This document shows positions 1 to 64,000 of a stretch of 64,000 nucleotides of DNA, piece by piece. Location of the stretch: contig NZ_CP151076.1 of the NCBI RefSeq assembly GCF_038096165.1, forward strand, positions 868,001 through 932,000. Reading direction: 5' to 3'. Source of the DNA: Pseudomonas sp. G.S.17 (GTDB taxonomy: Bacteria > Pseudomonadota > Gammaproteobacteria > Pseudomonadales > Pseudomonadaceae). The notes under the pieces are model-generated. The model was not told the DNA's origin. It worked only from the letters and a program-made list of their open reading frames with translations, and did no database searches. Made by a program: the position numbers and the translations under genes. The first letter of the stretch is position 1, and the number at the start of each line of letters is the position of its first letter.

Positions 1-2472
1 TCATTCAAGGACGAACGCATCGACCTGTTCACCGACGGCGATCCAAAAAATATCCTCAATCAGTTGCAGGACGACATCCTTGAACTGCGCCCACTCGATG
101 AAACCCGCGAACTGTGGCCAGGGGTTGATCCACATACGGACCGCTCGATACGTTTCCATATCGCCCACAGCGCCCAGCGGGAGGTCGAGATTCTTCATGA
201 CCAATTACTTGCGCGGTTCAGCAAGGACCCAAATCTTCGTCCCCGCGACGTTATTGTCATGGTCCCGGACATCGACAGTTATGCGCCGCACATCCGCGCC
301 GTCTTTGGCCAGCTGGATCGTAGCGACCCGCGCTTCATCCCGTTCACCCTTGCCGACCAAGGTCAGCGCGGTCGCGAGCCGCTGCTGATTGCCGTCGAGC
401 ACTTACTGAAAATCCCCGACAGCCGTTTTCCGGTCAGCGAGATTCTTGATCTGCTGGACGTTCCGGCACTGCGTGCACGCTTCAAGATTGACGAGCGTGA
501 CTTGCCAACCTTGCATCGCTGGATCGAAGGCGCGGGCATTCGCTGGGGACTCAATGCCGGGCAGCGCGCGGGCCTGGGTTTGCCGAATGCACTGGAGCAG
601 AACAGCTGGCATTTCGGCCTGCGTCGTATGTTGCTCGGCTATGCCGTAGGTGCCGGCGCTGCGTGTGACGGTATCGAACCTTACGACGAAATTGGCGGCC
701 TCGACGCGGCGTTGATCGGCCCGCTGGTAGCCTTGATTGATGCACTGCAAGTTGCCCACAGCGAACTGTCCTTGCCAGCGACGCCGCAAGAGTGGGGCGC
801 GCGCCTGCAGGCGCTGTTGCAGCTGTTCTTCCTCGCCGACAGCGAACATGACGATTACCTGCTGGCTCAACTGGAGCAGCTGCGGGAAACCTGGCTGGAG
901 ACCTGCGAGTCCGTAGGTTTACAGGATCAGCTGCCGCTCACCGTGGTTCGCGAAGCCTGGCTGGCAGGACTCGACCAAGGCCGCTTGTCCCAGCGCTTCC
1001 TCGCCGGCTCGGTGAATTTCTGTACCTTGATGCCCATGCGTGCGATTCCCTTCAAGCTGGTCTGCCTGTTGGGCATGAACGACGGCGATTACCCGCGCGC
1101 GCAACCACCGTTGGACTTCGATTTGATGGGCAGCGATTACCGCCCCGGTGATCGCTCCCGGCGCGAAGACGACCGTTACCTGCTGCTCGAAGCGCTGCTC
1201 TCCGCGCGCGATCAGCTCTACATCAGTTGGGTGGGCCGCAGCATTCGCGACAACAGCGAGCGGCCGTCTTCGGTGTTGATCGGTCAATTGCGTGATCATC
1301 TGGCCAGCGGCTGGAAACTGGCCAACGCGGTCGAACCGATGGACAGCAAAAAGCGCGATCCCGGCCAACAGCTGCTGCACAAGCTGACCCTGGAACATCC
1401 GTTGCAGCCGTTCAGCGCGCAGTATTTCCATGAGGGGACCGAGTTCTTCAGCTTCGCCCGGGAATGGCAGGTGCTGCATGAGCCCCGCGCCGAAGCCACG
1501 CAGTCCCCAGCGTTGACGCAGCACGAGCAGGACGAACCGCTCACTCTGGCGCAACTACAGGATTTCCTGCGAAATCCGGTGAAGCACTTCTTCAGTCAGC
1601 GCCTGAAGATCTATTTTGAAGTTGCCGAAGCACCGCTCGCCGATGAAGAACCTTTTGTGCTCGACGCTCTGGAGCGTTACGGCCTGAGCGATAGCCTGCT
1701 CAATGCTGCGCTGACGCAGTCGGGCGATATCGACAACGCGCTGCACGCTCAGGCGATAAAACTGCAAGGCAGCGGCTTGCTGCCCATGGCCGGTTTCGGC
1801 ACCAGTTTGCAGGAGGAATTGATCGAGCCGTTGCCGGACTTATTGCAGCGCTATGAAGATTTGCTGCGCAAGTGGCCGGAGCCGTTGAGCAGCGCCTTGC
1901 CGGTGAGCTACAGCCATCAAGGTATTGCGCTGGAAGGTTGGTTGGGCGGCCTGCATCGCAACGCAAAAGGCGAGTACCTGATCGTCACCGCGATTCCCAA
2001 TTCCATCGGCGGCAAGAAAACCCGTAAATGGCATCGCTTGATTCGCCCGTGGGTCCTGCATCTGGTGGCGTGCGCCTGCGACTTGCCGCTGAGCACGGCA
2101 CTGGTTGCCAGTGACGAAACCCTGCTGCTCGCGCCGCTGGATAAAAACCTCGCCACCGAGGCACTGAATGATTTGCTCAGCGCCTGGCAAAGCGGCATGC
2201 AGCGGCCGCTGCCGGTAGCCGTGAAAACCGCGTTTGCCTGGCTTGGTCAGAATGACGAAGTCAAAGCCGAAGCCATGGCCCGCAAAGCCTATGAAGGTGA
2301 CGGTCAGACCACCGACGGCGAGCGACGCGAAAGCACTGCGCTGGCTCGGCAGTTCCCGGATTTCAATGCGCTGCTCGACAGCGAAGAATTCAGCGGTTGG
2401 TGCCAGTCGCTCTACAAACCGATATTCGATGCCCCATGGCAATCTCTGTCCAGCGAGGAGGCCAGCGCATGA
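1..2472 (+). CDS. recC: RecC, exodeoxyribonuclease V gamma subunit (5' end missing)
   Basis: The reading frame is open from base 1, so the N-terminal part of the protein lies outside the window; 823 residues remain. RecC is the inactive-helicase scaffold of the RecBCD helicase-nuclease, which processes double-strand DNA ends and recognises Chi. The visible part matches RecC by its helicase-like core, for example SVNFCTLMPMRAIPFK and LLGMNDGDYPRAQPPLDFD, and by position: it overlaps recB by four bases (ATGA) and recD follows the same way. The first internal ATG at base 64 is not the true start. Cytoplasmic, constitutive-looking housekeeping gene with no oddities. Confidence 0.95.
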   Translation, partial: SFKDERIDLFTDGDPKNILNQLQDDILELRPLDETRELWPGVDPHTDRSIRFHIAHSAQREVEILHDQLLARFSKDPNLRPRDVIVMVPDIDSYAPHIRAVFGQLDRSDPRFIPFTLADQGQRGREPLLIAVEHLLKIPDSRFPVSEILDLLDVPALRARFKIDERDLPTLHRWIEGAGIRWGLNAGQRAGLGLPNALEQNSWHFGLRRMLLGYAVGAGAACDGIEPYDEIGGLDAALIGPLVALIDALQVAHSELSLPATPQEWGARLQALLQLFFLADSEHDDYLLAQLEQLRETWLETCESVGLQDQLPLTVVREAWLAGLDQGRLSQRFLAGSVNFCTLMPMRAIPFKLVCLLGMNDGDYPRAQPPLDFDLMGSDYRPGDRSRREDDRYLLLEALLSARDQLYISWVGRSIRDNSERPSSVLIGQLRDHLASGWKLANAVEPMDSKKRDPGQQLLHKLTLEHPLQPFSAQYFHEGTEFFSFAREWQVLHEPRAEATQSPALTQHEQDEPLTLAQLQDFLRNPVKHFFSQRLKIYFEVAEAPLADEEPFVLDALERYGLSDSLLNAALTQSGDIDNALHAQAIKLQGSGLLPMAGFGTSLQEELIEPLPDLLQRYEDLLRKWPEPLSSALPVSYSHQGIALEGWLGGLHRNAKGEYLIVTAIPNSIGGKKTRKWHRLIRPWVLHLVACACDLPLSTALVASDETLLLAPLDKNLATEALNDLLSAWQSGMQRPLPVAVKTAFAWLGQNDEVKAEAMARKAYEGDGQTTDGERRESTALARQFPDFNALLDSEEFSGWCQSLYKPIFDAPWQSLSSEEASA

Positions 2473-5400
2473 CTGTCAATTCAGAACAAACCGCATCCCT
2501 GGCGTTACGCTTTCCACTGCGCGGCAGCCAATTGATTGAAGCCAGCGCTGGCACCGGCAAGACCTTCACGATTTCCGCGTTGTATGTGCGACTTGTCCTC
2601 GGTCATGGCGACGAAAACTCCTCTTTCGGCCGTGAATTGTTACCGCCGCAGATTCTGGTAGTGACCTTCACCGACGCCGCCACCAAAGAATTGCGCGACC
2701 GGATTCGTATCCGCCTGGCCGAGGCTGCGCGGTTCTTCCGTGACGAAATCGCCGCCCCCGACGAGTTGATTGCCGAGTTGCGCGATCAATTCAGCGCCGA
2801 GCAATGGCAAGCTTGCGCCAGTCGCCTGGATATCGCAGCGCAGTGGATGGACGAAGCTGCGGTTTCGACGATTCACAGTTGGTGTCAGCGCATGCTGCGC
2901 GAGCACGCCTTCGACAGCGGCAGCCTGTTTACCCAGACGCTGGAAACCGACCACAGCGATTTGCTGGGCGAAGTGTTGCGCGATTATTGGCGGCGTTTTT
3001 GCTACCCCATGAACGGCGACGCGCTGAAGTGGGTTCGCGCGCATTGGGGTGGTCCGGCGGCGTTGTTGCCTCGGGTGCGCTCGCTGTTCGGCAGCGAACG
3101 CAACGTGCCGGATCAAGAGCCCGCCGAGCTGATCGGCGCTTCGTTGCAGCAGCGCCGTGAAGCACTCAAAACCCTGAAAGCGCCATGGATCGAATGGGCC
3201 AACGAACTGCATGTGATCTGCATGGACGGCGTGGCCTGCAAAGTGGTCGACGGTCGCAAGATGCAGGAGCGCTACTTCAAGCCTTGGTTTGAAAAGCTCA
3301 ACGCCTGGGCTGCCGATGAAGAACAGGAAGACCTGGATCTGGGCACCGGTTTCACCCGTCTGACCCCGGACGGCATTGCCGAGGCCTGGAAGAGTAATCC
3401 GCCTGCGCACCCGGCATTCGAAGCAATGGTCGAGCTGAAAGTCGCCCTCGACACGCTGCCCACACCCGACGCTGCGGTGCTGGAACATGCCGCCCATTGG
3501 GTTGGCGTGCGCTTTGAGGAGGAAAAGCGTCGTCGTGCGGAAATGGGTTTCGACGACATGCTGCTGCGCCTCGATGCGGCCTTGCAGAGCAGTGGCGGCG
3601 AACGCCTGGCGACGTTGATTCGCGAGCAGTTTCCGGTGGCGCTGATCGATGAGTTTCAGGACACCGATCCCGTGCAGTACCGGATTTTCGAGAGCATTTA
3701 CCGCCTTGAAGAAAACGACCGGGAAACCGGACTGTTTCTGATCGGCGATCCGAAGCAGGCGATCTACGCCTTTCGTGGCGCCGACATCTACACCTACCTG
3801 CGCGCGCGCCAGGCGACTACCGGGCGCTGGCACACGCTGGACACCAACTATCGCTCCAGCCATGCCATGGTCGAGGCGGTCAATCATGTGTTTCTACGTG
3901 CCGAACAGCGACCAGAAGGGCGCGGCGCATTCCTGTTCCGTCATGGCGACACCAATCCCGTGCCGTTCCTTGCCGCGCGTTCCCAAGGGCGCAAGGAAAC
4001 GCTGGAAGTCGACGGCGCAGCTTTGCCCGCGCTGAATATCTGGCAACTGCCCAGCGAACAGCCGCTTTCCGGCGTGACTTACCGGCAGCAATTGGCGGCC
4101 AGCTGCGCCAGTGAAATCGTCGCGCTGCTCAATGGCGGCCAGCAAGGGCGTGCCGGTTTCGCAGCGCCGGCCAATGAGCTGCGTGGCTTGAAGCCGGCCG
4201 ACATCGCGATTCTGGTTCGCGACGGCAAGGAAGCGCAGGCGGTGCGCGCTGAGCTGTCGGGCCGTGGTGTGCGAAGCGTTTACCTGTCCGACAAGGATTC
4301 GGTGTTCGCCGCCCAGGAAGCTCACGACCTGTTGAGTTGGCTCAAAGCCTGCGCCGAGCCGGATTCCGAGCGCACCTTGCGTGCCGCACTGGCCTGCATC
4401 ACCTTGAATCTGCCGCTGGCCGAGCTGGAGCGGCTGAATCAGGACGAACTGGCCTGGGAAGCGCGGGTTATGCAGTTTCGTGGTTATCACTTGATCTGGC
4501 GTACCCAAGGCGTGTTGCCGATGCTGCGCCGCTTGCTGCATGACTTTCATCTGCCGCAGACATTGATTGCGCGTAATGACGGCGAACGGGTGCTGACCAA
4601 CCTGCTGCACTTGTCCGAATTGCTGCAACAGGCCGCTGCCGAACTGGACGGCGAGCAAGCGCTGATTCGTCATCTGAGCGAGCATCTGGCGCTGTCCGGT
4701 CAGGCGGGTGAAGAACAGATCCTGCGACTGGAAAGCGATGAGCAACTGGTCAAGGTCGTGACCATTCACAAGTCCAAGGGCTTGCAGTATCCGCTGGTAT
4801 TTCTGCCATTCATTTGCTCTTCCAAACCCGTGGACGGCAGCCGCTTGCCGTTGCACTTCCACGACGAACAGGGCAAAGCGCAAATCAGTCTGAAACCGAC
4901 GGCGGCGTTGATCGAGCAGTCGGACAACGAGCGTCTGGCCGAAGACCTGCGCTTGCTTTACGTCGCCCTGACTCGCGCTGAGTCGGCGTGCTGGCTCGGC
5001 GTCGCGGATCTGAAACGCGGCAACGCCAACAGCTCGACGCTGCACCGCTCAGCCTTGGGTTATCTGTTGGGCGGTGGCCTGCCGCTCGCCGAGTCTGCCG
5101 GCTTGAGCCTATGGCTGCGCGACCTGGGCGAAGGCTGCTCCGGGCTGAGCATTGAAAACCTGCCCGCGCCAACCGCCGAAACATTCAGCCCGCCGCGTAA
5201 CCAGGCGACGTTGCTCGCGCCGCGCATGCCCAAGCGTCGTGCTGCCGAGAACTGGTGGATTGCGTCCTACAGCGCTTTGCGAATTGGCGACACGATTACC
5301 ACAAGCGGTGATGAATCGCCTGACAGCCCGCAAGCGCAAAAACTCTTCGATGACGAACGCCTCGATCCCGACGCGCCTCGGGAAGTGCTGGTCAGCGGCG

Positions 5401-6176
5401 GTGATATCCATCGCTTTCCGCGTGGGCCAAACCCCGGCACTTTCCTCCACGGTTTGCTGGAATGGGCGGGTAATGAAGGTTTTGCCTCGGCCGCGAACAA
5501 CCCGACACTGCTGGAAGACGCCATTGCCCGGCGCTGCAATCGACGCGGTTGGGAAGGCTGGATCGGCACGCTGACCGGTTGGCTGCAACACTTGCTGAAC
5601 ATGCCGCTGCCGCTGGCGGGCGACAGTCAGCCGATTTCCCTGGGGGCGATGGATCGGCCCAATCAGTACCGCATCGAGATGGAATTCTGGTTCGCCTGCC
5701 ACAAGGTCGATGTCGCGCAGATGGACAGTCTGGTGCGCCGCTACACCCACGGCAATGCGCCACGGGCGGCAGCGGAAACGGTCTCGCTGAACGGCATGTT
5801 CAAAGGTTTCATCGACTTGACCTTCGAACATGAAGGCCGTTTTTACGTGGCGGATTACAAGTCCAATTGGCTCGGCGTCAATGATGAGGCGTATACCCAG
5901 GACGCGATGGTTGCCTCGATTCTGGACAACCGTTACGACCTGCAATACGTCCTGTATTTGCTCGCTTTGCACCGTCAGCTCAAGGCGCGGCTTGCCGATT
6001 ACGATTACGACCAACACATGGGCGGCGCGCTGTATCTGTTCCTGCGCGGCAGCCATTCCGCCAGCCAGGGCGCGTACTTCACCCGGCCGCCACGAGAACT
6101 GATCGAGAGTCTGGATCTGCTGTTCCAGGGCAAATCATTAACGCCGGAATTCGCCCTGACTGGAGACTTCGCATGA
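2469..6176 (+). CDS. recB: RecB, exodeoxyribonuclease V beta subunit
   Basis: A 1235-residue SF1 helicase plus nuclease, the motor and nuclease subunit of RecBCD. Walker A is EASAGTGKTFT near residues 24-34. The Walker B and Q-type motif is DEFQDTDPVQYRIF near residue 395. Helicase motif VVTIHKSKGLQYPLVFLPF lies near residue 765. The C-terminal RecB-family nuclease motif is VADYKSNWLG near residue 1130. The start is the ATG at 2469, which overlaps the recC stop as ATGA. An upstream in-frame start at 2397 lies inside recC and is rejected. The next gene, recD, starts inside its stop codon, so the three genes are translationally coupled. Confidence 0.97.
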   Translation: MTVNSEQTASLALRFPLRGSQLIEASAGTGKTFTISALYVRLVLGHGDENSSFGRELLPPQILVVTFTDAATKELRDRIRIRLAEAARFFRDEIAAPDELIAELRDQFSAEQWQACASRLDIAAQWMDEAAVSTIHSWCQRMLREHAFDSGSLFTQTLETDHSDLLGEVLRDYWRRFCYPMNGDALKWVRAHWGGPAALLPRVRSLFGSERNVPDQEPAELIGASLQQRREALKTLKAPWIEWANELHVICMDGVACKVVDGRKMQERYFKPWFEKLNAWAADEEQEDLDLGTGFTRLTPDGIAEAWKSNPPAHPAFEAMVELKVALDTLPTPDAAVLEHAAHWVGVRFEEEKRRRAEMGFDDMLLRLDAALQSSGGERLATLIREQFPVALIDEFQDTDPVQYRIFESIYRLEENDRETGLFLIGDPKQAIYAFRGADIYTYLRARQATTGRWHTLDTNYRSSHAMVEAVNHVFLRAEQRPEGRGAFLFRHGDTNPVPFLAARSQGRKETLEVDGAALPALNIWQLPSEQPLSGVTYRQQLAASCASEIVALLNGGQQGRAGFAAPANELRGLKPADIAILVRDGKEAQAVRAELSGRGVRSVYLSDKDSVFAAQEAHDLLSWLKACAEPDSERTLRAALACITLNLPLAELERLNQDELAWEARVMQFRGYHLIWRTQGVLPMLRRLLHDFHLPQTLIARNDGERVLTNLLHLSELLQQAAAELDGEQALIRHLSEHLALSGQAGEEQILRLESDEQLVKVVTIHKSKGLQYPLVFLPFICSSKPVDGSRLPLHFHDEQGKAQISLKPTAALIEQSDNERLAEDLRLLYVALTRAESACWLGVADLKRGNANSSTLHRSALGYLLGGGLPLAESAGLSLWLRDLGEGCSGLSIENLPAPTAETFSPPRNQATLLAPRMPKRRAAENWWIASYSALRIGDTITTSGDESPDSPQAQKLFDDERLDPDAPREVLVSGGDIHRFPRGPNPGTFLHGLLEWAGNEGFASAANNPTLLEDAIARRCNRRGWEGWIGTLTGWLQHLLNMPLPLAGDSQPISLGAMDRPNQYRIEMEFWFACHKVDVAQMDSLVRRYTHGNAPRAAAETVSLNGMFKGFIDLTFEHEGRFYVADYKSNWLGVNDEAYTQDAMVASILDNRYDLQYVLYLLALHRQLKARLADYDYDQHMGGALYLFLRGSHSASQGAYFTRPPRELIESLDLLFQGKSLTPEFALTGDFA

Positions 6177-8272
6177 GCCGTTCATTCGCCGAACTGTTGC
6201 CGACGCCGCTGGACGCGCAAAGCCTTGCTGACCTCGCGCCGTTGACCAAAGTCAGCGACCTGCTGCTGTTGCTGGAACGCTGGGTCGAACGCGGCTGGTT
6301 GCGGGCGCTGGATAAAGCCTTCGTGGCGTTTCTCAGTGAGCTTGATCCGGCGGCCGATTCACGAGTGCTGTTGGCCGCCGCGTTGACCAGTCACCAGTTG
6401 GGCCACGGGCATGTTTGCCTGGACCTGTTTGAAACCCTGAAAGAGCCGGACTTCGCGCTGTCGCTGCCCCCTGAAGGTGACGCCCAAGGCGGGCCGATGT
6501 TGCTGCCGTCGCAGCTGTTGGTCGCGCTGGACGGCGAAGCCTGGTGTCAGGCGTTGCTCGGCAGCGCGTTGGTCGCACGCGGCGATGATCAGAGTGAAAG
6601 TGCCGCGCGCAGGCCGTTGGTGTTGTCCGATCGGCGTCTGTACCTGCGCCGTTACTGGGCTTACGAGCGACGCATCGATATGGCTTTGCGGCAACGACTG
6701 GCACAGCAGGAAGCCGCGCCTGCGGATCTGGCGCAACGTCTTGATGGCTTGTTCGGGCCGGCCGATCCTGCCCCGGATGCATTGATCGACTGGCAGAAGC
6801 TGGCCTGTGCATTGGCGACTCGTGGCGCGTTCAGCATCATTACCGGCGGTCCCGGCACCGGCAAAACCACCACGGTGGTGCGGTTGTTGGCGTTGTTGCA
6901 AGCGCCAGCCGTGCAAAGTGGTCAGCCGCTGCGTATTCGTCTCGCCGCGCCAACCGGCAAGGCGGCGGCGCGCTTGACCGAATCCATCAGCCAGCAGGTG
7001 CAATCCCTGGATGTCAGCGAAGACGTGCGGCAGAAAATCCCCAGTGAAGTGACCACGGTGCACCGGCTGTTGGGCAGTCGACCGGGCACGCGCCACTTCC
7101 GCCACCACTCGGGCAATCCGTTGCCACTGGATGTGTTGGTGGTCGATGAAGCGTCAATGATCGATCTGGAAATGATGGCGAATCTACTCGACGCCCTGCC
7201 GCCTCACGCGCGCATGGTCTTGCTTGGTGACAAGGATCAGTTGGCCTCGGTGGAAGCCGGCGCGGTGCTGGGGGATTTGTGTCGCGATGCCGAGGCGGGT
7301 TTTTACAGCCCGCAAACCCAGGCGTGGCTGGAAGCAATCAGTGGTGAAAACCTGAACGACAGTGGCCTGCAACAAGGCGATGCGCTGCAGCATCCATTGG
7401 CTCAGCAAGTGGTGATGTTGCGTCATTCGCGGCGCTTCGGGCAGGGCAGCGGCATTGGTCAGCTGTCGCGCCTGGTCAATCAGCAGCAGGCGGAAGCAGC
7501 GCGGGCGTTGTTGGCCGCCCGCAGCCACGGCGATCTGTTCGCGCTTGCGCTCAAGGGTGAGCAGGATCATTCCCTGGAGCGGCTGCTGCTCGACGGGCAC
7601 AGCCAGGGCAACGAAGGCCCGCAAGGTTATCGGCATTATCTGGGCGTGATGGCCGGGCAGCGTCCGCCAGTGGACGCTGCCCTCGAAGATGAATGCTGGA
7701 GCCGCTGGGCGCGCGCGGTGCTGGAAGCGTTCGATGCGTTCCAGTTGCTGTGCGCGGTGCGCAAAGGGCCGTGGGGTGTCGAGGGTCTGAATCGGCGCAT
7801 CACCAGTGCGCTGTTCAGCGCCGGGCTGATCGAAGGCGACCAGCATTGGTACGAAGGCCGCCCGGTATTGATGACCCGCAATGATTACGGCCTGGGCCTG
7901 ATGAATGGCGATATCGGCATCGCCTTGCGCCTGCCGGAGCGCGATGGCGTCGAAGCCACCAAGCACGTGTTGCGTGTGGCGTTTCCGCGTAATGACGGCA
8001 GCGGCGGGGTGCGCTTCGTCTTGCCGAGTCGGCTCAACGATGTGGAAACCGTGTACGCCATGACGGTTCACAAATCCCAGGGTTCGGAGTTCGCCCACAC
8101 CGCGCTGATCCTGCCGGAAGCGCTGAACCCGGTGCTGACCAAGGAGCTGGTCTACACCGGCATCACCCGCGCCAAACACTGGTTCAGCCTGATCGAACCG
8201 CGTCAGGGCGTGTTTGAAGAAGCGTTGCGGCGCAAGGTGAAGCGGTTGAGCGGGTTGATGTTGGGGGTTTGA
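6173..8272 (+). CDS. recD: RecD, exodeoxyribonuclease V alpha subunit
   Basis: A 699-residue SF1B 5'-3' helicase, the second motor of RecBCD. Walker A is ITGGPGTGKTTTVVRLL near residue 222. Walker B is VLVVDEASMID near residue 323. The C-terminal motif VYAMTVHKSQGSEF lies near residue 625, followed by VYTGITRAK. It overlaps recB by four bases (ATGA), completing a recC-recB-recD operon. A REPIN starts eight bases after the stop and probably forms the transcript end. Confidence 0.97.
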   Translation: MSRSFAELLPTPLDAQSLADLAPLTKVSDLLLLLERWVERGWLRALDKAFVAFLSELDPAADSRVLLAAALTSHQLGHGHVCLDLFETLKEPDFALSLPPEGDAQGGPMLLPSQLLVALDGEAWCQALLGSALVARGDDQSESAARRPLVLSDRRLYLRRYWAYERRIDMALRQRLAQQEAAPADLAQRLDGLFGPADPAPDALIDWQKLACALATRGAFSIITGGPGTGKTTTVVRLLALLQAPAVQSGQPLRIRLAAPTGKAAARLTESISQQVQSLDVSEDVRQKIPSEVTTVHRLLGSRPGTRHFRHHSGNPLPLDVLVVDEASMIDLEMMANLLDALPPHARMVLLGDKDQLASVEAGAVLGDLCRDAEAGFYSPQTQAWLEAISGENLNDSGLQQGDALQHPLAQQVVMLRHSRRFGQGSGIGQLSRLVNQQQAEAARALLAARSHGDLFALALKGEQDHSLERLLLDGHSQGNEGPQGYRHYLGVMAGQRPPVDAALEDECWSRWARAVLEAFDAFQLLCAVRKGPWGVEGLNRRITSALFSAGLIEGDQHWYEGRPVLMTRNDYGLGLMNGDIGIALRLPERDGVEATKHVLRVAFPRNDGSGGVRFVLPSRLNDVETVYAMTVHKSQGSEFAHTALILPEALNPVLTKELVYTGITRAKHWFSLIEPRQGVFEEALRRKVKRLSGLMLGV

Positions 8273-8280
8273 TTCACTTT

Positions 8281-8369
8281 GTGGGAGCGAGCTTGCTCGC
8301 GAAGAGGCAAGTACATCCGACACATTCCTGTGCCTGAAAGAACGCCTTCGCGAGCAAGCTCGCTCCCAC
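8281..8369. repeat. REPIN (paired REP hairpins), stem type GCGAGCTTGCTCGC
   Basis: Two copies of a GTGGGAG-headed REP in inverted orientation, about 40 bases apart. Each carries the perfect inverted repeat GCGAGC-TT-GCTCGC, and the right copy ends in CGCTCCCAC. It fills the gap between convergent recD and the fused ABC transporter gene. It is an extragenic palindromic element of the kind mobilised by RAYT transposases; no RAYT gene is visible in the window. Confidence 0.9.
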
Positions 8370-8382
8370 TGATCTTATCGAT

Positions 8383-9900
8383 TTATTTGCCCAACCCCAT
8401 AAACTGCACAACCCGCTCTCCCGCCTGACCATCGCGAATGGCTTGCGGGGCGGAGTCGGCCTGGATGACGCCGTTTTCCATGAAGATCACCCGATCCGAA
8501 ATGGACATGGCGAAATCCATTTCGTGGGTCACGATCAGCATGGTCATGCCTTCCCTGGCCAGGTCGCTGATCACCTTCAACACGTCGCCCACCAGCTCCG
8601 GGTCCAGCGCCGAGGTCGGTTCGTCGAACAGCATGATCTTCGGGTCCATCGCCAGGGCGCGGGCGATGGCGACGCGCTGTTGCTGGCCGCCGGACAACTG
8701 ATGCGGGTACTTGTGCGCGTGGGCCAGCAGGCCGACTTTATCCAGCAACGCGTAGGCACGCTGTTCGCTGACGGTTTTGTCGCGGCCGTGATAACGCGGC
8801 GCCAGGGTTACGTTGTCGAGAATGGTCCGGTGCGGGAACAGGTTGAAGTTCTGGAACACCATGCCGATGCGCTGCACGCCCCGGCGGATCTGTGGATTAT
8901 TCGGCTTGTCGCCGGCCTGTATGAAGCTTTCGCCGAACAGGATGATCTCGCCCTTGTCGATGCTTTCCAGGCCGTTGACGGTGCGAATCAACGAGGTCTT
9001 GCCCGAGCCGGACGGGCCGATGATGGAAATCACCTGGCCGCAGTTCACTTCCAGATCGATGCCCTTGAGCACTTCGTGATGGCCGTAGCTTTTATGAATG
9101 CCGCGCAGCTGCAAGGCGGGAGTTGAGCCGTTAGCGGCGGCAACGGAAGCTTGCAGGGCAGGCGAGGCAATGCGCGTGCGCAGTTGCGTCAGGCTGGCAT
9201 CGTCCAGGGTTTGTGGCTTGCGGTTGTTCAGTTCCAGATGCCGTTCCAGCCAGCTGAACAGCCAGCCGAACACGGTCACGATCAGCACGTAATACACCGC
9301 CACCGCTGAAAGAGTTTCCATGACCAGGAAGTTTTGCGCGTACAGGCGTTGGCCAACCGTCAGCAGCTCGGTGAGGGAAATCACCGAGACCAGCGAGGTC
9401 AGTTTGACCACGGTGATGTATTCGTTGATCAGCGTCGGCAGGGAAATCCGAAAGGCCTGCGGAATCACGATCAAGCGTTGCAAACCGATGAAGCCCACGC
9501 CCAGCGCACGCCCGGCTTCCTTCTGGCCCTTGGCCACGGAGATCAGGCCGCCACGATGGATTTCCGCCATGTATGCCGCTTCCGTGACCACCAAAGCGAG
9601 CAGGCCGGAGTAGAACGGGTTGGACAGCACTTCACGGGTAAACGGAAACATCTGCGGCAGGTTGTAGACGAACACCACCAACACCAACAGCGGGACGCTG
9701 CGGAAGAACCAGATATAAATCGATGCCGGAATGCTCAACAGACGCGATGTCGACAGCTTGGCCGACGCCAGCAGGAAGCCGAGCAGCATGCCGATGAACC
9801 AGCCCAGCGCGCTGAGCTGGATCACGGTGATGCACGACTCCCAGAAGTCCGAGATCGAAAACAGAGAAAAAAAGTAGGACCATTCGAATTGCATGTACAC
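8383..9900 (-). CDS. Fused amino-acid-type ABC transporter permease/ATP-binding protein
   Basis: A 505-residue fusion. Residues about 1-235 are a His/Glu/Gln/Arg-type permease with several membrane segments and the EAA-like loop [20 protein letters not shown]. Residues about 265-505 are an ABC ATPase with Walker [10 protein letters not shown] (near 295), signature [19 protein letters not shown] and Walker [16 protein letters not shown]. The halves are joined by a roughly 30-residue Ala/Gln/Thr-rich linker. Inner membrane, with the ATPase cytoplasmic. The matching periplasmic binding protein is encoded just upstream on the same strand. Family members import polar amino acids or related solutes; the substrate here is unknown. 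Confidence 0.9.
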
Positions 9901-9935
9901 CTCAAGTTCAGCCGCTCAACAGCCCGTAGCTACCG

Positions 9936-10023
9936 TGTCTGACGCGCTCCCGGCTGAAGCCGGTCCTACGGAGCATGCATATCCGTAGAACTGGCTTTAG
10001 CCGGGAGGACGTCGGGTCAGACA
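9936..10023. repeat. REP pair, tail-to-head, stem type CCGGCT-TT-AGCCGG
   Basis: Left copy CTCCCGGCTGAAGCCGG and right copy CTGGCTTTAGCCGGGAGG face outward around a short AT-richer centre. The whole unit is bounded by an outer inverted repeat (TGTCTGAC and GTCAGACA). It lies between the binding-protein gene and the fused ABC gene of the same operon, where REP hairpins often protect or attenuate a processed mRNA. Confidence 0.85.
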
Positions 10024-10057
10024 CCGCACAGTACGAGGTGGCCTCTAATGCTGTGAA

Positions 10058-10861
10058 TCAGTTACCCGGTTCTTCCAGGTTGTACTTCTTCAGCAGAGCC
10101 GCGTACTCACCGGATTTCTTGGTTTCGTCGAAGGCTTTGAGCAATGCCTGATACAACTCGTCGTTACCCTTTTTGACGTAGATACCCAGGGTTTGCTGAT
10201 AGATCGAATGCTCGGTGCTGACCACCACGCGGCCTTTGGTGCGTTCGGCGATCATGCCGGCTGCGCCGTCGATTTCCACTTGGGCCTGAACGTTGCCCGA
10301 CAACAATGCCTGGGTGACTTCCGGCGCGGACGGGAATTCGCTTACCGCGATCGCGCCTTTCTTGTTCGGCACGCAGTAATCAGCCGACAGCTTGTTGAAT
10401 TGCGCCACCCAGGTGGTGCCTTTTTCCAGGCCGACTTTCAGGCCGCAGAGGTCTTCCGGCACCTTGGGTTTGAGCGGGCTGTCCTTGAGCACCATGATCG
10501 CTGCGCCGGTCTTGGCGTAAGCGATGGTTTGCGCCTGGGTCTGGCGTTCCGGTGTGATGTACATGCCGGAAATGATCGCGTCGTAATGCCCGGCGTTGAG
10601 GCTCAGGATCAGGCTGGAGAACTTGGTGTCGACGAACTCAGGCTTCAGCTCCATGTGCTTGGCGAACAGGCGCGCCAGCTCCGGATCGGAGCCGACAACG
10701 TTTTTCTTCTCGTCATAGGACTCGAACGGCGGATAAGTGATTTCCATACCAACTTTGAATACGCCCGGCGTCACGGTGGTCGCGGCGTGTGCCAGGCCCG
10801 CGCCGAGCACGGCGGCGGCAAGCACGGTCAAGCGGACAGCAAGGTTGTTTTTATTGCGCAT
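10058..10861 (-). CDS. Amino-acid-type ABC transporter periplasmic binding protein
   Basis: A 267-residue SBP family 3 protein. The N-terminus MRNKNNLAVRLTVLAAAVLG followed by AGLAHA is a Sec signal peptide. The mature part starts with the family pattern VGMEITYPPFESYDE and carries DAIISGMYITPERQ. The ATG at 10861 has a GGAG sequence nine bases upstream; an upstream alternative at 10894 would add eleven residues before the signal peptide and is rejected. It sits between the dioxygenase gene and the fused permease/ATPase gene, and should deliver solute to that transporter. Confidence 0.9.
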   Translation of the reverse strand: MRNKNNLAVRLTVLAAAVLGAGLAHAATTVTPGVFKVGMEITYPPFESYDEKKNVVGSDPELARLFAKHMELKPEFVDTKFSSLILSLNAGHYDAIISGMYITPERQTQAQTIAYAKTGAAIMVLKDSPLKPKVPEDLCGLKVGLEKGTTWVAQFNKLSADYCVPNKKGAIAVSEFPSAPEVTQALLSGNVQAQVEIDGAAGMIAERTKGRVVVSTEHSIYQQTLGIYVKKGNDELYQALLKAFDETKKSGEYAALLKKYNLEEPGN

Positions 10862-10945
10862 CGTCGGTGACTCCGAGGTCAGAAGGTAGGGCACGGTTGG
10901 GTTGATTCAGGTACTTCAGTCAGGCAATGCGCGTCTTGAAAATCA

Positions 10946-12007
10946 TCAGGACGGTTCCGCTGTCTGGTTCTTCAAATGGCCGAAACTTGAAGGCTTGCGG
11001 GCTTTTTCATACAGCTTTAGTTCGCCGCTCTCCACTTTTTTGCGCAGGTACGAGTAGGTTTGTAACGCCTGGCCGAACATGTGTTCACCGATGGTGATCT
11101 CTTCGTAATCCTTGCCATCCTCAATGAATTGCGGCAACGGCTTGATCTGGGTATGGAAGTCGCAGGCGTAGAACAGCGGGAACGAGTAGCGCTCTTCGCT
11201 GACGGTCCTGACCCGGTGGGCTGTTGCAACGAACGTACCAGCGGTCATCACTTCGAGCATGTCGCCAATGTTGACCACGAACGCGTCTTCAACGGGCGGC
11301 GCATCGATCCATTGACCCTGATCGTTCATCACTTCCAGGCCCGGTTTGTCTGCTAGCAAGATCGTGAAGCACTCGTAATCGGTGTGCGCACCAATACCGG
11401 GCGCGTCCTGCGCGGCGCCGTCGAACGGGTAGTGGATCAGGCGCAGTTTCGAAGGTGGGCGCGTGACCAGCGCCTCGAAGTAACCCTCCTCAAGACCCAG
11501 CGCCAGAGCGAAGCCATCGAACAGCCGACGACCCAGGGCAAATACTGCGGCGTAGTAGGCCTGAACCGCCGGCTTGAAGCCCGGCAAGTCCGGCCATTCA
11601 TTGGCGCCGATCAGTGGGGTTTTGGCGATCACCAGCGGGTCTTCATCGCCGACCTCAAAACCGATATCGAAGGCTTCCTTGTGATCCGGCTTGCCCTTGG
11701 CGTACACCTCTTCGCCTTCCGGCACGAAGCCTTTATGGCTGCGAGATGTGCCGATGTAATGCTGCATCTTGTAGTCGAGCGACTGGGCGAACAGATCCTT
11801 GGCCGCCTGCCGCAAATCGTCGATCAGCTGTTTGTCGATGCCATGATTCTTGATGTAGAGAAAACCCACTTCCCGTGCCGCCGCGCCGAGTTCGTCGGCC
11901 ACGGCCTGACGCTGGGCACGGTCGGCGCTGAACAGCCCGGCGATGTCCACCACCGGGATGCTGCTGAAATTGGCGGTTTGAGTTCCGTTTTTATTGTGCT
12001 CAGGCAT
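10946..12007 (-). CDS. Isopenicillin-N-synthase-like Fe(II)/2-oxoglutarate dioxygenase
   Basis: A 353-residue non-haem iron oxygenase of the IPNS/2OG family. The N-terminal DIOX_N region is [17 protein letters not shown]. The Fe(II)-binding triad is visible as [10 protein letters not shown] (His and Asp) and [18 protein letters not shown] (His, with the Arg and Ser expected to bind the co-substrate carboxylate). Cytosolic. It is followed downstream by the binding protein and fused ABC transporter and preceded by a TIM-barrel epimerase 16 bases away, so it probably oxidises the imported solute. The exact substrate cannot be read from the sequence. Confidence 0.88.
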
Positions 12008-12022
12008 GACGACAACGCTCCT

Positions 12023-12874
12023 TTAACGACGGGTCGATTGAGTGAAGTGCTGGAAATGTTCGCGCTCGGTCTGGCCCATCCACACGTTCAGCGACCACAG
12101 ATCGGCTACCGGAACATTGGTGAACGGCAAGTGATGCAGATAGCCGTCGGCGCCGAATTCCGGGGTCAGCGTGCTGACTTGATAGCCACGCGCCTGTTGC
12201 GAGCGCCAGATGGCTTCCCAGTGTTGCTGATGGAAGGTTAGCTCTTTGGCGTATTCCGGCGCGGCGGGATGGGGAACCTGCGGACCCTGGTCATAACCGA
12301 CTCGTGCCTGAATGTGGTGCACGCGTTCGACGAAGGCGCCGAGGTCGTCTTCCGGGTCGTTGAGCAGGCGTTCGCAGGTGACGATCCAGTGACTGATGTC
12401 GCTGGTGAACAGCAAATCGGGCAGCTGGCGAATCAGTTCGAGGGTGATCCACGGATTAAACAGCGAGCGGGAACGGTGGGTTTCAAAGGAAACCACCTGG
12501 CCATGCTTGCGCGCCAGATCCAGCGCCTGGCCGAAGAAATCCACCTGTTGCGGCAACTGCCAGCGGTCATTGCCGGCCAGCACATTGACGAAGCGCGGCG
12601 TCAGTTCACCGGCCCAACCGAGCTTTTTGTCCAGATCGATCAAGTGTTCGGCAACGGTGGCCGACTGTTCCGGCAGCACGTCGTAGGCGGTGAATACAGT
12701 GCTGATATAGCCCACGCGGTTGGCGCGCAGGAACGCGGCAAACTCGGCGCGCTCGGCGGTGCCCAGCGGCAGACGGGCTTCCATGCCGTCGAAGCCGACC
12801 TTGAGCAGTTCTTCCAGTGCTTGTGCCTTGCTGGCGGTGTAGCCCCAAAGCGTGCGGAAAATTTCCAGTTTCAT
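12023..12874 (-). CDS. Sugar phosphate isomerase/epimerase family TIM-barrel protein
   Basis: A 283-residue AP endonuclease 2/xylose-isomerase-like TIM barrel. Features are the start MKLEIFRTLWGYTASKAQAL, the strand GFDGMEARLPLG, FETHRSRSLFNP, and LLFTSDISHWIVTCERLL with acidic and His residues that usually hold a divalent metal. It is the first gene of a four-gene minus-strand cluster (epimerase, dioxygenase, binding protein, fused ABC transporter). The gap to the dioxygenase is 15 bases, so co-transcription is likely. Substrate unknown. Confidence 0.82.
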   Translation of the reverse strand: MKLEIFRTLWGYTASKAQALEELLKVGFDGMEARLPLGTAERAEFAAFLRANRVGYISTVFTAYDVLPEQSATVAEHLIDLDKKLGWAGELTPRFVNVLAGNDRWQLPQQVDFFGQALDLARKHGQVVSFETHRSRSLFNPWITLELIRQLPDLLFTSDISHWIVTCERLLNDPEDDLGAFVERVHHIQARVGYDQGPQVPHPAAPEYAKELTFHQQHWEAIWRSQQARGYQVSTLTPEFGADGYLHHLPFTNVPVADLWSLNVWMGQTEREHFQHFTQSTRR

Positions 12875-13470
12875 CGATCGACCTCAAAGATTACTCAAGC
12901 GACTGGCGCAACTCGCCCGCGGTGTTGGTTGACCGGAGCAAAAAAATCATTAGCGGGCAGTAGCAAACGGGAACGTAATCTGCGGGCCGATCTCTTTGGA
13001 ACGGTCTCAATGTTGGCGATCTTAGGGGTGCATCACGCGGGGAAAGAATAGGAAAGCTCAAATCCATAGTTCAGAGATTTCTAAACTAATCATGGACGTT
13101 ATAACCATCCGTAGGGCCGGATTTATCCGGGAGGGCGTGCTCCCGGCTAAAGCCGGTCCGACGGATCGATGTTTACGGCGATCGCAGCAAACACCGGAGT
13201 TATAGGCATTCCGTCACTTGGTGGCACAAGCGTACTATTCACACCCTGTTCTACGCCTGACGCTGACGTCAGTGCGTTTACTTCTTTTTTCGCTCATGTG
13301 GCTGGATCAGCTCCAGGCCGACCATGAGCGTGCTGTTTATAAATCACCCCCGGCCATGTCCTGGGGGGGATACTGAAAAATTATCCGAATAGAAACGAAA
13401 CCGCTGTGGACCAGCGTCGCCCCTGGCGACGTATCAGCGCTAAACCGTGATGAATGCCAGAGGCTTTGTG
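12875..13470. other. Divergent intergenic region with a mixed REP pair (13107-13166) and palindromes
   Basis: This 596-base gap separates the minus-strand epimerase from iorA. At 13107-13166 lies a compact REP pair whose left arm has the stem CCGGAT-TT-ATCCGG and whose right arm has CCGGCT-AA-AGCCGG, so the two halves come from different stem types. CTGACGTCAG at 13263-13272 is a perfect ten-base palindrome. CCCCCGG and CCTGGGGG near 13348-13369 can form a GC hairpin. No convincing promoter or further gene was found; regulatory roles are guesses. Confidence 0.6.
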
Positions 13471-13923
13471 ATGCAAAAACTACTGATCAATGGTCAGGAA
13501 CATGAGCTGGATGTCGCTCCCGACATGCCGCTGCTCTGGGTCCTGCGCGATATCGTGGGTCTGACCGGCACCAAATACGGCTGCGGTATTGCCCAGTGCG
13601 GCGTTTGTACTGTTCACCTGGATGGCCAGGCCGTGCGTTCCTGCGTGCTGCCGGTCAGCGCTGTTGCCGGGCGCAAGATCACCACCATTGAAGCGGTCGG
13701 CGAATTGCCGGTTGGTCAGCAAGTGCAAAAAGCCTGGCTGGCCCACGAAGTCGTGCAGTGCGGTTACTGCCAGCCCGGCCAGATCATGTCTGCCGTGGCA
13801 CTTCTGCAGGCGCATCCGGATGCCAACGACGAACAGATCACCACGGCCATGGCCGGGAATCTGTGCCGTTGCGCGACCTATACGCGTATTCGCGCCGCCA
13901 TCAAAAGCGTCAGCCAAGCCTGA
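13471..13923 (+). CDS. iorA: (2Fe-2S) small subunit of a molybdenum hydroxylase (isoquinoline 1-oxidoreductase alpha type)
   Basis: A 150-residue electron-transfer subunit with two [2Fe-2S] sites. The N-terminal plant-type site is [15 protein letters not shown] plus a later Cys. The C-terminal four-helix site is CGYCQPGQ and CRC. The xanthine-oxidase-type small subunit passes electrons from the molybdopterin subunit encoded 11 bases downstream. The ATG at 13471 has AGAGG upstream; in-frame starts at 13447 and 13450 lack a ribosome site. The iorAB name reflects family; the substrate may be another N-heterocycle or an aldehyde. Confidence 0.88.
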
Positions 13924-13934
13924 AGGAAGTCACC

Positions 13935-16130
13935 ATGTCAGAGGTAAAACGATCTGCCGCGACGGTCTCGCGTCGTGGGCTGCTCAAGGGTGGCGCCCTG
14001 TCTTTGGGCGGGCTGGTAATCAGCACCTGGTTGCCGCCAATGGTCAATCGCAGCTTCGCCGCAGAAGCGGTCAGTGCCGCGCGACTGGGTGATGCGGCGT
14101 CGCCGGGTTTTGGCGCGTTCGTGCGTGTCGGCCTCGACGGCCATGTCACGGTTATCTCGCCAAAAATCGAAATGGGCCAGGGCGTTCAGACCGGTATCGC
14201 CATGATGGTCGCTGAAGAACTGGAAGTGCCGCTCAGCCAGGTCAGCATCGAAGAAGCGCCGCCCAATGCCGCGCTGTACACCGACACCGTGTTGCAGTTT
14301 CAGGCCACCGGCGGTTCGTCGTCGACCCGTTATACCTGGGAGCCGCTGCGTCGTGCGGGCGCCAGTGCTCGGGTGTTGCTGGTCCAGGCCGCAGCGATTC
14401 GCTGGAAAGTCGCGCCAAGCCAATGCCGCGCTGAGAACGGTCAGGTGCTCGGCCCGAACGGCCAGACCGCACGTTATGGCGAGCTGGTGCAAGCCGCTTC
14501 TGCGCTGCCATTACCCACCGATGTGCCGCTCAAGGCCATCGCTGATTTCAAACTGCTTGGCACGCCAGCCCAGCGTCTGGATACGCCGAACAAGGTCAAC
14601 GGTTCGGCGCAGTTCACCATCGACCTGAAAATCCCCGACATGCTTATCGCCTCGACGCTGACCTGTCCGGTATTCGGCGGCAAGCTGCGCGGCGTGAAAA
14701 ACGAAGACGCGGCGCGCAAGGTGCCGGGCGTACTCGATGTGCTTCGTCTGGACAACGCCGTTGCAGTCACCGCGACGAATTTCTGGTCGTGTCAGCAAGC
14801 GCTCAAGGCGCTGGAAATCGACTGGGACATGGGCCCGCACGCCGCTGTCGATTCGGCGCAACTGGACAAGGCATTGCTCGACGCCAGTTCCAAAGACGGC
14901 GTATTCGCCAAGCAGACTGGCGACATCAGCGCGGCGCTGAAAAACGCGTCGAGTCATTTCGAAGCGGTTTACGAACAGCCGTTCCTGTCCCACTCGCCAC
15001 TGGAACCGATGACCTGCGTCGCCCACGTGCGTCCGGACATGTGCGAACTCTGGGTGGGATGCCAGGCGCCGACCTTTGCCCAGATGGGCGCGGCGAAAGT
15101 CTGCGGCATGCCGCTGGAAAAAGTCGTTATCCACAACCAATTGATCGGTGGCGGTTTCGGCCGTCGCCTGGAATCGGACTTCATCTTCCAGGCTGTGGAC
15201 ATCGCCCGTCAGCTCAGCTACCCGATCAAATTGATCTGGAGCCGCGAAGAGGACATGACCCACGACCGCTATCGTCCGCACTACGTCGACCGCCTGAACG
15301 CCGCGCTGGACAAGGATCTGCGTCCGGTCGGCTGGGAGCATCGCATTGCCGGCGCTTCGGTCGTCGCCTCGTATATCGGCAAGCTGCCGGAAAGCGGCGT
15401 CGATGGTGATGCCGTGGAAGTGGCGATTGATCCGGTCTACAAACTGGCCAACCTGCAAGTGCGCTACATCCGTCAGGACCCGGACGTCATCCCGGTTTCC
15501 TGGTGGCGCGGCGTGGGTCCGCTGCGCAGCACTTATGCCGTGGAATGTTTCATCGACGAGCTGGCGCACAACGCCAAGGTCGATCCGGTGGACTACCGCT
15601 TGAGCCTGATGCAGGACCAGCCACGCGCCCAGGCCGTACTGAAAAAAGCTGCGGAACTGGCTGACTGGAAAACCCCGCTGCCAGCCGGTCAAGGTCGCGG
15701 CATTGCTGTGAGCGCGGTGTTCGGCAGCTTCGTTGCCACAGTGGTCGAGCTGGAAATGCACGGGGACAAGGGTATGCGCATCAAGCGGCTGATTACCGTG
15801 GTCGATTGCGGCTTCGTCAACAACCCGACGTCGGTGGCTTCGCAGATGGAAGGCGGCACGCTGTTCGGCCTGTCCGCTGCGCTGTTCAACGAAATCCTCA
15901 TCGAGAAAGGCCAGGTGGTGCAGAACAACTTCCACGCCTATCGCCAGATCCGCATGAGCGACGCGCCGTCCGTGCAAGTGCACCTGATGCCGAGCGCCGA
16001 AAGCCCCGGCGGGGTCGGCGAAACCGGCGCCGTGCCGGTTGCTGCGGCATTGGTCAACGCGCTGCACGCCGCTTCGAAAGTGCGCGAGCGCCGTCTTCCA
16101 CTGAGCCGCTTCGGCTATTTCACTGTTTAA
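13935..16130 (+). CDS. iorB: Molybdopterin-binding large subunit (isoquinoline 1-oxidoreductase beta type)
   Basis: A 731-residue molybdenum hydroxylase large subunit of the IorB family, which has two Ald_Xan_dh_C2 halves and no FAD domain. The N-terminus has a twin-arginine signal (SRRGLLKGGALSLGG), so the folded enzyme is exported. Cofactor-pocket motifs include IEMGQGVQTGIAMMVAEELE, NQLIGGGFGRRLESDF and ESPGGVGETGAVPVAAAL, where the last holds the catalytic Glu. It is preceded by iorA and followed 11 bases later by a multihaem cytochrome c, which probably receives the electrons in the periplasm. Confidence 0.9.
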   Translation: MSEVKRSAATVSRRGLLKGGALSLGGLVISTWLPPMVNRSFAAEAVSAARLGDAASPGFGAFVRVGLDGHVTVISPKIEMGQGVQTGIAMMVAEELEVPLSQVSIEEAPPNAALYTDTVLQFQATGGSSSTRYTWEPLRRAGASARVLLVQAAAIRWKVAPSQCRAENGQVLGPNGQTARYGELVQAASALPLPTDVPLKAIADFKLLGTPAQRLDTPNKVNGSAQFTIDLKIPDMLIASTLTCPVFGGKLRGVKNEDAARKVPGVLDVLRLDNAVAVTATNFWSCQQALKALEIDWDMGPHAAVDSAQLDKALLDASSKDGVFAKQTGDISAALKNASSHFEAVYEQPFLSHSPLEPMTCVAHVRPDMCELWVGCQAPTFAQMGAAKVCGMPLEKVVIHNQLIGGGFGRRLESDFIFQAVDIARQLSYPIKLIWSREEDMTHDRYRPHYVDRLNAALDKDLRPVGWEHRIAGASVVASYIGKLPESGVDGDAVEVAIDPVYKLANLQVRYIRQDPDVIPVSWWRGVGPLRSTYAVECFIDELAHNAKVDPVDYRLSLMQDQPRAQAVLKKAAELADWKTPLPAGQGRGIAVSAVFGSFVATVVELEMHGDKGMRIKRLITVVDCGFVNNPTSVASQMEGGTLFGLSAALFNEILIEKGQVVQNNFHAYRQIRMSDAPSVQVHLMPSAESPGGVGETGAVPVAAALVNALHAASKVRERRLPLSRFGYFTV

Positions 16131-16141
16131 GGAGCGCTGTC

Positions 16142-17368
16142 ATGAAAGTGTTTAACTATGCGCTCGCGCTGTTGGGTGCAGGCTTCGGGCTGATGGCCCA
16201 GGCTGCGCAATCACCGGCGGATCCGGCCCTGATCAGCAAAGGCGAATACCTGACCCGCGCCGCCGATTGCGTGGCGTGCCACATGACGCCGGGCGGCAAA
16301 CCGTTTGTGGGCGGCCTGGAATTCAAGCTGCCGTTCGGCACGCTGTATTCGCCGAACATCACCCCGGACAAAGACACCGGGATCGGCAACTGGACCGATG
16401 ACGAATTCGTCAGCGCTCTGCAAAAAGGCGTCGGCAAAGACGGCAAGCATTACTACCCGGCGTTCCCGTACACGTCCTACACCATGATGCCCCGCGAAGA
16501 CATTCTGGCGATCAAGGCGTATCTGTTCAGCCTTGAGCCGATCAGCCAGAAGCCGCCGGAAAATGACCTGTCGTTCCCGTTCAACCAGCGCTGGGGCATG
16601 TTCTTCTGGAACGCCGTATTCGCTGACAACGAGCGCTTCGTGCCGGACAGCAAACAATCGGCAGAATGGAATCGCGGCGCGTATCTGGTGCAAGGGCCCG
16701 GACACTGCGGCGAATGCCACACCCCGCGCAATATTTTCCAGGCCATGAGCTCCGGAAAATCCCTGGCCGGTGGCGAACTGGGCAACTGGCGCGCCTACAA
16801 CATCAGCTCCGATGCCAAGCACGGGATCGGCGCCTGGCCGCAGGAAGCGCTGGTCAGTTATCTGTCCCAGGGTTACGCGCCAGGTTACGGCGGTGCGGGT
16901 GGTCCAATGGCTGACGCCGTCGAACACAGCCTGCGCTTCCTGACTCCGGCAGATGTGAATGCGATTGCGGTTTACCTGAAATCCACGCCAGCGCGCAGCG
17001 AAGGCATTGCACGGCCGACTGTCGCGATCAACGATCAGTCTGACAAAGGCCTGGGGCACAAAGTATTCACCGACTCGTGCGTAGCCTGTCACCGCCTGGA
17101 CGGCACCGGCAATCAGTCGCCCATCGCAACACTGGTCGGCCTGAAAACCGTCAACGATCCAGCGGGCACCAACCTGATGGCGACGTTGCTGGAAGGTCAC
17201 ACCCAAGGCACCCGCCGCGTCGACCAGCGCATGCCCGACTTCGCTCGCGCCTACAACGACGCCGAACTCGCCGCCGTCAGCACCTTTGTCCTGCGCCGCT
17301 TCGGGCAGAGCAACGGCGAGGTCAAGGCACAAGACGTAGCGAAAGGGCGGGCAAGTTCGCTGCATTGA
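16142..17368 (+). CDS. Three-haem cytochrome c, electron acceptor of the molybdenum hydroxylase
   Basis: A 408-residue exported cytochrome with signal peptide MKVFNYALALLGAGFGLMAQ. Three CXXCH haem sites are visible: CVACH near residue 42, CGECH near 190 and CVACH near 319, matching the three-domain architecture of alcohol or gluconate dehydrogenase cytochrome subunits. It is the last gene of the iorA-iorB-cytochrome operon and should relay electrons to the respiratory chain. Its TGA stop lies inside GCATTGATGG, a sequence that recurs in each unit of the adjoining tandem repeat. Confidence 0.92.
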   Translation: MKVFNYALALLGAGFGLMAQAAQSPADPALISKGEYLTRAADCVACHMTPGGKPFVGGLEFKLPFGTLYSPNITPDKDTGIGNWTDDEFVSALQKGVGKDGKHYYPAFPYTSYTMMPREDILAIKAYLFSLEPISQKPPENDLSFPFNQRWGMFFWNAVFADNERFVPDSKQSAEWNRGAYLVQGPGHCGECHTPRNIFQAMSSGKSLAGGELGNWRAYNISSDAKHGIGAWPQEALVSYLSQGYAPGYGGAGGPMADAVEHSLRFLTPADVNAIAVYLKSTPARSEGIARPTVAINDQSDKGLGHKVFTDSCVACHRLDGTGNQSPIATLVGLKTVNDPAGTNLMATLLEGHTQGTRRVDQRMPDFARAYNDAELAAVSTFVLRRFGQSNGEVKAQDVAKGRASSLH

Positions 17369-17787
17369 TGGCAATCAGTCCTACGGTGTATTCCCGTTGT
17401 TCACTGCATTGATGGCTAACAGGGTCCGTAGGACCGGCTTTAGCCGGGAGGACAAAAGTTTTGACGACGCAGCCGTTGCGCATGTACCGGCTTGCTCCCG
17501 GCTGAAGCCGGTCCTACGAGGTGCATTCCCGTTGTTCGTTGCATTGATGGCTAACAGGGTCCGTAGGACCGGCTTTAGCCGGGAGGACAAAAGTTTTGAC
17601 GACGCAACCGTTGCGCATGTACCGACTTGCTCCCGGCTGAAGCCGGTCCTACGAGGCGTATTCCCGTTGTTCGTTGCATTGATGGCTAACAGGGTCCGTA
17701 GGACCGGCTTTAGCCGGGAGGACAAAAGTTTTGACGACGCAGCCGTTGCGAATGTACCGGCTTGCTCCCGGCTGAAGCCGGTCCTAC
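17361..17787. repeat. 135-bp tandem array of REPIN units next to the cytochrome stop codon
   Basis: Three nearly identical 135-base units start their REP heads (CCGTAGG) at 17426, 17561 and 17696. Each unit holds ATTCCCGTTGTTC, GCATTGATGGCTAACAGGG, a full REPIN (stems CCGGCT-TT-AGCCGG and its complement) and a spacer with AAAAGTTTTGACGACGCA. Units differ at only a few positions. The segment 17361-17425 looks like a fourth, first unit whose REPIN has been deleted: it keeps GCATTGATGGC at the gene's own stop, then GTCCTAC and ATTCCCGTTGTTC. The right end supplies the stop codon of the next minus-strand gene. Confidence 0.92.
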
Positions 17788-19043
17788 AACATCTCATCTA
17801 AAACAGGCGCTCTTTCGATTCGCAACCTGCCACCCAGCGCAAATACCCCAATCGCCAACACCTGAAACACTGCGGCCAACACAAACAGCCAGGTTCCCGC
17901 TTGCGCTCCGTTGGTCATCGTGAACACTGCGCCGAACACCGCTGGCGCAAAGGCGTAACAACCCTGGGCAATCGCCACAATCAACGCCACTACCCGCTGG
18001 CTCTGCTGCCGGGCAAATTCCGCCTGGGCGATCAGTGGTGGCAGCGACGTCGCGTTGCCGATGCTTGCGCCAAATAACGCCACGCCCAACCACACCCATG
18101 CCGAATGACTTTCTGCGCCGATCAGGACGATACCGCCGAGCAACTGCACCGCATAACTCAGGCAGGCGACGGCGCGGCGATTGGCATTGATCGGCATCAG
18201 CCAACCCACCAGTGTTCGCCCCACGATTGCACTGGCGGTGGCCACGCCCATGGCCAGGCCTGCCTGCTGCGCGCCAAGTGTTGCCGCCAGCAGCAGGAAT
18301 AAATGCGCGATCAATCCGATCTGGGCAAACAAACCCAGCGACATGCCGGCCGCCAGGGTCATGAACTGGCGGTTGCCCCACAATCTGACGCTGGTTTCCG
18401 ACGTCGCCGTGATGGTCGGTGCGGCTGCGGTCATTGCTGAGCCGTCCGGGCATTGCCCCAATTGCTCAGGCTTGTAGCGAAAAACCCGCAACGACAGGGT
18501 GCCGATCACGACAACCGCCAGCACCCCGATCATCAGTGCTGCGTTGCTGAAGCCCGTCGCGGTAATCAGCAACACCCACACCGACGAAAACACCACGCCG
18601 CCAATGCTGGCGCCGTTGTAGGCCATCGCCAGCGCCGCCGGTCGTTTGACGACAAACCAGGGCGCGATGATCGAATTGACCGCCGCCGCTCCCAGCGTCA
18701 CCCAACCAAATCCACTGAGCACTGCGGCCATGAACAGCTGATAAGGCTGGCTTGCAATCGACCAGCCATACACGCCGATACTCAGCAACAGGGTGCCCGA
18801 TACCGTAATGCGTGCCACACCCAAAAACTGGTACAACCGTGGCAGATTCACGACCACCAGAGTTCCCGCCAGGAAATGCACCGTGACCGCCGCTGAACAC
18901 AACTGCGCACTCCACCCGGTGCGCTGGATGACTGCGTACATAAAAACCGGTGGGCCATAGAAACCGATACCCCAGCCGAACATGGCCAATATGAAAGTCG
19001 CGGCCACGACCTTGCGACCAAAAAAAGCGTTCTGAGCCATCAT
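17784..19043 (-). CDS. MFS transporter
   Basis: A 419-residue major facilitator with about twelve membrane segments, for example LAMFGWGIGFYGPPVFMYAV and TLAAGMSLGLFAQIGLIAHL. The ATG at 19043 is preferred; a TTG one codon upstream is possible. The stop TAG (17784-17786) is contributed by the GTCCTAC end of the last REPIN of the adjacent array, so the C-terminus ends exactly at a repeat. It is divergent from an ArsR-type regulator 71 bases away, which may control it. Substrate unknown. Confidence 0.85.
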   Translation of the reverse strand: MMAQNAFFGRKVVAATFILAMFGWGIGFYGPPVFMYAVIQRTGWSAQLCSAAVTVHFLAGTLVVVNLPRLYQFLGVARITVSGTLLLSIGVYGWSIASQPYQLFMAAVLSGFGWVTLGAAAVNSIIAPWFVVKRPAALAMAYNGASIGGVVFSSVWVLLITATGFSNAALMIGVLAVVVIGTLSLRVFRYKPEQLGQCPDGSAMTAAAPTITATSETSVRLWGNRQFMTLAAGMSLGLFAQIGLIAHLFLLLAATLGAQQAGLAMGVATASAIVGRTLVGWLMPINANRRAVACLSYAVQLLGGIVLIGAESHSAWVWLGVALFGASIGNATSLPPLIAQAEFARQQSQRVVALIVAIAQGCYAFAPAVFGAVFTMTNGAQAGTWLFVLAAVFQVLAIGVFALGGRLRIERAPVLDEML

Positions 19044-19114
19044 CAAGTTCTTCCCTGTGGATTGCCGCCCAGTATGATTGGCGCAACACGGGACGCTTCG
19101 GGGTTGAACGAATT

Positions 19115-19810
19115 ATGGATGCACACAGTGCGGATACCAGCCTGGCCAGTATCGCTGGCGCCATTGCCGACCCGGCGCGGGCGAAGATGCTGTGCAGTCT
19201 GCTCGACGGCCATGCGCGGACCGCCACGGAGCTGGCGGTTGTTGCCGACATCGTTGCTTCCACCGCCAGCAGTCATTTCAGCCGTCTTCGTGAGCAGGGC
19301 CTGGTTGAATTGATGGTTCAGGGCCGCCATCGCTATTACCGGCTGGCCAATGCCAAAGTGGCCGCCGCGCTGGAAGCGTTGCTGTTCCTGGCGGACACTC
19401 CGGCGCCTGCCTTCAAGCCTTCGACCCCTTCGGCGCTGCGTTACGCGCGCACCTGCTACGACCATTGCGCGGGCGAGCTGGCGGTCAAGCTGCACGATGC
19501 GTTGCTCGCCTCGAAGTGGATCGAAGCGCAGGGTCAGGATTATCGTGTGACCGACAAGGGCGCGTCGTTGCTGGCAGAACTCGGGATTGATCCGCAAGCC
19601 TTGAGTCGTCAGCGCAGACGCACCGCTTACCCGTGCATGGACTGGAGTGAACGCTCACCACACATCGGCGGCGCTCTTGGCGCGGTGTTGCTGGCATTGA
19701 TGCTAAAGCGCGGTTGGCTAGTCCGGCATCTGGACTCACGGGCGCTACGTTTGTCCGCCGGCGGGCTGGCCGGTTTGGCGCGAAGCTTTGGTCTGGACAG
19801 CGGGAAGTAA
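19115..19810 (+). CDS. ArsR-family winged-helix regulator with long C-terminal region
   Basis: A 231-residue protein. Residues about 5-90 form an ArsR-type winged helix: IADPARAKMLCSLLDGHART, the recognition helix region VASTASSHFSRLREQGLVEL, and the wing VQGRHRYYRLAN. The rest (FKPSTPSALRYARTCYDHCA and a C-terminal helical part) is longer than in classical ArsR proteins of about 100 residues and resembles the larger subgroup next to transporters. No CXC metal motif of ArsR itself is seen. It is divergent from the MFS transporter and is its probable regulator. Confidence 0.85.
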   Translation: MDAHSADTSLASIAGAIADPARAKMLCSLLDGHARTATELAVVADIVASTASSHFSRLREQGLVELMVQGRHRYYRLANAKVAAALEALLFLADTPAPAFKPSTPSALRYARTCYDHCAGELAVKLHDALLASKWIEAQGQDYRVTDKGASLLAELGIDPQALSRQRRRTAYPCMDWSERSPHIGGALGAVLLALMLKRGWLVRHLDSRALRLSAGGLAGLARSFGLDSGK

Positions 19811-19989
19811 GGCCTTAGCCCACGCTTTTCTTCTTCTGCGGATCGCGTCCGCCGTCGGAAAAACTGAAGAAACCCCGGGTACCGCCGACACGAATTGATG
19901 AGCAGCTTGTCAATTCTGCTCCTGTACCTGACTGGAAAGATCTCTCCAGCCGGTTTCATCTGTTTTGCATTCAGAGACAACCCTCCCTG

Positions 19990-21948
19990 ATGAAGAGAAG
20001 TCTGTTCGGTAGCTTTTGGGCGTTGATGTCCGCGCCCCATGACAACCCTGGTTTGCTCCGGGCGCAGTACATTGCGCTGTCGCGCCAGTTGCCGATGATG
20101 TACTTCATCCTGCTGATCAACAGCCTCGCCCTTGCGGCGACCCATTACGTCTCGGCTCCCCGCTGGCTGGTGGTCTATTGCCCGGCGGTCATGACGGTTT
20201 TTTGCGTGACAAGGGCGGCCCTGTGGTGGCGTTCGTGTCGGCGTACGCTGCCGCCGCCTGCGAACATGCTCGACATCCTCAAGCGCACCAATCGACTTTC
20301 GCTACTGGTGGCGGCGGGTTTCACCCTGTGGTCGCTGGCGTTATTCCCCTATGGCGACGTATACAGTCAGGCCCATGTCGCGTTCTACATGGCAATTACG
20401 GTCATCGCCTGCATCTTTTGCATGATGCATCTGCTGCCGGCCGCGTTGATCACGGCGGCAGTGGTCAACATTGCCTTCGTGGTGTTTTTTGCCACCACCA
20501 ACAACATCACCTTCATTGCCACCGCGATCAACGTGCTGCTGGTTTCCATCGCCATGCTGTCGATCCTCAGGTCCCAGTACGCTGACTTCACCCAGTTGGT
20601 GAACATGCAGGCGCGCACCGAGAAGCTCAGCGACGAGAACCGCCGCCTCGCCAATCAGGACAGCCTGACCGGCCTGGCAAACCGTCGGCAGTTTTTCTCC
20701 AACCTCGATGCAACGCTCATCCAGGCACGCGACCGGGACGTGCGCCTGGCGGTGGGGTTGATCGACCTGGACGGCTTCAAACCGGTCAATGATCTCTACG
20801 GCCACAGCGTCGGCGACAAATTGCTGTATCAGGTCGGCCAGCGTTTGACCGGCCTGCTCGACGATGGCGTGCATCTGGCCCGGCTGGGTGGCGATGAGTT
20901 TGCCTTGATCATCACTGATGGCCAGAGCGACCAGCAGTTGCGGGCGTTTGGCGACAACCTTTGCGCGAGGATGCGCGAGCCTTTCCAGCTGGTGGACATT
21001 CCGATCCAGATCAGTGCGTCACTGGGCATCGCGAGCTTCCCGGACCTCGCTTCCAGCGCCACCGAAGTCTACGAATACGCGGATTACGCGCTGTATCAAA
21101 GCAAGCGGCAGCGGCCTGGAACCCTGAGCCTGTTCAGCGCTGAATACCGTCGGCAACTCAATCGCGAAGGTCTCACCGAGCAGGCACTGCGCCGGGCGGA
21201 TCTGTACGAAGAATTTCATGTGGTGTTCCAGCCCATCATCGACATCAGTACTCAACTGACGGTCGCCTTTGAAGCGCTGGGGCGCTGGACGAGTCCGGAG
21301 CTGGGTAACGTTCCACCCTGCGAATTCATTCCCGTCGCCGAGCGTATCGGCTTGATCAACAAGCTGACGATTCCGCTCCTGAAACATGCCCTGCACGCCG
21401 CAGCCAGCTGGCCGCGAGGCGTTCGCCTGTCCTTCAACCTTTCCGCCCACGACTGCGGATCTCCAGAAGCAGTGCAGCAGATTGCCCAAGTGATCAGCGA
21501 CAGCGGATTTGACCCGGCGTCTCTGGATCTGGAAATCACCGAGACCGCCGTTATCCAGGATCTGGCGCAAACCCAGCGCGCCATCGCCCTGCTGCGCAGT
21601 CTGGGTTGCGGCATTTCTCTCGATGATTTTGGCACCGGTTACTCAAGTCTCAGCCAGATTCACGCGCTTTCGTTGACCAAACTCAAAGTCGACCGCAGCT
21701 TTGTCACCGGCATTCACCTCAATCCGGCCAGCTTCAAGATCGTCAAATCTTTGCTCGCCTTGAGCCATGACATGCAGCTCCAGTGCATTGTCGAAGGGGT
21801 TGAAACCGAAGACGAACTGGCCGCGCTCAGGCGTCTGGGTTGTGTCTGGGCGCAAGGCTATCTGTTCTCGCGCCCCATATCTGCGGACGAAACTCGCGAG
21901 TGGCTGGCGCAGGAAAGCCTCGATGCGGCGACCGGTCAAACCGGCTGA
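19990..21948 (+). CDS. Membrane GGDEF-EAL protein (cyclic-di-GMP turnover)
   Basis: A 652-residue protein with five or more N-terminal membrane segments (residues about 35-190), a short coiled linker (ARTEKLSDENRRLANQDSLT), a GGDEF domain with intact RLGGDEF near residue 302, and an EAL domain with EALGRW, EITETAVI, DDFGTGYSS, KVDRSFV and VEGVET. Both catalytic domains therefore look active; the product-inhibition RxxD site before GGDEF is not seen. It probably senses a membrane or periplasmic cue and sets local c-di-GMP. Monocistronic, convergent with the acetyltransferase gene. Confidence 0.93.
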   Translation: MKRSLFGSFWALMSAPHDNPGLLRAQYIALSRQLPMMYFILLINSLALAATHYVSAPRWLVVYCPAVMTVFCVTRAALWWRSCRRTLPPPANMLDILKRTNRLSLLVAAGFTLWSLALFPYGDVYSQAHVAFYMAITVIACIFCMMHLLPAALITAAVVNIAFVVFFATTNNITFIATAINVLLVSIAMLSILRSQYADFTQLVNMQARTEKLSDENRRLANQDSLTGLANRRQFFSNLDATLIQARDRDVRLAVGLIDLDGFKPVNDLYGHSVGDKLLYQVGQRLTGLLDDGVHLARLGGDEFALIITDGQSDQQLRAFGDNLCARMREPFQLVDIPIQISASLGIASFPDLASSATEVYEYADYALYQSKRQRPGTLSLFSAEYRRQLNREGLTEQALRRADLYEEFHVVFQPIIDISTQLTVAFEALGRWTSPELGNVPPCEFIPVAERIGLINKLTIPLLKHALHAAASWPRGVRLSFNLSAHDCGSPEAVQQIAQVISDSGFDPASLDLEITETAVIQDLAQTQRAIALLRSLGCGISLDDFGTGYSSLSQIHALSLTKLKVDRSFVTGIHLNPASFKIVKSLLALSHDMQLQCIVEGVETEDELAALRRLGCVWAQGYLFSRPISADETREWLAQESLDAATGQTG

Positions 21949-21969
21949 GCGGATTCTTCTGCCATCGGT

Positions 21970-22569
21970 TTACTGCTGGATTTTGTCCAGAAGCATGGCC
22001 TTCACCTGTGGCCACTCATCATCAATGATGCTGAAGCGTACGGAATTGCGTTTACGGCCATCGGGCATGATCCGTTCGTGACGAACAATGCCTTCCTGTA
22101 TGGCGCCGATGCGCAGAATCGCCGCCCTGGATTTCTCGTTGAGTTCATCGGTGGTGAACTGCACGCGCACTGCCTGCATGGCCTCGAAGGCGTGTTCCAG
22201 CAGCAGATACTTCGCCTCAGTGTTGATGCCCGAACGCTGGGCCGACGTACTCAGCCAGGTGTGGCCGATTTCCATCTTGCGGTTGGCCCGGTCGATTTTC
22301 CAGAAACGGGTGCTGCCCACCACCTGCCCGGTATCGCGGCGCACGATCACAAACGGCATGACCGTCCCGGCTTCGCGACCCTGCAAGGCAATCGCGATGT
22401 ATTTATCGACAGTCTCCGGCCCCGGAATGACCGTCACCTTCATATTCCACAACTCGCCATCAGCCGCCGCTTGCAACAGCGCGGGTGCGTGCGCCGCCTG
22501 GAGCGGCAACAGTTCGATGGATTTGCCCGTCAGTGCGGGTTGGCTGAAGCCGGTAAGGTGGTCGGTCAT
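21970..22569 (-). CDS. GNAT-family N-acetyltransferase (RimJ/RimL type)
   Basis: A 199-residue acetyl-CoA-dependent acetyltransferase. The Acetyltransf_3-type pattern includes LLPLQAAHAPALLQAAADGE, VVGSTRFWKIDRANRKMEIG and the region TWLSTSAQRSGINTEAKYLL, where the acetyl-CoA pyrophosphate loop is expected, followed by VQFTTDELNEKSRAAILRIG. These enzymes acetylate ribosomal-protein N-termini, amino acids or small amines; the substrate cannot be told here. It ends just downstream of the GGDEF-EAL gene on the other strand and is divergent from hxsA. Confidence 0.88.
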   Translation of the reverse strand: MTDHLTGFSQPALTGKSIELLPLQAAHAPALLQAAADGELWNMKVTVIPGPETVDKYIAIALQGREAGTVMPFVIVRRDTGQVVGSTRFWKIDRANRKMEIGHTWLSTSAQRSGINTEAKYLLLEHAFEAMQAVRVQFTTDELNEKSRAAILRIGAIQEGIVRHERIMPDGRKRNSVRFSIIDDEWPQVKAMLLDKIQQ

Positions 22570-22715
22570 GATCGGTCAGGCTGCTGAGTGAGAGGGTTTT
22601 ACTATCACGATGTCTTCTGTGAATAAAAAGCGATTAGTTGATTTCACATTGACATCGCTAGGGAGCTTCGCCGACACTCAAGTTAATAACCACCGAATTG
22701 ATAGGGATATCTGTA

Positions 22716-23000
22716 ATGAAAAAGCGCTCCTTCCTGGTTCCCTTGGCCACTCTGGCTGCAGCCGTCGTTGCCGAACAGGCTTTCGCTCTACCCGGTTATG
22801 AAGTTGTAGAGCCCAGCTCAGAAGCCAAGAACACATTTCATGCTGAAGCCCAAAGCGAGAGCATTTCGGTTCGTGATGGCAACGATCTGTTCGCCTTCGT
22901 TCTCAAACGTGGGGACCAAGGGCAGATGATGGCTTACCACAGTTCCCATAGCTCCCACTCTTCGCACAGTTCTCACAGCTCTCACTATTCGGGTCGGTAA
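22716..23000 (+). CDS. hxsA: HxsA-type His-Xaa-Ser repeat protein (predicted radical SAM target)
   Basis: A 94-residue secreted precursor. Residues about 1-24 are a Sec signal peptide (MKKRSFLVPLATLAAAVVAE, then QAFA). The middle is a short acidic region. Residues 75-94 are five HSS triplets plus HYS and the end SGR. Such C-terminal His-Xaa-Ser repeats define HxsA of the computationally described HxsABCD system, in which two radical SAM enzymes are thought to modify the repeats; the chemistry is not known to me. The ATG at 22716 starts the signal peptide; an upstream TTG is rejected. The TAA stop overlaps the next ATG by one base. Base composition is AT-richer than the flanks. Confidence 0.85.
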   Translation: MKKRSFLVPLATLAAAVVAEQAFALPGYEVVEPSSEAKNTFHAEAQSESISVRDGNDLFAFVLKRGDQGQMMAYHSSHSSHSSHSSHSSHYSGR

Positions 23001-23302
23001 TGGACTCCACTCATCAGCTCGTTTTTGACGAGCGGCTTTATGATGCGCAGGTCTTGCAGAAAGCAGCATATCGATCAATCAATGCCTTGACGGTCGATAT
23101 CACGCCTAATGGGGGGCAGTTTGTCTGCGTTTTGTCATCAAATACTGGCGTGGACGAGCAGTCCTTTCTGTTGGCGGTCCAAGAGTTCAAGAAGGATGCA
23201 CTCGATTATCAGCTTCGACACCGACTGGCAGTTGAAACGCAACCGATCAAGAACCTGATACTCGGACTGGCTTTTTCAAAAACCGGATTGATAAGTGAGT
23301 AA
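23000..23302 (+). CDS. hxsD: HxsD, small protein of the His-Xaa-Ser system
   Basis: A 100-residue soluble protein (MDSTHQLVFDERLYDAQVLQ) with no Cys-rich motif, signal peptide or membrane segment. Length, position and the pattern LYDAQVLQKAAYRSINALTV fit HxsD, the small conserved partner in HxsABCD loci. Its job is unknown; a RiPP-recognition-like or chaperone role is only an inference from its place beside radical SAM enzymes. It overlaps hxsA by one base and hxsB by eight, so translation is coupled. Confidence 0.8.
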   Translation: MDSTHQLVFDERLYDAQVLQKAAYRSINALTVDITPNGGQFVCVLSSNTGVDEQSFLLAVQEFKKDALDYQLRHRLAVETQPIKNLILGLAFSKTGLISE

Positions 23303-24752
23303 ATTCCAAAAGCTGGAATTCTACGCGCAGCAACGTCCCTACGAGTTGTTACCCTTTAAGTTCGACCGTCTGAATGACAACGAATACGTCATTACCAACA
23401 TGGCCGGCGAATTTCATGTCATACCGGTGGCGGTGCTCGAACCGATCATTAGCAAGACACTTTCGCTCACATCAGAGCTGATCCCTACACTTCGATCCAA
23501 GCAGTTCATTCGCTTCACCAATGAGCAAGCACCACTTCAGCTTCTGGCACTTAAGATTCGCACGCGATTGTCCAGGCTGGCCGAGTTCACTAATTTGCAT
23601 ATTTTTGTAGTGACTCTTCGGTGTGACCACAGCTGTCCGTATTGCCAGGTTTCAAGGCAGTCGGAGAGCAAAGGTGAATTCGACATGACCACCGAGATGG
23701 CAGATAAGTCTCTGGATTTCGTCTTCATGTCTCCCAATCCAGCCATCAAAATTGAATTTCAGGGTGGAGAGCCTCTGCTGAACTTCGAGATGGTGAGGTA
23801 CGTTGTTCTTGAGGCCAAAAAACGTAACGTCAAGGAAGGGCGCAACCTGCAGTTCGTCATCGCGACCACGCTTTCGCTATTGACCGATGACGTGCTCGAC
23901 TTCTGTAAGCAGCACAATATTGTTCTTTCATCTTCGCTTGATGGGCCGATGGATCTGCATAATGCAAATCGTCCACGTCCAGGCAGAGATAGTCATCAGC
24001 GTTTCGAGGAAGGCTTGAGTAAAGCCCGTGCAGCCCTCGGTTATGACCAAGTGTCAGCCCTGATGACAACCACAGATAAGAGCCTGCCGAGAGTACGCGA
24101 CATAATTGATGAATACTTACGCCTGGGTTTTGATGGGATCTTCCTCCGCACGCTCTCCCCATACGGTTTTGCGATCAAGACCAAAAAATTCATGTCGTAT
24201 GACACGGAGCGGTGGCTGGAATTTTACAAGGAAGGCCTTGAGTACATCATTGAGTTAAACAAGTCGGGCATACGATTTGTAGAGCAATATTCTTCGCTCG
24301 TGCTGACTAAAATGCTGACGTCAGGGGACCCGGGGTTTGTTGATTTGATGAACCCTGCCGGTGCTGGTATCGCAGCGATCGTGTTCAATTACGACGGATC
24401 TGTCTATGCCTCAGATGAAAGCCGTATGCTTGCCGAAATGGGCGACCATACCTTCCGTCTGGGGAACATTCTTGAGCACTCGTATGAGCAGATCATCCTC
24501 TCCGATCAGCTTTTGGATGCACTGGAAAACTCCTTTACCCTGAGCGCTCCAATGTGTTCTGACTGTGCATTCGAACCATACTGCGGCGCGGAGCCCGTCT
24601 ACCATCACGCCATTCACAAGGACGTATTGGCACGGAAGCCGGAATCCTCTTTCTGCAAACGAAATATGGCTATTTTCAAGCATCTCATTCAGCTGATGGG
24701 AAGTGATGAGCAAACAAAACGGATTTTTATGGGTTGGGCCAACCGATGCTGA
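23295..24752 (+). CDS. hxsB: HxsB, radical SAM maturase of the His-Xaa-Ser system
   Basis: A 485-residue radical SAM enzyme. The [4Fe-4S]/SAM motif CDHSCPYC has Cys110, Cys114 and Cys117. EFQGGEPLLNF is the GGE motif. A SPASM/twitch-like C-terminal cluster site is indicated by Cys421, Cys424 and Cys430 (CSDCAFEPYC) with Cys454 later. The N-terminus (LLPFKFDRLNDNEYVITNMA) is the HxsB-type leader domain. The start is GTG at 23295, because the N-terminal domain would be cut by the next ATG; it overlaps hxsD by eight bases. It should install a modification on HxsA. Confidence 0.88.
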   Translation: MSKFQKLEFYAQQRPYELLPFKFDRLNDNEYVITNMAGEFHVIPVAVLEPIISKTLSLTSELIPTLRSKQFIRFTNEQAPLQLLALKIRTRLSRLAEFTNLHIFVVTLRCDHSCPYCQVSRQSESKGEFDMTTEMADKSLDFVFMSPNPAIKIEFQGGEPLLNFEMVRYVVLEAKKRNVKEGRNLQFVIATTLSLLTDDVLDFCKQHNIVLSSSLDGPMDLHNANRPRPGRDSHQRFEEGLSKARAALGYDQVSALMTTTDKSLPRVRDIIDEYLRLGFDGIFLRTLSPYGFAIKTKKFMSYDTERWLEFYKEGLEYIIELNKSGIRFVEQYSSLVLTKMLTSGDPGFVDLMNPAGAGIAAIVFNYDGSVYASDESRMLAEMGDHTFRLGNILEHSYEQIILSDQLLDALENSFTLSAPMCSDCAFEPYCGAEPVYHHAIHKDVLARKPESSFCKRNMAIFKHLIQLMGSDEQTKRIFMGWANRC

Positions 24753-25909
24753 AACTCGGTGGAAAGGTTATCCGCATCCATGCGGTGGATGTTCATAGGA
24801 ATCTCAACCTGCTAAAGGTGTCGACCAACCGGAATTTACCTGAAGTACTGCGACGGGAACTCGCCTACTTGGTTTCCGATCAGCAGATCCCCCGAGGATT
24901 TGCGCACTACCTCCTGCTTGATAAGTATCGACAGCTAGTTGAGGTGCTGCCTTCCGATTCTGATTACTCGATCCTGCCAAATGATTACGGCTACATTGGT
25001 AGCGGCGACGTTATCCGGCTTTCGGCAGATCGTCAGAGTATTAGCGTGCTCTTTCGAGCGTCGTCGCCGCACAACAGCATCCTGGTCACCGAGCAGTGTA
25101 ATCATTACTGTCTCATGTGTTCACAACCGCCTAAGGCAGCTGATGACTCGTGGATACTTGACGAAATCGAGAGTCTTATTCCGCTTATTCCAAAAGATAC
25201 TCGTGAGCTGGGCTTTACCGGGGGGGAGCCAACGACCAATCGGGAGCGCTTCCTTAGGATCATCGGCCTGACAAAAAGTTATCTCCCGAGAACTGCAATC
25301 CACATACTCTCGAACGGGCGCAGCTTCAAAGACCAAGCGTTCGCTGAAAAGTATGCACAGATTGAATTGCCGGACGCGATGATCGGAATCCCTGTCTATT
25401 CAGACGATCCGACTCTGCATGACTACATCGTCCAAGCCAGAGGCGCGTTCGATGAAACCATACGGGGCATTCTTAATCTGAAGCGCTTGAATCAGAAGGT
25501 TGAGATCCGAGTCGTCATTCACAAGCTGTCAGTGCAGCGCCTGCCTGAGCTTTGTGAGTTCATCGCACGCAACCTGCTTTTTGTTGATCATGTGGCGCTG
25601 ATGGGCCTTGAGATGATGGGCTTTACCAGGGCCAATCTCGATGAACTTTGGGTCGATCCAATCGAGTACAAAGACACGCTCAGCAAATCGGTTGGCATTC
25701 TGGCCAAGTACGGGATGAATATCTCGGTCTATAACCATCAGCTGTGCTTGGTGAATTCGGACATCCAGCCCTATTACCGAAAATCAATCAGCGACTGGAA
25801 GAATGAGTACGCGCCGGAATGCCAGGGCTGCACAAAACAGCGAGAATGTGGAGGCTTTTTCGCATCAGGTGTTAAGTTTGGCTACAGCAAACACCTAACC
25901 CCATTTTGA
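24746..25909 (+). CDS. hxsC: HxsC, second radical SAM enzyme of the His-Xaa-Ser system
   Basis: A 387-residue radical SAM protein with CNHYCLMC (Cys118, Cys122, Cys125), GFTGGEPTTNRERF and a C-terminal cluster motif CQGCTKQREC (Cys359, Cys362, Cys368). It belongs with hxsA, hxsD and hxsB, forming the set known from in silico surveys as HxsABCD. The ATG at 24746 overlaps the hxsB stop by seven bases; an in-frame TTG at 24734 is less likely. Roughly 50 per cent GC by eye, against about 60 per cent around it. The gene ends the island; an LysR gene converges on it. Confidence 0.86.
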   Translation: MLKLGGKVIRIHAVDVHRNLNLLKVSTNRNLPEVLRRELAYLVSDQQIPRGFAHYLLLDKYRQLVEVLPSDSDYSILPNDYGYIGSGDVIRLSADRQSISVLFRASSPHNSILVTEQCNHYCLMCSQPPKAADDSWILDEIESLIPLIPKDTRELGFTGGEPTTNRERFLRIIGLTKSYLPRTAIHILSNGRSFKDQAFAEKYAQIELPDAMIGIPVYSDDPTLHDYIVQARGAFDETIRGILNLKRLNQKVEIRVVIHKLSVQRLPELCEFIARNLLFVDHVALMGLEMMGFTRANLDELWVDPIEYKDTLSKSVGILAKYGMNISVYNHQLCLVNSDIQPYYRKSISDWKNEYAPECQGCTKQRECGGFFASGVKFGYSKHLTPF

Positions 25910-26009
25910 CTTTGGCTTCAGATCTTTAAGCCACCAAACGTCGTCGATGCAAGTTACTGGCTTACCCTTGCAATGCAGATGGGTGAGGTTCCAGTCACAT
26001 CGAACCTGA

Positions 26010-26957
26010 TCAATCCTCAAATCGTAATGCCTGCGACTCCCCGAGCAGCAGCGGCCGATTCAGCTCCGTCACTGCTCTTATGTAATCCCACAACAAGGTA
26101 ATCCGCTTGAGCTTGCGCAGGTCTTCGCGGCAGTACATCCAGAAATGCCGGGTGATGTTCACTTCCTCTTCCAGCACCGGCACCAGACGCGGATCCTGTG
26201 CGGCGAGGAAGCACGGCAGGATCGCCAGTGACCGGCCTTGCAGCGCGGCCTGGTATTGGGCGATGACGCTGGTGCTGCGCAGTTGCGCCTGGGCGCCGGG
26301 CAGCAGGTTGCTGAGGTAGAGCAATTCCGAGCTGAACGCCAGATCGTCGACGTAGCTGATAAAGGTGTGTGCGGTGAGGTCGGCCGTTCTGCGCAGCGGC
26401 GGGTGGTTGTCCAGATAGTCCTGAGTCGCATACAGCCGCAGGGTGTAATCGCAGAGTTTGCAGCAGACATACGGCCCGTGTTCCGGGCGCTCCAGGGCGA
26501 TGACGATATCGGCTTCGCGCTTGGACAGGCTGATGAAGTGCGGCAGCGGCAGGATGTCGACCGAGATGTCCGGGTAGTTATCGAGAAAGTGGCTGAGCTG
26601 CGGCGTGATGAAAAAACTGCCGAAGCCTTCGGTGCAACCCATGCGGATATGCCCGGACAACGCCACGCTGGAGCCCGAAACCTGCTCGCAGGCCATGTGC
26701 AGCGTGCTTTCGATGGACTCGGCATAACCCAGCAAACGCTGGCCTTCGGCAGTCAGCACAAAGCCGTTATTGCGCGACTTCTCGAACAGCAACGTGCCGA
26801 GTGAGCCTTCCAGAGAACTGATGCGCCGCGACACGGTGGTGTAATCCACCGACAGGCGTTTGGCCGCAATGCTGGCCTTGCGCGTGCGGGCGACCTCAAG
26901 GAAAAACTTCAAGTCATCCCAGTTGAGAAGGCCCAGGGAGGTGATGTTTTTTTGCAT
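26010..26957 (-). CDS. LysR-family regulator of the mmsA/MHS transporter cluster
   Basis: A 315-residue LTTR. The N-terminal winged helix is NWDDLKFFLEVARTRKASIA with VDYTTVSRRISSLEGSLGTL; the C-terminal part is a periplasmic-binding-like effector domain (GHIRMGCTEGFGSFF). The ATG at 26957 has AGGA six bases upstream; the longer open frame to 27089 lacks a ribosome site and homologous sequence. It is divergent from the MHS transporter and mmsA genes and probably controls them from the 150-base gap, responding to the substrate or product. Confidence 0.9.
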   Translation of the reverse strand: MQKNITSLGLLNWDDLKFFLEVARTRKASIAAKRLSVDYTTVSRRISSLEGSLGTLLFEKSRNNGFVLTAEGQRLLGYAESIESTLHMACEQVSGSSVALSGHIRMGCTEGFGSFFITPQLSHFLDNYPDISVDILPLPHFISLSKREADIVIALERPEHGPYVCCKLCDYTLRLYATQDYLDNHPPLRRTADLTAHTFISYVDDLAFSSELLYLSNLLPGAQAQLRSTSVIAQYQAALQGRSLAILPCFLAAQDPRLVPVLEEEVNITRHFWMYCREDLRKLKRITLLWDYIRAVTELNRPLLLGESQALRFED

Positions 26958-26972
26958 GTTGGTCCTGCTTTT

Positions 26973-26986
26973 ATGAGCATTCTTAT
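26973..26986. promoter_or_regulatory. Possible LysR operator (imperfect dyad ATGAGCATTCTTAT)
   Basis: An imperfect 14-base dyad, with ten of fourteen positions symmetric, lies 15 bases upstream of the LysR start and within the divergent promoter gap to the MHS transporter. Position suits LTTR autoregulation; the match alone is weak. Confidence 0.3.
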
Positions 26987-27107
26987 TAGAAGTTTGCACA
27001 TCTATACTCCAATGCACGGTCTGAACCAAGCGTGCTGTAGCAACAACAATCCCAGGCAACACCCCACGCCATAAAACCCTGCACAACAATAATAAGCGGA
27101 GGAATTT

Positions 27108-28436
27108 ATGAAGGACGCAATGACAGCGGACGCTGGCGCACTTGGTGCCCGCCCTGCGAAGAATGCTAAATCCTATCGACTTGCCGGCATGGCAAGCATG
27201 GCCGGCACGACCATCGAGTGGTATGACTTTTTTCTCTATGGCACTGCCGCCGCGCTAATCTTCAACAAAATCTTCTTTCCCGCCCTGGACCCGATCACCG
27301 GCGTGCTGGCTGCGTTCGCCACCTACGCCGTGGGCTTTCTCGGCCGACCGTTGGGCGGCGTGATTTTTGGGCATTTCGGCGACCGGATCGGGCGCAAATC
27401 GATGCTGCTGGTGACCCTGATGATGATGGGGATTCCGACCATCATCATTGGCCTGATCCCCACCTACGAACAGATCGGTTATTGGGCCGCGCTGATTCTG
27501 GTGCTCATGCGTTTCCTGCAAGGCATGGCGGTCGGCGGCGAGTGGGGCGGTGCGGTGTTGATGGCTGTGGAACATGCGCCGGAGGGCAAGAAAGGTTTCT
27601 ACGGCAGCCTGCCGCAAACCGGTGTTGGCGCGGGATTGGTGCTGGCGACGCTGGCGATGGGAATGGTGGCCAAGCTGCCTGAGGCCGACATGCTCAGTTG
27701 GGGCTGGCGCCTGCCGTTCATCGCCAGCATCGTCTTGCTTGGCATCGGTTGGCTGATCCGCCTGAAAGTCCCGGAATCGCCGGACTTCGAAAAGCTCAAG
27801 CAGGACAAGATCGCCGTCAAGGTGCCGCTGTTCAAAGTGCTGCGTGAACATCCACGGGAAACCCTGACGATCATTGGCGCGCGCACGGCGGAAAACGCCT
27901 GGTTCTACATGTCGGTGACCTTCGCCCTCGCTTACGCCGCCAACCAGCTGCAAATCCCCCGCGCCGATGTGCTGAACGCAATCACTGCCGGCGCGGCGCT
28001 GTCGTTGTTCACCATGCCGTTTTGCGGCTACCTGTCGGACAAGGTCGGGCAGCGACGCTTGTACTTTGCGGGCTTGTTGCTGCTCTGCGCATTCGTCTAT
28101 CCATTCTTCGCCATGCTCGGCACCCGCGAACCGATGCTGGTCTGGTGGGCGATGGTGCTCGCTGTCGGTGTGGTTTTTCCGATTCTCTACGCGCCGGAAT
28201 CACTGCTGTTCGCCCGGCAGTTCCCCGCCGAAATTCGCTACAGCGGCATCTCGGTTTCGGTACAGCTGGCTGGTGTGCTGGGCGGCGGTTTCGCGCCGAT
28301 GATCGCCACCAAATTACTCACCTACGCCGATGGTAGCCCGCGTTACGTGATCGTTTACCTGATCGGCATGGGCCTTGTGGCGCTGGTGTGCACCGCGCTG
28401 ATGAAGCGCGATCCGCCTCGGCATCGTGCTTCCTGA
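27108..28436 (+). CDS. MHS-family MFS transporter (organic acid:H+ symporter type)
   Basis: A 442-residue inner-membrane symporter of the metabolite:H+ symporter subfamily (ShiA/ProP/KgtP-like). The opening TTIEWYDFFLYGTAAALIF and the loop GHFGDRIGRKSMLL are diagnostic of this group. About twelve membrane segments. A strong ribosome site GGAGG lies six bases before the ATG. The gene is followed by mmsA and an mmsB-like gene and is divergent from LysR, so it probably imports the acid that these dehydrogenases consume. Confidence 0.9.
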   Translation: MKDAMTADAGALGARPAKNAKSYRLAGMASMAGTTIEWYDFFLYGTAAALIFNKIFFPALDPITGVLAAFATYAVGFLGRPLGGVIFGHFGDRIGRKSMLLVTLMMMGIPTIIIGLIPTYEQIGYWAALILVLMRFLQGMAVGGEWGGAVLMAVEHAPEGKKGFYGSLPQTGVGAGLVLATLAMGMVAKLPEADMLSWGWRLPFIASIVLLGIGWLIRLKVPESPDFEKLKQDKIAVKVPLFKVLREHPRETLTIIGARTAENAWFYMSVTFALAYAANQLQIPRADVLNAITAGAALSLFTMPFCGYLSDKVGQRRLYFAGLLLLCAFVYPFFAMLGTREPMLVWWAMVLAVGVVFPILYAPESLLFARQFPAEIRYSGISVSVQLAGVLGGGFAPMIATKLLTYADGSPRYVIVYLIGMGLVALVCTALMKRDPPRHRAS

Positions 28437-28492
28437 TCTTTAATGAATAACTGATGGTCAGCGGTCAACCGGGCCGCTCGGAGGAAATTTCG

Positions 28493-30019
28493 ATGAACGT
28501 TTCACTGCAAAAAAACAACACCACGGTGGCACGCGTCAAACTGCTGATTGACGGCGAATGGGTCGAGTCGCAAAGCAGCGAATGGCACGACATCATCAAC
28601 CCGGCGACCCAGCAAGTGCTGGCCCAGGTGCCGTTTGCCACCGATGCTGAAGTCGATGCCGCTGTCGCCGCAGCGCAAAAAGCCTTCAAGACCTGGCGCC
28701 TGACGCCCATCGGCGCGCGGATGCGCATCATGCTCAAGCTGCAGGCCTTGATTCGTGAACACTCGCCGCGCATCGCTGCGGTGCTCAGTGCCGAGCAGGG
28801 CAAAACCATTGCCGATGCCGAAGGCGATATCTTTCGCGGCCTGGAAGTGGTCGAGCACGCCTGTTCAATTGGCACGCTGCAAATGGGGGAGTTCTCCGAG
28901 AACGTCGCCGGTGGCGTCGACACATACACCCTGCGCCAACCCATCGGCGTTTGTGCCGGGATCACGCCCTTCAACTTCCCGGCGATGATTCCGCTGTGGA
29001 TGTTCCCCATGGCTATCGCCTGCGGCAATACCTTCGTGCTCAAGCCTTCCGAGCAAGACCCGATGTCGACCATGCTCCTCGTCGAACTGGCCGTCGAAGC
29101 GGGTATTCCACCGGGCGTGCTCAACGTGGTGCATGGCGGTAAATCGGTGGTGGATGCCATTTGCACCCATCCCGATATCAAGGCCGTGTCCTTCGTCGGT
29201 TCTACTGCTGTCGGCACTCACGTCTACAAGCTGACGGGGGAACACGGCAAGCGCGTGCAAGCGATGATGGGCGCGAAGAACCACGCGGTGGTGTTGCCCG
29301 ATGCCAATCGTGTGCAAACCCTGAATGCCTTGGTCGGTGCCGGTTTTGGCGCGGCCGGGCAACGCTGCATGGCGACCTCCGTGGTGGTGCTGGTGGGTGC
29401 GGCAAAACAGTGGTTGCCGGATCTGAAAACCCTGGCGCAAAAGCTCAAGGTCAATGCTGGCAGCGAAGCGGGCACCGATGTGGGGCCGGTGATTTCCCGG
29501 CGCGCCAGACAGCGGATTCTCGACCTGATCGAAAGCGGCGTGCGCGAAGGCGCCAAACTGGAACTGGACGGTCGCGACATCAAGGTGCCGGGTTTCGAGG
29601 GTGGCAATTTTGTCGGCCCGACGCTGTTCTCCGGCGTGACCACCGACATGCAGATCTACACCCAGGAAATCTTCGGCCCGGTGCTGGTGGTGCTGGAAGT
29701 CGACACCCTCGATCAGGCCATCGAGTTGGTCAACGCCAACCCGTACGGCAATGGCACCGGCCTGTTCACCCAGAGCGGCGCGGCGGCGCGTAAATTCCAG
29801 AGTGAAATCGACGTTGGTCAGGTGGGCATCAACATCCCGATTCCGGTGCCAGTGCCGTTTTTCAGCTTCACCGGCTCGCGCGGTTCCAAGCTCGGCGACC
29901 TCGGCCCGTACGGCAAACAGGTGGTGCAGTTCTACACTCAAACCAAGACCGTCACCAGCCGCTGGTTCGATGACGACAGCGTCAATGATGGGGTGAATAC
30001 CACCATCAGTTTGCGTTGA
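28493..30019 (+). CDS. mmsA: Methylmalonate-semialdehyde dehydrogenase (CoA-acylating)
   Basis: A 508-residue CoA-dependent aldehyde dehydrogenase that turns methylmalonate semialdehyde into propionyl-CoA and malonate semialdehyde into acetyl-CoA. The family fingerprint [11 protein letters not shown] carries catalytic Cys292. Other blocks are [39 protein letters not shown] and the end [16 protein letters not shown]. The ATG at 28493 follows GGAGGAAATTTCG; the longer frame from 28454 is untranslated leader. It is preceded by an MHS transporter and followed, after a REPIN, by a beta-hydroxyacid dehydrogenase. Confidence 0.93.
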
Positions 30020-30020
30020 C

Positions 30021-30084
30021 CGTTAGAGCGAGGCTTGCCCGCGAATTGGCGTTCAGACCTTCGCGGGCAAGCCTCGCTCCAACG
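30021..30084. repeat. Short REPIN between mmsA and the mmsB-like gene
   Basis: A compact pair with arms GAGCGAGGCTTGCCCGCGAA and the inverse, separated by about a dozen bases. It sits directly after the mmsA stop inside the operon. Stem GCGAGGC-TT-GCCCGC has one mismatch. Confidence 0.88.
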
Positions 30085-30115
30085 AGGAATTCCAACCTCT
30101 GCCAAGGAGAACAAC

Positions 30116-31003
30116 ATGAAAATCGCTTTCATCGGCTTGGGCAACATGGGCGCGCCGATGGCTCGCAACCTGCTCAAGGCCGGGCATCATCTGCATCTGT
30201 TCGACTTGAACACCGCCGTGCTCAACGAACTCGCCACCTTGGGCGGGCGTATCAGTGAATCGCCCAAACATGCGGCGCAAGGCGCGGAGCTGGTCATCAC
30301 CATGCTGCCGGCTGCGGCCCACGTGCGCAGCGTCTATCTCAATGACGACGGCGTATTGGCGGGCATCGGCTCCGGAGTGCCAGCGGTGGATTGCAGCACC
30401 ATCGACCCGCAGACCATTCGCGACGTGGCCGCCATCGCCGCCAGACAGGGCGTGACCCTGGGCGACGCGCCGGTTTCCGGTGGCACCGGCGGCGCTCAGG
30501 CCGGCACGTTGACGTTCATGGTCGGCGCCAGTGCCGAGCATTTCGAAGTGCTGAAACCGGTGCTGGCGAAAATGGGCAAGAACATCGTGCATTGCGGCGA
30601 TATCGGCACCGGGCAAATCGCCAAGATCTGCAACAACCTGCTGCTGGGCATTTCCATGATCGGCGTTTCCGAAGCCATGGCACTGGGCGACGCGCTGGGC
30701 ATCGACACCGGGATTCTGGCCAACATCATCAACAGCTCGACCGGCCGCTGCTGGAGCTCCGAGGTCTACAACCCATGGCCCGGCATCGTCGAAACGGCAC
30801 CCGCTGCACGGGGTTATACCGGCGGTTTCGGCGCGGAGCTGATGCTCAAGGATCTCGCCCTGGCAACCGAAGCCGCACGCACCGCTCACCAACCGGTCAT
30901 CCTCGGCGCCGTGGCGCAACAGTTGTATCAAGCGATGAGCCTGCGCGGCGAGGGCGGCAAGGACTTCTCGGCGATCATTGAGGGGTATCGCAAGAAGGAC
31001 TAG
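30116..31003 (+). CDS. 3-hydroxyisobutyrate dehydrogenase family protein (MmsB-like)
   Basis: A 295-residue beta-hydroxyacid dehydrogenase. NAD(P)-binding motif FIGLGNMGAPMARNLLKAGH; substrate loop DAPVSGGTGGAQAGTL; catalytic-Lys region GQIAKICNNLLLG. It oxidises 3-hydroxyisobutyrate or a similar hydroxy acid to the semialdehyde used by MmsA. The ATG at 30116 has AAGGAGA upstream. It is the last gene of the transporter-mmsA-mmsB unit. Specificity for 3-hydroxyisobutyrate against 3-hydroxypropionate or another acid cannot be decided from the sequence. Confidence 0.88.
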   Translation: MKIAFIGLGNMGAPMARNLLKAGHHLHLFDLNTAVLNELATLGGRISESPKHAAQGAELVITMLPAAAHVRSVYLNDDGVLAGIGSGVPAVDCSTIDPQTIRDVAAIAARQGVTLGDAPVSGGTGGAQAGTLTFMVGASAEHFEVLKPVLAKMGKNIVHCGDIGTGQIAKICNNLLLGISMIGVSEAMALGDALGIDTGILANIINSSTGRCWSSEVYNPWPGIVETAPAARGYTGGFGAELMLKDLALATEAARTAHQPVILGAVAQQLYQAMSLRGEGGKDFSAIIEGYRKKD

Positions 31004-31118
31004 CCGAAGGGATTAGCCAGATGGATCAGGCTGAAACTTTCAGTAACCGCGTTAAATTGACTGGGCTCGAATGGGTCGACATCCTCCCCGCCGACAAAAG
31101 GCGCTACAGGGAGGAGTC

Positions 31119-32252
31119 ATGCGCAAGGACGATCCAGAAGACCCATTCGAACGTTATATGCGAAACCGCCGACTGCCCAACGGAGGTGCTTCGTGGGCGG
31201 CGTGGAACACACCCAAAAAGCCCGAACCGGTTTACATCCAGGAAGACAAATGGCCCGCGCCAAAACCCCGCACTGATCTGGTTTTCGCCAAGTCCTGCGC
31301 GCCGGGTAACTGGTGCTCCACCGACGCCGGGACCTCCGTAGAACCGGCGTCAAACTTCGGCAAAGTAATGCTCGCGGGCGCCATGCTCCTGCCCGATGCC
31401 AGCGCTGCGGCTGCCCTCGCACTCGGCGCCGACCTGGGCCTGGGCTACATGGCCGGCAGCGGGATCATGCAACAGCGACACAGCTGGGCGATACGCGGCT
31501 TGGGCGGCCCGGCCAGCATTCTTGTCCTCGGCATGCTTCCCGAGAAAATGGGCGACGGCACGCTCTACACCGACGGCCAATTGCGCAGCATGACGCGCGC
31601 GCCAACACGGGTGCGCTTCCAGTTTCGCCAGGATCCCGATGGCGTGTTGCAGGTCTACGGCATCCACAGCAAACCGTCCGGCGACGATTCGGTTCGCACA
31701 GTGCAAGCCACGTGGAACGCCGACCGAACGGCGATGGAAGCCAAACTCAACGGAATCACGATCATCTGGACGCCAAGAGACGGACGCCTCGGCCCCATGC
31801 CACCGCTGATCTACCCTGACAACAGCGGCGCACACCTCAACAACATCCTCGTCCACCCGATCCCGGAAGACACCGACAGCCAGATCGAAGGCTTCCCCGG
31901 CGAGGACATCACCGTTGAAGATTGTATTGTGGTGTTTCCAGCGGGGGTTGGCTGGAAGTCGATGTATGTGGTGTTTGCGCGGCCGTTTGGTGGGGATCAT
32001 AGCTACCATCCGGCGCCAAAAGGACTGACAGCCTTTCCGGACGCATTGCCGGTAAAAAAGAAGTCTAGTGTTCAAGGCGGCGGTAAAAAACGTAATCGAT
32101 GGAAAGACCGTAAGGGCCGTATTTTTGAGTGGGATTATGAAAATGGTAGGGTTGAACTATACGACAGCCAAGGTAAGCATTTAGGAGAGTTTGATCCCAA
32201 CACGGGAGAACGAACAAAAGACGCCGAGCCTGGGCGTACGACACCGAAATAA
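31119..32252 (+). CDS. Pyocin-like toxin with colicin E3/cloacin-type RNase tail
   Basis: A 377-residue protein. Residues about 60-300 resemble the S-type pyocin translocation domain (for example VHPIPEDTDSQIEGFPGEDI and CIVVFPAGVGWKSMYVVF). Residues 323-377 resemble the colicin E3 ribonuclease: FEWDYENGRVELY and HLGEFDPNTGE. Against E3, the catalytic Asp and Glu are kept (Asp339, Glu346) and an Arg373 is present, but the His is Asn342. It is far shorter than secreted S pyocins and lacks a recognisable receptor-binding domain. The start follows GGGAGGAG at 31119. Three small acidic genes follow, probable immunity. It may instead be a contact-delivered or type VI effector. Confidence 0.75.
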   Translation: MRKDDPEDPFERYMRNRRLPNGGASWAAWNTPKKPEPVYIQEDKWPAPKPRTDLVFAKSCAPGNWCSTDAGTSVEPASNFGKVMLAGAMLLPDASAAAALALGADLGLGYMAGSGIMQQRHSWAIRGLGGPASILVLGMLPEKMGDGTLYTDGQLRSMTRAPTRVRFQFRQDPDGVLQVYGIHSKPSGDDSVRTVQATWNADRTAMEAKLNGITIIWTPRDGRLGPMPPLIYPDNSGAHLNNILVHPIPEDTDSQIEGFPGEDITVEDCIVVFPAGVGWKSMYVVFARPFGGDHSYHPAPKGLTAFPDALPVKKKSSVQGGGKKRNRWKDRKGRIFEWDYENGRVELYDSQGKHLGEFDPNTGERTKDAEPGRTTPK

Positions 32253-32266
32253 CCGAGGGGAAATCC

Positions 32267-32506
32267 ATGCTCTTAGAAATCACTGGTTTTTTGATAGACG
32301 ACAGCGAAGACGATTCAATCAAATTTGCGCTCGACGTGAAAACGGAATTTGAGCAAGCCGTAATGGATGTTTTGGGTTGGGAAAGCATGGAGGCCGAGGT
32401 CGTTGGTGAGCAACCTTTGACGACCACGCAAATTGAGGAAATTGCGCACGTGATAAAGGAGCCGCTGCCGCTGGATCTTGATTTGTTCATTGGCGTGCGG
32501 GCATAG
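32267..32506 (+). CDS. Small acidic protein, probable immunity protein 1
   Basis: A 79-residue acidic protein starting 15 bases after the toxin stop, with GAGGGG just before its ATG. It contains VMDVLGWESMEAEVVGEQPL followed by TTTQIEEI. The pattern GW, then LTxxQ, then a final Leu/Phe-rich strand is shared with the next two genes. Position immediately after a nuclease-type toxin, size and charge are typical of immunity proteins. It does not look like the E3 immunity protein. I cannot name the family with certainty. Confidence 0.6.
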   Translation: MLLEITGFLIDDSEDDSIKFALDVKTEFEQAVMDVLGWESMEAEVVGEQPLTTTQIEEIAHVIKEPLPLDLDLFIGVRA

Positions 32507-32513
32507 CGAAGCG

Positions 32514-32756
32514 ATGGTATTTATCTTGATCAGTGGTTTTTATCCGGAACCCAATCCGGATAACTCATTGCAGTATGAAAAAGATGTGCCCCCAGAGTTA
32601 GAGATGAGGGTGCTTTCAGCAATTGGATGGGAGTCCTCGGCGGATGTACCTGTCGGTGAAAACGATCTAACCAGTGAACAGGCGGCTGCGGTCTTGAGAG
32701 TGCTCGGTGAGCCGGTCAGGTCTGACTTGATGTATAGCGTCGGGCTTTGCAGGTAG
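32514..32756 (+). CDS. Small acidic protein, probable immunity protein 2
   Basis: An 80-residue paralogue of its neighbours: ISGFYPEPNPDNSLQYE, then VLSAIGWESSADVPVGENDL, then TSEQAAAVLRVLGEPV. It starts at an ATG eight bases after the previous stop, without a clear ribosome site, so it probably relies on coupling. Role inferred from family likeness and location behind the pyocin-like toxin; it may protect against a related rival toxin. Confidence 0.55.
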   Translation: MVFILISGFYPEPNPDNSLQYEKDVPPELEMRVLSAIGWESSADVPVGENDLTSEQAAAVLRVLGEPVRSDLMYSVGLCR

Positions 32757-32782
32757 GTCGCCAGTGAAGGAGCATCTGGTCC

Positions 32783-33016
32783 GTGAAATACATTATTGAA
32801 GCGTTCAACAAAGAATCGGAGCTCTTGAGTTTTGAGGTGATTCTGCCCGAAGGCAGTGATTCGCAACTCGCGCAAATCATGGGCTGGTCGGTACCTCAGC
32901 GTGGCGATGAAGGTTATGACCTTACCCCTAACCAAGCGGCGGCAATTGAGGCCTTGGCGGGCAAACAGTTTTACGACAGCAACCACGTTTTCCAGCTGAC
33001 CTGCAATGTCGATTGA
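32783..33016 (+). CDS. Small acidic protein, probable immunity protein 3 (possibly DUF7683-like)
   Basis: A 77-residue paralogue: MKYIIEAFNKESELLSFEVI, QIMGWSVPQRGDEGYDLTPN, QAAAIEALAGKQFYD and the end FQLTCNVD. It starts at GTG 32783, with AAGGAG ten bases upstream. Sequences like this occur in Pseudomonas annotated as DUF7683; I recall that from memory only. It is the most divergent of the three and closes the toxin-immunity cluster before a block of REPINs. Confidence 0.55.
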   Translation: MKYIIEAFNKESELLSFEVILPEGSDSQLAQIMGWSVPQRGDEGYDLTPNQAAAIEALAGKQFYDSNHVFQLTCNVD

Positions 33017-33044
33017 GGCAGTCGGTGCCAGCGTGCAACACCCT

Positions 33045-33472
33045 CTCGTTGGAGCGAGGCTTGCCCGCGAAGGCGGTGTCTTGAATTCGGAAAAATGGCC
33101 GGATGTACTGGCCTCTTCGCGGGCAAGCCTCGCTCCAACGGAATTTGCCGCTCTTGTAGGAGCGAATTCATTCGCGAGGCGATTCATTTGTTTTCGCAGG
33201 CCCAACGCCTCGCCAACAAGTTGGCTCCTACAGCATTTCGGCTACTCATCATTGCGGTGTCACACCATCTCGTTGGAGCTAGGCTTGCCCGCGAAGGCGG
33301 TGTTTTGAGTTTGGAAAAGTGGGCGGATGTACCGACCTCTTCGCGGGCAAGCCTCGCTCCAACGGATTTGCGCCGTCCTTGTAGGAGCGAATTTATTCGC
33401 GAGGCGATTCATTTGTTTTAGCAGGACTGACGCCTCGCCAACAAGTTGGCTCTCATCAAACCACCGCAGAAG
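33045..33472. repeat. Tandem duplication of a 224-bp unit holding two different REPINs
   Basis: The unit starts with CTCGTTGGAG at 33045 and again at 33269, a period of 224 bases. Each unit contains one REPIN with stem GCGAGGC-TT-GCCCGC, then one of another type, whose left arm has CGAAT-TC-ATTCG (first copy) or CGAAT-TT-ATTCG (second copy) and whose right arm has CCAAC-AA-GTTGG. The second unit loses its last bases (GGCTCTCA in place of GGCTCCTACA). No gene is present here; the in-frame readings through it are repeat translations. Confidence 0.9.
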
Positions 33473-33493
33473 TATTTGATCTGTGCGGGAAAT

Positions 33494-33582
33494 GTGGGAC
33501 CGGATTTATCCGGGAAGAGGCCGGGTCATTCACTGCATCTCGTCGTCAGAAATACCGCCTTCCCGGATAAATCCGGTCCCAC
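33494..33582. repeat. REPIN, stem type CCGGAT-TT-ATCCGG
   Basis: GTGGGACCGGATTTATCCGG on the left and the inverse (ending GGTCCCAC) on the right, about 40 bases apart. It follows the duplicated block and precedes the C4-type leader of the DUF3077 gene. Confidence 0.9.
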
Positions 33583-33611
33583 CAGGCGCACCAGCGCTAA
33601 CCATTCGATAA

Positions 33612-33634
33612 GCAGGCGTTTTTTTTGCGCCTGC
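33612..33634 (+). other. Hairpin with T-rich loop just upstream of the C4-type RNA
   Basis: GCAGGCG, an eight-T plus G loop, then CGCCTGC: a seven-base-pair perfect stem 14 bases before the first strand of the C4-type element. It could be the end of upstream transcription or a protein site. An inverted repeat lies at the same relative place before the second C4-type element in this window. Confidence 0.5.
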
Positions 33635-33647
33635 GGCGTCGAGTTAT

Positions 33648-33722
33648 GGCAGCTGTGCGCGGGACATCTTCGGGTGTGCCGGGTACCTGGAGTCCCGGTC
33701 GGCCAACCTGCGTACAGCTGTC
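33648..33722 (+). ncRNA. C4-type antisense RNA leader of the DUF3077 gene
   Basis: Outer stem: 33648-33663 (GGCAGCTGTGCGCGGG) pairs all 16 bases with 33707-33722 (CCTGCGTACAGCTGTC), using three G-U pairs. Inside are hairpin ACATC-TTCG-GGTGT (33664-33677) and hairpin CCGGG/CCCGG (33679-33698), whose loop holds CCTGGAGT. That loop is an exact complement of ACTCCAGG at 33763-33770, overlapping the ribosome site CCAGGAG of the DUF3077 gene. The single-stranded CGGCCAA (33700-33706) is an exact complement of TTGGCCG at 33735-33741. This two-site layout is that of phage P1/P7 C4 antisense RNA. It is expected to sequester the start of the downstream gene. Confidence 0.85.
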
Positions 33723-33778
33723 ACCCTGATTTGCTTGGCCGCAATACGATGACAGCTCCCCAACTCCAGGAGCAGCAA

Positions 33779-34081
33779 ATGAAGCAATCGTTCTTTTCCA
33801 ACCAACCACAAACCATCAAAACCCTCGGCACCATCACCTTCTCCACCTGCGGTGAAACCAGGCAGCCGCTGTTCCGCATAAACCCTGAAATCCCCATCGA
33901 ATCCGCCCTGGAACATGCCTCGAATTTATTGGCGTGTGCCAGCGAAATCAGCCTCGACGCGGCGCTGGGCGATGCAGGCAAACAGAGTGTCTGGGCTGCG
34001 CACTATCTGAGTGAGATGGCGAAGGCAATTGTTGATGATGCGTTGGCGAGTAGCGCTGCGGCTCGATACGCTGAAGGATGA
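33779..34081 (+). CDS. DUF3077 family small protein under C4-type RNA control
   Basis: A 100-residue protein (MKQSFFSNQPQTIKTLGTIT) with a core ESALEHASNLLACASEISLD and WAAHYLSEMAKAIVDDALAS, which fits DUF3077, a Pseudomonas family of unknown function. The ATG at 33779 follows CCAGGAGCAGCAA; the open frame extending to 33446 only translates REPINs and the RNA leader. The last codons run into a truncated REP. Its ribosome site is the predicted target of the C4-type RNA just upstream. A related shorter protein with the same leader type is at 62096-62305. Confidence 0.75.
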   Translation: MKQSFFSNQPQTIKTLGTITFSTCGETRQPLFRINPEIPIESALEHASNLLACASEISLDAALGDAGKQSVWAAHYLSEMAKAIVDDALASSAAARYAEG

Positions 34082-34089
34082 TTCGTACC

Positions 34090-34242
34090 GGCCTCATCGC
34101 GGGCAAGCCTCGCTCCAACGGGATTTTCGCCGTTCTTGTCGCGAGCTTATGTGGGAGCGAGCTTGCTCGCGAAGGCGGTGTTTGGGATTCGGAAAAGCGG
34201 GCGGATGTACGGCCTTTTTTCGGGCTAGCCTGGCTCCTGCGG
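34090..34242. repeat. Lone REP tail plus a degenerate mixed REPIN
   Basis: An unpaired tail with CGCGGGCAAGCCTCGCTCC (to about 34119) abuts the DUF3077 stop. From 34151 a GTGGGAG head with stem GCGAGC-TT-GCTCGC is followed by a decayed partner TCGGGCTAGCCTGGCTCCTG (about 34220-34239), whose stem belongs to another type. The remaining bases to 34251 hold nothing else. Confidence 0.8.
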
Positions 34243-34251
34243 AGTCGGTGC

Positions 34252-35241
34252 TTACCGCGAGTCTTTAACCTGCAACACAATCTTCCCCACATGCCCGCCC
34301 GATTCCATATACGCATGCGCGGCCACCACGTCGGTCAGCGGGAATGTCTTGTCGATGACTGGCTTGATCGCGCCAGTCAGCAGATGCGGCCAGATGTCGT
34401 GCAGCACGCCCGCGACGATGGTTTGTTTGGCCGCTGCCGAGCGGTCGCGTAGCGAGGTGGTGTGCAGCGCCGCGCGTTTGCCCATCATCTTGCCGAGGTG
34501 GATGGGCGCTTCGCGGCCGCTTTGCAGGCCGATCATGACGATGCGGCCGTCGACTGCCAGCGCCTCGATATTGCGCGCCAGGTACGCGGCGCCCATGTTG
34601 TCGAGAATCACGTCCACGCCGCGGCCTTCGGTCACCCGCGCCACAACGTCGACGAAATCTTCATTGCGATAATCGATGGCGACGTCAGCGCCCAATTCCA
34701 GGCAGCGTTGCAGTTTTTCTGGCGAACCCGCCGTGGTCAGCACGCGTGCGCCCCATTGTTTGGCCCATTGAATCGCCAGTGAACCCACGCCGCCCGCGCC
34801 GCCGTGGATCAACACGGTTTCCCCCGGTTGCAAGCGTCCGATATCCCGCAGGTTCGACCAAAGTGTGCAGGCCGCTTCCGGCAGTGCCGCCGCTTCGAGC
34901 AGCGACAGGCCTTGCGGGCAGGGCAACACGTGATCGGCGTTGACCGCAACCTGCTCGCCATAACCGCCACCGGGCAGCAAAGCGCAGACCCGATCACCGA
35001 CCGTCCAGGTGCTGACGCCTGCGCCCACCTCAGTGATGACGCCGGAGCATTCGATGCCGAGGATGTTCTCGCCCTCGGTCTTCATCACATACGTGCCGCG
35101 CCGTTGGAGCAGGTCGGAAAAATTCAGCGCCGTGGCGTGTATGTCGATCAGCACCTCGCCGGGCTTGATGACGGGCGCAGGGCGTTCCACCCGTTGCAAT
35201 ACCTCGGGATCGCCGAAGCGTTCGAAGATGACGACTTTCAT
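34252..35241 (-). CDS. Zinc-less quinone oxidoreductase/MDR family reductase
   Basis: A 329-residue NADPH-dependent medium-chain reductase (quinone oxidoreductase/PIG3 type). N-terminal GroES-like domain MKVVIFERFGDPEVLQRVER; Rossmann motif IHGGAGGVGSLAIQWAKQWG; typical strand DVILDNMGAAYLARNIEALA. The zinc-binding Cys and His of alcohol dehydrogenases are absent. The ATG at 35241 follows CCGGAGGCCCTTTC. It lies downstream of the eight-gene lyase operon but behind a REPIN, so it may be a separate transcript; it could detoxify enones or quinones. Confidence 0.88.
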   Translation of the reverse strand: MKVVIFERFGDPEVLQRVERPAPVIKPGEVLIDIHATALNFSDLLQRRGTYVMKTEGENILGIECSGVITEVGAGVSTWTVGDRVCALLPGGGYGEQVAVNADHVLPCPQGLSLLEAAALPEAACTLWSNLRDIGRLQPGETVLIHGGAGGVGSLAIQWAKQWGARVLTTAGSPEKLQRCLELGADVAIDYRNEDFVDVVARVTEGRGVDVILDNMGAAYLARNIEALAVDGRIVMIGLQSGREAPIHLGKMMGKRAALHTTSLRDRSAAAKQTIVAGVLHDIWPHLLTGAIKPVIDKTFPLTDVVAAHAYMESGGHVGKIVLQVKDSR

Positions 35242-35273
35242 GAAAGGGCCTCCGGTTAAAACAAGGCAATTTC

Positions 35274-35365
35274 GTAGGAGGGAATTTATTCCCGAAGGCG
35301 TCAGCGAGCCCGGCACAAATGTGTGGCGCTCGTGCTGACCTTTTCGGGAATAAATTCCCTCCTAC
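35274..35365. repeat. REPIN, stem type GGGAAT-TT-ATTCCC
   Basis: GTAGGAGGGAATTTATTCCC at the left and its inverse ending in CTCCTAC at the right. It separates the last gene of the eight-gene operon from the quinone oxidoreductase gene and may end or stabilise the operon mRNA. Confidence 0.9.
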
Positions 35366-35387
35366 AATGTTTATCGCAGGGAAAGCA

Positions 35388-36203
35388 TTACTTCCCGCCG
35401 TCGACCATCACTTCGCTGACCGCCTGGCTTTCCAGATTCCACTTCTTGAGGATGGTTTGATAGGTGCCGTCGCGGATCACGGTTTGCAGGCCTTTGACCA
35501 GGTTGTCGCGCACGTCGGTCTTGGCTTTATCGACCGCGAAACCGAAGTGATGCAAGGACAGCGGCTGACCGATCAACACGTAGGTATTGGGTTCCTGGCT
35601 GATCAGGTACTTCACATATTCCGGGCCGAGGACCACGGCGGCGAGGCGTTCCTGTTGCAGGTCCAGACGTGCCGCCGAAGCGCCAGCGGTGCCTTGCACG
35701 GTAGCCGCAGGCTTGCCGGCGGCGACGCAATTGGTGTCGTTCCAGGCCATGACTTCCGGGTAGTAATTGGTGGTGCGCGGGGTGCCGATGTTTTTCCCGC
35801 AGAAGGCTTCCGGTGTCGAGCCCAGGCTGGTGTTGCGCACCGTGGTGAACATCTGCGCGCCGGTTTGCAGGTAATCGACAAAGGTCATGTCGGTGCGGCG
35901 TTTGGGCAGGTCGGTGATGGCTGTGCCGATCACGTCGATGCGCCCGGTTTTCAGGCTGCTGGTCAGCTGCTCGAAGGTCATTTCCTGATACTTGATCTCG
36001 ACGTTCATTGCCTTGCCCAGGGCGTCGAACAGGTCGATGTTGAAGCCTACGCTCTGGTTGGTCGCCGGATCGCGGTACGACATCGGCGGGTACGTCGCTT
36101 CCACGCCGACGTTCAAGGTTTCCCGGGCCTGCGCCACGTTGCAGCAGGCCGCAATACCCAAGGCCGCGAACAGCATCGAAGCTTTATTGCTCAAATCCAG
36201 CAT
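35388..36203 (-). CDS. Amino-acid-type ABC binding protein, second copy of the lyase operon
   Basis: A 271-residue SBP family 3 protein. Signal peptide MLDLSNKASMLFAALGIAAC then CNVAQA; mature part LNVGVEATYPPMSYRDPATN, GRIDVIGTAITDLPKRRTDM. The ATG at 36203 follows AAGGAATTGACC; a TTG two codons upstream is rejected. It is related to the binding protein at 39410-40246 and shares its operon, so one ABC transporter may use two receptors. The last gene of the eight-gene unit. Confidence 0.9.
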   Translation of the reverse strand: MLDLSNKASMLFAALGIAACCNVAQARETLNVGVEATYPPMSYRDPATNQSVGFNIDLFDALGKAMNVEIKYQEMTFEQLTSSLKTGRIDVIGTAITDLPKRRTDMTFVDYLQTGAQMFTTVRNTSLGSTPEAFCGKNIGTPRTTNYYPEVMAWNDTNCVAAGKPAATVQGTAGASAARLDLQQERLAAVVLGPEYVKYLISQEPNTYVLIGQPLSLHHFGFAVDKAKTDVRDNLVKGLQTVIRDGTYQTILKKWNLESQAVSEVMVDGGK

Positions 36204-36241
36204 GGTCAATTCCTTACGTCAGAGATAAGGGCAGCAAGGCT

Positions 36242-37603
36242 TCAAGGGAAGCGCAAAAGATCCAGCAGGTCTTGTAGGTCTGTTTTTTGATCCAGGTTCA
36301 GGCACAGCGCGACGAGGCGTTCGACGTGTACGTCGGGCAACGCACGCGTCGCCAGTGAGCGAAATTTCTCCAGCAAGGCGTCATCGCCAATCGGGTTGAG
36401 CGGGCCGCCCAGCGGGGTTTTGACTTGCCGGGAAGCGCTGCGGCCATCTTTACGGGTCAGGGTCAGGCGCGGTTCATCCAGCGGCGCGAGGGACGCATCG
36501 CTGTGCATGCGAATGCGCTGCATGAAGCCCAGCACTTCGACGTCGCCGCGCAACTTCTCTTCGTAAGCGTCCAGCCCGGCATGGCCCAGCAGGCAACGCA
36601 CGGCCAGCGCATACGGCAGGCTCATTTGCGAGGCGGCCAGCGTGGTGGTATCGAGACCTGCGCACATGCCCACCAGAAACTCGCTGGCGCTGACGTCGAT
36701 GGACTCGATCTCGTCAGCCTTGATATCAAGTTCGCTGAGCAATTCACCGATGGCATCGATGGCTGAGTGCGTGCCTCGGCAAGCGGCGTAAGGTTTGATC
36801 GAGCAGCGGGCGAGTTTCCAGATCACGCCCAGATCCGCAGTCAGCGCCTCGGGTTGCGCCGTGTCCCGCGCCAAAGTGCGCAGAAATCCACCCCACACGT
36901 CATCGAACACCTGATTGGGTCCGGTCACGCCTTCGCGAGCGAGCAATACCGCAAGCACGCCGCCTTCAGCGGGGCGGCCGGCGTGCAGCTTCTTGCTGTC
37001 GGCGCCGTCATGGATAAACGCCCACAAGCCGCCGCTCATGCTTGCCGCCAGACCCAGCGCGGAAGCGGTTTGCGTGGCATCCAGCTTGAGCAGTCGGGCG
37101 CATGCCGCTGCCGCGCCGAAGACGCCGCAGGTGCCGGTGGAATGCCAGCCGGCTTCGTTGTGCGGCGAGTAACCGCCGCAGGCTTCGAGTACGCGCCGGG
37201 CAACGTCGTAACCGATGACCATGGCGTTGATCAGCTCTTGGCCGCTGGGCATCGGATCGCACAACGGCAGCACCGCGAGCATCGCCGGTACGACGACCGC
37301 GCCGGAGTGATCGCAGCCACCGGCATCGTCCAGTTCCAAAGCGTGGGCCGCGATGCCATTGACCAAGGCCGCATTACGCGCCGACAAACCTTGCTCGGTA
37401 CCCCAGATCACCGACGCGCCGTCGGATTCGCTGGCGTTCATGGCGCGCAAGGTGCGTTGGGTCAACTCGGCTTGCGAGCCTGCCAGCGCAGCGCCCAGCG
37501 TGTCGAGAAAGTGCCGCTTGGCTTTTTCCACCAGAGGCGCGGGCAGGGCGGCGTAATCCGTCTGAGTGACGAATTGGCTGAGGGTGTGCAATGGATTGTT
37601 CAT
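36242..37603 (-). CDS. MmgE/PrpD family protein (epimerase/dehydratase fold)
   Basis: A 453-residue MmgE/PrpD protein: TQTDYAALPAPLVEKAKRHF, LDTLGAALAGSQAELTQRTL, ALELDDAGGCDHSGAVVVPA and STGTCGVFGAAAACARLLKL are family blocks. Known members are 2-methylcitrate dehydratase, cis-aconitate decarboxylase and the iminodisuccinate epimerase of Agrobacterium tumefaciens BY6. Here it overlaps the preceding hydrolase gene by four bases and lies in an operon with an argininosuccinate-lyase-like enzyme, which favours an epimerase role on an amino-polycarboxylate; this is inference. Confidence 0.85.
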   Translation of the reverse strand: MNNPLHTLSQFVTQTDYAALPAPLVEKAKRHFLDTLGAALAGSQAELTQRTLRAMNASESDGASVIWGTEQGLSARNAALVNGIAAHALELDDAGGCDHSGAVVVPAMLAVLPLCDPMPSGQELINAMVIGYDVARRVLEACGGYSPHNEAGWHSTGTCGVFGAAAACARLLKLDATQTASALGLAASMSGGLWAFIHDGADSKKLHAGRPAEGGVLAVLLAREGVTGPNQVFDDVWGGFLRTLARDTAQPEALTADLGVIWKLARCSIKPYAACRGTHSAIDAIGELLSELDIKADEIESIDVSASEFLVGMCAGLDTTTLAASQMSLPYALAVRCLLGHAGLDAYEEKLRGDVEVLGFMQRIRMHSDASLAPLDEPRLTLTRKDGRSASRQVKTPLGGPLNPIGDDALLEKFRSLATRALPDVHVERLVALCLNLDQKTDLQDLLDLLRFP

Positions 37604-38502
37604 GATGCCTGGCTCGGACGATGGCGCTCGAAAACAGCGGCGGGATGATCTTCAGGCAGGCTGTTGTTGCTTTCGCTCCACCAGTCGGCGACTTCTTCAG
37701 CGGTGGCAAACCACACGTCCGGCTGCGCCTTGAGCCAGGTCAGCAACTCCAGCAGCAAACCGCTGCGGCCAACGGTGCCGAGGGTTTCCGGGTGCAGGCG
37801 CATGACGTAGCACAGGCCAAAACGATGGAAGCCTGCAAAGTCCTGCTGCCAGTTTTTCAGCACCTCGGCGTAAGACGCGATGCGCGCCTGGCTGACCGGC
37901 ACGGCGGGGGCGAGGTTGAAGGCGAAATAAGGTTCGTCCTCCAGTTCGCAATGCAGCGGCAATTCCACCAGCGGTGCGGAATCCATCTGAGTGACCGGGT
38001 GCAGATAAGGCAAATCGTCCCCCGCCCACGAAGACGACCAACTGATGCCTTCTGCGCGCAATGCATCGGCGAAACCTGGCGCGTAGCTGCCTGCTGGCGC
38101 ACGAAAACCGCTGGGACGTTGCCCGGTCATTTGTGCGATGACGTCGCAGCCGCGCTTCAATGAAGCGTGCTGCGCGGCCAGATCCAACTGTGAAAAATCT
38201 TCATGACGATAACCGGCGCAGGCGATTTCATGCCCGGCGGCGTTGATCGCCTGCACCACCTGCGGATTCTCTTCGGCGACGATGCCGGGAATGCACCAGG
38301 TGGCGGGGATCTGCTGATCGTCGAGCACTTCCAGCAGACGCTGCACGCCACGCGTGGTGCCGTAGCGCCACACCGACAGGCTTTTGTCGCGCCCGGCGAT
38401 GGCCGGAACCTGCGTGAGGATGCCGTGAATGTCGTTGTAGTCGATGGTGATGACCACCGCGCAGCGATACGGCGCGGGCCAGACGGATTTCGCTTCAGTC
38501 AT
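37600..38502 (-). CDS. NodB-fold hydrolase (polysaccharide deacetylase/PuuE-like), metal site altered
   Basis: A 300-residue NodB-homology protein. Motifs: VITIDYND (usual DD region), GHEIACAGYRHEDF and GFRAPAGSYAPGFADALRAE. The paralogue next door has HGYRHE where this one has AGYRHE, so the first His of the HxxxH metal motif is Ala96 here. PuuE allantoinase is a known metal-independent member of the fold. It likely hydrolyses a C-N bond of a small cyclic amide or imide, or is a partner subunit. It overlaps both neighbours by a few bases. Confidence 0.8.
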   Translation of the reverse strand: MTEAKSVWPAPYRCAVVITIDYNDIHGILTQVPAIAGRDKSLSVWRYGTTRGVQRLLEVLDDQQIPATWCIPGIVAEENPQVVQAINAAGHEIACAGYRHEDFSQLDLAAQHASLKRGCDVIAQMTGQRPSGFRAPAGSYAPGFADALRAEGISWSSSWAGDDLPYLHPVTQMDSAPLVELPLHCELEDEPYFAFNLAPAVPVSQARIASYAEVLKNWQQDFAGFHRFGLCYVMRLHPETLGTVGRSGLLLELLTWLKAQPDVWFATAEEVADWWSESNNSLPEDHPAAVFERHRPSQAS

Positions 38503-39343
38503 GGCGATGCTCCTTGAGCCAGAAATTGGCGACGTCGTTGCACGTGGCGAACCACACGTCCGGATGGCTGTGCATGTGTTCCAGGAAGCGTTCCAGCAAC
38601 AGGATGCGCCCCGGTTTGCCGCTGATCTTGGGGTGGAACAGCGTGGTCATGCACAGGCCTTCGCGATACGTGCCATCGAACTCGCGACACCAGTTATCCA
38701 GGGTCTGGTCGTAGCTGGCGATGCGATCCAGACCGGCCGGATAGTTCGGCGCACGGGTGTAGGCCAGTGACGCGTAATCGTCCAGCTCCCAGCGGCCGGG
38801 GATTTCCACCAGACCGTTGGCCTGACCGGGAACGTCGATGAAATAAGGCCGGTCGTCACCGCGCATGCTGCTGGAATAGGTCACGCCGCAGTCCATGAGC
38901 AGGGCCGGGGTTTCCGTGTGCCAGTCGCCGGACGGCGTGCGAAAACCGCTGGCGGTGATGCCCAGATAGCGCTTGAAGATATCGGCGCTGATCTGCATGA
39001 CTTCGCGCTGGGCCTTGAGGTCCAGGGCAAAAAAAGATTCGTGGCGATAGCCGTGATAAGCCACTTCGTGGCCGTGTTCGAGGATGGCCTGACATTGCCG
39101 AGGCCAGTTCTCCACGACCCAGGCCGGGACGAAAAATGTCGCGGGCGTGGCGTGAGCCTTGAGCATGTCCAGCAGACGGGGCAGGGCGCGATACGGGCCG
39201 TAGCCGCCGAAGGTGAAGTAATCGGGTTTTTGCCAGATCGAGCCGTCGAGCATCGCGGCGCCGGTCGGGCCGTCCAGATCGAAGGCCAGGGCTACGCTGG
39301 CGCGGGCATTTGCGGGCCAGCGCAGGTCGGTCGTGCCGAGCAT
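38495..39343 (-). CDS. NodB-fold hydrolase (polysaccharide deacetylase/PuuE-like), metal site intact
   Basis: A 282-residue protein of the PuuE/imidase branch. Motifs: VALAFDLDGPTG, GHEVAYHGYRHESF (His97 and His101), GFRTPSGDWHTETPALLMDC. The Asp-His-His triad of metal-dependent members is therefore present. The ATG at 39343 follows GGAGAAAACC; a TTG nine codons upstream is possible. It overlaps the altered paralogue by eight bases. Allantoinase, cyclic imidase and peptidoglycan deacetylase share the fold; operon partners suggest a small soluble substrate rather than a polysaccharide. Confidence 0.82.
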   Translation of the reverse strand: MLGTTDLRWPANARASVALAFDLDGPTGAAMLDGSIWQKPDYFTFGGYGPYRALPRLLDMLKAHATPATFFVPAWVVENWPRQCQAILEHGHEVAYHGYRHESFFALDLKAQREVMQISADIFKRYLGITASGFRTPSGDWHTETPALLMDCGVTYSSSMRGDDRPYFIDVPGQANGLVEIPGRWELDDYASLAYTRAPNYPAGLDRIASYDQTLDNWCREFDGTYREGLCMTTLFHPKISGKPGRILLLERFLEHMHSHPDVWFATCNDVANFWLKEHRHD

Positions 39344-39409
39344 GGTTTTCTCCAGTGCGGACTGATTCAAGGCACCCGCCTGAGCGAAGTCAGGCGGGTG
39401 TGACAGGGC

Positions 39410-40246
39410 TTACTTCGCGCCGTTGAGGGTCGCTTCAGCCACTGCGCCATCCTTGAGTTGCCACTTGTCGAGGATCTTCGCGTAGCTGCCGTCCTTGATC
39501 ATGTCGTTGAGGGTGGCGATGATCGCCGCGCTCAACTCAGGATTGTTCTTGGCCACGCCCAGGCCGGTCAGCTGACGCGCGAGCGTGCCGCCGATGACCT
39601 TGAATACGCCAGGCTCCTGGCCCTGAATGTACGGCAGGGTTTCGCTGCCTTGCACGGCGGCATCCAGACGTCCCTGACGCAGTTGCGCACGGGCATCGGC
39701 GCTGCCTTCGGTGCCGATCACGACGATGGCCGGCTTGCCTTTGGCGACACAGTTGACGTCACTCCATTTGGCGATCTCCACCGGGAAGGTGGTGCGACGG
39801 CTGGTGCCGATTTTCTTGCCGCACATGTCTTCGATGTCCTTCAGATCCTTCTGGGATTCAAGGGTGTAGAACTGCGGGCCGGTGCTGAAATAGTCAACGA
39901 AGTCGACGGTCTTCTGGCGCTCCGGCGTATCGGTCATGCCCGACATGACGATGTCGATGCGGTTGGTCGCCAGACCGCTGACCATTTGTTCGAAGGCGGT
40001 TTCCTGCCAGCGGATTTCGATGCCCAGGCGCTTGCTGATTTCAGTGCCCAGGTCGTAGTCGATGCCGGTCAGTTTATTGGTGGCCGGGTCCTTGAAGTCC
40101 ATCGGCGGATAGTTCGGGGCGATGCCCGCCGAAATGTAGCCTTTCTCGGTGATGGATTTTGGCAACACGTGAGTGTCTGCTGCCCAGCTGGAAACCGAAA
40201 TCAGGGCGGACAATACGGCGGTAGCGGTAAGCGCGAAAGTTTTCAC
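39410..40246 (-). CDS. Amino-acid-type ABC transporter binding protein of the lyase operon
   Basis: A 278-residue SBP family 3 protein. Signal peptide MKTFALTATAVLSALISVSS then WAA; mature blocks ISAGIAPNYPPMDFKDPATN and RIDIVMSGMTDTPERQ. The start is GTG at 40246, with GAGGA upstream at suitable spacing. It precedes the two hydrolases and follows the ATPase and permease genes. The transporter probably imports an acidic or amino-acid-like compound. Confidence 0.9.
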   Translation of the reverse strand: MKTFALTATAVLSALISVSSWAADTHVLPKSITEKGYISAGIAPNYPPMDFKDPATNKLTGIDYDLGTEISKRLGIEIRWQETAFEQMVSGLATNRIDIVMSGMTDTPERQKTVDFVDYFSTGPQFYTLESQKDLKDIEDMCGKKIGTSRRTTFPVEIAKWSDVNCVAKGKPAIVVIGTEGSADARAQLRQGRLDAAVQGSETLPYIQGQEPGVFKVIGGTLARQLTGLGVAKNNPELSAAIIATLNDMIKDGSYAKILDKWQLKDGAVAEATLNGAK

Positions 40247-40274
40247 ATCGACATCCTCAAAAAGGCGGTGGGTT

Positions 40275-41039
40275 TCAGTTCAGAACGGCAGCAATAAAAT
40301 CTTGAGTGCGCTGGTTGCGCGGGTTCATCAGCACATCTTCCGGCGCGCCGGTTTCGATGATCTGCCCGGCATCCATGAACACCACGCGATTGGCGACTTC
40401 GCGAGCAAAGCCCAGCTCGTGAGTCACGACCACCATGGTCATGCCGCTCTTGGCCAGGTCACGCATCACCGACAACACTTCACCGACCAACTCAGGGTCG
40501 AGGGCGGAAGTCGGCTCATCGAACAGCATCAATTTGGGGCGCATGGCCAGGGCGCGGGCGATAGCGACGCGCTGTTGCTGGCCACCGGACAACTCGATGG
40601 GATAGCTGTTGGCCTTGGATTCCAGGCCGACGCGCTTGAGCAATTCGAACGCCAGCGCGCGGCATTCTTCCACCGGCTGGCGCAAAACCTGCACCGGGCC
40701 TTCGAGGATATTGTCCAGCACGGTCATGTGCGCGAACAGGTTGAAGCGCTGGAACACCATGCCGGTCTTCAGACGCTGCTTGGCGATCTGCTTGTCGCTC
40801 AGTTCGATCAGCTTGTGGCCTTCGGAGCGAAAGCCGACGATTTCGTCATCGACCCACAAACCACCCGCGTCGACTTTTTCCAGCTGGTTGATGCATCGCA
40901 ACAGCGTGCTTTTGCCGGAGCCGGACGGGCCGATGATGCACAGCACCTCGCCGTGGGGGATTTCCAGATTGACGTTCTTGAGCGCCTGGAAGTCGCCGAA
41001 GAACTTGTTCACGTCTACTGCCTTGACGATGTTCAGCAT
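40275..41039 (-). CDS. Amino-acid-type ABC transporter ATP-binding protein
   Basis: A 254-residue ATPase of the GlnQ/ArtP group: Walker [11 protein letters not shown]-loop [19 protein letters not shown], signature [19 protein letters not shown], Walker [21 protein letters not shown]-loop VVVTHE. The ATG at 41039 follows CAGGAGGCTGATC. It is 16 bases after the permease gene and shares its operon. Cytoplasmic side of the inner membrane. Confidence 0.95.
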
Positions 41040-41055
41040 GATCAGCCTCCTGGGC

Positions 41056-41931
41056 TCAATTACGTTTGCCAGCGCCACGGGCGAAGCGTTTTTCCAGTCG
41101 CGCCTGACCCAGGGTCAGCACGGTCACCACCGCCAGATACCAGATGCCGGCGACGATCAGCAGCTCCATGACCCGGGCGTTGGCGTAGTAGATGTTCTGC
41201 GCGTTGTGCAGCAGTTCCGAGTACTGAATAACACTGGCCAGACTGGTCATTTTCACCATGCTGATGAACTCGTTGCTGACCGGCGGGATGATGATGCGCA
41301 TGGCCTGGGGCAGGATGATCCGGCGCAGCGCCTGCAAGCGCGGCATGCCAATAGCCTTGGCCGCTTCGTACTGGCCGCTGTCCACTGACAGCAGACCGGC
41401 GCGCACCACTTCGGCGGTGTAGGCGCCCTGGTTGATGCCCAGGCCGAGCAGCGCAGCGGCGAACGGGGTGATCACTTCGACGGTCTTGAACTCGAACAGA
41501 CCGGGAATGCCTAAGGTCGGGAAAATCAGCGCCAGGTTGAACCAGAGCAGCAGTTGCAAAATCAGCGGCGTGCCCCGGAACAGCCAGGTGTAGCTCTGCG
41601 CCACATAACGCAGCAGCGGGTTCTGCGACATACGCATCACCGCCACCACTACGCCGAGCACGACCCCGAGTGCCATGGCCAGGATCGACATGGTGATGGT
41701 GTTCAACAGGCCGAACATGATCGATTCGGCGGTCAGGAACTGCGCAACGAACGACCATTCGATGTTGCCGTGAATGAACGCCTGAACCAGTCCGATCAAC
41801 AGCACCGCAATCAGTGTGGCGGCGGCGTAACGGCCGAAGTAGCGGCGCGGGACGACCTTGTAGGCCGAGATGTCGTACTTGGCGGCGAGCGACACGCGCT
41901 CGTCTTTGCCTGGGGCTTGAATCTGTGCCAT
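41056..41931 (-). CDS. Amino-acid-type ABC transporter permease
   Basis: A 291-residue inner-membrane permease of the HisM/GlnP type: five or more membrane segments, the block [24 protein letters not shown] (here [20 protein letters not shown]) and the EAA loop [20 protein letters not shown]. It follows the lyase gene by 22 bases and precedes the ATPase gene. Together with the ATPase and one or two binding proteins it makes a full importer. Confidence 0.93.
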
Positions 41932-41953
41932 GTGCCTTGCTCCCGGTATTGGT

Positions 41954-43381
41954 TTAGCCGCGCGGACCGGCGTAATCCAGAGCCCATTTTTCCTGGGCGA
42001 TCAACTGCTGCTTGAAGCGCTCGATTTGCTCGGCAACGCGGACCGGCGAAGTACCGCCCCAACCGCTGCGGGCGGCCAGTGCAGCTTCCAGGGTCAATGC
42101 GTCGAGCACTTCCGGCGTCAGGCGCGAATCGGTGTCAGCCAGTTGTTGGGTAGTGAGTTCGTCGAGGCCGATGTCGTTCTCTTCGCAGAGTTGCACCAGC
42201 TTGCCGGTGATCTCGTGAGCTTCCTTGAACGGCACGCCGCGCACCGCCAGCCAGTCGGCGACTTCGGTGGCGAGGGTGAAGCCCAGCGGTGCCTGACGCA
42301 GCAACTCGTCAACGCGCACTTTCATGGTCTGCACCATGCCGGCGAAGGCCGGCAGGACCAGATGTACGGTTTCCAGGCTGTCGAGAATCGCGTGTTTGTC
42401 TTCGCTCAGGTCGCGGTTGTAAGACAGCGGTTGAGCCTTGAGCACGGCAAGGATGCCGGTCAGGCTGCCGATCAAGCGACCCGACTTGCCACGCGCCAGT
42501 TCGGCGATATCCGGGTTCTTTTTCTGCGGCATGATCGAGCTGCCGGTGGCATAACCATCGTCCAGTTCAACCCAGCGGAATTGCCGGGAAGTCCACAGGC
42601 AGAATTCTTCGGCCAGACGCGAAATGTTGATGCCCAGCATGCTGCTGCAAAACAGGAACTCAGCAACGTGGTCACGGCTGGCAACGGCGTCGATGGAGTT
42701 CTCGCACGGCCCGGCGTAACCCATCTCGGCGGCCGAGCGCTGCGGGTCGCGAGCGATGGCGGAACCGGCCAATGCAGCCGCACCCAGTGGCGAAAGATTG
42801 AAACGTTTGTCCCAGTCCTGCAGGCGCTGAATGTCGCGATGAATCGCCTGGGCGTGAGCCATCAAGTGATGGGCGAACACGATTGGTTGAGCCTGTTGCA
42901 GGTGGGTGAAGCCCGGCGCGATGGTGTTGATGTGTTGCTCGGCCTGAGACACCAGCGCCTTTTGCAATTCGAGGATCGCCAGGGTCATGACTCGTACCTG
43001 ATCCCGCAGGAACAGACGCATGTCGTTGGCCGACTGATCGTTGCGCGAACGACCGGCGCGCAGCTTGCCGCCCAGAGTGCCGAGACGTTCGGTGAGCAGG
43101 CGTTCGATGAACGTGTGCACGTCTTCATCGGCGGCAATCGGGTCGATGGAACCGGCGGCGAAATCTTCGTCGATGCTGCGCAACGCTTCGATGATGCGCG
43201 CGGTTTCGGCAGCGTCGAGCAGGCCGGCACGGTTCAGTTCGTTGGCGTGTGCCTTGGAGCCGGCGATGTCGTACGGGGTCAGGCGAAAGTACGCTTTGGG
43301 AGATCTGGACAGGTTGGCCATGGCTTCGGCCGGGCCGGATTTGAAGCGGGCTCCCCAAAGACGATCAGTAGCATCAGACAT
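41954..43381 (-). CDS. Argininosuccinate-lyase-like C-N lyase (aspartase/fumarase superfamily)
   Basis: A 475-residue lyase. LWGARF, AGRSRNDQSANDMRLFLRD, PGFTHLQQAQPIVFAHHLMA, NSIDAVASRDHVAE and the catalytic-Ser loop GSSIMPQKKNPD (near residue 280) place it in the ArgH subfamily. It departs from typical ArgH, with SAND in place of VATD and SIDAVASRD in place of SLDAVSDRD. EDDS lyase and iminodisuccinate lyase come from this same subfamily. The ATG at 43381 follows GGAGAATTTAC. It is the first gene of the eight-gene operon and is divergent from LysR. I favour a catabolic lyase over arginine synthesis. Confidence 0.85.
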   Translation of the reverse strand: MSDATDRLWGARFKSGPAEAMANLSRSPKAYFRLTPYDIAGSKAHANELNRAGLLDAAETARIIEALRSIDEDFAAGSIDPIAADEDVHTFIERLLTERLGTLGGKLRAGRSRNDQSANDMRLFLRDQVRVMTLAILELQKALVSQAEQHINTIAPGFTHLQQAQPIVFAHHLMAHAQAIHRDIQRLQDWDKRFNLSPLGAAALAGSAIARDPQRSAAEMGYAGPCENSIDAVASRDHVAEFLFCSSMLGINISRLAEEFCLWTSRQFRWVELDDGYATGSSIMPQKKNPDIAELARGKSGRLIGSLTGILAVLKAQPLSYNRDLSEDKHAILDSLETVHLVLPAFAGMVQTMKVRVDELLRQAPLGFTLATEVADWLAVRGVPFKEAHEITGKLVQLCEENDIGLDELTTQQLADTDSRLTPEVLDALTLEAALAARSGWGGTSPVRVAEQIERFKQQLIAQEKWALDYAGPRG

Positions 43382-43486
43382 GTAAATTCTCCGTTGGCAC
43401 GTGGATTGCTCAAGCACTTTCAAGCGATGTGAAGATCGCCGGGTTGTAGAGATGTGAGCAATGGAAGTTTGGCTTCAATCAATAAT

Positions 43487-43496
43487 GAATCGATTC
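43487..43496. promoter_or_regulatory. Possible operator palindrome GAATCGATTC between lyase operon and LysR
   Basis: A perfect ten-base palindrome in the 162-base divergent gap, 47 bases upstream of the LysR start and 105 bases upstream of the lyase start. Position fits a LysR-type shared operator. No binding evidence. Confidence 0.35.
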
Positions 43497-43543
43497 GATG
43501 GGAGGGATGCTAGGAAAAATCAACAAGCGGGGAAATGTTTTAA

Positions 43544-44518
43544 ATGACAAGTCAACTTACTGAAAGTGGAAACCTGCCCAAACGAAGTGGTGATGTGGCG
43601 ATTTCAATGGCCAGTGCCATGGACTTGAAACTGTTCAAGGTTTTTCGCGCCGTGGTTGAATCAGGAGGATTTACCGCCGCGCAGGTAGAACTCAATATCA
43701 GCCTGGCCGCTATCAGCAAACAGATATCGGATCTTGAAATACGCCTGGGCATGCGTTTATGTACGCGTGGGCGGGAAAAGTTCTGCCTTACAGAGCAAGG
43801 CAAGATTATCTACGAGGCCAGTCTGGACCTGTTCATGGCCCTGGATAACTTCCGCGACCGGTTGGGAAATGTGCGTGGGGAATTGCTCGGTGACCTGAAC
43901 ATTGCGGTCATCGATAACACCGTTTCCGATCCGTACTCGCCGCTGGTGGATGCCCTGAAAGCCTTGCAGGACAAGGCCCCAAAGGCTAGGGTGCGTTTGA
44001 ATGTGGCACCGCTGGACGAGATCGAACAAGGCATTCTCAAAGGCCGGTTTGCCGTCGGTATCGTGCCGGTGTACAGCGGCAAAGATGACTTTCAGGTCAT
44101 GCCGTTGTATGACGAAACTTCAGAGCTTTATTGCGCCTCCAATCATCCTTTTTTCGCAATGGCCGATGAGGATATTGATGAAAAGTGCCTCGCTGAAGCC
44201 GAATTTGTCGAGCATGCTTATGCCGTGCATACAGCAAAGCCAAAGCTCCTTGGATTGCGCAACGTGACCGCCGTTGCAACCCAGGTAGAAGCGGTGGCTA
44301 TCTTGATCAAGACCGGTCGTTATTTGGGTTACTTGCCTACACATTGGGCCAGAAGTTACGTTGAGCGCGGCGAGATGCGCTCCGTAATGGCGCAGACATT
44401 CAGCATAGCCACGCCGTTCAAACTGTTGTACAGACAACAGGTGCCACGTAACCCGTTAGTGGATGTTTTCCTGCAGATCATGCAGGAAAGTTCAGGTGTT
44501 AATACCGTCGGGTCATAA
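43544..44518 (+). CDS. LysR-family regulator divergent from the lyase operon
   Basis: A 324-residue LTTR. DNA-binding part: AMDLKLFKVFRAVVESGGFT, ELNISLAAISKQISDLEIRL, GRLM-less variant CTRGREKFCLTEQGKIIYEA. C-terminal effector domain from about residue 110. A later ATG at the MASAMDLKLF position is also possible because no strong ribosome site precedes 43544. It faces away from the eight-gene catabolic operon and is its probable activator. Confidence 0.87.
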   Translation: MTSQLTESGNLPKRSGDVAISMASAMDLKLFKVFRAVVESGGFTAAQVELNISLAAISKQISDLEIRLGMRLCTRGREKFCLTEQGKIIYEASLDLFMALDNFRDRLGNVRGELLGDLNIAVIDNTVSDPYSPLVDALKALQDKAPKARVRLNVAPLDEIEQGILKGRFAVGIVPVYSGKDDFQVMPLYDETSELYCASNHPFFAMADEDIDEKCLAEAEFVEHAYAVHTAKPKLLGLRNVTAVATQVEAVAILIKTGRYLGYLPTHWARSYVERGEMRSVMAQTFSIATPFKLLYRQQVPRNPLVDVFLQIMQESSGVNTVGS

Positions 44519-44587
44519 CTTCACAGTAAATGCACGGCAACGGTGCAATGTTGCGTATATCCGTAACAAGTGCACCTTATTTGCCCA

Positions 44588-45559
44588 TCAAGGCTCGATT
44601 GCGCCTTCCCGGGTGGCCTCGCGCAGCTTTTGCAGGAAAATCGATTCGGCCTTGGTCAGGCGCTGATCCAGGTTCCACATCAGATTGATATCCACCGAAC
44701 CCACGCCAGCTTCTGGCGGCAGACGCCATAAGCGACCTGCCTGCAATTCGTTCTGACAGATGTGCTGCGGCAGACAGGCAATGCCGAACCCCGCAAGTAC
44801 CAGGCGCAAAATTTCCTGAGTGTTGGGCGACGAAGCGACGATCTGCCCGGTGAGTTCGTGGTGGTCACGAAACTCGGCCAGCGACGACAGCGTGCCGCCC
44901 AGCAAGTCCCCGGTGAAAATAATCAGCTGCTCGTTGCGCAGATCATCAAGGCTCAGGTCTTCGCGACCGAACAATGGATGCAGGTCACTGCAATAGAAGG
45001 CGTAGTGCTCCTGCGTCAGGCATTGCTGACCGAGCCAGCCAGGCGCGGCGCGATTGACCGCCAGGCCGAAGCTCGCGGTTTTCTGCGACAGCGCGCTGAG
45101 GATCGCATCGCTGGACTGCACGTCGATTTCCAGAGTGATGCCGGGATAGTCGCGATGCAACTGCGCAAGAAACTTGTCATATACAGCGCAATGAATGCCG
45201 CTCACGGTCAGCAGCCGAACCTTGCCGACGATCTGGTCGGACGTGCGCTCCAGCGCCGCGTCCAGCTGAGTGAAATGCCCCTGCACGTCAGCCGCCACGC
45301 GCAAGGTTTCGATGCCTGATTGAGTCAGCAGAAAGCGCGGTCCGCGCCGCTCGATCAACGCCGTGCCCAATTGCTCTTCAAGACGCTTGATCGCCTGACT
45401 GACAGCTGGCTGCGACAGATGCAGGCGCGCGGCCGCACGGCTGATGCTCAGTTCTTGAGCGACCACTTGAAAGGTGCGCAGCAGATTCCAGTCCAGCCGT
45501 TCGCCCAAGGGTCTGGAAGACGGGCGGATCGGCACTGTCTGGCTGGTGGTTTGGTTCAC
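44588..45559 (-). CDS. LysR-family regulator divergent from the aldolase/dehydrogenase pair
   Basis: A 323-residue LTTR: LDWNLLRTFQVVAQELSISR, LHLSQPAVSQAIKRLEEQLG and an effector domain with VRLLTVSGIHCAVYDKFLAQ. The start is uncertain; GTG at 45559 has AAAGG upstream and removes a poorly conserved hydrophobic leader present from 45607. It is divergent from the class II aldolase gene and likely controls it. Confidence 0.85.
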   Translation of the reverse strand: MNQTTSQTVPIRPSSRPLGERLDWNLLRTFQVVAQELSISRAAARLHLSQPAVSQAIKRLEEQLGTALIERRGPRFLLTQSGIETLRVAADVQGHFTQLDAALERTSDQIVGKVRLLTVSGIHCAVYDKFLAQLHRDYPGITLEIDVQSSDAILSALSQKTASFGLAVNRAAPGWLGQQCLTQEHYAFYCSDLHPLFGREDLSLDDLRNEQLIIFTGDLLGGTLSSLAEFRDHHELTGQIVASSPNTQEILRLVLAGFGIACLPQHICQNELQAGRLWRLPPEAGVGSVDINLMWNLDQRLTKAESIFLQKLREATREGAIEP

Positions 45560-45603
45560 TTCGCGGCCTTTATTGGTGAAAAAAATAATGAATATAAGTA
45601 ATC

Positions 45604-45614
45604 GCACATTGTGC
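45604..45614. promoter_or_regulatory. Possible LysR site GCACATTGTGC
   Basis: An eleven-base palindrome with a single unpaired centre lies in the gap between the LysR gene and the aldolase gene, 45 bases from the likely LysR start. Composition and place suit an LTTR operator; this is positional inference. Confidence 0.35.
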
Positions 45615-45681
45615 TTGCGCAGCGTTTGCTCTTAAAAAGACTGCACGAAACACGCCATGACCTTTTTTGATGGTAAGCACC

Positions 45682-46458
45682 ATGTCCTCTTCTGCACGCT
45701 CCACGACGTTGCCGCTGCACATGCCCGAGGCGGAACGCAACGCCCGCTGCGAACTGGCGGCGCTGTATCGTCTGCTGGCCCATTTGCGCATGAGCGATTT
45801 GATCGACACGCATATTTCCCTGCGTGTGCCCGGCGAGGCCGGGCATTTTCTGATCAATCGTTACGGCACGCTGTTCGAACGCATGACCGCCAGCCAGTTG
45901 GTGAAGATCGATGGCCAGGGCAATGTCGTGGATGAGTTCTTCCCCAATCATCGCGTCAACCGTGCCGGCTTCGTGATCCACTCGGCGATTCACGCCGCGC
46001 GTGCTGATGCCCATTGTGTGATTCATACCCACACCGCCGCAGGCATGGCGGTGTCGGCGCAGGCGGCAGGCTTGCTGCCGCTGAGCCAGCACGCGCTGAA
46101 GTTTTACAACCGTCTGAGTTATCACACTTACGAAGGCATCGCCACGGACACCGCCGAGCGCGAGCGTCTGGTGGCAGACCTGGGCAGCACCAGCGCGATG
46201 ATCCTGCGCAACCACGGTTTACTGGTGACGGGTGCATCGGCGGCCGAAGCATTTTCCAATATCTACTTTCTGGAGCGAGCCTGTCAGGCACAGATTCAGG
46301 CGCTGGCCGGCGGCACGGCGCTGGTTCAACCGGACCCGCAGGTCTGCGAACACACCGCGCAACAGTTCGAGGCCGATGACTCTGAAGGCATTACCGAACT
46401 GGCCTGGGAAGCGGCGCTGACCATGATCGATGCCCAGCGCAGCGAATACTGTTCATGA
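45682..46458 (+). CDS. Class II aldolase/adducin family protein
   Basis: A 258-residue protein. Zinc-ligand region HTHTAAGMAVSAQ, second block MILRNHGLLVTGASAAEAF. The family includes fuculose-phosphate and rhamnulose-phosphate aldolases, OtnC-type decarboxylases and non-enzymatic adducins; the N-terminal acidic region and partner gene suggest a small hydroxy-acid or keto-acid substrate. The start at 45682 is chosen by spacing; 45670 is an alternative. It overlaps the next gene by four bases (ATGA), so the two are coupled. Confidence 0.85.
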   Translation: MSSSARSTTLPLHMPEAERNARCELAALYRLLAHLRMSDLIDTHISLRVPGEAGHFLINRYGTLFERMTASQLVKIDGQGNVVDEFFPNHRVNRAGFVIHSAIHAARADAHCVIHTHTAAGMAVSAQAAGLLPLSQHALKFYNRLSYHTYEGIATDTAERERLVADLGSTSAMILRNHGLLVTGASAAEAFSNIYFLERACQAQIQALAGGTALVQPDPQVCEHTAQQFEADDSEGITELAWEAALTMIDAQRSEYCS

Positions 46459-47381
46459 AGCCGCTGGTGTTGCTGGGCACTGGCAATGGTCTGGAGCGCG
46501 TGCGGGAAATGCTCCTGGCGCGTGAGCCTGAACTGAACATCGTCCGGCCCGACAATGCCGATGCGCAACAGGCGGAAATTGCCTTGTGCTGGAATCCGGC
46601 ACCCGGCAGCCTGGGCATGTATCCACACTTGCGGCTGATCCATTCCATCGCTGCCGGCGCCGATCAGATCTTCAAGGATCCGAGTCGCAATCCGCAGATT
46701 CCGGTCTGTCGCATCGTCGATCCGGATCATCGCCTGGGCATGGTCGAATACGTGCTTTGGGGGGTGCTGCATTACCACCGGGGTTTTGATCAAGTCCTGC
46801 GCAATCAGGCATGGGTGTTCTGGGATCGTCCGGCACAGCGTCCGGCCAAACAGACCAAGGTCGGCGTGATGGGTTTGGGTGAGCTGGGGCGGGCGGTTGC
46901 GTCGCAACTGGCCGCACTGGATTTCGATACACGTGGCTGGGCACGTCGTGCGCAGCAGATCGAGGGCGTGACCACCTTTCAAGCGGGCGAGATCAAGGCG
47001 TTTTTGAGCGGGCTGGACATTCTGGTCTGCTTATTACCCCTCACCACTGAGACCGTCGGCATTCTCGGCGAGGAAACCTTTGCGCACATGGCAGCGGATT
47101 CGGTGGTGATCAATTGTGGGCGGGGCGAACACTTGAACCGAGAAGATTTGCTCGCCGCGCTGGACAGCGGTCAGTTGCGCAGCGCCTTGCTGGACGTATT
47201 CGAGCAGGAGCCGTTACCGGTTAACGATCCATTCTGGCATCACCCGCAGATTTGCGTGACACCACACATTGCATCATCGGCTTCCTATGAAGTGATCGCC
47301 GGGCAAATTCTGGAGAACCTCGCGCGCCTGGAAGCGGGAACGCCTTTGGCCAACGAGATCAATCCGGAGCAGGGTTATTAA
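46455..47381 (+). CDS. D-isomer-specific 2-hydroxyacid dehydrogenase (GhrA-like)
   Basis: A 308-residue NAD(P)H-dependent hydroxyacid dehydrogenase resembling glyoxylate/hydroxypyruvate reductase A. Rossmann motif VGVMGLGELGRAVASQLAAL; catalytic Arg/Glu/His context in NCGRGEHLNREDLLAALDSG, LLDVFEQEPLP and VTPHIAS. It reduces glyoxylate, hydroxypyruvate or a related 2-oxoacid. It overlaps the aldolase gene (ATGA); together they may convert an aldolase product into a hydroxyacid. A REPIN follows. Confidence 0.88.
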   Translation: MKPLVLLGTGNGLERVREMLLAREPELNIVRPDNADAQQAEIALCWNPAPGSLGMYPHLRLIHSIAAGADQIFKDPSRNPQIPVCRIVDPDHRLGMVEYVLWGVLHYHRGFDQVLRNQAWVFWDRPAQRPAKQTKVGVMGLGELGRAVASQLAALDFDTRGWARRAQQIEGVTTFQAGEIKAFLSGLDILVCLLPLTTETVGILGEETFAHMAADSVVINCGRGEHLNREDLLAALDSGQLRSALLDVFEQEPLPVNDPFWHHPQICVTPHIASSASYEVIAGQILENLARLEAGTPLANEINPEQGY

Positions 47382-47403
47382 CGAAAGCTGAATCCGCAAA
47401 CCG

Positions 47404-47501
47404 GTAGGAGGGGACTTGTCCCCGAAGGCGTTTGCACTAGCGGTGCAAAGTTCGAGTTATGCCTTTGTCCGGAAAATTTTCGGGGACGAGTCCCCTCCTA
47501 C
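47404..47501. repeat. REPIN, stem type GGGGAC-TT-GTCCCC
   Basis: GTAGGAGGGGACTTGTCCCC to the left, inverse ending TCCCCTCCTAC to the right. It lies between the GhrA-like gene and the OprD porin gene and may separate their transcripts. Confidence 0.9.
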
Positions 47502-47653
47502 GCAAGCGACATTTGTTCATGTTTTTAAAACAGTCATCCAATAAGAAAAGCCATCGCGAATGTATTGGCGAGCCACACACCTTTTGAACTGCCAATAACT
47601 TTCCCGTCGCCCAACGAAGGTGGCGGGATGCGATAACCAACGGAGCAGCTGTA

Positions 47654-48895
47654 ATGAATGTGAATAAATTGAGCGTCCTCGCCCTGGCGATGGCGGCAGG
47701 CACTGTGCAACCTGTTTTTGCTGAATCCCAGGCGGATGCAACCGGGTTTATCGAAGGTTCGAAGTTGAGCGTCAAGGCGCGCAACATGTACATGAACCGT
47801 GATAACCGCGCCACCAGCGCAACCCAGGCTTACGGAGAAGAATGGGCGCAAGGCTTCATCGGCAGTTTCGAATCCGGTTTCACCCAGGGCGTGGTCGGTT
47901 TCGGTATCGATGCATTGGGCCTGTACGGTTTGAAGCTCGATACCGGTGACGGCCGTACCGGCGGCGGCACGGGCTTGCTGGAACAAGACAGCAGCGGCGC
48001 GAAAGACAACTACGGCTATGCCGGCGCAGCGGTAAAAATGCGCGTCTCGAAAACCGTGGCCAAGTTCGGCGACCAATATGTCAACAACCCGGTATTCGCA
48101 ACTTCCGACAGCCGTCTGCTGCCGGAAACCGCTCAGGGCCTGTTGATTACCAGCAATGAAATCGACAACCTGACGCTGCAAGGCGGCCACTTCACTGCAT
48201 TGAAAAACCGTAACCAGAGCAATCATGACAGCGCTCACCTGACCAGCATCAACTTCGGTGGCGGTCTGTACAAATTCAACAAGAATCTGTCCAGCAGCCT
48301 GTACTACTCGGACGTTGAAGATTACTGGCGCAAATACTACGGCAGCCTGACCTACGCCATGGCGTTGACTCCCAATGACACCCTGAAGTTTGACTTAAAT
48401 GCGTACGACACCAAAAGCGTCGGCAAGGAGTTGGGCGGGGAGCTGGACAACACCATCTGGAGCCTGACCGCCGGTTACACCTTCGGCGCGCACACCTTCC
48501 AGATCGGTCGTCAGCAAGTTAACGGCACCGGCGACTACAAGTACGGCGTTGACGGCAACAGCACTGTTTTCGTCGGCAACTCCATTCAGTATTCCGACTT
48601 CAACTATGCCAACGAAAAATCCTGGCAGGCCCGTTACGACATCAACATGGCTACCTATGGTGTGCCGGGTTTGACGTTCCTCGCACGCTATGTGAAGGGT
48701 GAAGATTTCACCACGGCTACCGGCGACAACGGCAAGGCGTGGGAGCGCGATTTCGATGGAAAATACGTGGTTCAAGCAGGCCCGGCCAAAGACCTGAGCT
48801 TGCGCGTGCGTCACGCCAGCTATCGCAGCTCGGATCGCGGCGGCGAAATCGACGAAATCCGCGTCATTGTCGAATACCCGCTGAGCATCCTGTAA
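47654..48895 (+). CDS. OprD-family outer-membrane porin
   Basis: A 413-residue substrate-specific porin of Pseudomonas. Signal peptide MNVNKLSVLALAMAAGTVQP then VFA; family blocks GFIEGSKLSVKARNMYMNRD, EEWAQGFIGSFESGFTQGVV, FGDQYVNNPVFATSDSRLLP and the C-terminal strand EIRVIVEYPLSIL. OprD porins take up basic amino acids, aromatic acids or similar solutes. It stands after the aldolase/dehydrogenase pair and before a strong terminator; it may serve that pathway but is separately placed behind a REPIN. Confidence 0.94.
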   Translation: MNVNKLSVLALAMAAGTVQPVFAESQADATGFIEGSKLSVKARNMYMNRDNRATSATQAYGEEWAQGFIGSFESGFTQGVVGFGIDALGLYGLKLDTGDGRTGGGTGLLEQDSSGAKDNYGYAGAAVKMRVSKTVAKFGDQYVNNPVFATSDSRLLPETAQGLLITSNEIDNLTLQGGHFTALKNRNQSNHDSAHLTSINFGGGLYKFNKNLSSSLYYSDVEDYWRKYYGSLTYAMALTPNDTLKFDLNAYDTKSVGKELGGELDNTIWSLTAGYTFGAHTFQIGRQQVNGTGDYKYGVDGNSTVFVGNSIQYSDFNYANEKSWQARYDINMATYGVPGLTFLARYVKGEDFTTATGDNGKAWERDFDGKYVVQAGPAKDLSLRVRHASYRSSDRGGEIDEIRVIVEYPLSIL

Positions 48896-48921
48896 CCCGT
48901 TTCGATTTCCCCATCGAAATC

Positions 48922-48956
48922 AAAGCTCACTCCGCGTATCACGGAGTGAGCTTTTT
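48922..48956. terminator. Bidirectional rho-independent terminator
   Basis: AAAGCTCACTCCG and CGGAGTGAGCTTT form a 13-base-pair stem around a seven-base loop, followed by further Ts on the plus side and with an A-run on the other, so it can end both the porin mRNA and the convergent epimerase mRNA. The epimerase stop codon begins at its edge. Confidence 0.9.
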
Positions 48957-49927
48957 CATTGCGCCAGCGGTGTTGGCCAATCGCCCGACCTGAACTCTTT
49001 GCCGCTTTTAAGCAGTGCCTCCCGCGCCGTCAATGGTGGCGTCCAGTTGAGCAGCCTTTGCGCCTTGCTCGAATCAACGACCAAGGACGCACATAACGTC
49101 GAATACATGGATTGTTTGCCGACCATTCTTGCGCCCCAACGCATCAACCAATCAGGGACCGGTAATAAGCGTGCCCGGCCTCCCATGCTTGCGGCGAGCT
49201 CACTGACAATCTGCGCAGTCGACATATCCAGGCCATCTGAAACCAGAAACAGTTCATTGGCGGCGGCGGGATGTTCGACAGTCAGCGCAATGAAGTCCAC
49301 CAGGTTTTCCAGGGCAATCATGCTGCGCTTGTTATTGATCAGGGCAAACGGCAGCGGCACGCCGGATGCGACCCACCGCAACAGGCGCGGGAAGTTACGC
49401 GGCGCGTGGGCGGCGTAGACCAGCGGCGGCCGAATAATGACGAACTCCATGCTGGTGTCCGCAAGCAAAACCATCAGCCCGCGTTCAGCTTCCAGTTTGG
49501 ATCGCGCATAGTCGTCCTCTGGTGCCGGAACAGATGCTTCGGTGAAGGGGGTGTCGGTGGTGTGCGAGCCGTTGACGCCTACGGAACTGATGAAGATGAG
49601 CCGTTTTACCCCGGCTGCCAGCGCCTGCCGGGCGAGGGCCAGTGTTCCTTCGACATTGGTCAGCCAGAGTTGATCCAGCTGGCTGATGCCGGGGTCGGTG
49701 GCTGTCTTGAGATGGGCGGCGACATGAACGACGACATCGACCCCTTGCAGCGCTGCAGACCAATCGGTCGTTGCGCAGCAATCGCCCACGGGTATCAAAG
49801 GGGCAACGGATGGCGGCGAGTGCTGAGTGCGTGTCGTGCCTGAAACCTCGTATGTCGTCTCGGCGGTCAATTTCGCCAGTAACGCTTTCCCTATGTAACC
49901 GGTTCCACCCGTGACAAGTATTTTCAT
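48956..49927 (-). CDS. NAD-dependent epimerase/dehydratase family protein
   Basis: A 323-residue extended SDR: MKILVTGGTGYIGKALLAKL, VVHVAAHLKTATDPGISQLD, YARSKLEAERGL (the YxxxK catalytic pair) and a downstream substrate domain. The ATG at 49927 has AGGA upstream; small extensions to 49951 are rejected. Convergent with the porin gene. The function may be steroid-, sugar- or dihydroflavonol-reductase-like; nothing nearby tells. Confidence 0.87.
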   Translation of the reverse strand: MKILVTGGTGYIGKALLAKLTAETTYEVSGTTRTQHSPPSVAPLIPVGDCCATTDWSAALQGVDVVVHVAAHLKTATDPGISQLDQLWLTNVEGTLALARQALAAGVKRLIFISSVGVNGSHTTDTPFTEASVPAPEDDYARSKLEAERGLMVLLADTSMEFVIIRPPLVYAAHAPRNFPRLLRWVASGVPLPFALINNKRSMIALENLVDFIALTVEHPAAANELFLVSDGLDMSTAQIVSELAASMGGRARLLPVPDWLMRWGARMVGKQSMYSTLCASLVVDSSKAQRLLNWTPPLTAREALLKSGKEFRSGDWPTPLAQ

Positions 49928-50305
49928 AATCATCCTGAAATAATCAAACATTAGGCCCGCAGCCCTGCGCGTTGCAGCTCGCGGGCACTCTGATTTACGG
50001 GGGAAGATTAGTCGTTGTTAAAGAGGTTAGATTTTTTTTAGCGCAACTGTACAGCGGGCTAATGAACAGCTTTCAGGCTTTTATCAGGAAATTAACAGGT
50101 ATGTAGCGGGTGGTTTGCAGGCAAGGAAAATAATGACGTGGACTTTCAAATAGATAGCTTGAAACGCGGACGTGCAGTGCCGAATACAGTTAACTGAAGA
50201 ATTGATCGATAGTGTAATTTCAGCGTTACACGTAAATAATTGAACCTGCTGCAGTTGCAGAGAAAATTGTTCTCTGCACCTGCGTTCGAGTCGGGCGATG
50301 CTCTG
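49928..50305. other. AT-rich intergenic region with small inverted repeats
   Basis: The gap between two minus-strand genes is clearly AT-richer than the rest. It holds GTGTAA/TTACAC near 50211-50231 and a nine-base-pair perfect inverted repeat TGCAGAGAA/TTCTCTGCA at 50256-50278 just downstream of the cupin gene. The second could end the cupin transcript, but no T-run follows closely. No gene or REP was found. Confidence 0.5.
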
Positions 50306-50650
50306 TCAGGCAAAGACAAAATACTTGCGTACCGTCTCGACGACCTCCCAGATGCCTTTCATTCCCGGCTCAACCACGAAGATGTCACCGGCCCGTAAAT
50401 GAATAGGGTCCATGCCGTCCGGGGTAATGATGCAATAGCCTTCCTGGAAGTGGCAGTACTCCCACTTCACATAATCCACACGCCATTTGCCCGGTGTGCA
50501 GATCCAGGTGCCCATGATCTTGCTGCCGTCTTCGGAGGTGTAGGCGTTAAGGTTGACGGTGTGCGGATCGCCTTCGAGTTTTTCCCATTTGCAGGCATCG
50601 AGCACCGGCAGCGGGTGGGTATCGCGCAGGACAGTAATCGGCGTAGACAT
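50306..50650 (-). CDS. Cupin_3-type (DUF861) cupin protein
   Basis: A 114-residue single-domain cupin: GTWICTPGKWRVDYVKWEYC, HFQEGYCIITPDGMDPIHLR and AGDIFVVEPGMKGIWEVVET. The pattern fits the (S)-ureidoglycine aminohydrolase-type cupin_3 family, which contains metal sites and many small proteins of unknown role. It stands alone, divergent from nothing closely related. Cytoplasmic; substrate unknown. Confidence 0.82.
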   Translation of the reverse strand: MSTPITVLRDTHPLPVLDACKWEKLEGDPHTVNLNAYTSEDGSKIMGTWICTPGKWRVDYVKWEYCHFQEGYCIITPDGMDPIHLRAGDIFVVEPGMKGIWEVVETVRKYFVFA

Positions 50651-50689
50651 GGACAGCTCCAGGATGTGGGCGAAAATCGCTCGGCTACC

Positions 50690-51625
50690 TTAGGGCGGTT
50701 GCTTGCCGCTCAGTTGTCTGTACTCGACATCCGGGTATCCAGAAGCGCAGCTCAACACCTCCAGCAGCGCCCCGGCGTAACCCGGCAGCGCAGCGAAATC
50801 CACGGCACACAGCAGCAATTTTCGGTCGGCCCACGGGTCCGTCAACGCAATGCTTTTGAACTGACGTTCGCCCTGGCAGCGTTCAATGGCCGCTTGTGGA
50901 ACGATGCCCAGGCCAGCGCCGTGGGCAACCATCCTGATCGCGGCGGCGAAGCCTTCGGCGCGCACCCGGATGCGCAGGCGTTTTCCGGCGTGCAGCGCCT
51001 GGCCTTCGAGGTAAATCGCCATGGCGCTGTTGACGGCCAGGCCGACAAACTCGTAATCCAGAACCTGGTTGAAGCTCAGGGTGGTCTGATCCTGCAACGG
51101 ATGGTCCAGCGGCATGATCACCGCCAACGGGTCGGCGCGGAACGGCCGGGTTTGCAGGTCGCTGGCATCGACCGCGTCGGAAATAATCCCGATGTCCGCC
51201 GTCCCGTGGCGCACCGCATGCAGGATGCGCAGGCTCGGATGTTCCTCGACTTCGATATCGATATTGGGATGGCTCACCAGAAAGTCCGCCAGCAATTCCG
51301 GCAGGTGCTCACTCAGCGTGGAGGTATTGCACAGCAGGCGGACCTGGCCTTTGAACCCTTTGGCGTAATCGGCCAGGTCAAATTGCATGCGCTCGACCTG
51401 TTGCAGTATCAATCGCGCATGTTGCGCCAGGGCTTTGCCTGCCGGAGTCGGCGTCACACCGCGCCGGCCGCGTTCGAGCAGGGCAATGTTCAGCGAGGCT
51501 TCCATCCCCCGGACCCTGGCGCTGGCCGAGGCCAGGGATAGATGACTGCTGGCTGCACCAGCGGTGATATTGCCGCTTTCGAGCACGTTCAGGAAAAGTC
51601 GCAGGTCAATCAGATCGAAGTGCAT
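50690..51625 (-). CDS. LysR-family regulator divergent from the TSUP permease
   Basis: A 311-residue LTTR. DNA-binding part: DLIDLRLFLNVLESGNITAG, SHLSLASASARVRGMEASLN; effector domain from VRLLCNTSTLSEHLPELLAD. Starts 105 bases from the divergent TSUP gene and probably regulates it. Its end is 39 bases before the cupin start, so the cupin may be co-transcribed. Confidence 0.9.
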   Translation of the reverse strand: MHFDLIDLRLFLNVLESGNITAGAASSHLSLASASARVRGMEASLNIALLERGRRGVTPTPAGKALAQHARLILQQVERMQFDLADYAKGFKGQVRLLCNTSTLSEHLPELLADFLVSHPNIDIEVEEHPSLRILHAVRHGTADIGIISDAVDASDLQTRPFRADPLAVIMPLDHPLQDQTTLSFNQVLDYEFVGLAVNSAMAIYLEGQALHAGKRLRIRVRAEGFAAAIRMVAHGAGLGIVPQAAIERCQGERQFKSIALTDPWADRKLLLCAVDFAALPGYAGALLEVLSCASGYPDVEYRQLSGKQPP

Positions 51626-51730
51626 GGTCAGCCTTTGACGTGGGCGGTATTTTCAGCCTCTGTCTGAGCTTGAGGCTGGCTCAATGCATGACAGATTTTC
51701 AAACTCCCTGGCTGGCGTCAGCATAGGCCC

Positions 51731-52495
51731 ATGAATGCAATTATCCAACACTACCAGGCACTCGGCTGGGCCCTGTCGGCGCTGGTGATGGGCACCTTTT
51801 TTCTGGCTGGCACGGTCAAGGGCGTCATTGGCCTGGGCTTGCCGACGGTCGCGATGGGATTGCTCGGGCTGGCTATGCTTCCAGCGCAGGCAGCCGCGTT
51901 ATTGATCATCCCGTCGACCTTGACCAATCTCTGGCAACTGGCGGCGGGCGGCCAATTGCGTGTGCTGATCCGGCGCCTGTGGCCGCTGCTGGTGATGATC
52001 GTGATCGGCACCGGACTGGGTTCGATCGGCATCGGAATGAGCGGCGGGCATTCGATGACCCGGGCGCTGGGCGCGGCATTGCTGCTGTATGCCTTGAGCG
52101 GGCTGTTTCTGCCGACGCTGCACATTCCGCCCCGCCATGAAGCCTGGCTGGGGCCGCTCTGCGGGTTGCTGACTGGCATCATCACCTCGGCCACCGGCGT
52201 CTTTGTCATTCCGGCGGTGCCGTATCTTCAGGCGCTCGGGCTGGAGCGCAACCAGCTGGTGCAGGCGTTGGGCCTGTCATTTACCGTTTCGACCCTGGCG
52301 CTGGCAGCAGGGCTGTTCTGGAACAATGCGTTAGGCAGCGATGAACTGGGCGCGTCACTGCTGGCGTTGATTCCAGCGTTGCTCGGCATGTGGCTCGGCC
52401 AATGGTTGCGCCAGCGCATCAGCCCGCAACTGTTCAAACGCATATTCTTCACGGGCATGGGCGCGCTGGGTTTGCATCTGTTGATCGGTAGCTGA
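51731..52495 (+). CDS. TSUP (TauE/SafE) family anion permease
   Basis: A 254-residue membrane protein with about eight segments: GTFFLAGTVKGVIGLGLPTV is the family's first repeat and GLLTGIITSATGVFVIPAVP the second. TSUP members export sulfite, sulfoacetate or other organosulfur and oxoanion compounds. It is divergent from LysR and followed by a second LysR; substrate not readable. Confidence 0.9.
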   Translation: MNAIIQHYQALGWALSALVMGTFFLAGTVKGVIGLGLPTVAMGLLGLAMLPAQAAALLIIPSTLTNLWQLAAGGQLRVLIRRLWPLLVMIVIGTGLGSIGIGMSGGHSMTRALGAALLLYALSGLFLPTLHIPPRHEAWLGPLCGLLTGIITSATGVFVIPAVPYLQALGLERNQLVQALGLSFTVSTLALAAGLFWNNALGSDELGASLLALIPALLGMWLGQWLRQRISPQLFKRIFFTGMGALGLHLLIGS

Positions 52496-52558
52496 ATCGG
52501 CACGCTTTGTTGTCCTCAACAGCGCTAATATCCAGGCTGTTTTGAATGGAGGACAACA

Positions 52559-53455
52559 ATGAAAGCGCGCTCCGATGAATTGCAGGTGTTTATCTCGGTG
52601 ATCGAGTGCGGTTCGATTTCCGCTGCCGCCGAACAGGTCGGGCAAACGCCCTCGGCCATCAGTCGGACCTTGTCGCGCCTTGAAGCCAAGCTGGAAACCA
52701 CGCTGATCAACCGCACCACCCGGCGTATGGACCTGACCGAAGAAGGCAAATTCTTTCTTGAGCGGGCCAGGCTGATCCTGGCGCAGATGGAGGAGCTGGA
52801 AGAGCGGCTTTCCCTGCGTCAACAGACGCCCGCCGGACGTTTGCGGATCAACGCGGCGTCGCCGTTCATGCTGCATTCGGTGGTGCCTTATGTCGCCGAG
52901 TTTCGTGAGCGTTATCCGGACATCCAGCTTGAGCTGAACAGCAACGACCTGATTATCGATCTGCTGGAGCAAAGCACCGATGTCGCGATTCGCATCGGCG
53001 CCCTGGCGGATTCGACCCTGCACGCTCGCTCGCTGGGCAGCAGCCCGCTGAACATCCTCGCCAGCCCGGCCTATCTAAAAAAACATGGCACGCCAGGCAG
53101 TGTTGAAGCCCTGGCCGAACACGTGCTGCTGGGTTTTACCCAGACCGAAACCCTCAACCACTGGCCGCTGCGCCACGCCGAAGGTGATCGACTGTTTATC
53201 CAGCCGGCTATCGCCGCTTCCAGTGGCGAAACCTTGCGCCAGTTGGCGCTGGCGGGCGAGGGTATCGTGTGCCTGTCGCACTTCATGACTCACGAAGACA
53301 TTCGCCTGGGGCGACTCAACATCATCCTGCCCGACGCCAACACCGGCTATCGTCAACCGATCAACGCCGTGTACTACCGCAACTCGCAGCTGGCACTGCG
53401 CATCCAGTGTTTTCTGGATTTCATTCAGCAGAAGATGGCGGGGTATGCGGTCTGA
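52559..53455 (+). CDS. LysR-family regulator
   Basis: A 298-residue LTTR: RSDELQVFISVIECGSISAA, VGQTPSAISRTLSRLEAKLE, LINRTTRRMDLTEEGKFFLE, effector domain GRLRINAASPFMLHSVVPYV. A GGAGG site precedes the ATG. It lies between the TSUP permease and an SDR gene; its target could be either, or the SDR across the following REP. Confidence 0.9.
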   Translation: MKARSDELQVFISVIECGSISAAAEQVGQTPSAISRTLSRLEAKLETTLINRTTRRMDLTEEGKFFLERARLILAQMEELEERLSLRQQTPAGRLRINAASPFMLHSVVPYVAEFRERYPDIQLELNSNDLIIDLLEQSTDVAIRIGALADSTLHARSLGSSPLNILASPAYLKKHGTPGSVEALAEHVLLGFTQTETLNHWPLRHAEGDRLFIQPAIAASSGETLRQLALAGEGIVCLSHFMTHEDIRLGRLNIILPDANTGYRQPINAVYYRNSQLALRIQCFLDFIQQKMAGYAV

Positions 53456-53474
53456 ATATGTAGGGGCTTATCTC

Positions 53475-53526
53475 GTAGGACCGGCTTTAGCCGGGAGCAC
53501 GCCCTCCCGGCTAAAGCCAGTCCTAC
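53475..53526. repeat. Compact REPIN, stem type CCGGCT-TT-AGCCGG
   Basis: ACCGGCTTTAGCCGGGAG and its inverse are almost directly abutting (GTAGGA to TCCTAC). The compact form leaves only a few bases between the two arms. Confidence 0.9.
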
Positions 53527-53642
53527 AACCCTGCGCAGGATTCGTGCTTGCTGCGCAAAAGCTATTTCACTAAGCCCGTCTTTTTCAACATGAATCCGAA
53601 GCCGATACTGATCCCATCATTCATCGCAAGCTTGGAGTCACC

Positions 53643-54539
53643 ATGAACGTATTCATTACAGGCGCTGCCGGTTTCATCGGTGGTTCCATCGCTACCGGTC
53701 TGGTCAAGAAGGGGCATCAAGTTACCGGTCTGGTGCGCAGCGCCGAGCAGGCTGAAGAAATGACCGCGCTGGGCATCACGCCGGTCGTCGGCACCCTGGA
53801 CGACAGCGCATTGCTCACCGAACAGGCACGCAAAGCCGATGGCGTGATCAACGCCGCCAGCAGCGATCATCGCGGCGCGGTGGAAGCGCTGATCGAAGGG
53901 CTCAAGGGCTCGAACAAGCCGTTTCTGCACACCAGCGGTTCCAGCATTGTCGGCGATGCGTCCGGCGGCAAGGGCAGTGATGTCATCTATTACGAAGGCC
54001 AGCTGCCGGAACCGACCGTCGACAAGGCCGCGCGTGTTGCCATCGATAATCTGGTGCTCGATGCCGCCAAGCAAGGCGTGCGTTCGGCCGTGATCTGCAA
54101 CACTTTGATTTACGGCCACAGTCTGGGCGTGAAGCGCGACAGCGTGCAGTTGCCACGGTTGATCAAGCAGGCGCGCAAGAGCGGCATCATGCGCCACGTC
54201 GGTCCGGGCGAGAACATTTGGTCCAACGTGCATATCGAAGATGTGGTCGAGCTGTACGCGCTGGCCCTGGAGAAAACTCCGGCCGGTACGTTCTATTTCG
54301 TCGAAAGTGGCGAGGCGGCATTTGTCGACATGAGCAATGCCATCGCCAAGGCGCTGGGCCTGGCCGTAGTGCAGGACTGGCCGCTCAAGGATGCCGAAGC
54401 CGAATGGGGCTATGAAATGGCCAACTACGGCCTGGGTTCCAACAGCCGGGTGCGCGGCAAGAATGCTCGCGAACTGCTGGGCTGGGTACCGAAGCGCACT
54501 TCGGTCACCGACTGGATTCGCGACGAGCTGGTTGGATAA
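53643..54539 (+). CDS. NAD(P)-dependent epimerase/reductase (extended SDR)
   Basis: A 298-residue SDR: MNVFITGAAGFIGGSIATGL, LIYGHSLGVKRDSVQL, IWSNVHIEDVVELYALALEK. The usual YxxxK is replaced in this atypical subgroup; AGAA-type Rossmann motif GAAGFIGG is clear. Family members reduce or epimerise small carbonyl compounds; the substrate is unknown. A terminator follows 26 bases after the stop. Confidence 0.86.
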   Translation: MNVFITGAAGFIGGSIATGLVKKGHQVTGLVRSAEQAEEMTALGITPVVGTLDDSALLTEQARKADGVINAASSDHRGAVEALIEGLKGSNKPFLHTSGSSIVGDASGGKGSDVIYYEGQLPEPTVDKAARVAIDNLVLDAAKQGVRSAVICNTLIYGHSLGVKRDSVQLPRLIKQARKSGIMRHVGPGENIWSNVHIEDVVELYALALEKTPAGTFYFVESGEAAFVDMSNAIAKALGLAVVQDWPLKDAEAEWGYEMANYGLGSNSRVRGKNARELLGWVPKRTSVTDWIRDELVG

Positions 54540-54565
54540 GACCTGCGACGCGCAATTGCCAAAAA

Positions 54566-54590
54566 GCGGCCACCTTCGGGTGGCCGTTTG
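54566..54590 (+). terminator. Rho-independent terminator after the SDR gene
   Basis: CGGCCACC, a TTCG tetraloop and GGTGGCCG make an eight-base-pair GC stem preceded by five As and followed by TTTGCGTTTG. A good intrinsic terminator. Confidence 0.85.
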
Positions 54591-54652
54591 CGTTTGTGCC
54601 ATTCCTGGTCATTAATCAGTGCCGTCAGTTCTGCAAATAATAAGGAAGCGTT

Positions 54653-56320
54653 ATGCGACTCGTCATGTTCAAGACACTGGCTTTGTCGGTGGCCATTGTC
54701 AGCTCGTCGGCGGCGTTCGCCGTCACTCTGGAAGGCGGCGCGGTGGCTGCGCCGGACCAATACGGCGCCGAAGTCGCGGCACAGATTCTCAGGAAAGGCG
54801 GCAATGCCGTGGACGCTGCCGTGGCGACGGCCTTCACCCTGGCGGTGACTTATCCCGAAGCGGGGAACATTGGCGGCGGTGGCTTCATGACCCTGTTCAT
54901 GGACGGCAAACCGTACTTTCTCGATTACCGGGAAACTGCGCCGAAAGCTGCCTCGCGCAATATGTACCTGAACGAGAAAGGCGAAGTCATCGAAAACATG
55001 AGCCTGGTCGGCGCCCGCGCGGTGGGCGTGCCGGGCACGGTGATGGGCTTGTGGGAGGCGCATCAGAAGTTTGGCAAGTTGCCGTGGTCCGAGCTGTTGA
55101 CCCCGGCCATCGGTTACGCGCAGAACGGCTTCAAGGTCGCCGAAAAGCAATACATGTATCGCCAGGAGGCTCTGGAACTGTTCAACGGCACGACCAATTT
55201 CAATGATTACTTCGGCAACATGAAAGTCGGCGAGACCCTGCGTCAGCCGGAGCTGGCCAAGACCCTCGAACGCATCGCCGACAAGGGCGCGAAAGAATTC
55301 TACGGCGGCCAGACCGCTGACTTGCTGGTGGCGCAGATGCAGCGCGATAACGGCCTGATCAGCAAACAGGATCTGGCGGATTACAAAGCCGTCTGGCGCA
55401 AACCGCTGCACGTGAACTGGCGCGGCAACACGTTGTATACCGCGCCATTGCCCAGCTCCGGCGGCGTCGCACTGGCGCAGCTGATCGGCATCAAGGAACA
55501 GCGCGCCGACGACTTCAAAGGCGTCGAACTCAACTCGGCGCGCTATATCCATCTGCTGGCGGAAATCGAAAAGCGCGTGTTTGCCGACCGTGCGGATTAT
55601 CTGGGCGATCCGGAATTCTCCAAGGTGCCGGTCAACGAACTGATCGACGAGGCGTACCTCGCCAAGCGCGCCCATGAGATCAACCCGACGGCCATTTCAC
55701 CTACGGCAAACATCAAGCCCGGCCTTGAGCCGCATCAGACCACGCACTTCTCCATCGTCGACAAACAGGGCAACGCGGTCAGCAATACCTACACCCTGAA
55801 CTGGGATTACGGCAGCGGCGTTGTCGTAAAAGGCGCGGGTTTCCTGCTCAACGACGAAATGGACGACTTCAGCTCCAAGCCGGGCGTGGCCAATGCCTTT
55901 GGCGTGGTGGGCGGCAGCGCCAATGCCATCGAGCCGGGCAAGCGCATGTTGTCTTCCATGAGCCCAAGCCTGGTGACCCGCGACGGCGAAGTGACACTGG
56001 TGTTGGGCACGCCGGGCGGCTCGCGGATCTTCACCTCGATCTTTCAGGTGCTGAACAATATCTATGACTACAAGCTGCCGTTGAAGGAAGCCGTCGGCGC
56101 GCAACGGGTGCATCACCAGTTGCTGCCCAAGGACACCATTTACTACGACGCCTACGCGCCGCTGACCGGCAAACCCGCCGAAGACCTCAAGGCCATGGGC
56201 TATAAGCTTGAGGATCAGGGTTGGGAAATGGGCAATGTGCAGGCGATCAGGATTGATGGCACGAAGCTGGAGACAGCGTCCGATCCACGGGGCAGGGGCG
56301 TGGGGATGGTGGTGAAATAA
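54653..56320 (+). CDS. ggt: Gamma-glutamyltransferase (periplasmic)
   Basis: A 555-residue Ntn-hydrolase precursor. Signal peptide near residues 1-23 (LALSVAIVSSSAAFA). It cleaves or transfers the gamma-glutamyl group of glutathione and similar compounds and self-processes before the conserved Thr: the block HQTTHFSIVDKQGNAVSNTY puts the catalytic Thr at residue 363. Other family blocks are GNAVDAAVATAFTLAVTYPE and LSSMSPSLVTRDGEVTLVLG. An AAGGA site precedes the ATG at 54653. Monocistronic; a REPIN follows. Confidence 0.95.
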   Translation: MRLVMFKTLALSVAIVSSSAAFAVTLEGGAVAAPDQYGAEVAAQILRKGGNAVDAAVATAFTLAVTYPEAGNIGGGGFMTLFMDGKPYFLDYRETAPKAASRNMYLNEKGEVIENMSLVGARAVGVPGTVMGLWEAHQKFGKLPWSELLTPAIGYAQNGFKVAEKQYMYRQEALELFNGTTNFNDYFGNMKVGETLRQPELAKTLERIADKGAKEFYGGQTADLLVAQMQRDNGLISKQDLADYKAVWRKPLHVNWRGNTLYTAPLPSSGGVALAQLIGIKEQRADDFKGVELNSARYIHLLAEIEKRVFADRADYLGDPEFSKVPVNELIDEAYLAKRAHEINPTAISPTANIKPGLEPHQTTHFSIVDKQGNAVSNTYTLNWDYGSGVVVKGAGFLLNDEMDDFSSKPGVANAFGVVGGSANAIEPGKRMLSSMSPSLVTRDGEVTLVLGTPGGSRIFTSIFQVLNNIYDYKLPLKEAVGAQRVHHQLLPKDTIYYDAYAPLTGKPAEDLKAMGYKLEDQGWEMGNVQAIRIDGTKLETASDPRGRGVGMVVK

Positions 56321-56328
56321 ACGAGCCC

Positions 56329-56418
56329 GTAGGACCGGCTTTAGCCGGGAGGGCGGCATCTCTGACGAAGCAAATGCAGCGAATGTAACAACCACCTCCC
56401 GGCTAAAGCCGGTCCTAC
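56329..56418. repeat. REPIN, stem type CCGGCT-TT-AGCCGG
   Basis: ACCGGCTTTAGCCGGGAGG and its inverse, about 45 bases apart, between convergent ggt and prfC. Its spacer is related to the spacers of the 17-kb array (ACGA, then GCAGCGAATGTA). Confidence 0.9.
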
Positions 56419-56438
56419 GGTAACGTAACGGTTATTGC

Positions 56439-58022
56439 TTAATGATGCTCACGCGTTGCGCGGAATTTCACGTCCGCCCAGCGCTCTTCCATCAAGGCCA
56501 GGTTGACCCGGGTTGGCGCCAGGTAGGTCAGGTGACCGCCGCCGTCCAGCGCGAGGTTTTCCACGGCCTTGACTTCAAACTCTTCGAGCTTCTTCTTGTC
56601 AGTGCATTCGATCCAGCGCGCTGACCACACCGTGATCGGCTCGTAGGCGCATTCAACTTTGTATTCTTCCTTCAAGCGGCTGGCGACCACATCGAACTGC
56701 AGCACACCCACGGCGCCGAGAATGATGTCGTTGCTGCGCAGCGGGAAGAACACCTGCGTGGCGCCTTCTTCGGCCAGTTGCTGCAAACCCTGACGCAATT
56801 GCTTGGACTTGAGCGGATCTTTCAGGCGTACGCGACGGAACAGCTCCGGGGCGAAGTGCGGGATACCAGTGAAACCGAGGTTTTCACCTTCGGTGAAGGT
56901 GTCGCCGATCTGGATCGTGCCGTGGTTGTGCAGGCCGATGATGTCGCCGGCGTAGGCTTCTTCAAGCATTTCGCGCTCGGATGAGAAGAACGTCAGTGCA
57001 TCACCGATGCGCACTTCCTTGCCCAGACGCACATGGCGCATTTTCATGCCCTTGTCATAGCGGCCCGAACAGATCCGCATGAACGCGATCCGGTCACGGT
57101 GCTTTGGGTCCATGTTTGCCTGGATCTTGAACACGAAACCGGTGAATTTCTCTTCGACCGGCTCCACGGTGCGCTCGTTGGCAACCCGCGCCAACGGCAT
57201 CGGCGCCCAGTTCACCACGGCATCGAGCACGTGATCGACACCAAAGTTGCCCAAGGCCGTGCCGAAGAACACCGGCGTCAGCTGACCGTTGATGAACTCT
57301 TCCTGGTTGAATTCATGGCAAGCGCCCTGAACCAGTTCCAGCTGATCAACGAAACGGTCGTACTCGTCGCCCAAGTGTGCGCGGGCTTCGTCCGAATCGA
57401 GCTTCTCGATGATCTTGACGTCGGTGCGCTCATGGCCGTGACCGGCGGTGTAGACAATGATGTAGTCGTCGGCCAGGTGGTAAACACCCTTGAAGTCGCG
57501 GTAGCAACCAATCGGCCAGGTGATCGGCGCAGCCTTGATCTTCAAGACGGCTTCGATCTCGTCCAGCAGCTCGATTGGGTCTCGAATGTCGCGGTCCAGC
57601 TTGTTGATGAAGCTGACGATAGGCGTGTCGCGCAGACGGCAAACGTCCATCAGCGCGATGGTCCGTGGCTCAACGCCTTTACCGCCATCGAGCACCATCA
57701 GGGCCGAGTCGACCGCAGTCAGGGTGCGATAGGTGTCTTCCGAGAAGTCTTCGTGGCCCGGGGTGTCGAGCAGGTTGATCATGTGATCGCGATACGGGAA
57801 CTGCATGACCGAGGTGGTAATGGAAATACCCCGTTGTTTCTCCATCTCCATCCAGTCGGATGTCGCATGGCGGTCGGACTTGCGAGACTTCACCGTGCCG
57901 GCGATGGAAATGGCCTTGCCCATCAGCAGCAGCTTCTCGGTGATGGTGGTCTTGCCCGCATCCGGGTGGGAAATGATGGCGAAAGTGCGGCGTTTCGCGA
58001 CTTCGGCGGCCTGGTGGGTCAT
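56439..58022 (-). CDS. prfC: Peptide chain release factor 3
   Basis: A 527-residue translational GTPase that recycles RF1 and RF2. G1 SHPDAGKTT (residues about 18-26), G3 [17 protein letters not shown]4 NKLD and the RF3-specific C-terminal domain ([17 protein letters not shown]). Normal length. Housekeeping gene standing alone between ggt and the osmoprotectant transporter. Confidence 0.97.
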
Positions 58023-58358
58023 GGGAAATCGCCTGGCAGGTGAGTCAAAAAAGGGCGCAGATTATAGCCTATCTCGATGCAATAACCGAACCGTTCAGCA
58101 CATGCGCGGTGGCCAATTACCATCTTATGTGGGAACCTTTCAGACCGTGGAGACGTCCATTCCCCTGATACAACCACCGTCAGGGTCTGCAAAATCAACG
58201 AGTTGGCTTGACGAAGCTGCGCTAATGGCTTGTGTTTTCGCCGAGGTTTAACCCTCAACGGCGACCCACCCGCTGCTCTTCGCGAACGTTATTCCTTGAT
58301 GGCCCGCAATGGTCGATCAACGGCAACGCGTTCGCCGACTGAAATAAGGAGTCCGCCT
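58023..58358. other. Divergent promoter region between prfC and the osmoprotectant transporter
   Basis: A 336-base gap with no REP element. It must hold the prfC promoter on one strand and the osmoprotectant operon promoter on the other. A longer frame for the permease opens at 58230 but lacks a ribosome site. No clear -10/-35 pair or hairpin stands out by eye. Confidence 0.5.
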
Positions 58359-59072
58359 GTGGCTAATCGCTATGGCAAGGGGCTGATTGGAGGTGCGGTT
58401 GTTATCGCACTCCTGGCCCTGCTGATCCACTGGATCGGCATAAGTACCATCAAGCAATACCAGGATGACCTGCTGTTTTATCTGCAAGCTCACCTGATTC
58501 TGGTTCTGGTTTCAATGTTGGCGGCCCTTGTGGTCGGGATCCCGGCGGGCATTGCCCTCAGTCGACCCAGCATGGTTGGCCGCGCCGAGCGCTTCATGCA
58601 GATCTTCAACATTGGTAACACCATTCCTCCTCTCGCGGTTCTGGCCATCGCCCTGGGTATCCTCGGCATCGGCAGCGGACCTGCCATCTTCGCGCTGTTC
58701 CTGGCCTCGTTGCTGCCCATCGTGCGCAACACCTACGAAGGCCTGAAAAACGTTCAGGGTTCACTCAAGGAAGCCGCCGTCGGTATCGGCATGACGCCCA
58801 GCCAGGTGCTGATGCGTGTCGAGCTGCCCAATGCCGTGCCGATCATCATCGGTGGTGTGCGTGTGGCGCTGGCAATCAACGTCGGGACCGCGCCATTGGC
58901 GTTCCTGATTGGTGCCAACAGTCTCGGCAGCCTGATTTTCCCCGGCATCGCCTTGAACAATCATTCGCAATTGCTGCTGGGCGCGGTGTGTACCGCCTTG
59001 CTCGCGCTGCTGCTAGATGGCCTGGTGACATTTGCCAGTCGTATCTGGCTGGAACGCGGCCTGACTCGCTGA
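58359..59072 (+). CDS. Osmoprotectant ABC transporter permease 1
   Basis: A 237-residue permease of the OpuC/OsmU/YehY type: IPAGIALSRPSMVGRAERFM, NTIPPLAVLAIALGILGIGS and the EAA-like region LKEAAVGIGMTPSQVLMRVE. The start is GTG at 58359, with AAGGAG upstream. First of four genes for a quaternary-amine (betaine, choline, carnitine) importer; inner membrane. A second permease is encoded two genes on. Confidence 0.9.
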   Translation: MANRYGKGLIGGAVVIALLALLIHWIGISTIKQYQDDLLFYLQAHLILVLVSMLAALVVGIPAGIALSRPSMVGRAERFMQIFNIGNTIPPLAVLAIALGILGIGSGPAIFALFLASLLPIVRNTYEGLKNVQGSLKEAAVGIGMTPSQVLMRVELPNAVPIIIGGVRVALAINVGTAPLAFLIGANSLGSLIFPGIALNNHSQLLLGAVCTALLALLLDGLVTFASRIWLERGLTR

Positions 59073-59087
59073 GCGAAAGGAATTCCA

Positions 59088-59981
59088 ATGAAAAAATTAT
59101 GCTTGTTTCTAGGCTTTGCCATGCTGTTCCCGGCATTTGTCCAGGCAGCGGATAAGCCGCTGCTGCGTATTGGTGCCCGGGTATTTACCGAGCAGACCAT
59201 ACTGGCCGAATTAACCGCGCAATATTTGCGTACCAAAAACTACGAGGTGCAAATCACTGGCGGTCTGGGCAGTAATCTGGCGCGCAGTGCACAGGAAAGC
59301 GGTCAGCTTGACATGTTGTGGGAATACACCGGTGTCTCGCTGGTGTCCTACAACCATGTCGATGAAAAACTCGACAGCGAACAAACCTACGCCCGGGTGA
59401 AGGAACTCGATGCGAAAAAAGGCCTGGCCTGGCTTTCGCCGTCGAAGTTCAACAACACCTACGCGCTGGCATTGCCGCGGAAAATTGCCGAACAATACCC
59501 GCAGATCAACAACATGACTGACCTGACGAAAGTGCTCAAGGACGAAGTCAAAGAGAATCATATCGTAGCGCTGGACACTGAGTTCGCTAACCGTTCCGAC
59601 GGTCTGGTTGGCATGGTCAAGCATTACGACATGAATCTCAGTCGTGAAAACACCCGGCAGATGGACGCCGGTCTGGTCTACACCGCGCTGCGCAACGGGC
59701 AAGTCTTCGCCGGCCTCGTCTATACAACCGACGGTCGCTTGAACGCCTTCAAACTCAAAGTATTGCAGGACGACAAGCATTACTTCCCGGACTACACCGC
59801 TGCCCCGGTGATTCGTCAGGAGTATCTGGATGCTCACCCGGAAATCGCCACGCTGCTCAAACCGCTGGCGGATCTGCTGGACAGTCAGACCATGATCGAC
59901 CTCAACGCCCGCATCGATGTCGATCACGAAAGCCCCTCTGCTGTTGCCGCAGATTTCCTGCGCCAGCACCCATTGAACTGA
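59088..59981 (+). CDS. Osmoprotectant ABC transporter binding protein
   Basis: A 297-residue OpuAC/OsmF-type binding protein. Signal peptide MKKLCLFLGFAMLFPAFVQA; mature start LRIGARVFTEQTILAELTAQ; ligand-pocket region GQLDMLWEYTGVSLV. It binds glycine betaine or a related trimethylated compound in the periplasm. It is 15 bases after permease 1 and 13 before permease 2, so co-transcription is near certain. Confidence 0.92.
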   Translation: MKKLCLFLGFAMLFPAFVQAADKPLLRIGARVFTEQTILAELTAQYLRTKNYEVQITGGLGSNLARSAQESGQLDMLWEYTGVSLVSYNHVDEKLDSEQTYARVKELDAKKGLAWLSPSKFNNTYALALPRKIAEQYPQINNMTDLTKVLKDEVKENHIVALDTEFANRSDGLVGMVKHYDMNLSRENTRQMDAGLVYTALRNGQVFAGLVYTTDGRLNAFKLKVLQDDKHYFPDYTAAPVIRQEYLDAHPEIATLLKPLADLLDSQTMIDLNARIDVDHESPSAVAADFLRQHPLN

Positions 59982-59994
59982 TTAAGGAGAAGAC

Positions 59995-60648
59995 ATGAAT
60001 TTCTTGAGTACCTTCTCCCATCTGGACTGGCCGTTGATCCTGCACCTTACCTGGCAGCACATCACGCTGGTCGGGATCGCCGTGACCCTGGCCATTGTTG
60101 TGGGTGTTCCATTGGGCGTGCTGATGACGCGCTTTCCGGTACTCGCCGGACCGCTGCAAGCCAGCGCCACGGTACTGCTGACGGTGCCGTCGATTGCGCT
60201 ATTCGGGCTGCTGCTGCCGTTCTACTCCAAGTTCGGTCAGGGCCTGGGCCCGATGCCAGCAATCACCGCTGTGTTCCTGTATTCGCTATTGCCGATCATG
60301 CGTAACACCTATCTGGCGCTGACCGGCGTCGAACCGGGTATTCGCGAAGCCGCCAAAGGCATCGGCATGACCTTCGGCCAGCGCCTGCGCATGGTTGAAC
60401 TGCCAATTGCCGTGCCGGTGATTCTCGCTGGCGTGCGCACTGCCGTCGTGATGAACATCGGCGTCATGACCATCGCCGCCACCATCGGCGCGGGCGGTCT
60501 GGGTGTACTTATTCTTGCTTCAATCAGCCGCAGCGATATGTCGATGCTGATCGTCGGCGCCGTGCTGGTCAGTCTTCTGGCCATCTTCGCCGACCTGCTC
60601 CTGCAATGGCTGCAACGCACGCTGACTCCAAAAGGATTGCTCAAATGA
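59995..60648 (+). CDS. Osmoprotectant ABC transporter permease 2
   Basis: A 217-residue permease: VPLGVLMTRFPVLAGPLQAS, TVPSIALFGLLLPFYSKFGQ, REAAKGIGMTFGQRLRMVEL and MTIAATIGAGGLGVLI. It forms the heterodimeric channel with permease 1. An AAGGAGAAG site precedes the ATG; the stop overlaps the ATPase start (ATGA). Confidence 0.93.
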   Translation: MNFLSTFSHLDWPLILHLTWQHITLVGIAVTLAIVVGVPLGVLMTRFPVLAGPLQASATVLLTVPSIALFGLLLPFYSKFGQGLGPMPAITAVFLYSLLPIMRNTYLALTGVEPGIREAAKGIGMTFGQRLRMVELPIAVPVILAGVRTAVVMNIGVMTIAATIGAGGLGVLILASISRSDMSMLIVGAVLVSLLAIFADLLLQWLQRTLTPKGLLK

Positions 60649-61811
60649 TCGAACTTCAAAACCTGACCAAGATTTTTCAAAGCAACGGCAAAGAAGTCAA
60701 AGCCGTCGACTCGGTAAGCCTGACCGTCAATGAAGGTGAGATCTGCGTCTTTCTGGGGCCATCGGGCTGCGGCAAGTCCACCACCTTGAAAATGATCAAC
60801 CGCCTGATCATGCCGACTTCCGGCAAAGTATTGATCAATGGCGAAGACACCACCGGCCTGGATGAAGTGACCCTGCGTCGCAACATCGGCTATGTGATCC
60901 AGCAGATCGGTCTGTTCCCGAACATGACCATCGAAGAAAACATCACGATTGTTCCGCGCCTGCTGGGTTGGGATAAACAGAAGTGCCACGACCGCGCTCG
61001 CGAACTGATGAGCATGATCAAGCTGGAACCCAAGCAATACCTGAATCGCTACCCGCGTGAACTGTCCGGTGGCCAGCAACAGCGCATCGGCGTGATCCGC
61101 GCACTGGCCGCTGACGCACCGCTGCTGTTGATGGACGAACCGTTCGGCGCGGTCGATCCGATCAACCGCGAAATGATCCAGAACGAATTTTTCGAGATGC
61201 AGCGTGCGCTGAACAAGACCGTGATCATGGTCAGCCATGACATCGACGAGGCCATCAAGATGGGCGACAAAATTGCCATCTTCCGTGCGGGCAAACTGAT
61301 CCAGTTCGATCACCCGGACACCTTGCTGGCGCACCCGGCAGACGAGTTCGTGTCGAGCTTTGTCGGCCAGGACAGCACCCTCAAGCGCCTGTTGCTGGTC
61401 AAGGCCGAAGACGCCGCCGACAACGCGCCCTCGGTCAGCCCGGAAACCCCGGTCGTCGATGCGCTGGAAGTCATGGACGAAAACGACCGTCGCTACATCG
61501 TCGTCACCGACAGCGAAAACAAGGCCATGGGTTACGTACGTCGCCGCGACCTGCATCGCCAGACCGGCAACTGCCTGCAATTCCTGCAGAAATTCAACGC
61601 CACCGCCGCTTACGACGAACACTTGCGCATCCTGCTGTCGCGCATGTACGAGTTCAACCGCTCATGGCTGCCGGTGCTGGATGCCGAAAACGTGTTCCTC
61701 GGTGAAGTCACCCAGGAGTCCATCGCCGAATACCTGAGTTCAGGCCGTTCGCGTGGTGGCAAGACGAGTATTACTTCTCCGGCTGACGTTGTGGCTGAAG
61801 CGCAGGGCTGA
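60645..61811 (+). CDS. Osmoprotectant ABC transporter ATP-binding protein with CBS domains
   Basis: A 388-residue ATPase of the OpuCA/OpuAA group. Walker A GPSGCGKST, signature [20 protein letters not shown], Walker B LLLMDEPFGAVDPINREM, H-loop VSHDIDEA. The C-terminal part (residues about 255-375) holds a tandem CBS module (VVDALEVMDENDRRYIVVTD), which in OpuA-type ATPases senses ionic strength. The ATG at 60645 overlaps the permease stop; an extension to 60606 is rejected. Last gene of the operon, followed by REPINs. Confidence 0.94.
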   Translation: MIELQNLTKIFQSNGKEVKAVDSVSLTVNEGEICVFLGPSGCGKSTTLKMINRLIMPTSGKVLINGEDTTGLDEVTLRRNIGYVIQQIGLFPNMTIEENITIVPRLLGWDKQKCHDRARELMSMIKLEPKQYLNRYPRELSGGQQQRIGVIRALAADAPLLLMDEPFGAVDPINREMIQNEFFEMQRALNKTVIMVSHDIDEAIKMGDKIAIFRAGKLIQFDHPDTLLAHPADEFVSSFVGQDSTLKRLLLVKAEDAADNAPSVSPETPVVDALEVMDENDRRYIVVTDSENKAMGYVRRRDLHRQTGNCLQFLQKFNATAAYDEHLRILLSRMYEFNRSWLPVLDAENVFLGEVTQESIAEYLSSGRSRGGKTSITSPADVVAEAQG

Positions 61812-61816
61812 GGGTC

Positions 61817-61900
61817 GTTGGAGCGAACTTGCCCGCGAAGGCGTCATTCCTTGCGATCTTGCGATAGATAGGTCGACGCCTCGCGAACAAGTTCGCTCCC
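61817..61900. repeat. REPIN, variant of the GCGAGGC-TT-GCCCGC type
   Basis: GTTGGAGCGAACTTGCCCGC at left; right arm GCCTCGCGAACAAGTTCGCT. The arms differ from each other by a few stem changes, so the element is mildly mixed. It starts five bases after the osmoprotectant operon stop. Confidence 0.85.
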
Positions 61901-61976
61901 TGGATCCAAATCCGACGCGAGACCAGCGGAGGATTTCACTGTGTCGCGTACACCGCGATGTCGGTCAGCACACGGA

Positions 61977-62074
61977 ATCCGTAGGACTGGCTTTAGCCGG
62001 GAGGGCGCAAGTTCTGACGACGCAACTGCTGCGAATGTACCGGCCTCCTCCCGGCTGAAGCCAGTCCTACGGAT
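61977..62074. repeat. REPIN, stem type CTGGCT-TT-AGCCGG
   Basis: GTAGGACTGGCTTTAGCCGG and the inverse, bounded by ATCC/GGAT. Its spacer AAGTTCTGACGACGCAACTG is close to the spacer of the 17-kb tandem array. Confidence 0.9.
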
Positions 62075-62095
62075 CCCGGTGTAATCAGGCGTGCT

Positions 62096-62305
62096 CTATC
62101 GCGCTTCGACGCTCGTCAACGATCGCTCAACCAGACCCTGCGCCATTTCGACCAGATGCATCACCGAACACGCCAGGTCGCGTTTCTGGCCGGTGAGTTG
62201 ATCGCAGGTTTCGTAGGCGGTGGCGGCTGCGCAACGCAGCAGTTCTGACACGCGCACCAGGTTTTCTTCGAGGTTCATGGGCGGTTCTGGGGCATTGTTG
62301 ATCAA
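62096..62305 (-). CDS. Small DUF3077-like protein under C4-type RNA control
   Basis: A 69-residue protein ending in a helix pair: EENLVRVSELLRCAAATAYE and HLVEMAQGLVERSLTSV. The spacing of Leu-Leu-x-Cys-Ala and Glu-Met-Ala-x-x-Leu-Val matches the DUF3077 protein at 33779-34081, so I treat the two as relatives. The start is a TTG at 62305, nine bases after AAGGAAGG; an ATG at 62278 is the fallback and the open frame to 62347 overlaps a C4 target site. It is preceded by a C4-type RNA on the same strand. Function unknown. Confidence 0.68.
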   Translation of the reverse strand: MINNAPEPPMNLEENLVRVSELLRCAAATAYETCDQLTGQKRDLACSVMHLVEMAQGLVERSLTSVEAR

Positions 62306-62359
62306 GATAGAATTCCTTCCTTTTGCGCCAACACCTGTCGCTCTCACGCGGTAGAGGGT

Positions 62360-62432
62360 GGCAGCTATGCACAGGGTGAGAGACCGGCAGAAGGGACCCG
62401 GTCAGACCGAAGTCTGCCTGCACACAGCTGCC
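62360..62432 (-). ncRNA. Second C4-type antisense RNA leader
   Basis: On the minus strand, GGCAGCTGTGTGCAGG (62432-62417) pairs over all 16 bases with CCTGTGCATAGCTGCC (62375-62360), using three wobble pairs. Inside are CAGAC-TTCG-GTCTG (62416-62403) and ACCGG/CCGGT (62402-62383), whose loop GTCCCTTCTG can pair by six bases with the ribosome site GGAAGG at 62320-62315. The single-stranded CTCTCAC (62382-62376) is an exact complement of GTGAGAG at 62347-62341. It has the same layout and the same opening GTTATGGCAGCTGTG as the first element, with different loop sequences that still match their own gene. Confidence 0.83.
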
Positions 62433-62442
62433 ATAACGCATT

Positions 62443-62464
62443 CATCGATATCTGAATATCGATG
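62443..62464. promoter_or_regulatory. Perfect inverted repeat CATCGATAT-CTGA-ATATCGATG
   Basis: Nine base pairs around a four-base centre, 10 bases upstream (minus strand) of the C4-type RNA. It could be an operator that controls the RNA and its gene, or a hairpin; no T-run follows, so a terminator is unlikely. The rest of 62465-62658 shows nothing I can support. Confidence 0.55.
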
Positions 62465-62658
62465 ATGGACTGACAGGTTAATGCGGCTTCTGATCACCGG
62501 GCTCTCACACCCATCCACTGAGTTTTCAATGGCAGGGCGCAGGCTAGTTGCAGGAATGGGCAGGCGCAAGCGGGGCGGGAGTGTCTAGGACATTTCGCAC
62601 AAAAGATTCAGACCGGTCCTTCGCAATAGTGACATTTTTCGTATGAAAACCGGTCCCG

Positions 62659-62745
62659 CTGGAGCGCGGCTTGCCCGCGAAGAACGATCATGCGGTGTGT
62701 CTGCTGCACCTCAATGACTCATTCGCGGGCAAGCCTCGCTCCAAC
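62659..62745. repeat. REPIN, stem type GCGAGGC-TT-GCCCGC (one arm GCGCGGC)
   Basis: CTGGAGCGCGGCTTGCCCGC on the left, inverse GCGGGCAAGCCTCGCTCC on the right. It lies in the gap between the C4-linked gene and the unknown gene at 62823. Confidence 0.88.
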
Positions 62746-62822
62746 GAGAGGCATCGTGTGCTGCCGTTATCGCGCTTCGACAGCCAGCACGAGCCGGTCA
62801 GCCATTTTCCACTAAACGGCAA

Positions 62823-63497
62823 TTACGCCGTCGGATCGGAAATATCGGTTTCAAGAATGTTCACTATCACTGGAACAATAACTGTTTTATTGATAAGCAG
62901 TGGTTCGCTCTGTTTGGAACAGGCTACATACGCCCACCATTGTTCTCCAAAGTTCTGTCGTTCATTAACGCCAAGCGTATTGCCATTTGGCGCGGTTATA
63001 TAGACCGGGCCGATTTCAGCTACGCTTGGCGTGAACTCGCTATTGTTGAGTGGTACTAATTTCCAGCCTGAAACTATTTTTTCAGTAGTGGAGGGGGCTA
63101 CATAGAAATCTACACTATGGTGGCTCATCGTCTGTACACTATAAATCTGTCGTCTGCCAATGACAATGTTCCTGAAGACTTCTTTGTTGTTAATGATAAG
63201 GGCATCTTTGATTTTTATTTCATAGCTGCTTGATCCGTCGTCCCACTCTCGATACAGAAACCAGAACTGCTGAATAGGCATCGGATTCTGAGCGCCTCGA
63301 GGGCAGGTGGTGGCTGTCAGATACCCACACCGTTCCGTGCCTTTCAGGGTGGCTTCCATAAAATTTCCGGATGACTGGTAGTCTTTCGGGAGTTCAATTT
63401 CTGAAATTATCTTCGAAAAATCAAAGGCCGCCGGGTAGTCTGGATGTACGGATCTTAACGTGGCTCTGAATGATTTTTCCTTAATAAACGTACTCAT
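62823..63497 (-). CDS. Hypothetical protein, AT-richer than its surroundings
   Basis: A 224-residue protein I do not recognise. It starts MSTFIKEKSFRATLRSVHPD, contains KGTERCGYLTATTCPRGAQN and QQFWFLYREWDDGSSSYEIK, and ends NILETDISDPTA. Strand-rich, four or so Cys, no signal peptide or membrane segment, so probably a soluble beta-rich protein. The ATG at 63497 follows GAGGCATAGC; an extension to 63524 is rejected. Base use is AT-richer than neighbours and REPINs flank both sides, which hints at recent acquisition. Confidence 0.7.
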   Translation of the reverse strand: MSTFIKEKSFRATLRSVHPDYPAAFDFSKIISEIELPKDYQSSGNFMEATLKGTERCGYLTATTCPRGAQNPMPIQQFWFLYREWDDGSSSYEIKIKDALIINNKEVFRNIVIGRRQIYSVQTMSHHSVDFYVAPSTTEKIVSGWKLVPLNNSEFTPSVAEIGPVYITAPNGNTLGVNERQNFGEQWWAYVACSKQSEPLLINKTVIVPVIVNILETDISDPTA

Positions 63498-63670
63498 GCT
63501 ATGCCTCGTAAACTTGGCCTTCATTTTTGGAAGGATTCGATCACGACTTTATTGGGGTTGTCTGTCGGGTGGTACTGTTAGAACTTACAGGTTTTTAGAA
63601 TGTTTAGTGCAGGATTAGCGCTGTCTAATTTCGTTTACCTAGAAGCTAAAAGTATTTTCCTGGATGGTGT

Positions 63671-63961
63671 GGTAGGGGCCAACTTGTTGGCGATATGTTG
63701 CTACTGGCTGATCAGGCCCATTGCCTCACGAACAACTTCGCGTAGAAGCGCGATTCAAGTGTGGGACCGGATTTATCCGGGAAGACGTCGGTTCAGTCAG
63801 CGAGATAGTCGGAGTCTGTCGCGACCTCTTCGCGAATAAATTCGCTCCCACAGGTGGAATACGGTCATCCCGTGGGAGCGGCTTCAGCCGGGAGGATGCC
63901 GGTACATCCATAGCCGTTCAGTCGTCAGACGTTCCGTCCTCCCGGCTGAAGCCGGTCCTAC
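63671..63961. repeat. Block of three REPINs, two of them with mismatched arms
   Basis: 63671-63746 is a decayed pair with CCAAC-TT-GTTGG on the left and ACGAACAACTTCGCGT on the right. 63761-63851 joins a left arm with stem CCGGAT-TT-ATCCGG to a right arm with CGAAT-AA-ATTCG. 63871-63961 joins GTGGGAGCGGCTTCAGCCGG to a right arm ending GGTCCTAC. No gene was found in 63498-64000; a short open frame from 63600 runs into the repeats and is not supported. Confidence 0.88.
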
Positions 63962-64000
63962 AATCACCTACAGAATGAACATCATCCTGTCACACAGGTC

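Follow-up and report, generated by a model that had tools for sequence, protein, structure and literature searches.

A C4-type antisense RNA before a DUF3077 gene on a Pseudomonas chromosome, within a set of near-orthogonal C4-target pairs

What is known in detail of C4-type antisense control comes from a few phages. In the P1 record, the sites a1 (48255-48261) and b1 (48269-48276) lie ahead of the C4 RNA (48343-48419), which is followed by a2 (48423-48429), b2 (48452-48459) and the icd gene, starting at 48470. The Rfam model of this RNA, RF01695, scores 68.8 bits on P1 and 74.9 bits on the cI region of P4, the latter region also matching the isrK model at 60.8 bits. According to the accessible part of one report, P4 CI leads to transcription termination and short IsrK turns translation on (PMC4825925). 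C4 is listed for Proteobacteria as well as for phages in the available part of Weinberg et al. 2010 (PMC2864571). In Acinetobacter baumannii, the accessible text of another study describes 21 sequences of Group 1 C4-like sRNAs with a variable targeting loop, for which RNA-seq suggests processing from longer transcripts (PMC5320573). We report here that C4 RNAs are highly repeated on the chromosomes of one genus, Pseudomonas, starting from a copy that precedes a DUF3077 gene.

The C4 RNA at 33642-33728 and its predicted target gene

The window analysed, a stretch of 64,000 nt from the chromosome of Pseudomonas sp. G.S.17, was searched whole with the RF01695 covariance model. A forward-strand match (E 2.1e-13) was obtained at a locus with the following features:

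33642..33728, + strand: C4 antisense RNA, match to RF01695 at 77.4 bits for a cut-off (gathering score) of 45
33647..33663, + strand: outer stem, 5' strand, pairing with 33707-33723 (17 contiguous pairs, three of them G-U)
33707..33723, + strand: outer stem, 3' strand (Rfam alignment and pair count)
33664..33677, + strand: first inner hairpin, ACATC-TTCG-GGTGT (Rfam alignment)
33678..33699, + strand: second inner hairpin, GCCGG-loop-CCGGT (Rfam alignment)
33686..33693, + strand: antisense site b', CCTGGAGT, in the loop of the second hairpin; exact complement of 33763-33770
33700..33706, + strand: antisense site a', CGGCCAA, an unpaired linker; exact complement of 33735-33741
33648..33725, + strand: predicted mature C4 RNA, 78 nt, its ends placed by analogy with P1 C4 from the record, the cmscan match and the sequences
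33735..33741, + strand: target site a2, TTGGCCG, pairing with a' and placed in the order as P1 a2
33763..33770, + strand: target site b2, ACTCCAGG, overlapping the Shine-Dalgarno AGGAG at 33768-33772 and placed in the order as P1 b2
33779..34081, + strand: candidate target gene, DUF3077 protein of 100 aa (Pfam PF11275, 101 bits for a cut-off of 21)

The initial annotation of this DNA had proposed a C4-type RNA whose 16-bp outer stem encloses a TTCG hairpin plus another one; the loop of the latter would be exactly complementary to a site over the Shine-Dalgarno of a DUF3077 gene, and an unpaired CGGCCAA exactly complementary to a TTGGCCG further upstream of this gene. The membership of the RNA in the C4 family, with a score above the curated cut-off, the nature of the next gene and the two exact pairings ahead of it (7 nt for a'-a2 and 8 nt for b'-b2) are all confirmed by computation. 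So is the architecture of a long outer stem and two hairpins, found in the Rfam alignment, which covers all 87 positions, except that the stem counts 17 pairs. In an energy-only fold of 33640-33800 (stability z -2.0, 7 of 200 shuffles being equally stable), the outer stem forms and the inner pairs differ from the two hairpins as drawn, so that the latter are taken from the Rfam alignment.

The initial annotation had also seen in this locus the two-site logic of P1, and the order of the sites (C4, a2, b2, gene) is indeed that of the P1 record. The a2-b2 gap is 21 nt long, against 22 nt in P1, and b2 lies 8 nt from the start codon, against 10. From the end of C4 to a2 the distance is 9 nt, counted from the predicted end, against 3 nt in P1.

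Compared with either of two close relatives, the DUF3077 gene of the window has a dN/dS of 0.28; for another target group, in which 11 loci were inspected and five ORFs found, the 10 pairwise values have a median of 0.17. Judged from these coding sequences, the DUF3077 protein is under purifying selection. Its AlphaFold2 model displays two helices with a mean pLDDT of 71, residues 1-25 being unreliable, and a structure search of the PDB with this model gave no match at E <0.001. In a furfural-evolved strain of P. putida, a DUF3077 pseudogene regained its frame, the cause being left unproven in the accessible part of the report (PMC9630843).

Tests of the neighbouring genes in the window identified an aldehyde dehydrogenase and a dehydrogenase of the hydroxyisobutyrate type, along with an S-type pyocin accompanied by small ORFs, and metabolic genes. 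The absence of a phage gene nearby, as stated in the initial annotation, agrees with our search, which found no phage structural gene among nine neighbouring proteins. In a PHROG scan of ten proteins, the neighbours matched solely enzyme-like or uncharacterised families. At 31071-32252 and 32267-33016, an S-type pyocin with a Cytotoxic domain precedes small ORFs that may be immunity genes, along with a DUF7683 gene.

We consider it likely that this locus pairs a C4 antisense RNA with the gene it controls, as a device of phage type retained by a bacterial chromosome, and that it blocks the translation of DUF3077.

A genus-wide set of C4 RNAs and the specificity of their pairing

The initial annotation had seen in the locus a domesticated or parallel use of C4 control. 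It is not a lone case: the C4 RNA at 33642-33728 is one of 13 C4 matches of its genome, all over cut-off, and belongs to a genus-wide set. A second one is found in the window itself:

62354..62438, - strand: second C4 RNA of the window, 71.4 bits
62341..62347, - strand: its a2 site, GTGAGAG, exact complement of its a' CTCTCAC
62096..62305, - strand: its candidate target gene, DUF6124, 69 aa from a TTG or 60 aa from the ATG at 62278

The b pairing of this second cassette is weak; the 60-aa version of its target matches PF19619 at 48.4 bits. Among 59 genomes sampled from the genus, 54, the window's included, have a C4 at E <=0.001 (53 over cut-off), at least 43 have four C4s or more and at least 37 have ten or more. 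The genome termed G049 carries 55 of them, 52 being over cut-off. In the phylum-wide sample, a C4 match is present in 62 of 398 genomes. These numbers per genome are lower bounds, 61 candidates having been scored per genome in the genus scan and 10 in the phylum scan. No match was obtained in the 14 control genomes of the own-genome, genus and phylum scans. Some cassettes lie in tandem, about 0.8-2.4 kb apart (L080/L081 and L077/L083 in G049; L231). In P. fluorescens, the accessible part of Silby et al. 2009 describes the intergenic repeat R178, 101 bp long with internal inverted repeats (PMC2718517), and this repeat may be a C4 RNA.

The specificity of the pairing was analysed by comparing loops with the 100 nt, and linkers with the 60 nt, that follow their own C4 and all other C4s. 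Among 112 loci, 111 were used (L029, on a short contig, was dropped) and reduced to 97 distinct ones. For these, the mean score on the own target is 19.8 for the loop versus 14.0 with permuted partners (z 23.5), and 17.4 versus 12.1 for the linker (z 22.6). Out of 10,000 permutations, the best gave 15.1 and 13.2, respectively, below both own-target means. The same holds for 29 loci of the phylum-wide scan (z 15.9 for the loop and 9.6 for the linker, 5,000 permutations). The covariation of antisense and target sites, proposed as a check in the initial annotation, is thus observed across 97 loci as well as within the single cassette family described below. Repression of DUF3077 by C4 is supported by this covariation, a signature read from sequence. 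As for stems formed around a2 (z 6.5, though the null was itself high) and b2 (CTCC...GGAG in 32 of 78), their signal is too weak to lean on.

Within one genome, the own target is the best one for 12 of the 13 C4s of the window's genome and for 44 of 55 in G049, and it ranks first by duplex energy for 11 of the former 13. Strong foreign matches at both sites concern 1 of 156 pairs in the window's genome and 5 of 2970 in G049. Our computation therefore shows that the C4-target sets are near-orthogonal in these two genomes. For the C4 at 33642-33728, the own target is the best among the 13, with a summed duplex energy of -28.7 kcal/mol; since the target of L001 comes second at -24.8 kcal/mol, some cross-talk is possible. 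The genome contains one further exact copy of the a2-b2 pattern of this C4, at G000:C1:2740378-2740414.

Copies of the own address are also present in the 120 nt upstream of C4 (z 20.3 for a and 17.2 for b, 97 distinct loci). The Rfam family c4-a1b1 corresponds to this upstream element and isrK to its version with a terminator; over cut-off, the former is found in 14 of 29 DUF3077 loci and the latter in 3. One could assume on this basis that C4 and its leader act in cis alone, as an attenuator or as a fold sequestering the ribosome-binding site, without any free antisense RNA. Such a role would suit the three isrK matches, the proximity of C4, a2-b2 and the gene, the ORF start lying mostly 40-60 nt after the C4 match, and the runs of at least five T observed within 70 nt upstream of C4 in 60 of 139 loci. 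It is nevertheless improbable in our opinion, because the C4 body folds as that of P1, for which the annotation gives a separate RNA of 77 nt binding a2/b2 (so too in the accessible part of PMC5320573), and because the C4-like RNAs of A. baumannii appear from RNA-seq in the same text to be released from longer transcripts. We thus favour an antisense RNA acting on the translation of its target.

The copy at 33642-33728 departs from this arrangement. No a1 was found upstream of it, and it is the only one of the 13 C4s of the genome without any match in that search, those of L004 and L012 being short or oddly placed. The place is occupied by another element:

33493..33584, no strand assigned: dispersed REP-type inverted repeat, in place of the upstream leader of the relatives (probable promoter, a1 and most of b1); 72 matches in the genome

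Many of the 72 matches of this 92-nt stretch are partial. The closest relatives of the locus are L183, from Pseudomonas sp. ICMP 561, and L184, from P. folii, both of which have a1 CTTGGCCG and b1 ACTCCAGG just upstream. Their homology to the window begins at 33582, at the inner edge of the repeat, and ends near 34060. As nothing else in their 3-kb flanks matches the window, what they have in common with it is the cassette and not the region. The third named relative, L185 from P. spelaei, has a C4 of 78.8 bits with a different address, so that a C4 lies upstream in all three named relatives found. Since the a1-b1 copy of a complete P1-type cassette (a1-b1, C4, a2-b2) is absent at 33642-33728, we class this locus as a C4 RNA with its target and not as a complete cassette. 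Its promoter was probably lost together with a1, to judge from the relatives. A scan for sigma-70-like sites at 33200-34150 found none, but says little, for it was equally empty upstream of L183; likewise, no terminator was found by scanning between the repeat and C4. The expression of this copy is uncertain, the dispersed repeat having replaced the a1-b1 site and probably the promoter, and the copy may depend on a promoter elsewhere or be heading for decay.

The turnover of the addresses can be followed in one family of cassettes. The L055-type cassette was recovered in other genomes, and 22 of 30 fetched loci, each from a different genome and spanning C4 and gene, were used, the partial matches L199, L201, L202, L203, L207, L216, L217 and L218 being left out. 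In these loci, the sequence of a1 and a2 is either CTGATAA or CTGAGAA, a' being the matching complement, with a three-way agreement in 22 of 22; the sites were labelled with a pattern permitting the two observed forms, and all 22 fitted. On a tree of the downstream gene (about 280 nt, no support values), parsimony gives six address switches. The 22 loci are sorted by both flanks into 13 groups and thus represent one cassette family and not one orthologous place. In three of the groups (L189/L190; L197/L204/L213; L205/L206/L209), both addresses are found at one chromosomal site. Elsewhere, different addresses between the same flanks were also noticed for L060, L121 and L127 and for L058 and L119; L098 and L111 have different addresses as well, with a match of the upstream flank alone.

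Genes behind the C4 RNAs and the link to phages

A first ORF was found at 135 of 141 C4 loci; the six others have none by the rule used, a DUF3077-like ORF lying further downstream in four of them. Grouped by BLAST linkage, the 135 ORFs comprise 66 of the DUF3077/DUF6124 group (8 of them verified by Pfam), 19 members of a family of 52-aa proteins, 14 of another whose proteins have about 90 aa, 12 that fall with Bro-N and 4 Icd-like ones; the remainder are two pairs and 16 singletons. Family models identify Bro-N for L008 and L010, AntA for L143, HTH_35 for L133 and an Icd-like protein for L131. At 17 of the 19 loci of the 52-aa family, a second ATG overlaps the stop codon of the ORF as ATGA, which recalls the 4-nt overlap of P1 icd and ant1. 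The second ORF is DUF3077 in L031, and another one tested gave no family.

The reverse test was carried out on 29 DUF3077 genes, the best per genome from a search of 40 genomes with the window's own left aside. A C4 over cut-off lies upstream on the same strand for 26 of the 29, and a C4-like sequence below cut-off at L230; none was seen at the matches L249 and L251, from same-genus genomes. The latter two, DUF3077/DUF6124-like genes without C4, are close to PrrF RNA genes, and they are perhaps a cellular branch of the family. DUF3077 is absent from the four of the 40 genomes without any C4 (G013, G020, G027 and G028) and also from six with C4. Among the nine DUF6124-type genes of the window's genome, no C4 was detected at three, namely L049 (323764), L050 (986121) and L052 (1268338). 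A sub-cut-off match resembling a1-b1 persists near the gene in L050 and L052, the pattern that a deletion of C4 would leave.

A different reading would make the cassettes type I-like toxin-antitoxin or addiction modules, with C4 as the RNA antitoxin and the small protein as a growth inhibitor. The antisense RNA otherwise known for SymE is a different one. At L147, in a genome of the same class (G341), an ORF starting 48 nt after C4 matches the Pfam family SymE_toxin at 58.4 bits, and the loop and linker of this C4 match sites before it. Similarly, the Icd-like gene of L131, also from a same-class genome, is preceded by a C4, and the P1 record describes icd as an inhibitor of cell division. On the other hand, the DUF6124 genes of L049 and L050 are open, with a start codon and no detectable C4, which poorly fits a strong toxin unless they are silent. 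Furthermore, a PADLOC search of five target proteins gave no match, and a comparison of DUF3077 with Pfam and NCBIfam revealed no toxin family. We therefore regard such modules as unlikely and retain a C4 RNA controlling its neighbouring gene.

The initial annotation described DUF3077 as a chromosomal family. This is true of the gene studied here, which lies on the chromosome, but relatives are also carried by a viral contig and included in two PHROG families. On this IMG/VR contig (L219), positions 4670-5282 hold a C4 of 55.1 bits with DUF3077, and an upstream a1-b1 match falls just under cut-off (45.3 versus 46.7). Terminase- and portal-like ORFs, the latter named by eye, are found nearby, so that the pair possibly occupies a cargo position beside packaging-like genes. 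The cassette is thus carried by phages on at least some occasions, in line with a phage origin. In the other three of the four IMG/VR contigs with a DUF3077 relative, no C4 was found. Single-sequence searches of 50,697 phage records gave no match for DUF3077, DUF6124 or the 90-aa family, one match for the 52-aa family and 428 records for Bro-N. The relatives in PHROG profiles and IMG/VR led us to reject the statement that DUF3077 is absent from phages. A plasmid search gave one DUF3077 match (38% identity, E 3e-6). The phage match of the 52-aa C4 target family, with 72% identity, is in Pseudomonas phage phiAH14b (KU708005.1, 4101-4250).

One would also wonder whether the cassettes are simply decaying prophage remnants, with a pairing that was inherited and has no function now. 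C4 control is a phage device, C4-DUF3077 sits on a viral contig, the target-family ORF is missing at some copies, e.g. L004, L074 and L105, and the copy at 33642-33728 has lost its a1. We nonetheless find this very improbable. The three-way agreement is complete in the 22 loci of the L055 family despite the switches, three of which fall within same-site groups; up to 55 copies per genome have nearly private addresses; and the dN/dS values given above are low. Since decay would show as dN/dS near 1 and broken pairing, and the opposite is seen, it can apply to single copies only.

Proposed mechanism and comparison with known systems

We infer processing, repression in the cell and the role of a1-b1 as follows. 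The leader transcript would be cut, probably by RNase P as in P1, giving a C4 RNA of about 78 nt. The b' loop would then pair with b2 over the Shine-Dalgarno, aided by the pairing of the a' linker with a2, and translation of DUF3077 would be blocked. In intact cassettes, a1-b1 would be a third copy of the address, probably a decoy or an attenuation site relieving the switch, as the parallels with Gifsy-1 IsrK and P4 seqA suggest. As most cassettes have their own address, many of them can run side by side with little cross-talk.

A broader hypothesis, which we put forward tentatively, is that tens of C4 cassettes, each addressed to itself by a private two-part code, form a network scattered over Pseudomonas genomes. 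The codes would turn over fast and in step, a1, a' and a2 changing together and one chromosomal site bearing different codes. Divergence itself could be selected, either to avoid cross-talk or to recognise or exclude phages or elements with a matching cassette. The targeting code can be read, and specificity, cross-talk and RNA-RNA co-evolution thus become accessible to study with dozens of natural pairs per genome. The link described here also offers a first regulatory handle on DUF3077 and DUF6124, two families without known function, and in another genus C4 is linked to a SymE-type gene.

A parallel can be drawn with several known systems. The P1/P7 C4 system (RF01695, its a1-b1 element being RF03163) shares with our locus the RNA family, the two-site pairing and the position of b' on the Shine-Dalgarno. 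Unlike P1/P7, the cassettes are carried by bacterial chromosomes in up to 55 copies per genome, their targets are DUF3077/DUF6124 and other small genes instead of icd-ant, and the copy at 33642-33728 is without a1-b1. Nor is the locus an immunity system of the P1 immI type: DUF3077 stands in the place of the phage antirepressor operon, among metabolic and bacteriocin genes. P4 CI (seqA - CI - seqC) and IsrK of Gifsy-1 (IsrK/STnc1160/orf45-anrP) resemble the cassettes in having targets on both sides of the antisense RNA; unlike them, the copy at 33642-33728 has no a1 that we could find, and the scan between repeat and C4 gave no terminator. With the Group 1 RNAs of A. baumannii, as described in the accessible part of that study, the Pseudomonas set has in common many RNAs of C4 fold in one chromosome. 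The targets of Group 1 are left open there, whereas most C4s of Pseudomonas have a matching target directly downstream.

In the literature searched, from which subscription journals were mostly absent, we found no report linking C4 to DUF3077 or DUF6124, nor any of a set of adjacent, nearly orthogonal C4 targets. While C4 in Proteobacteria was already known, its association with DUF3077/DUF6124 and the series of neighbouring, near-orthogonal targets appear to be new.
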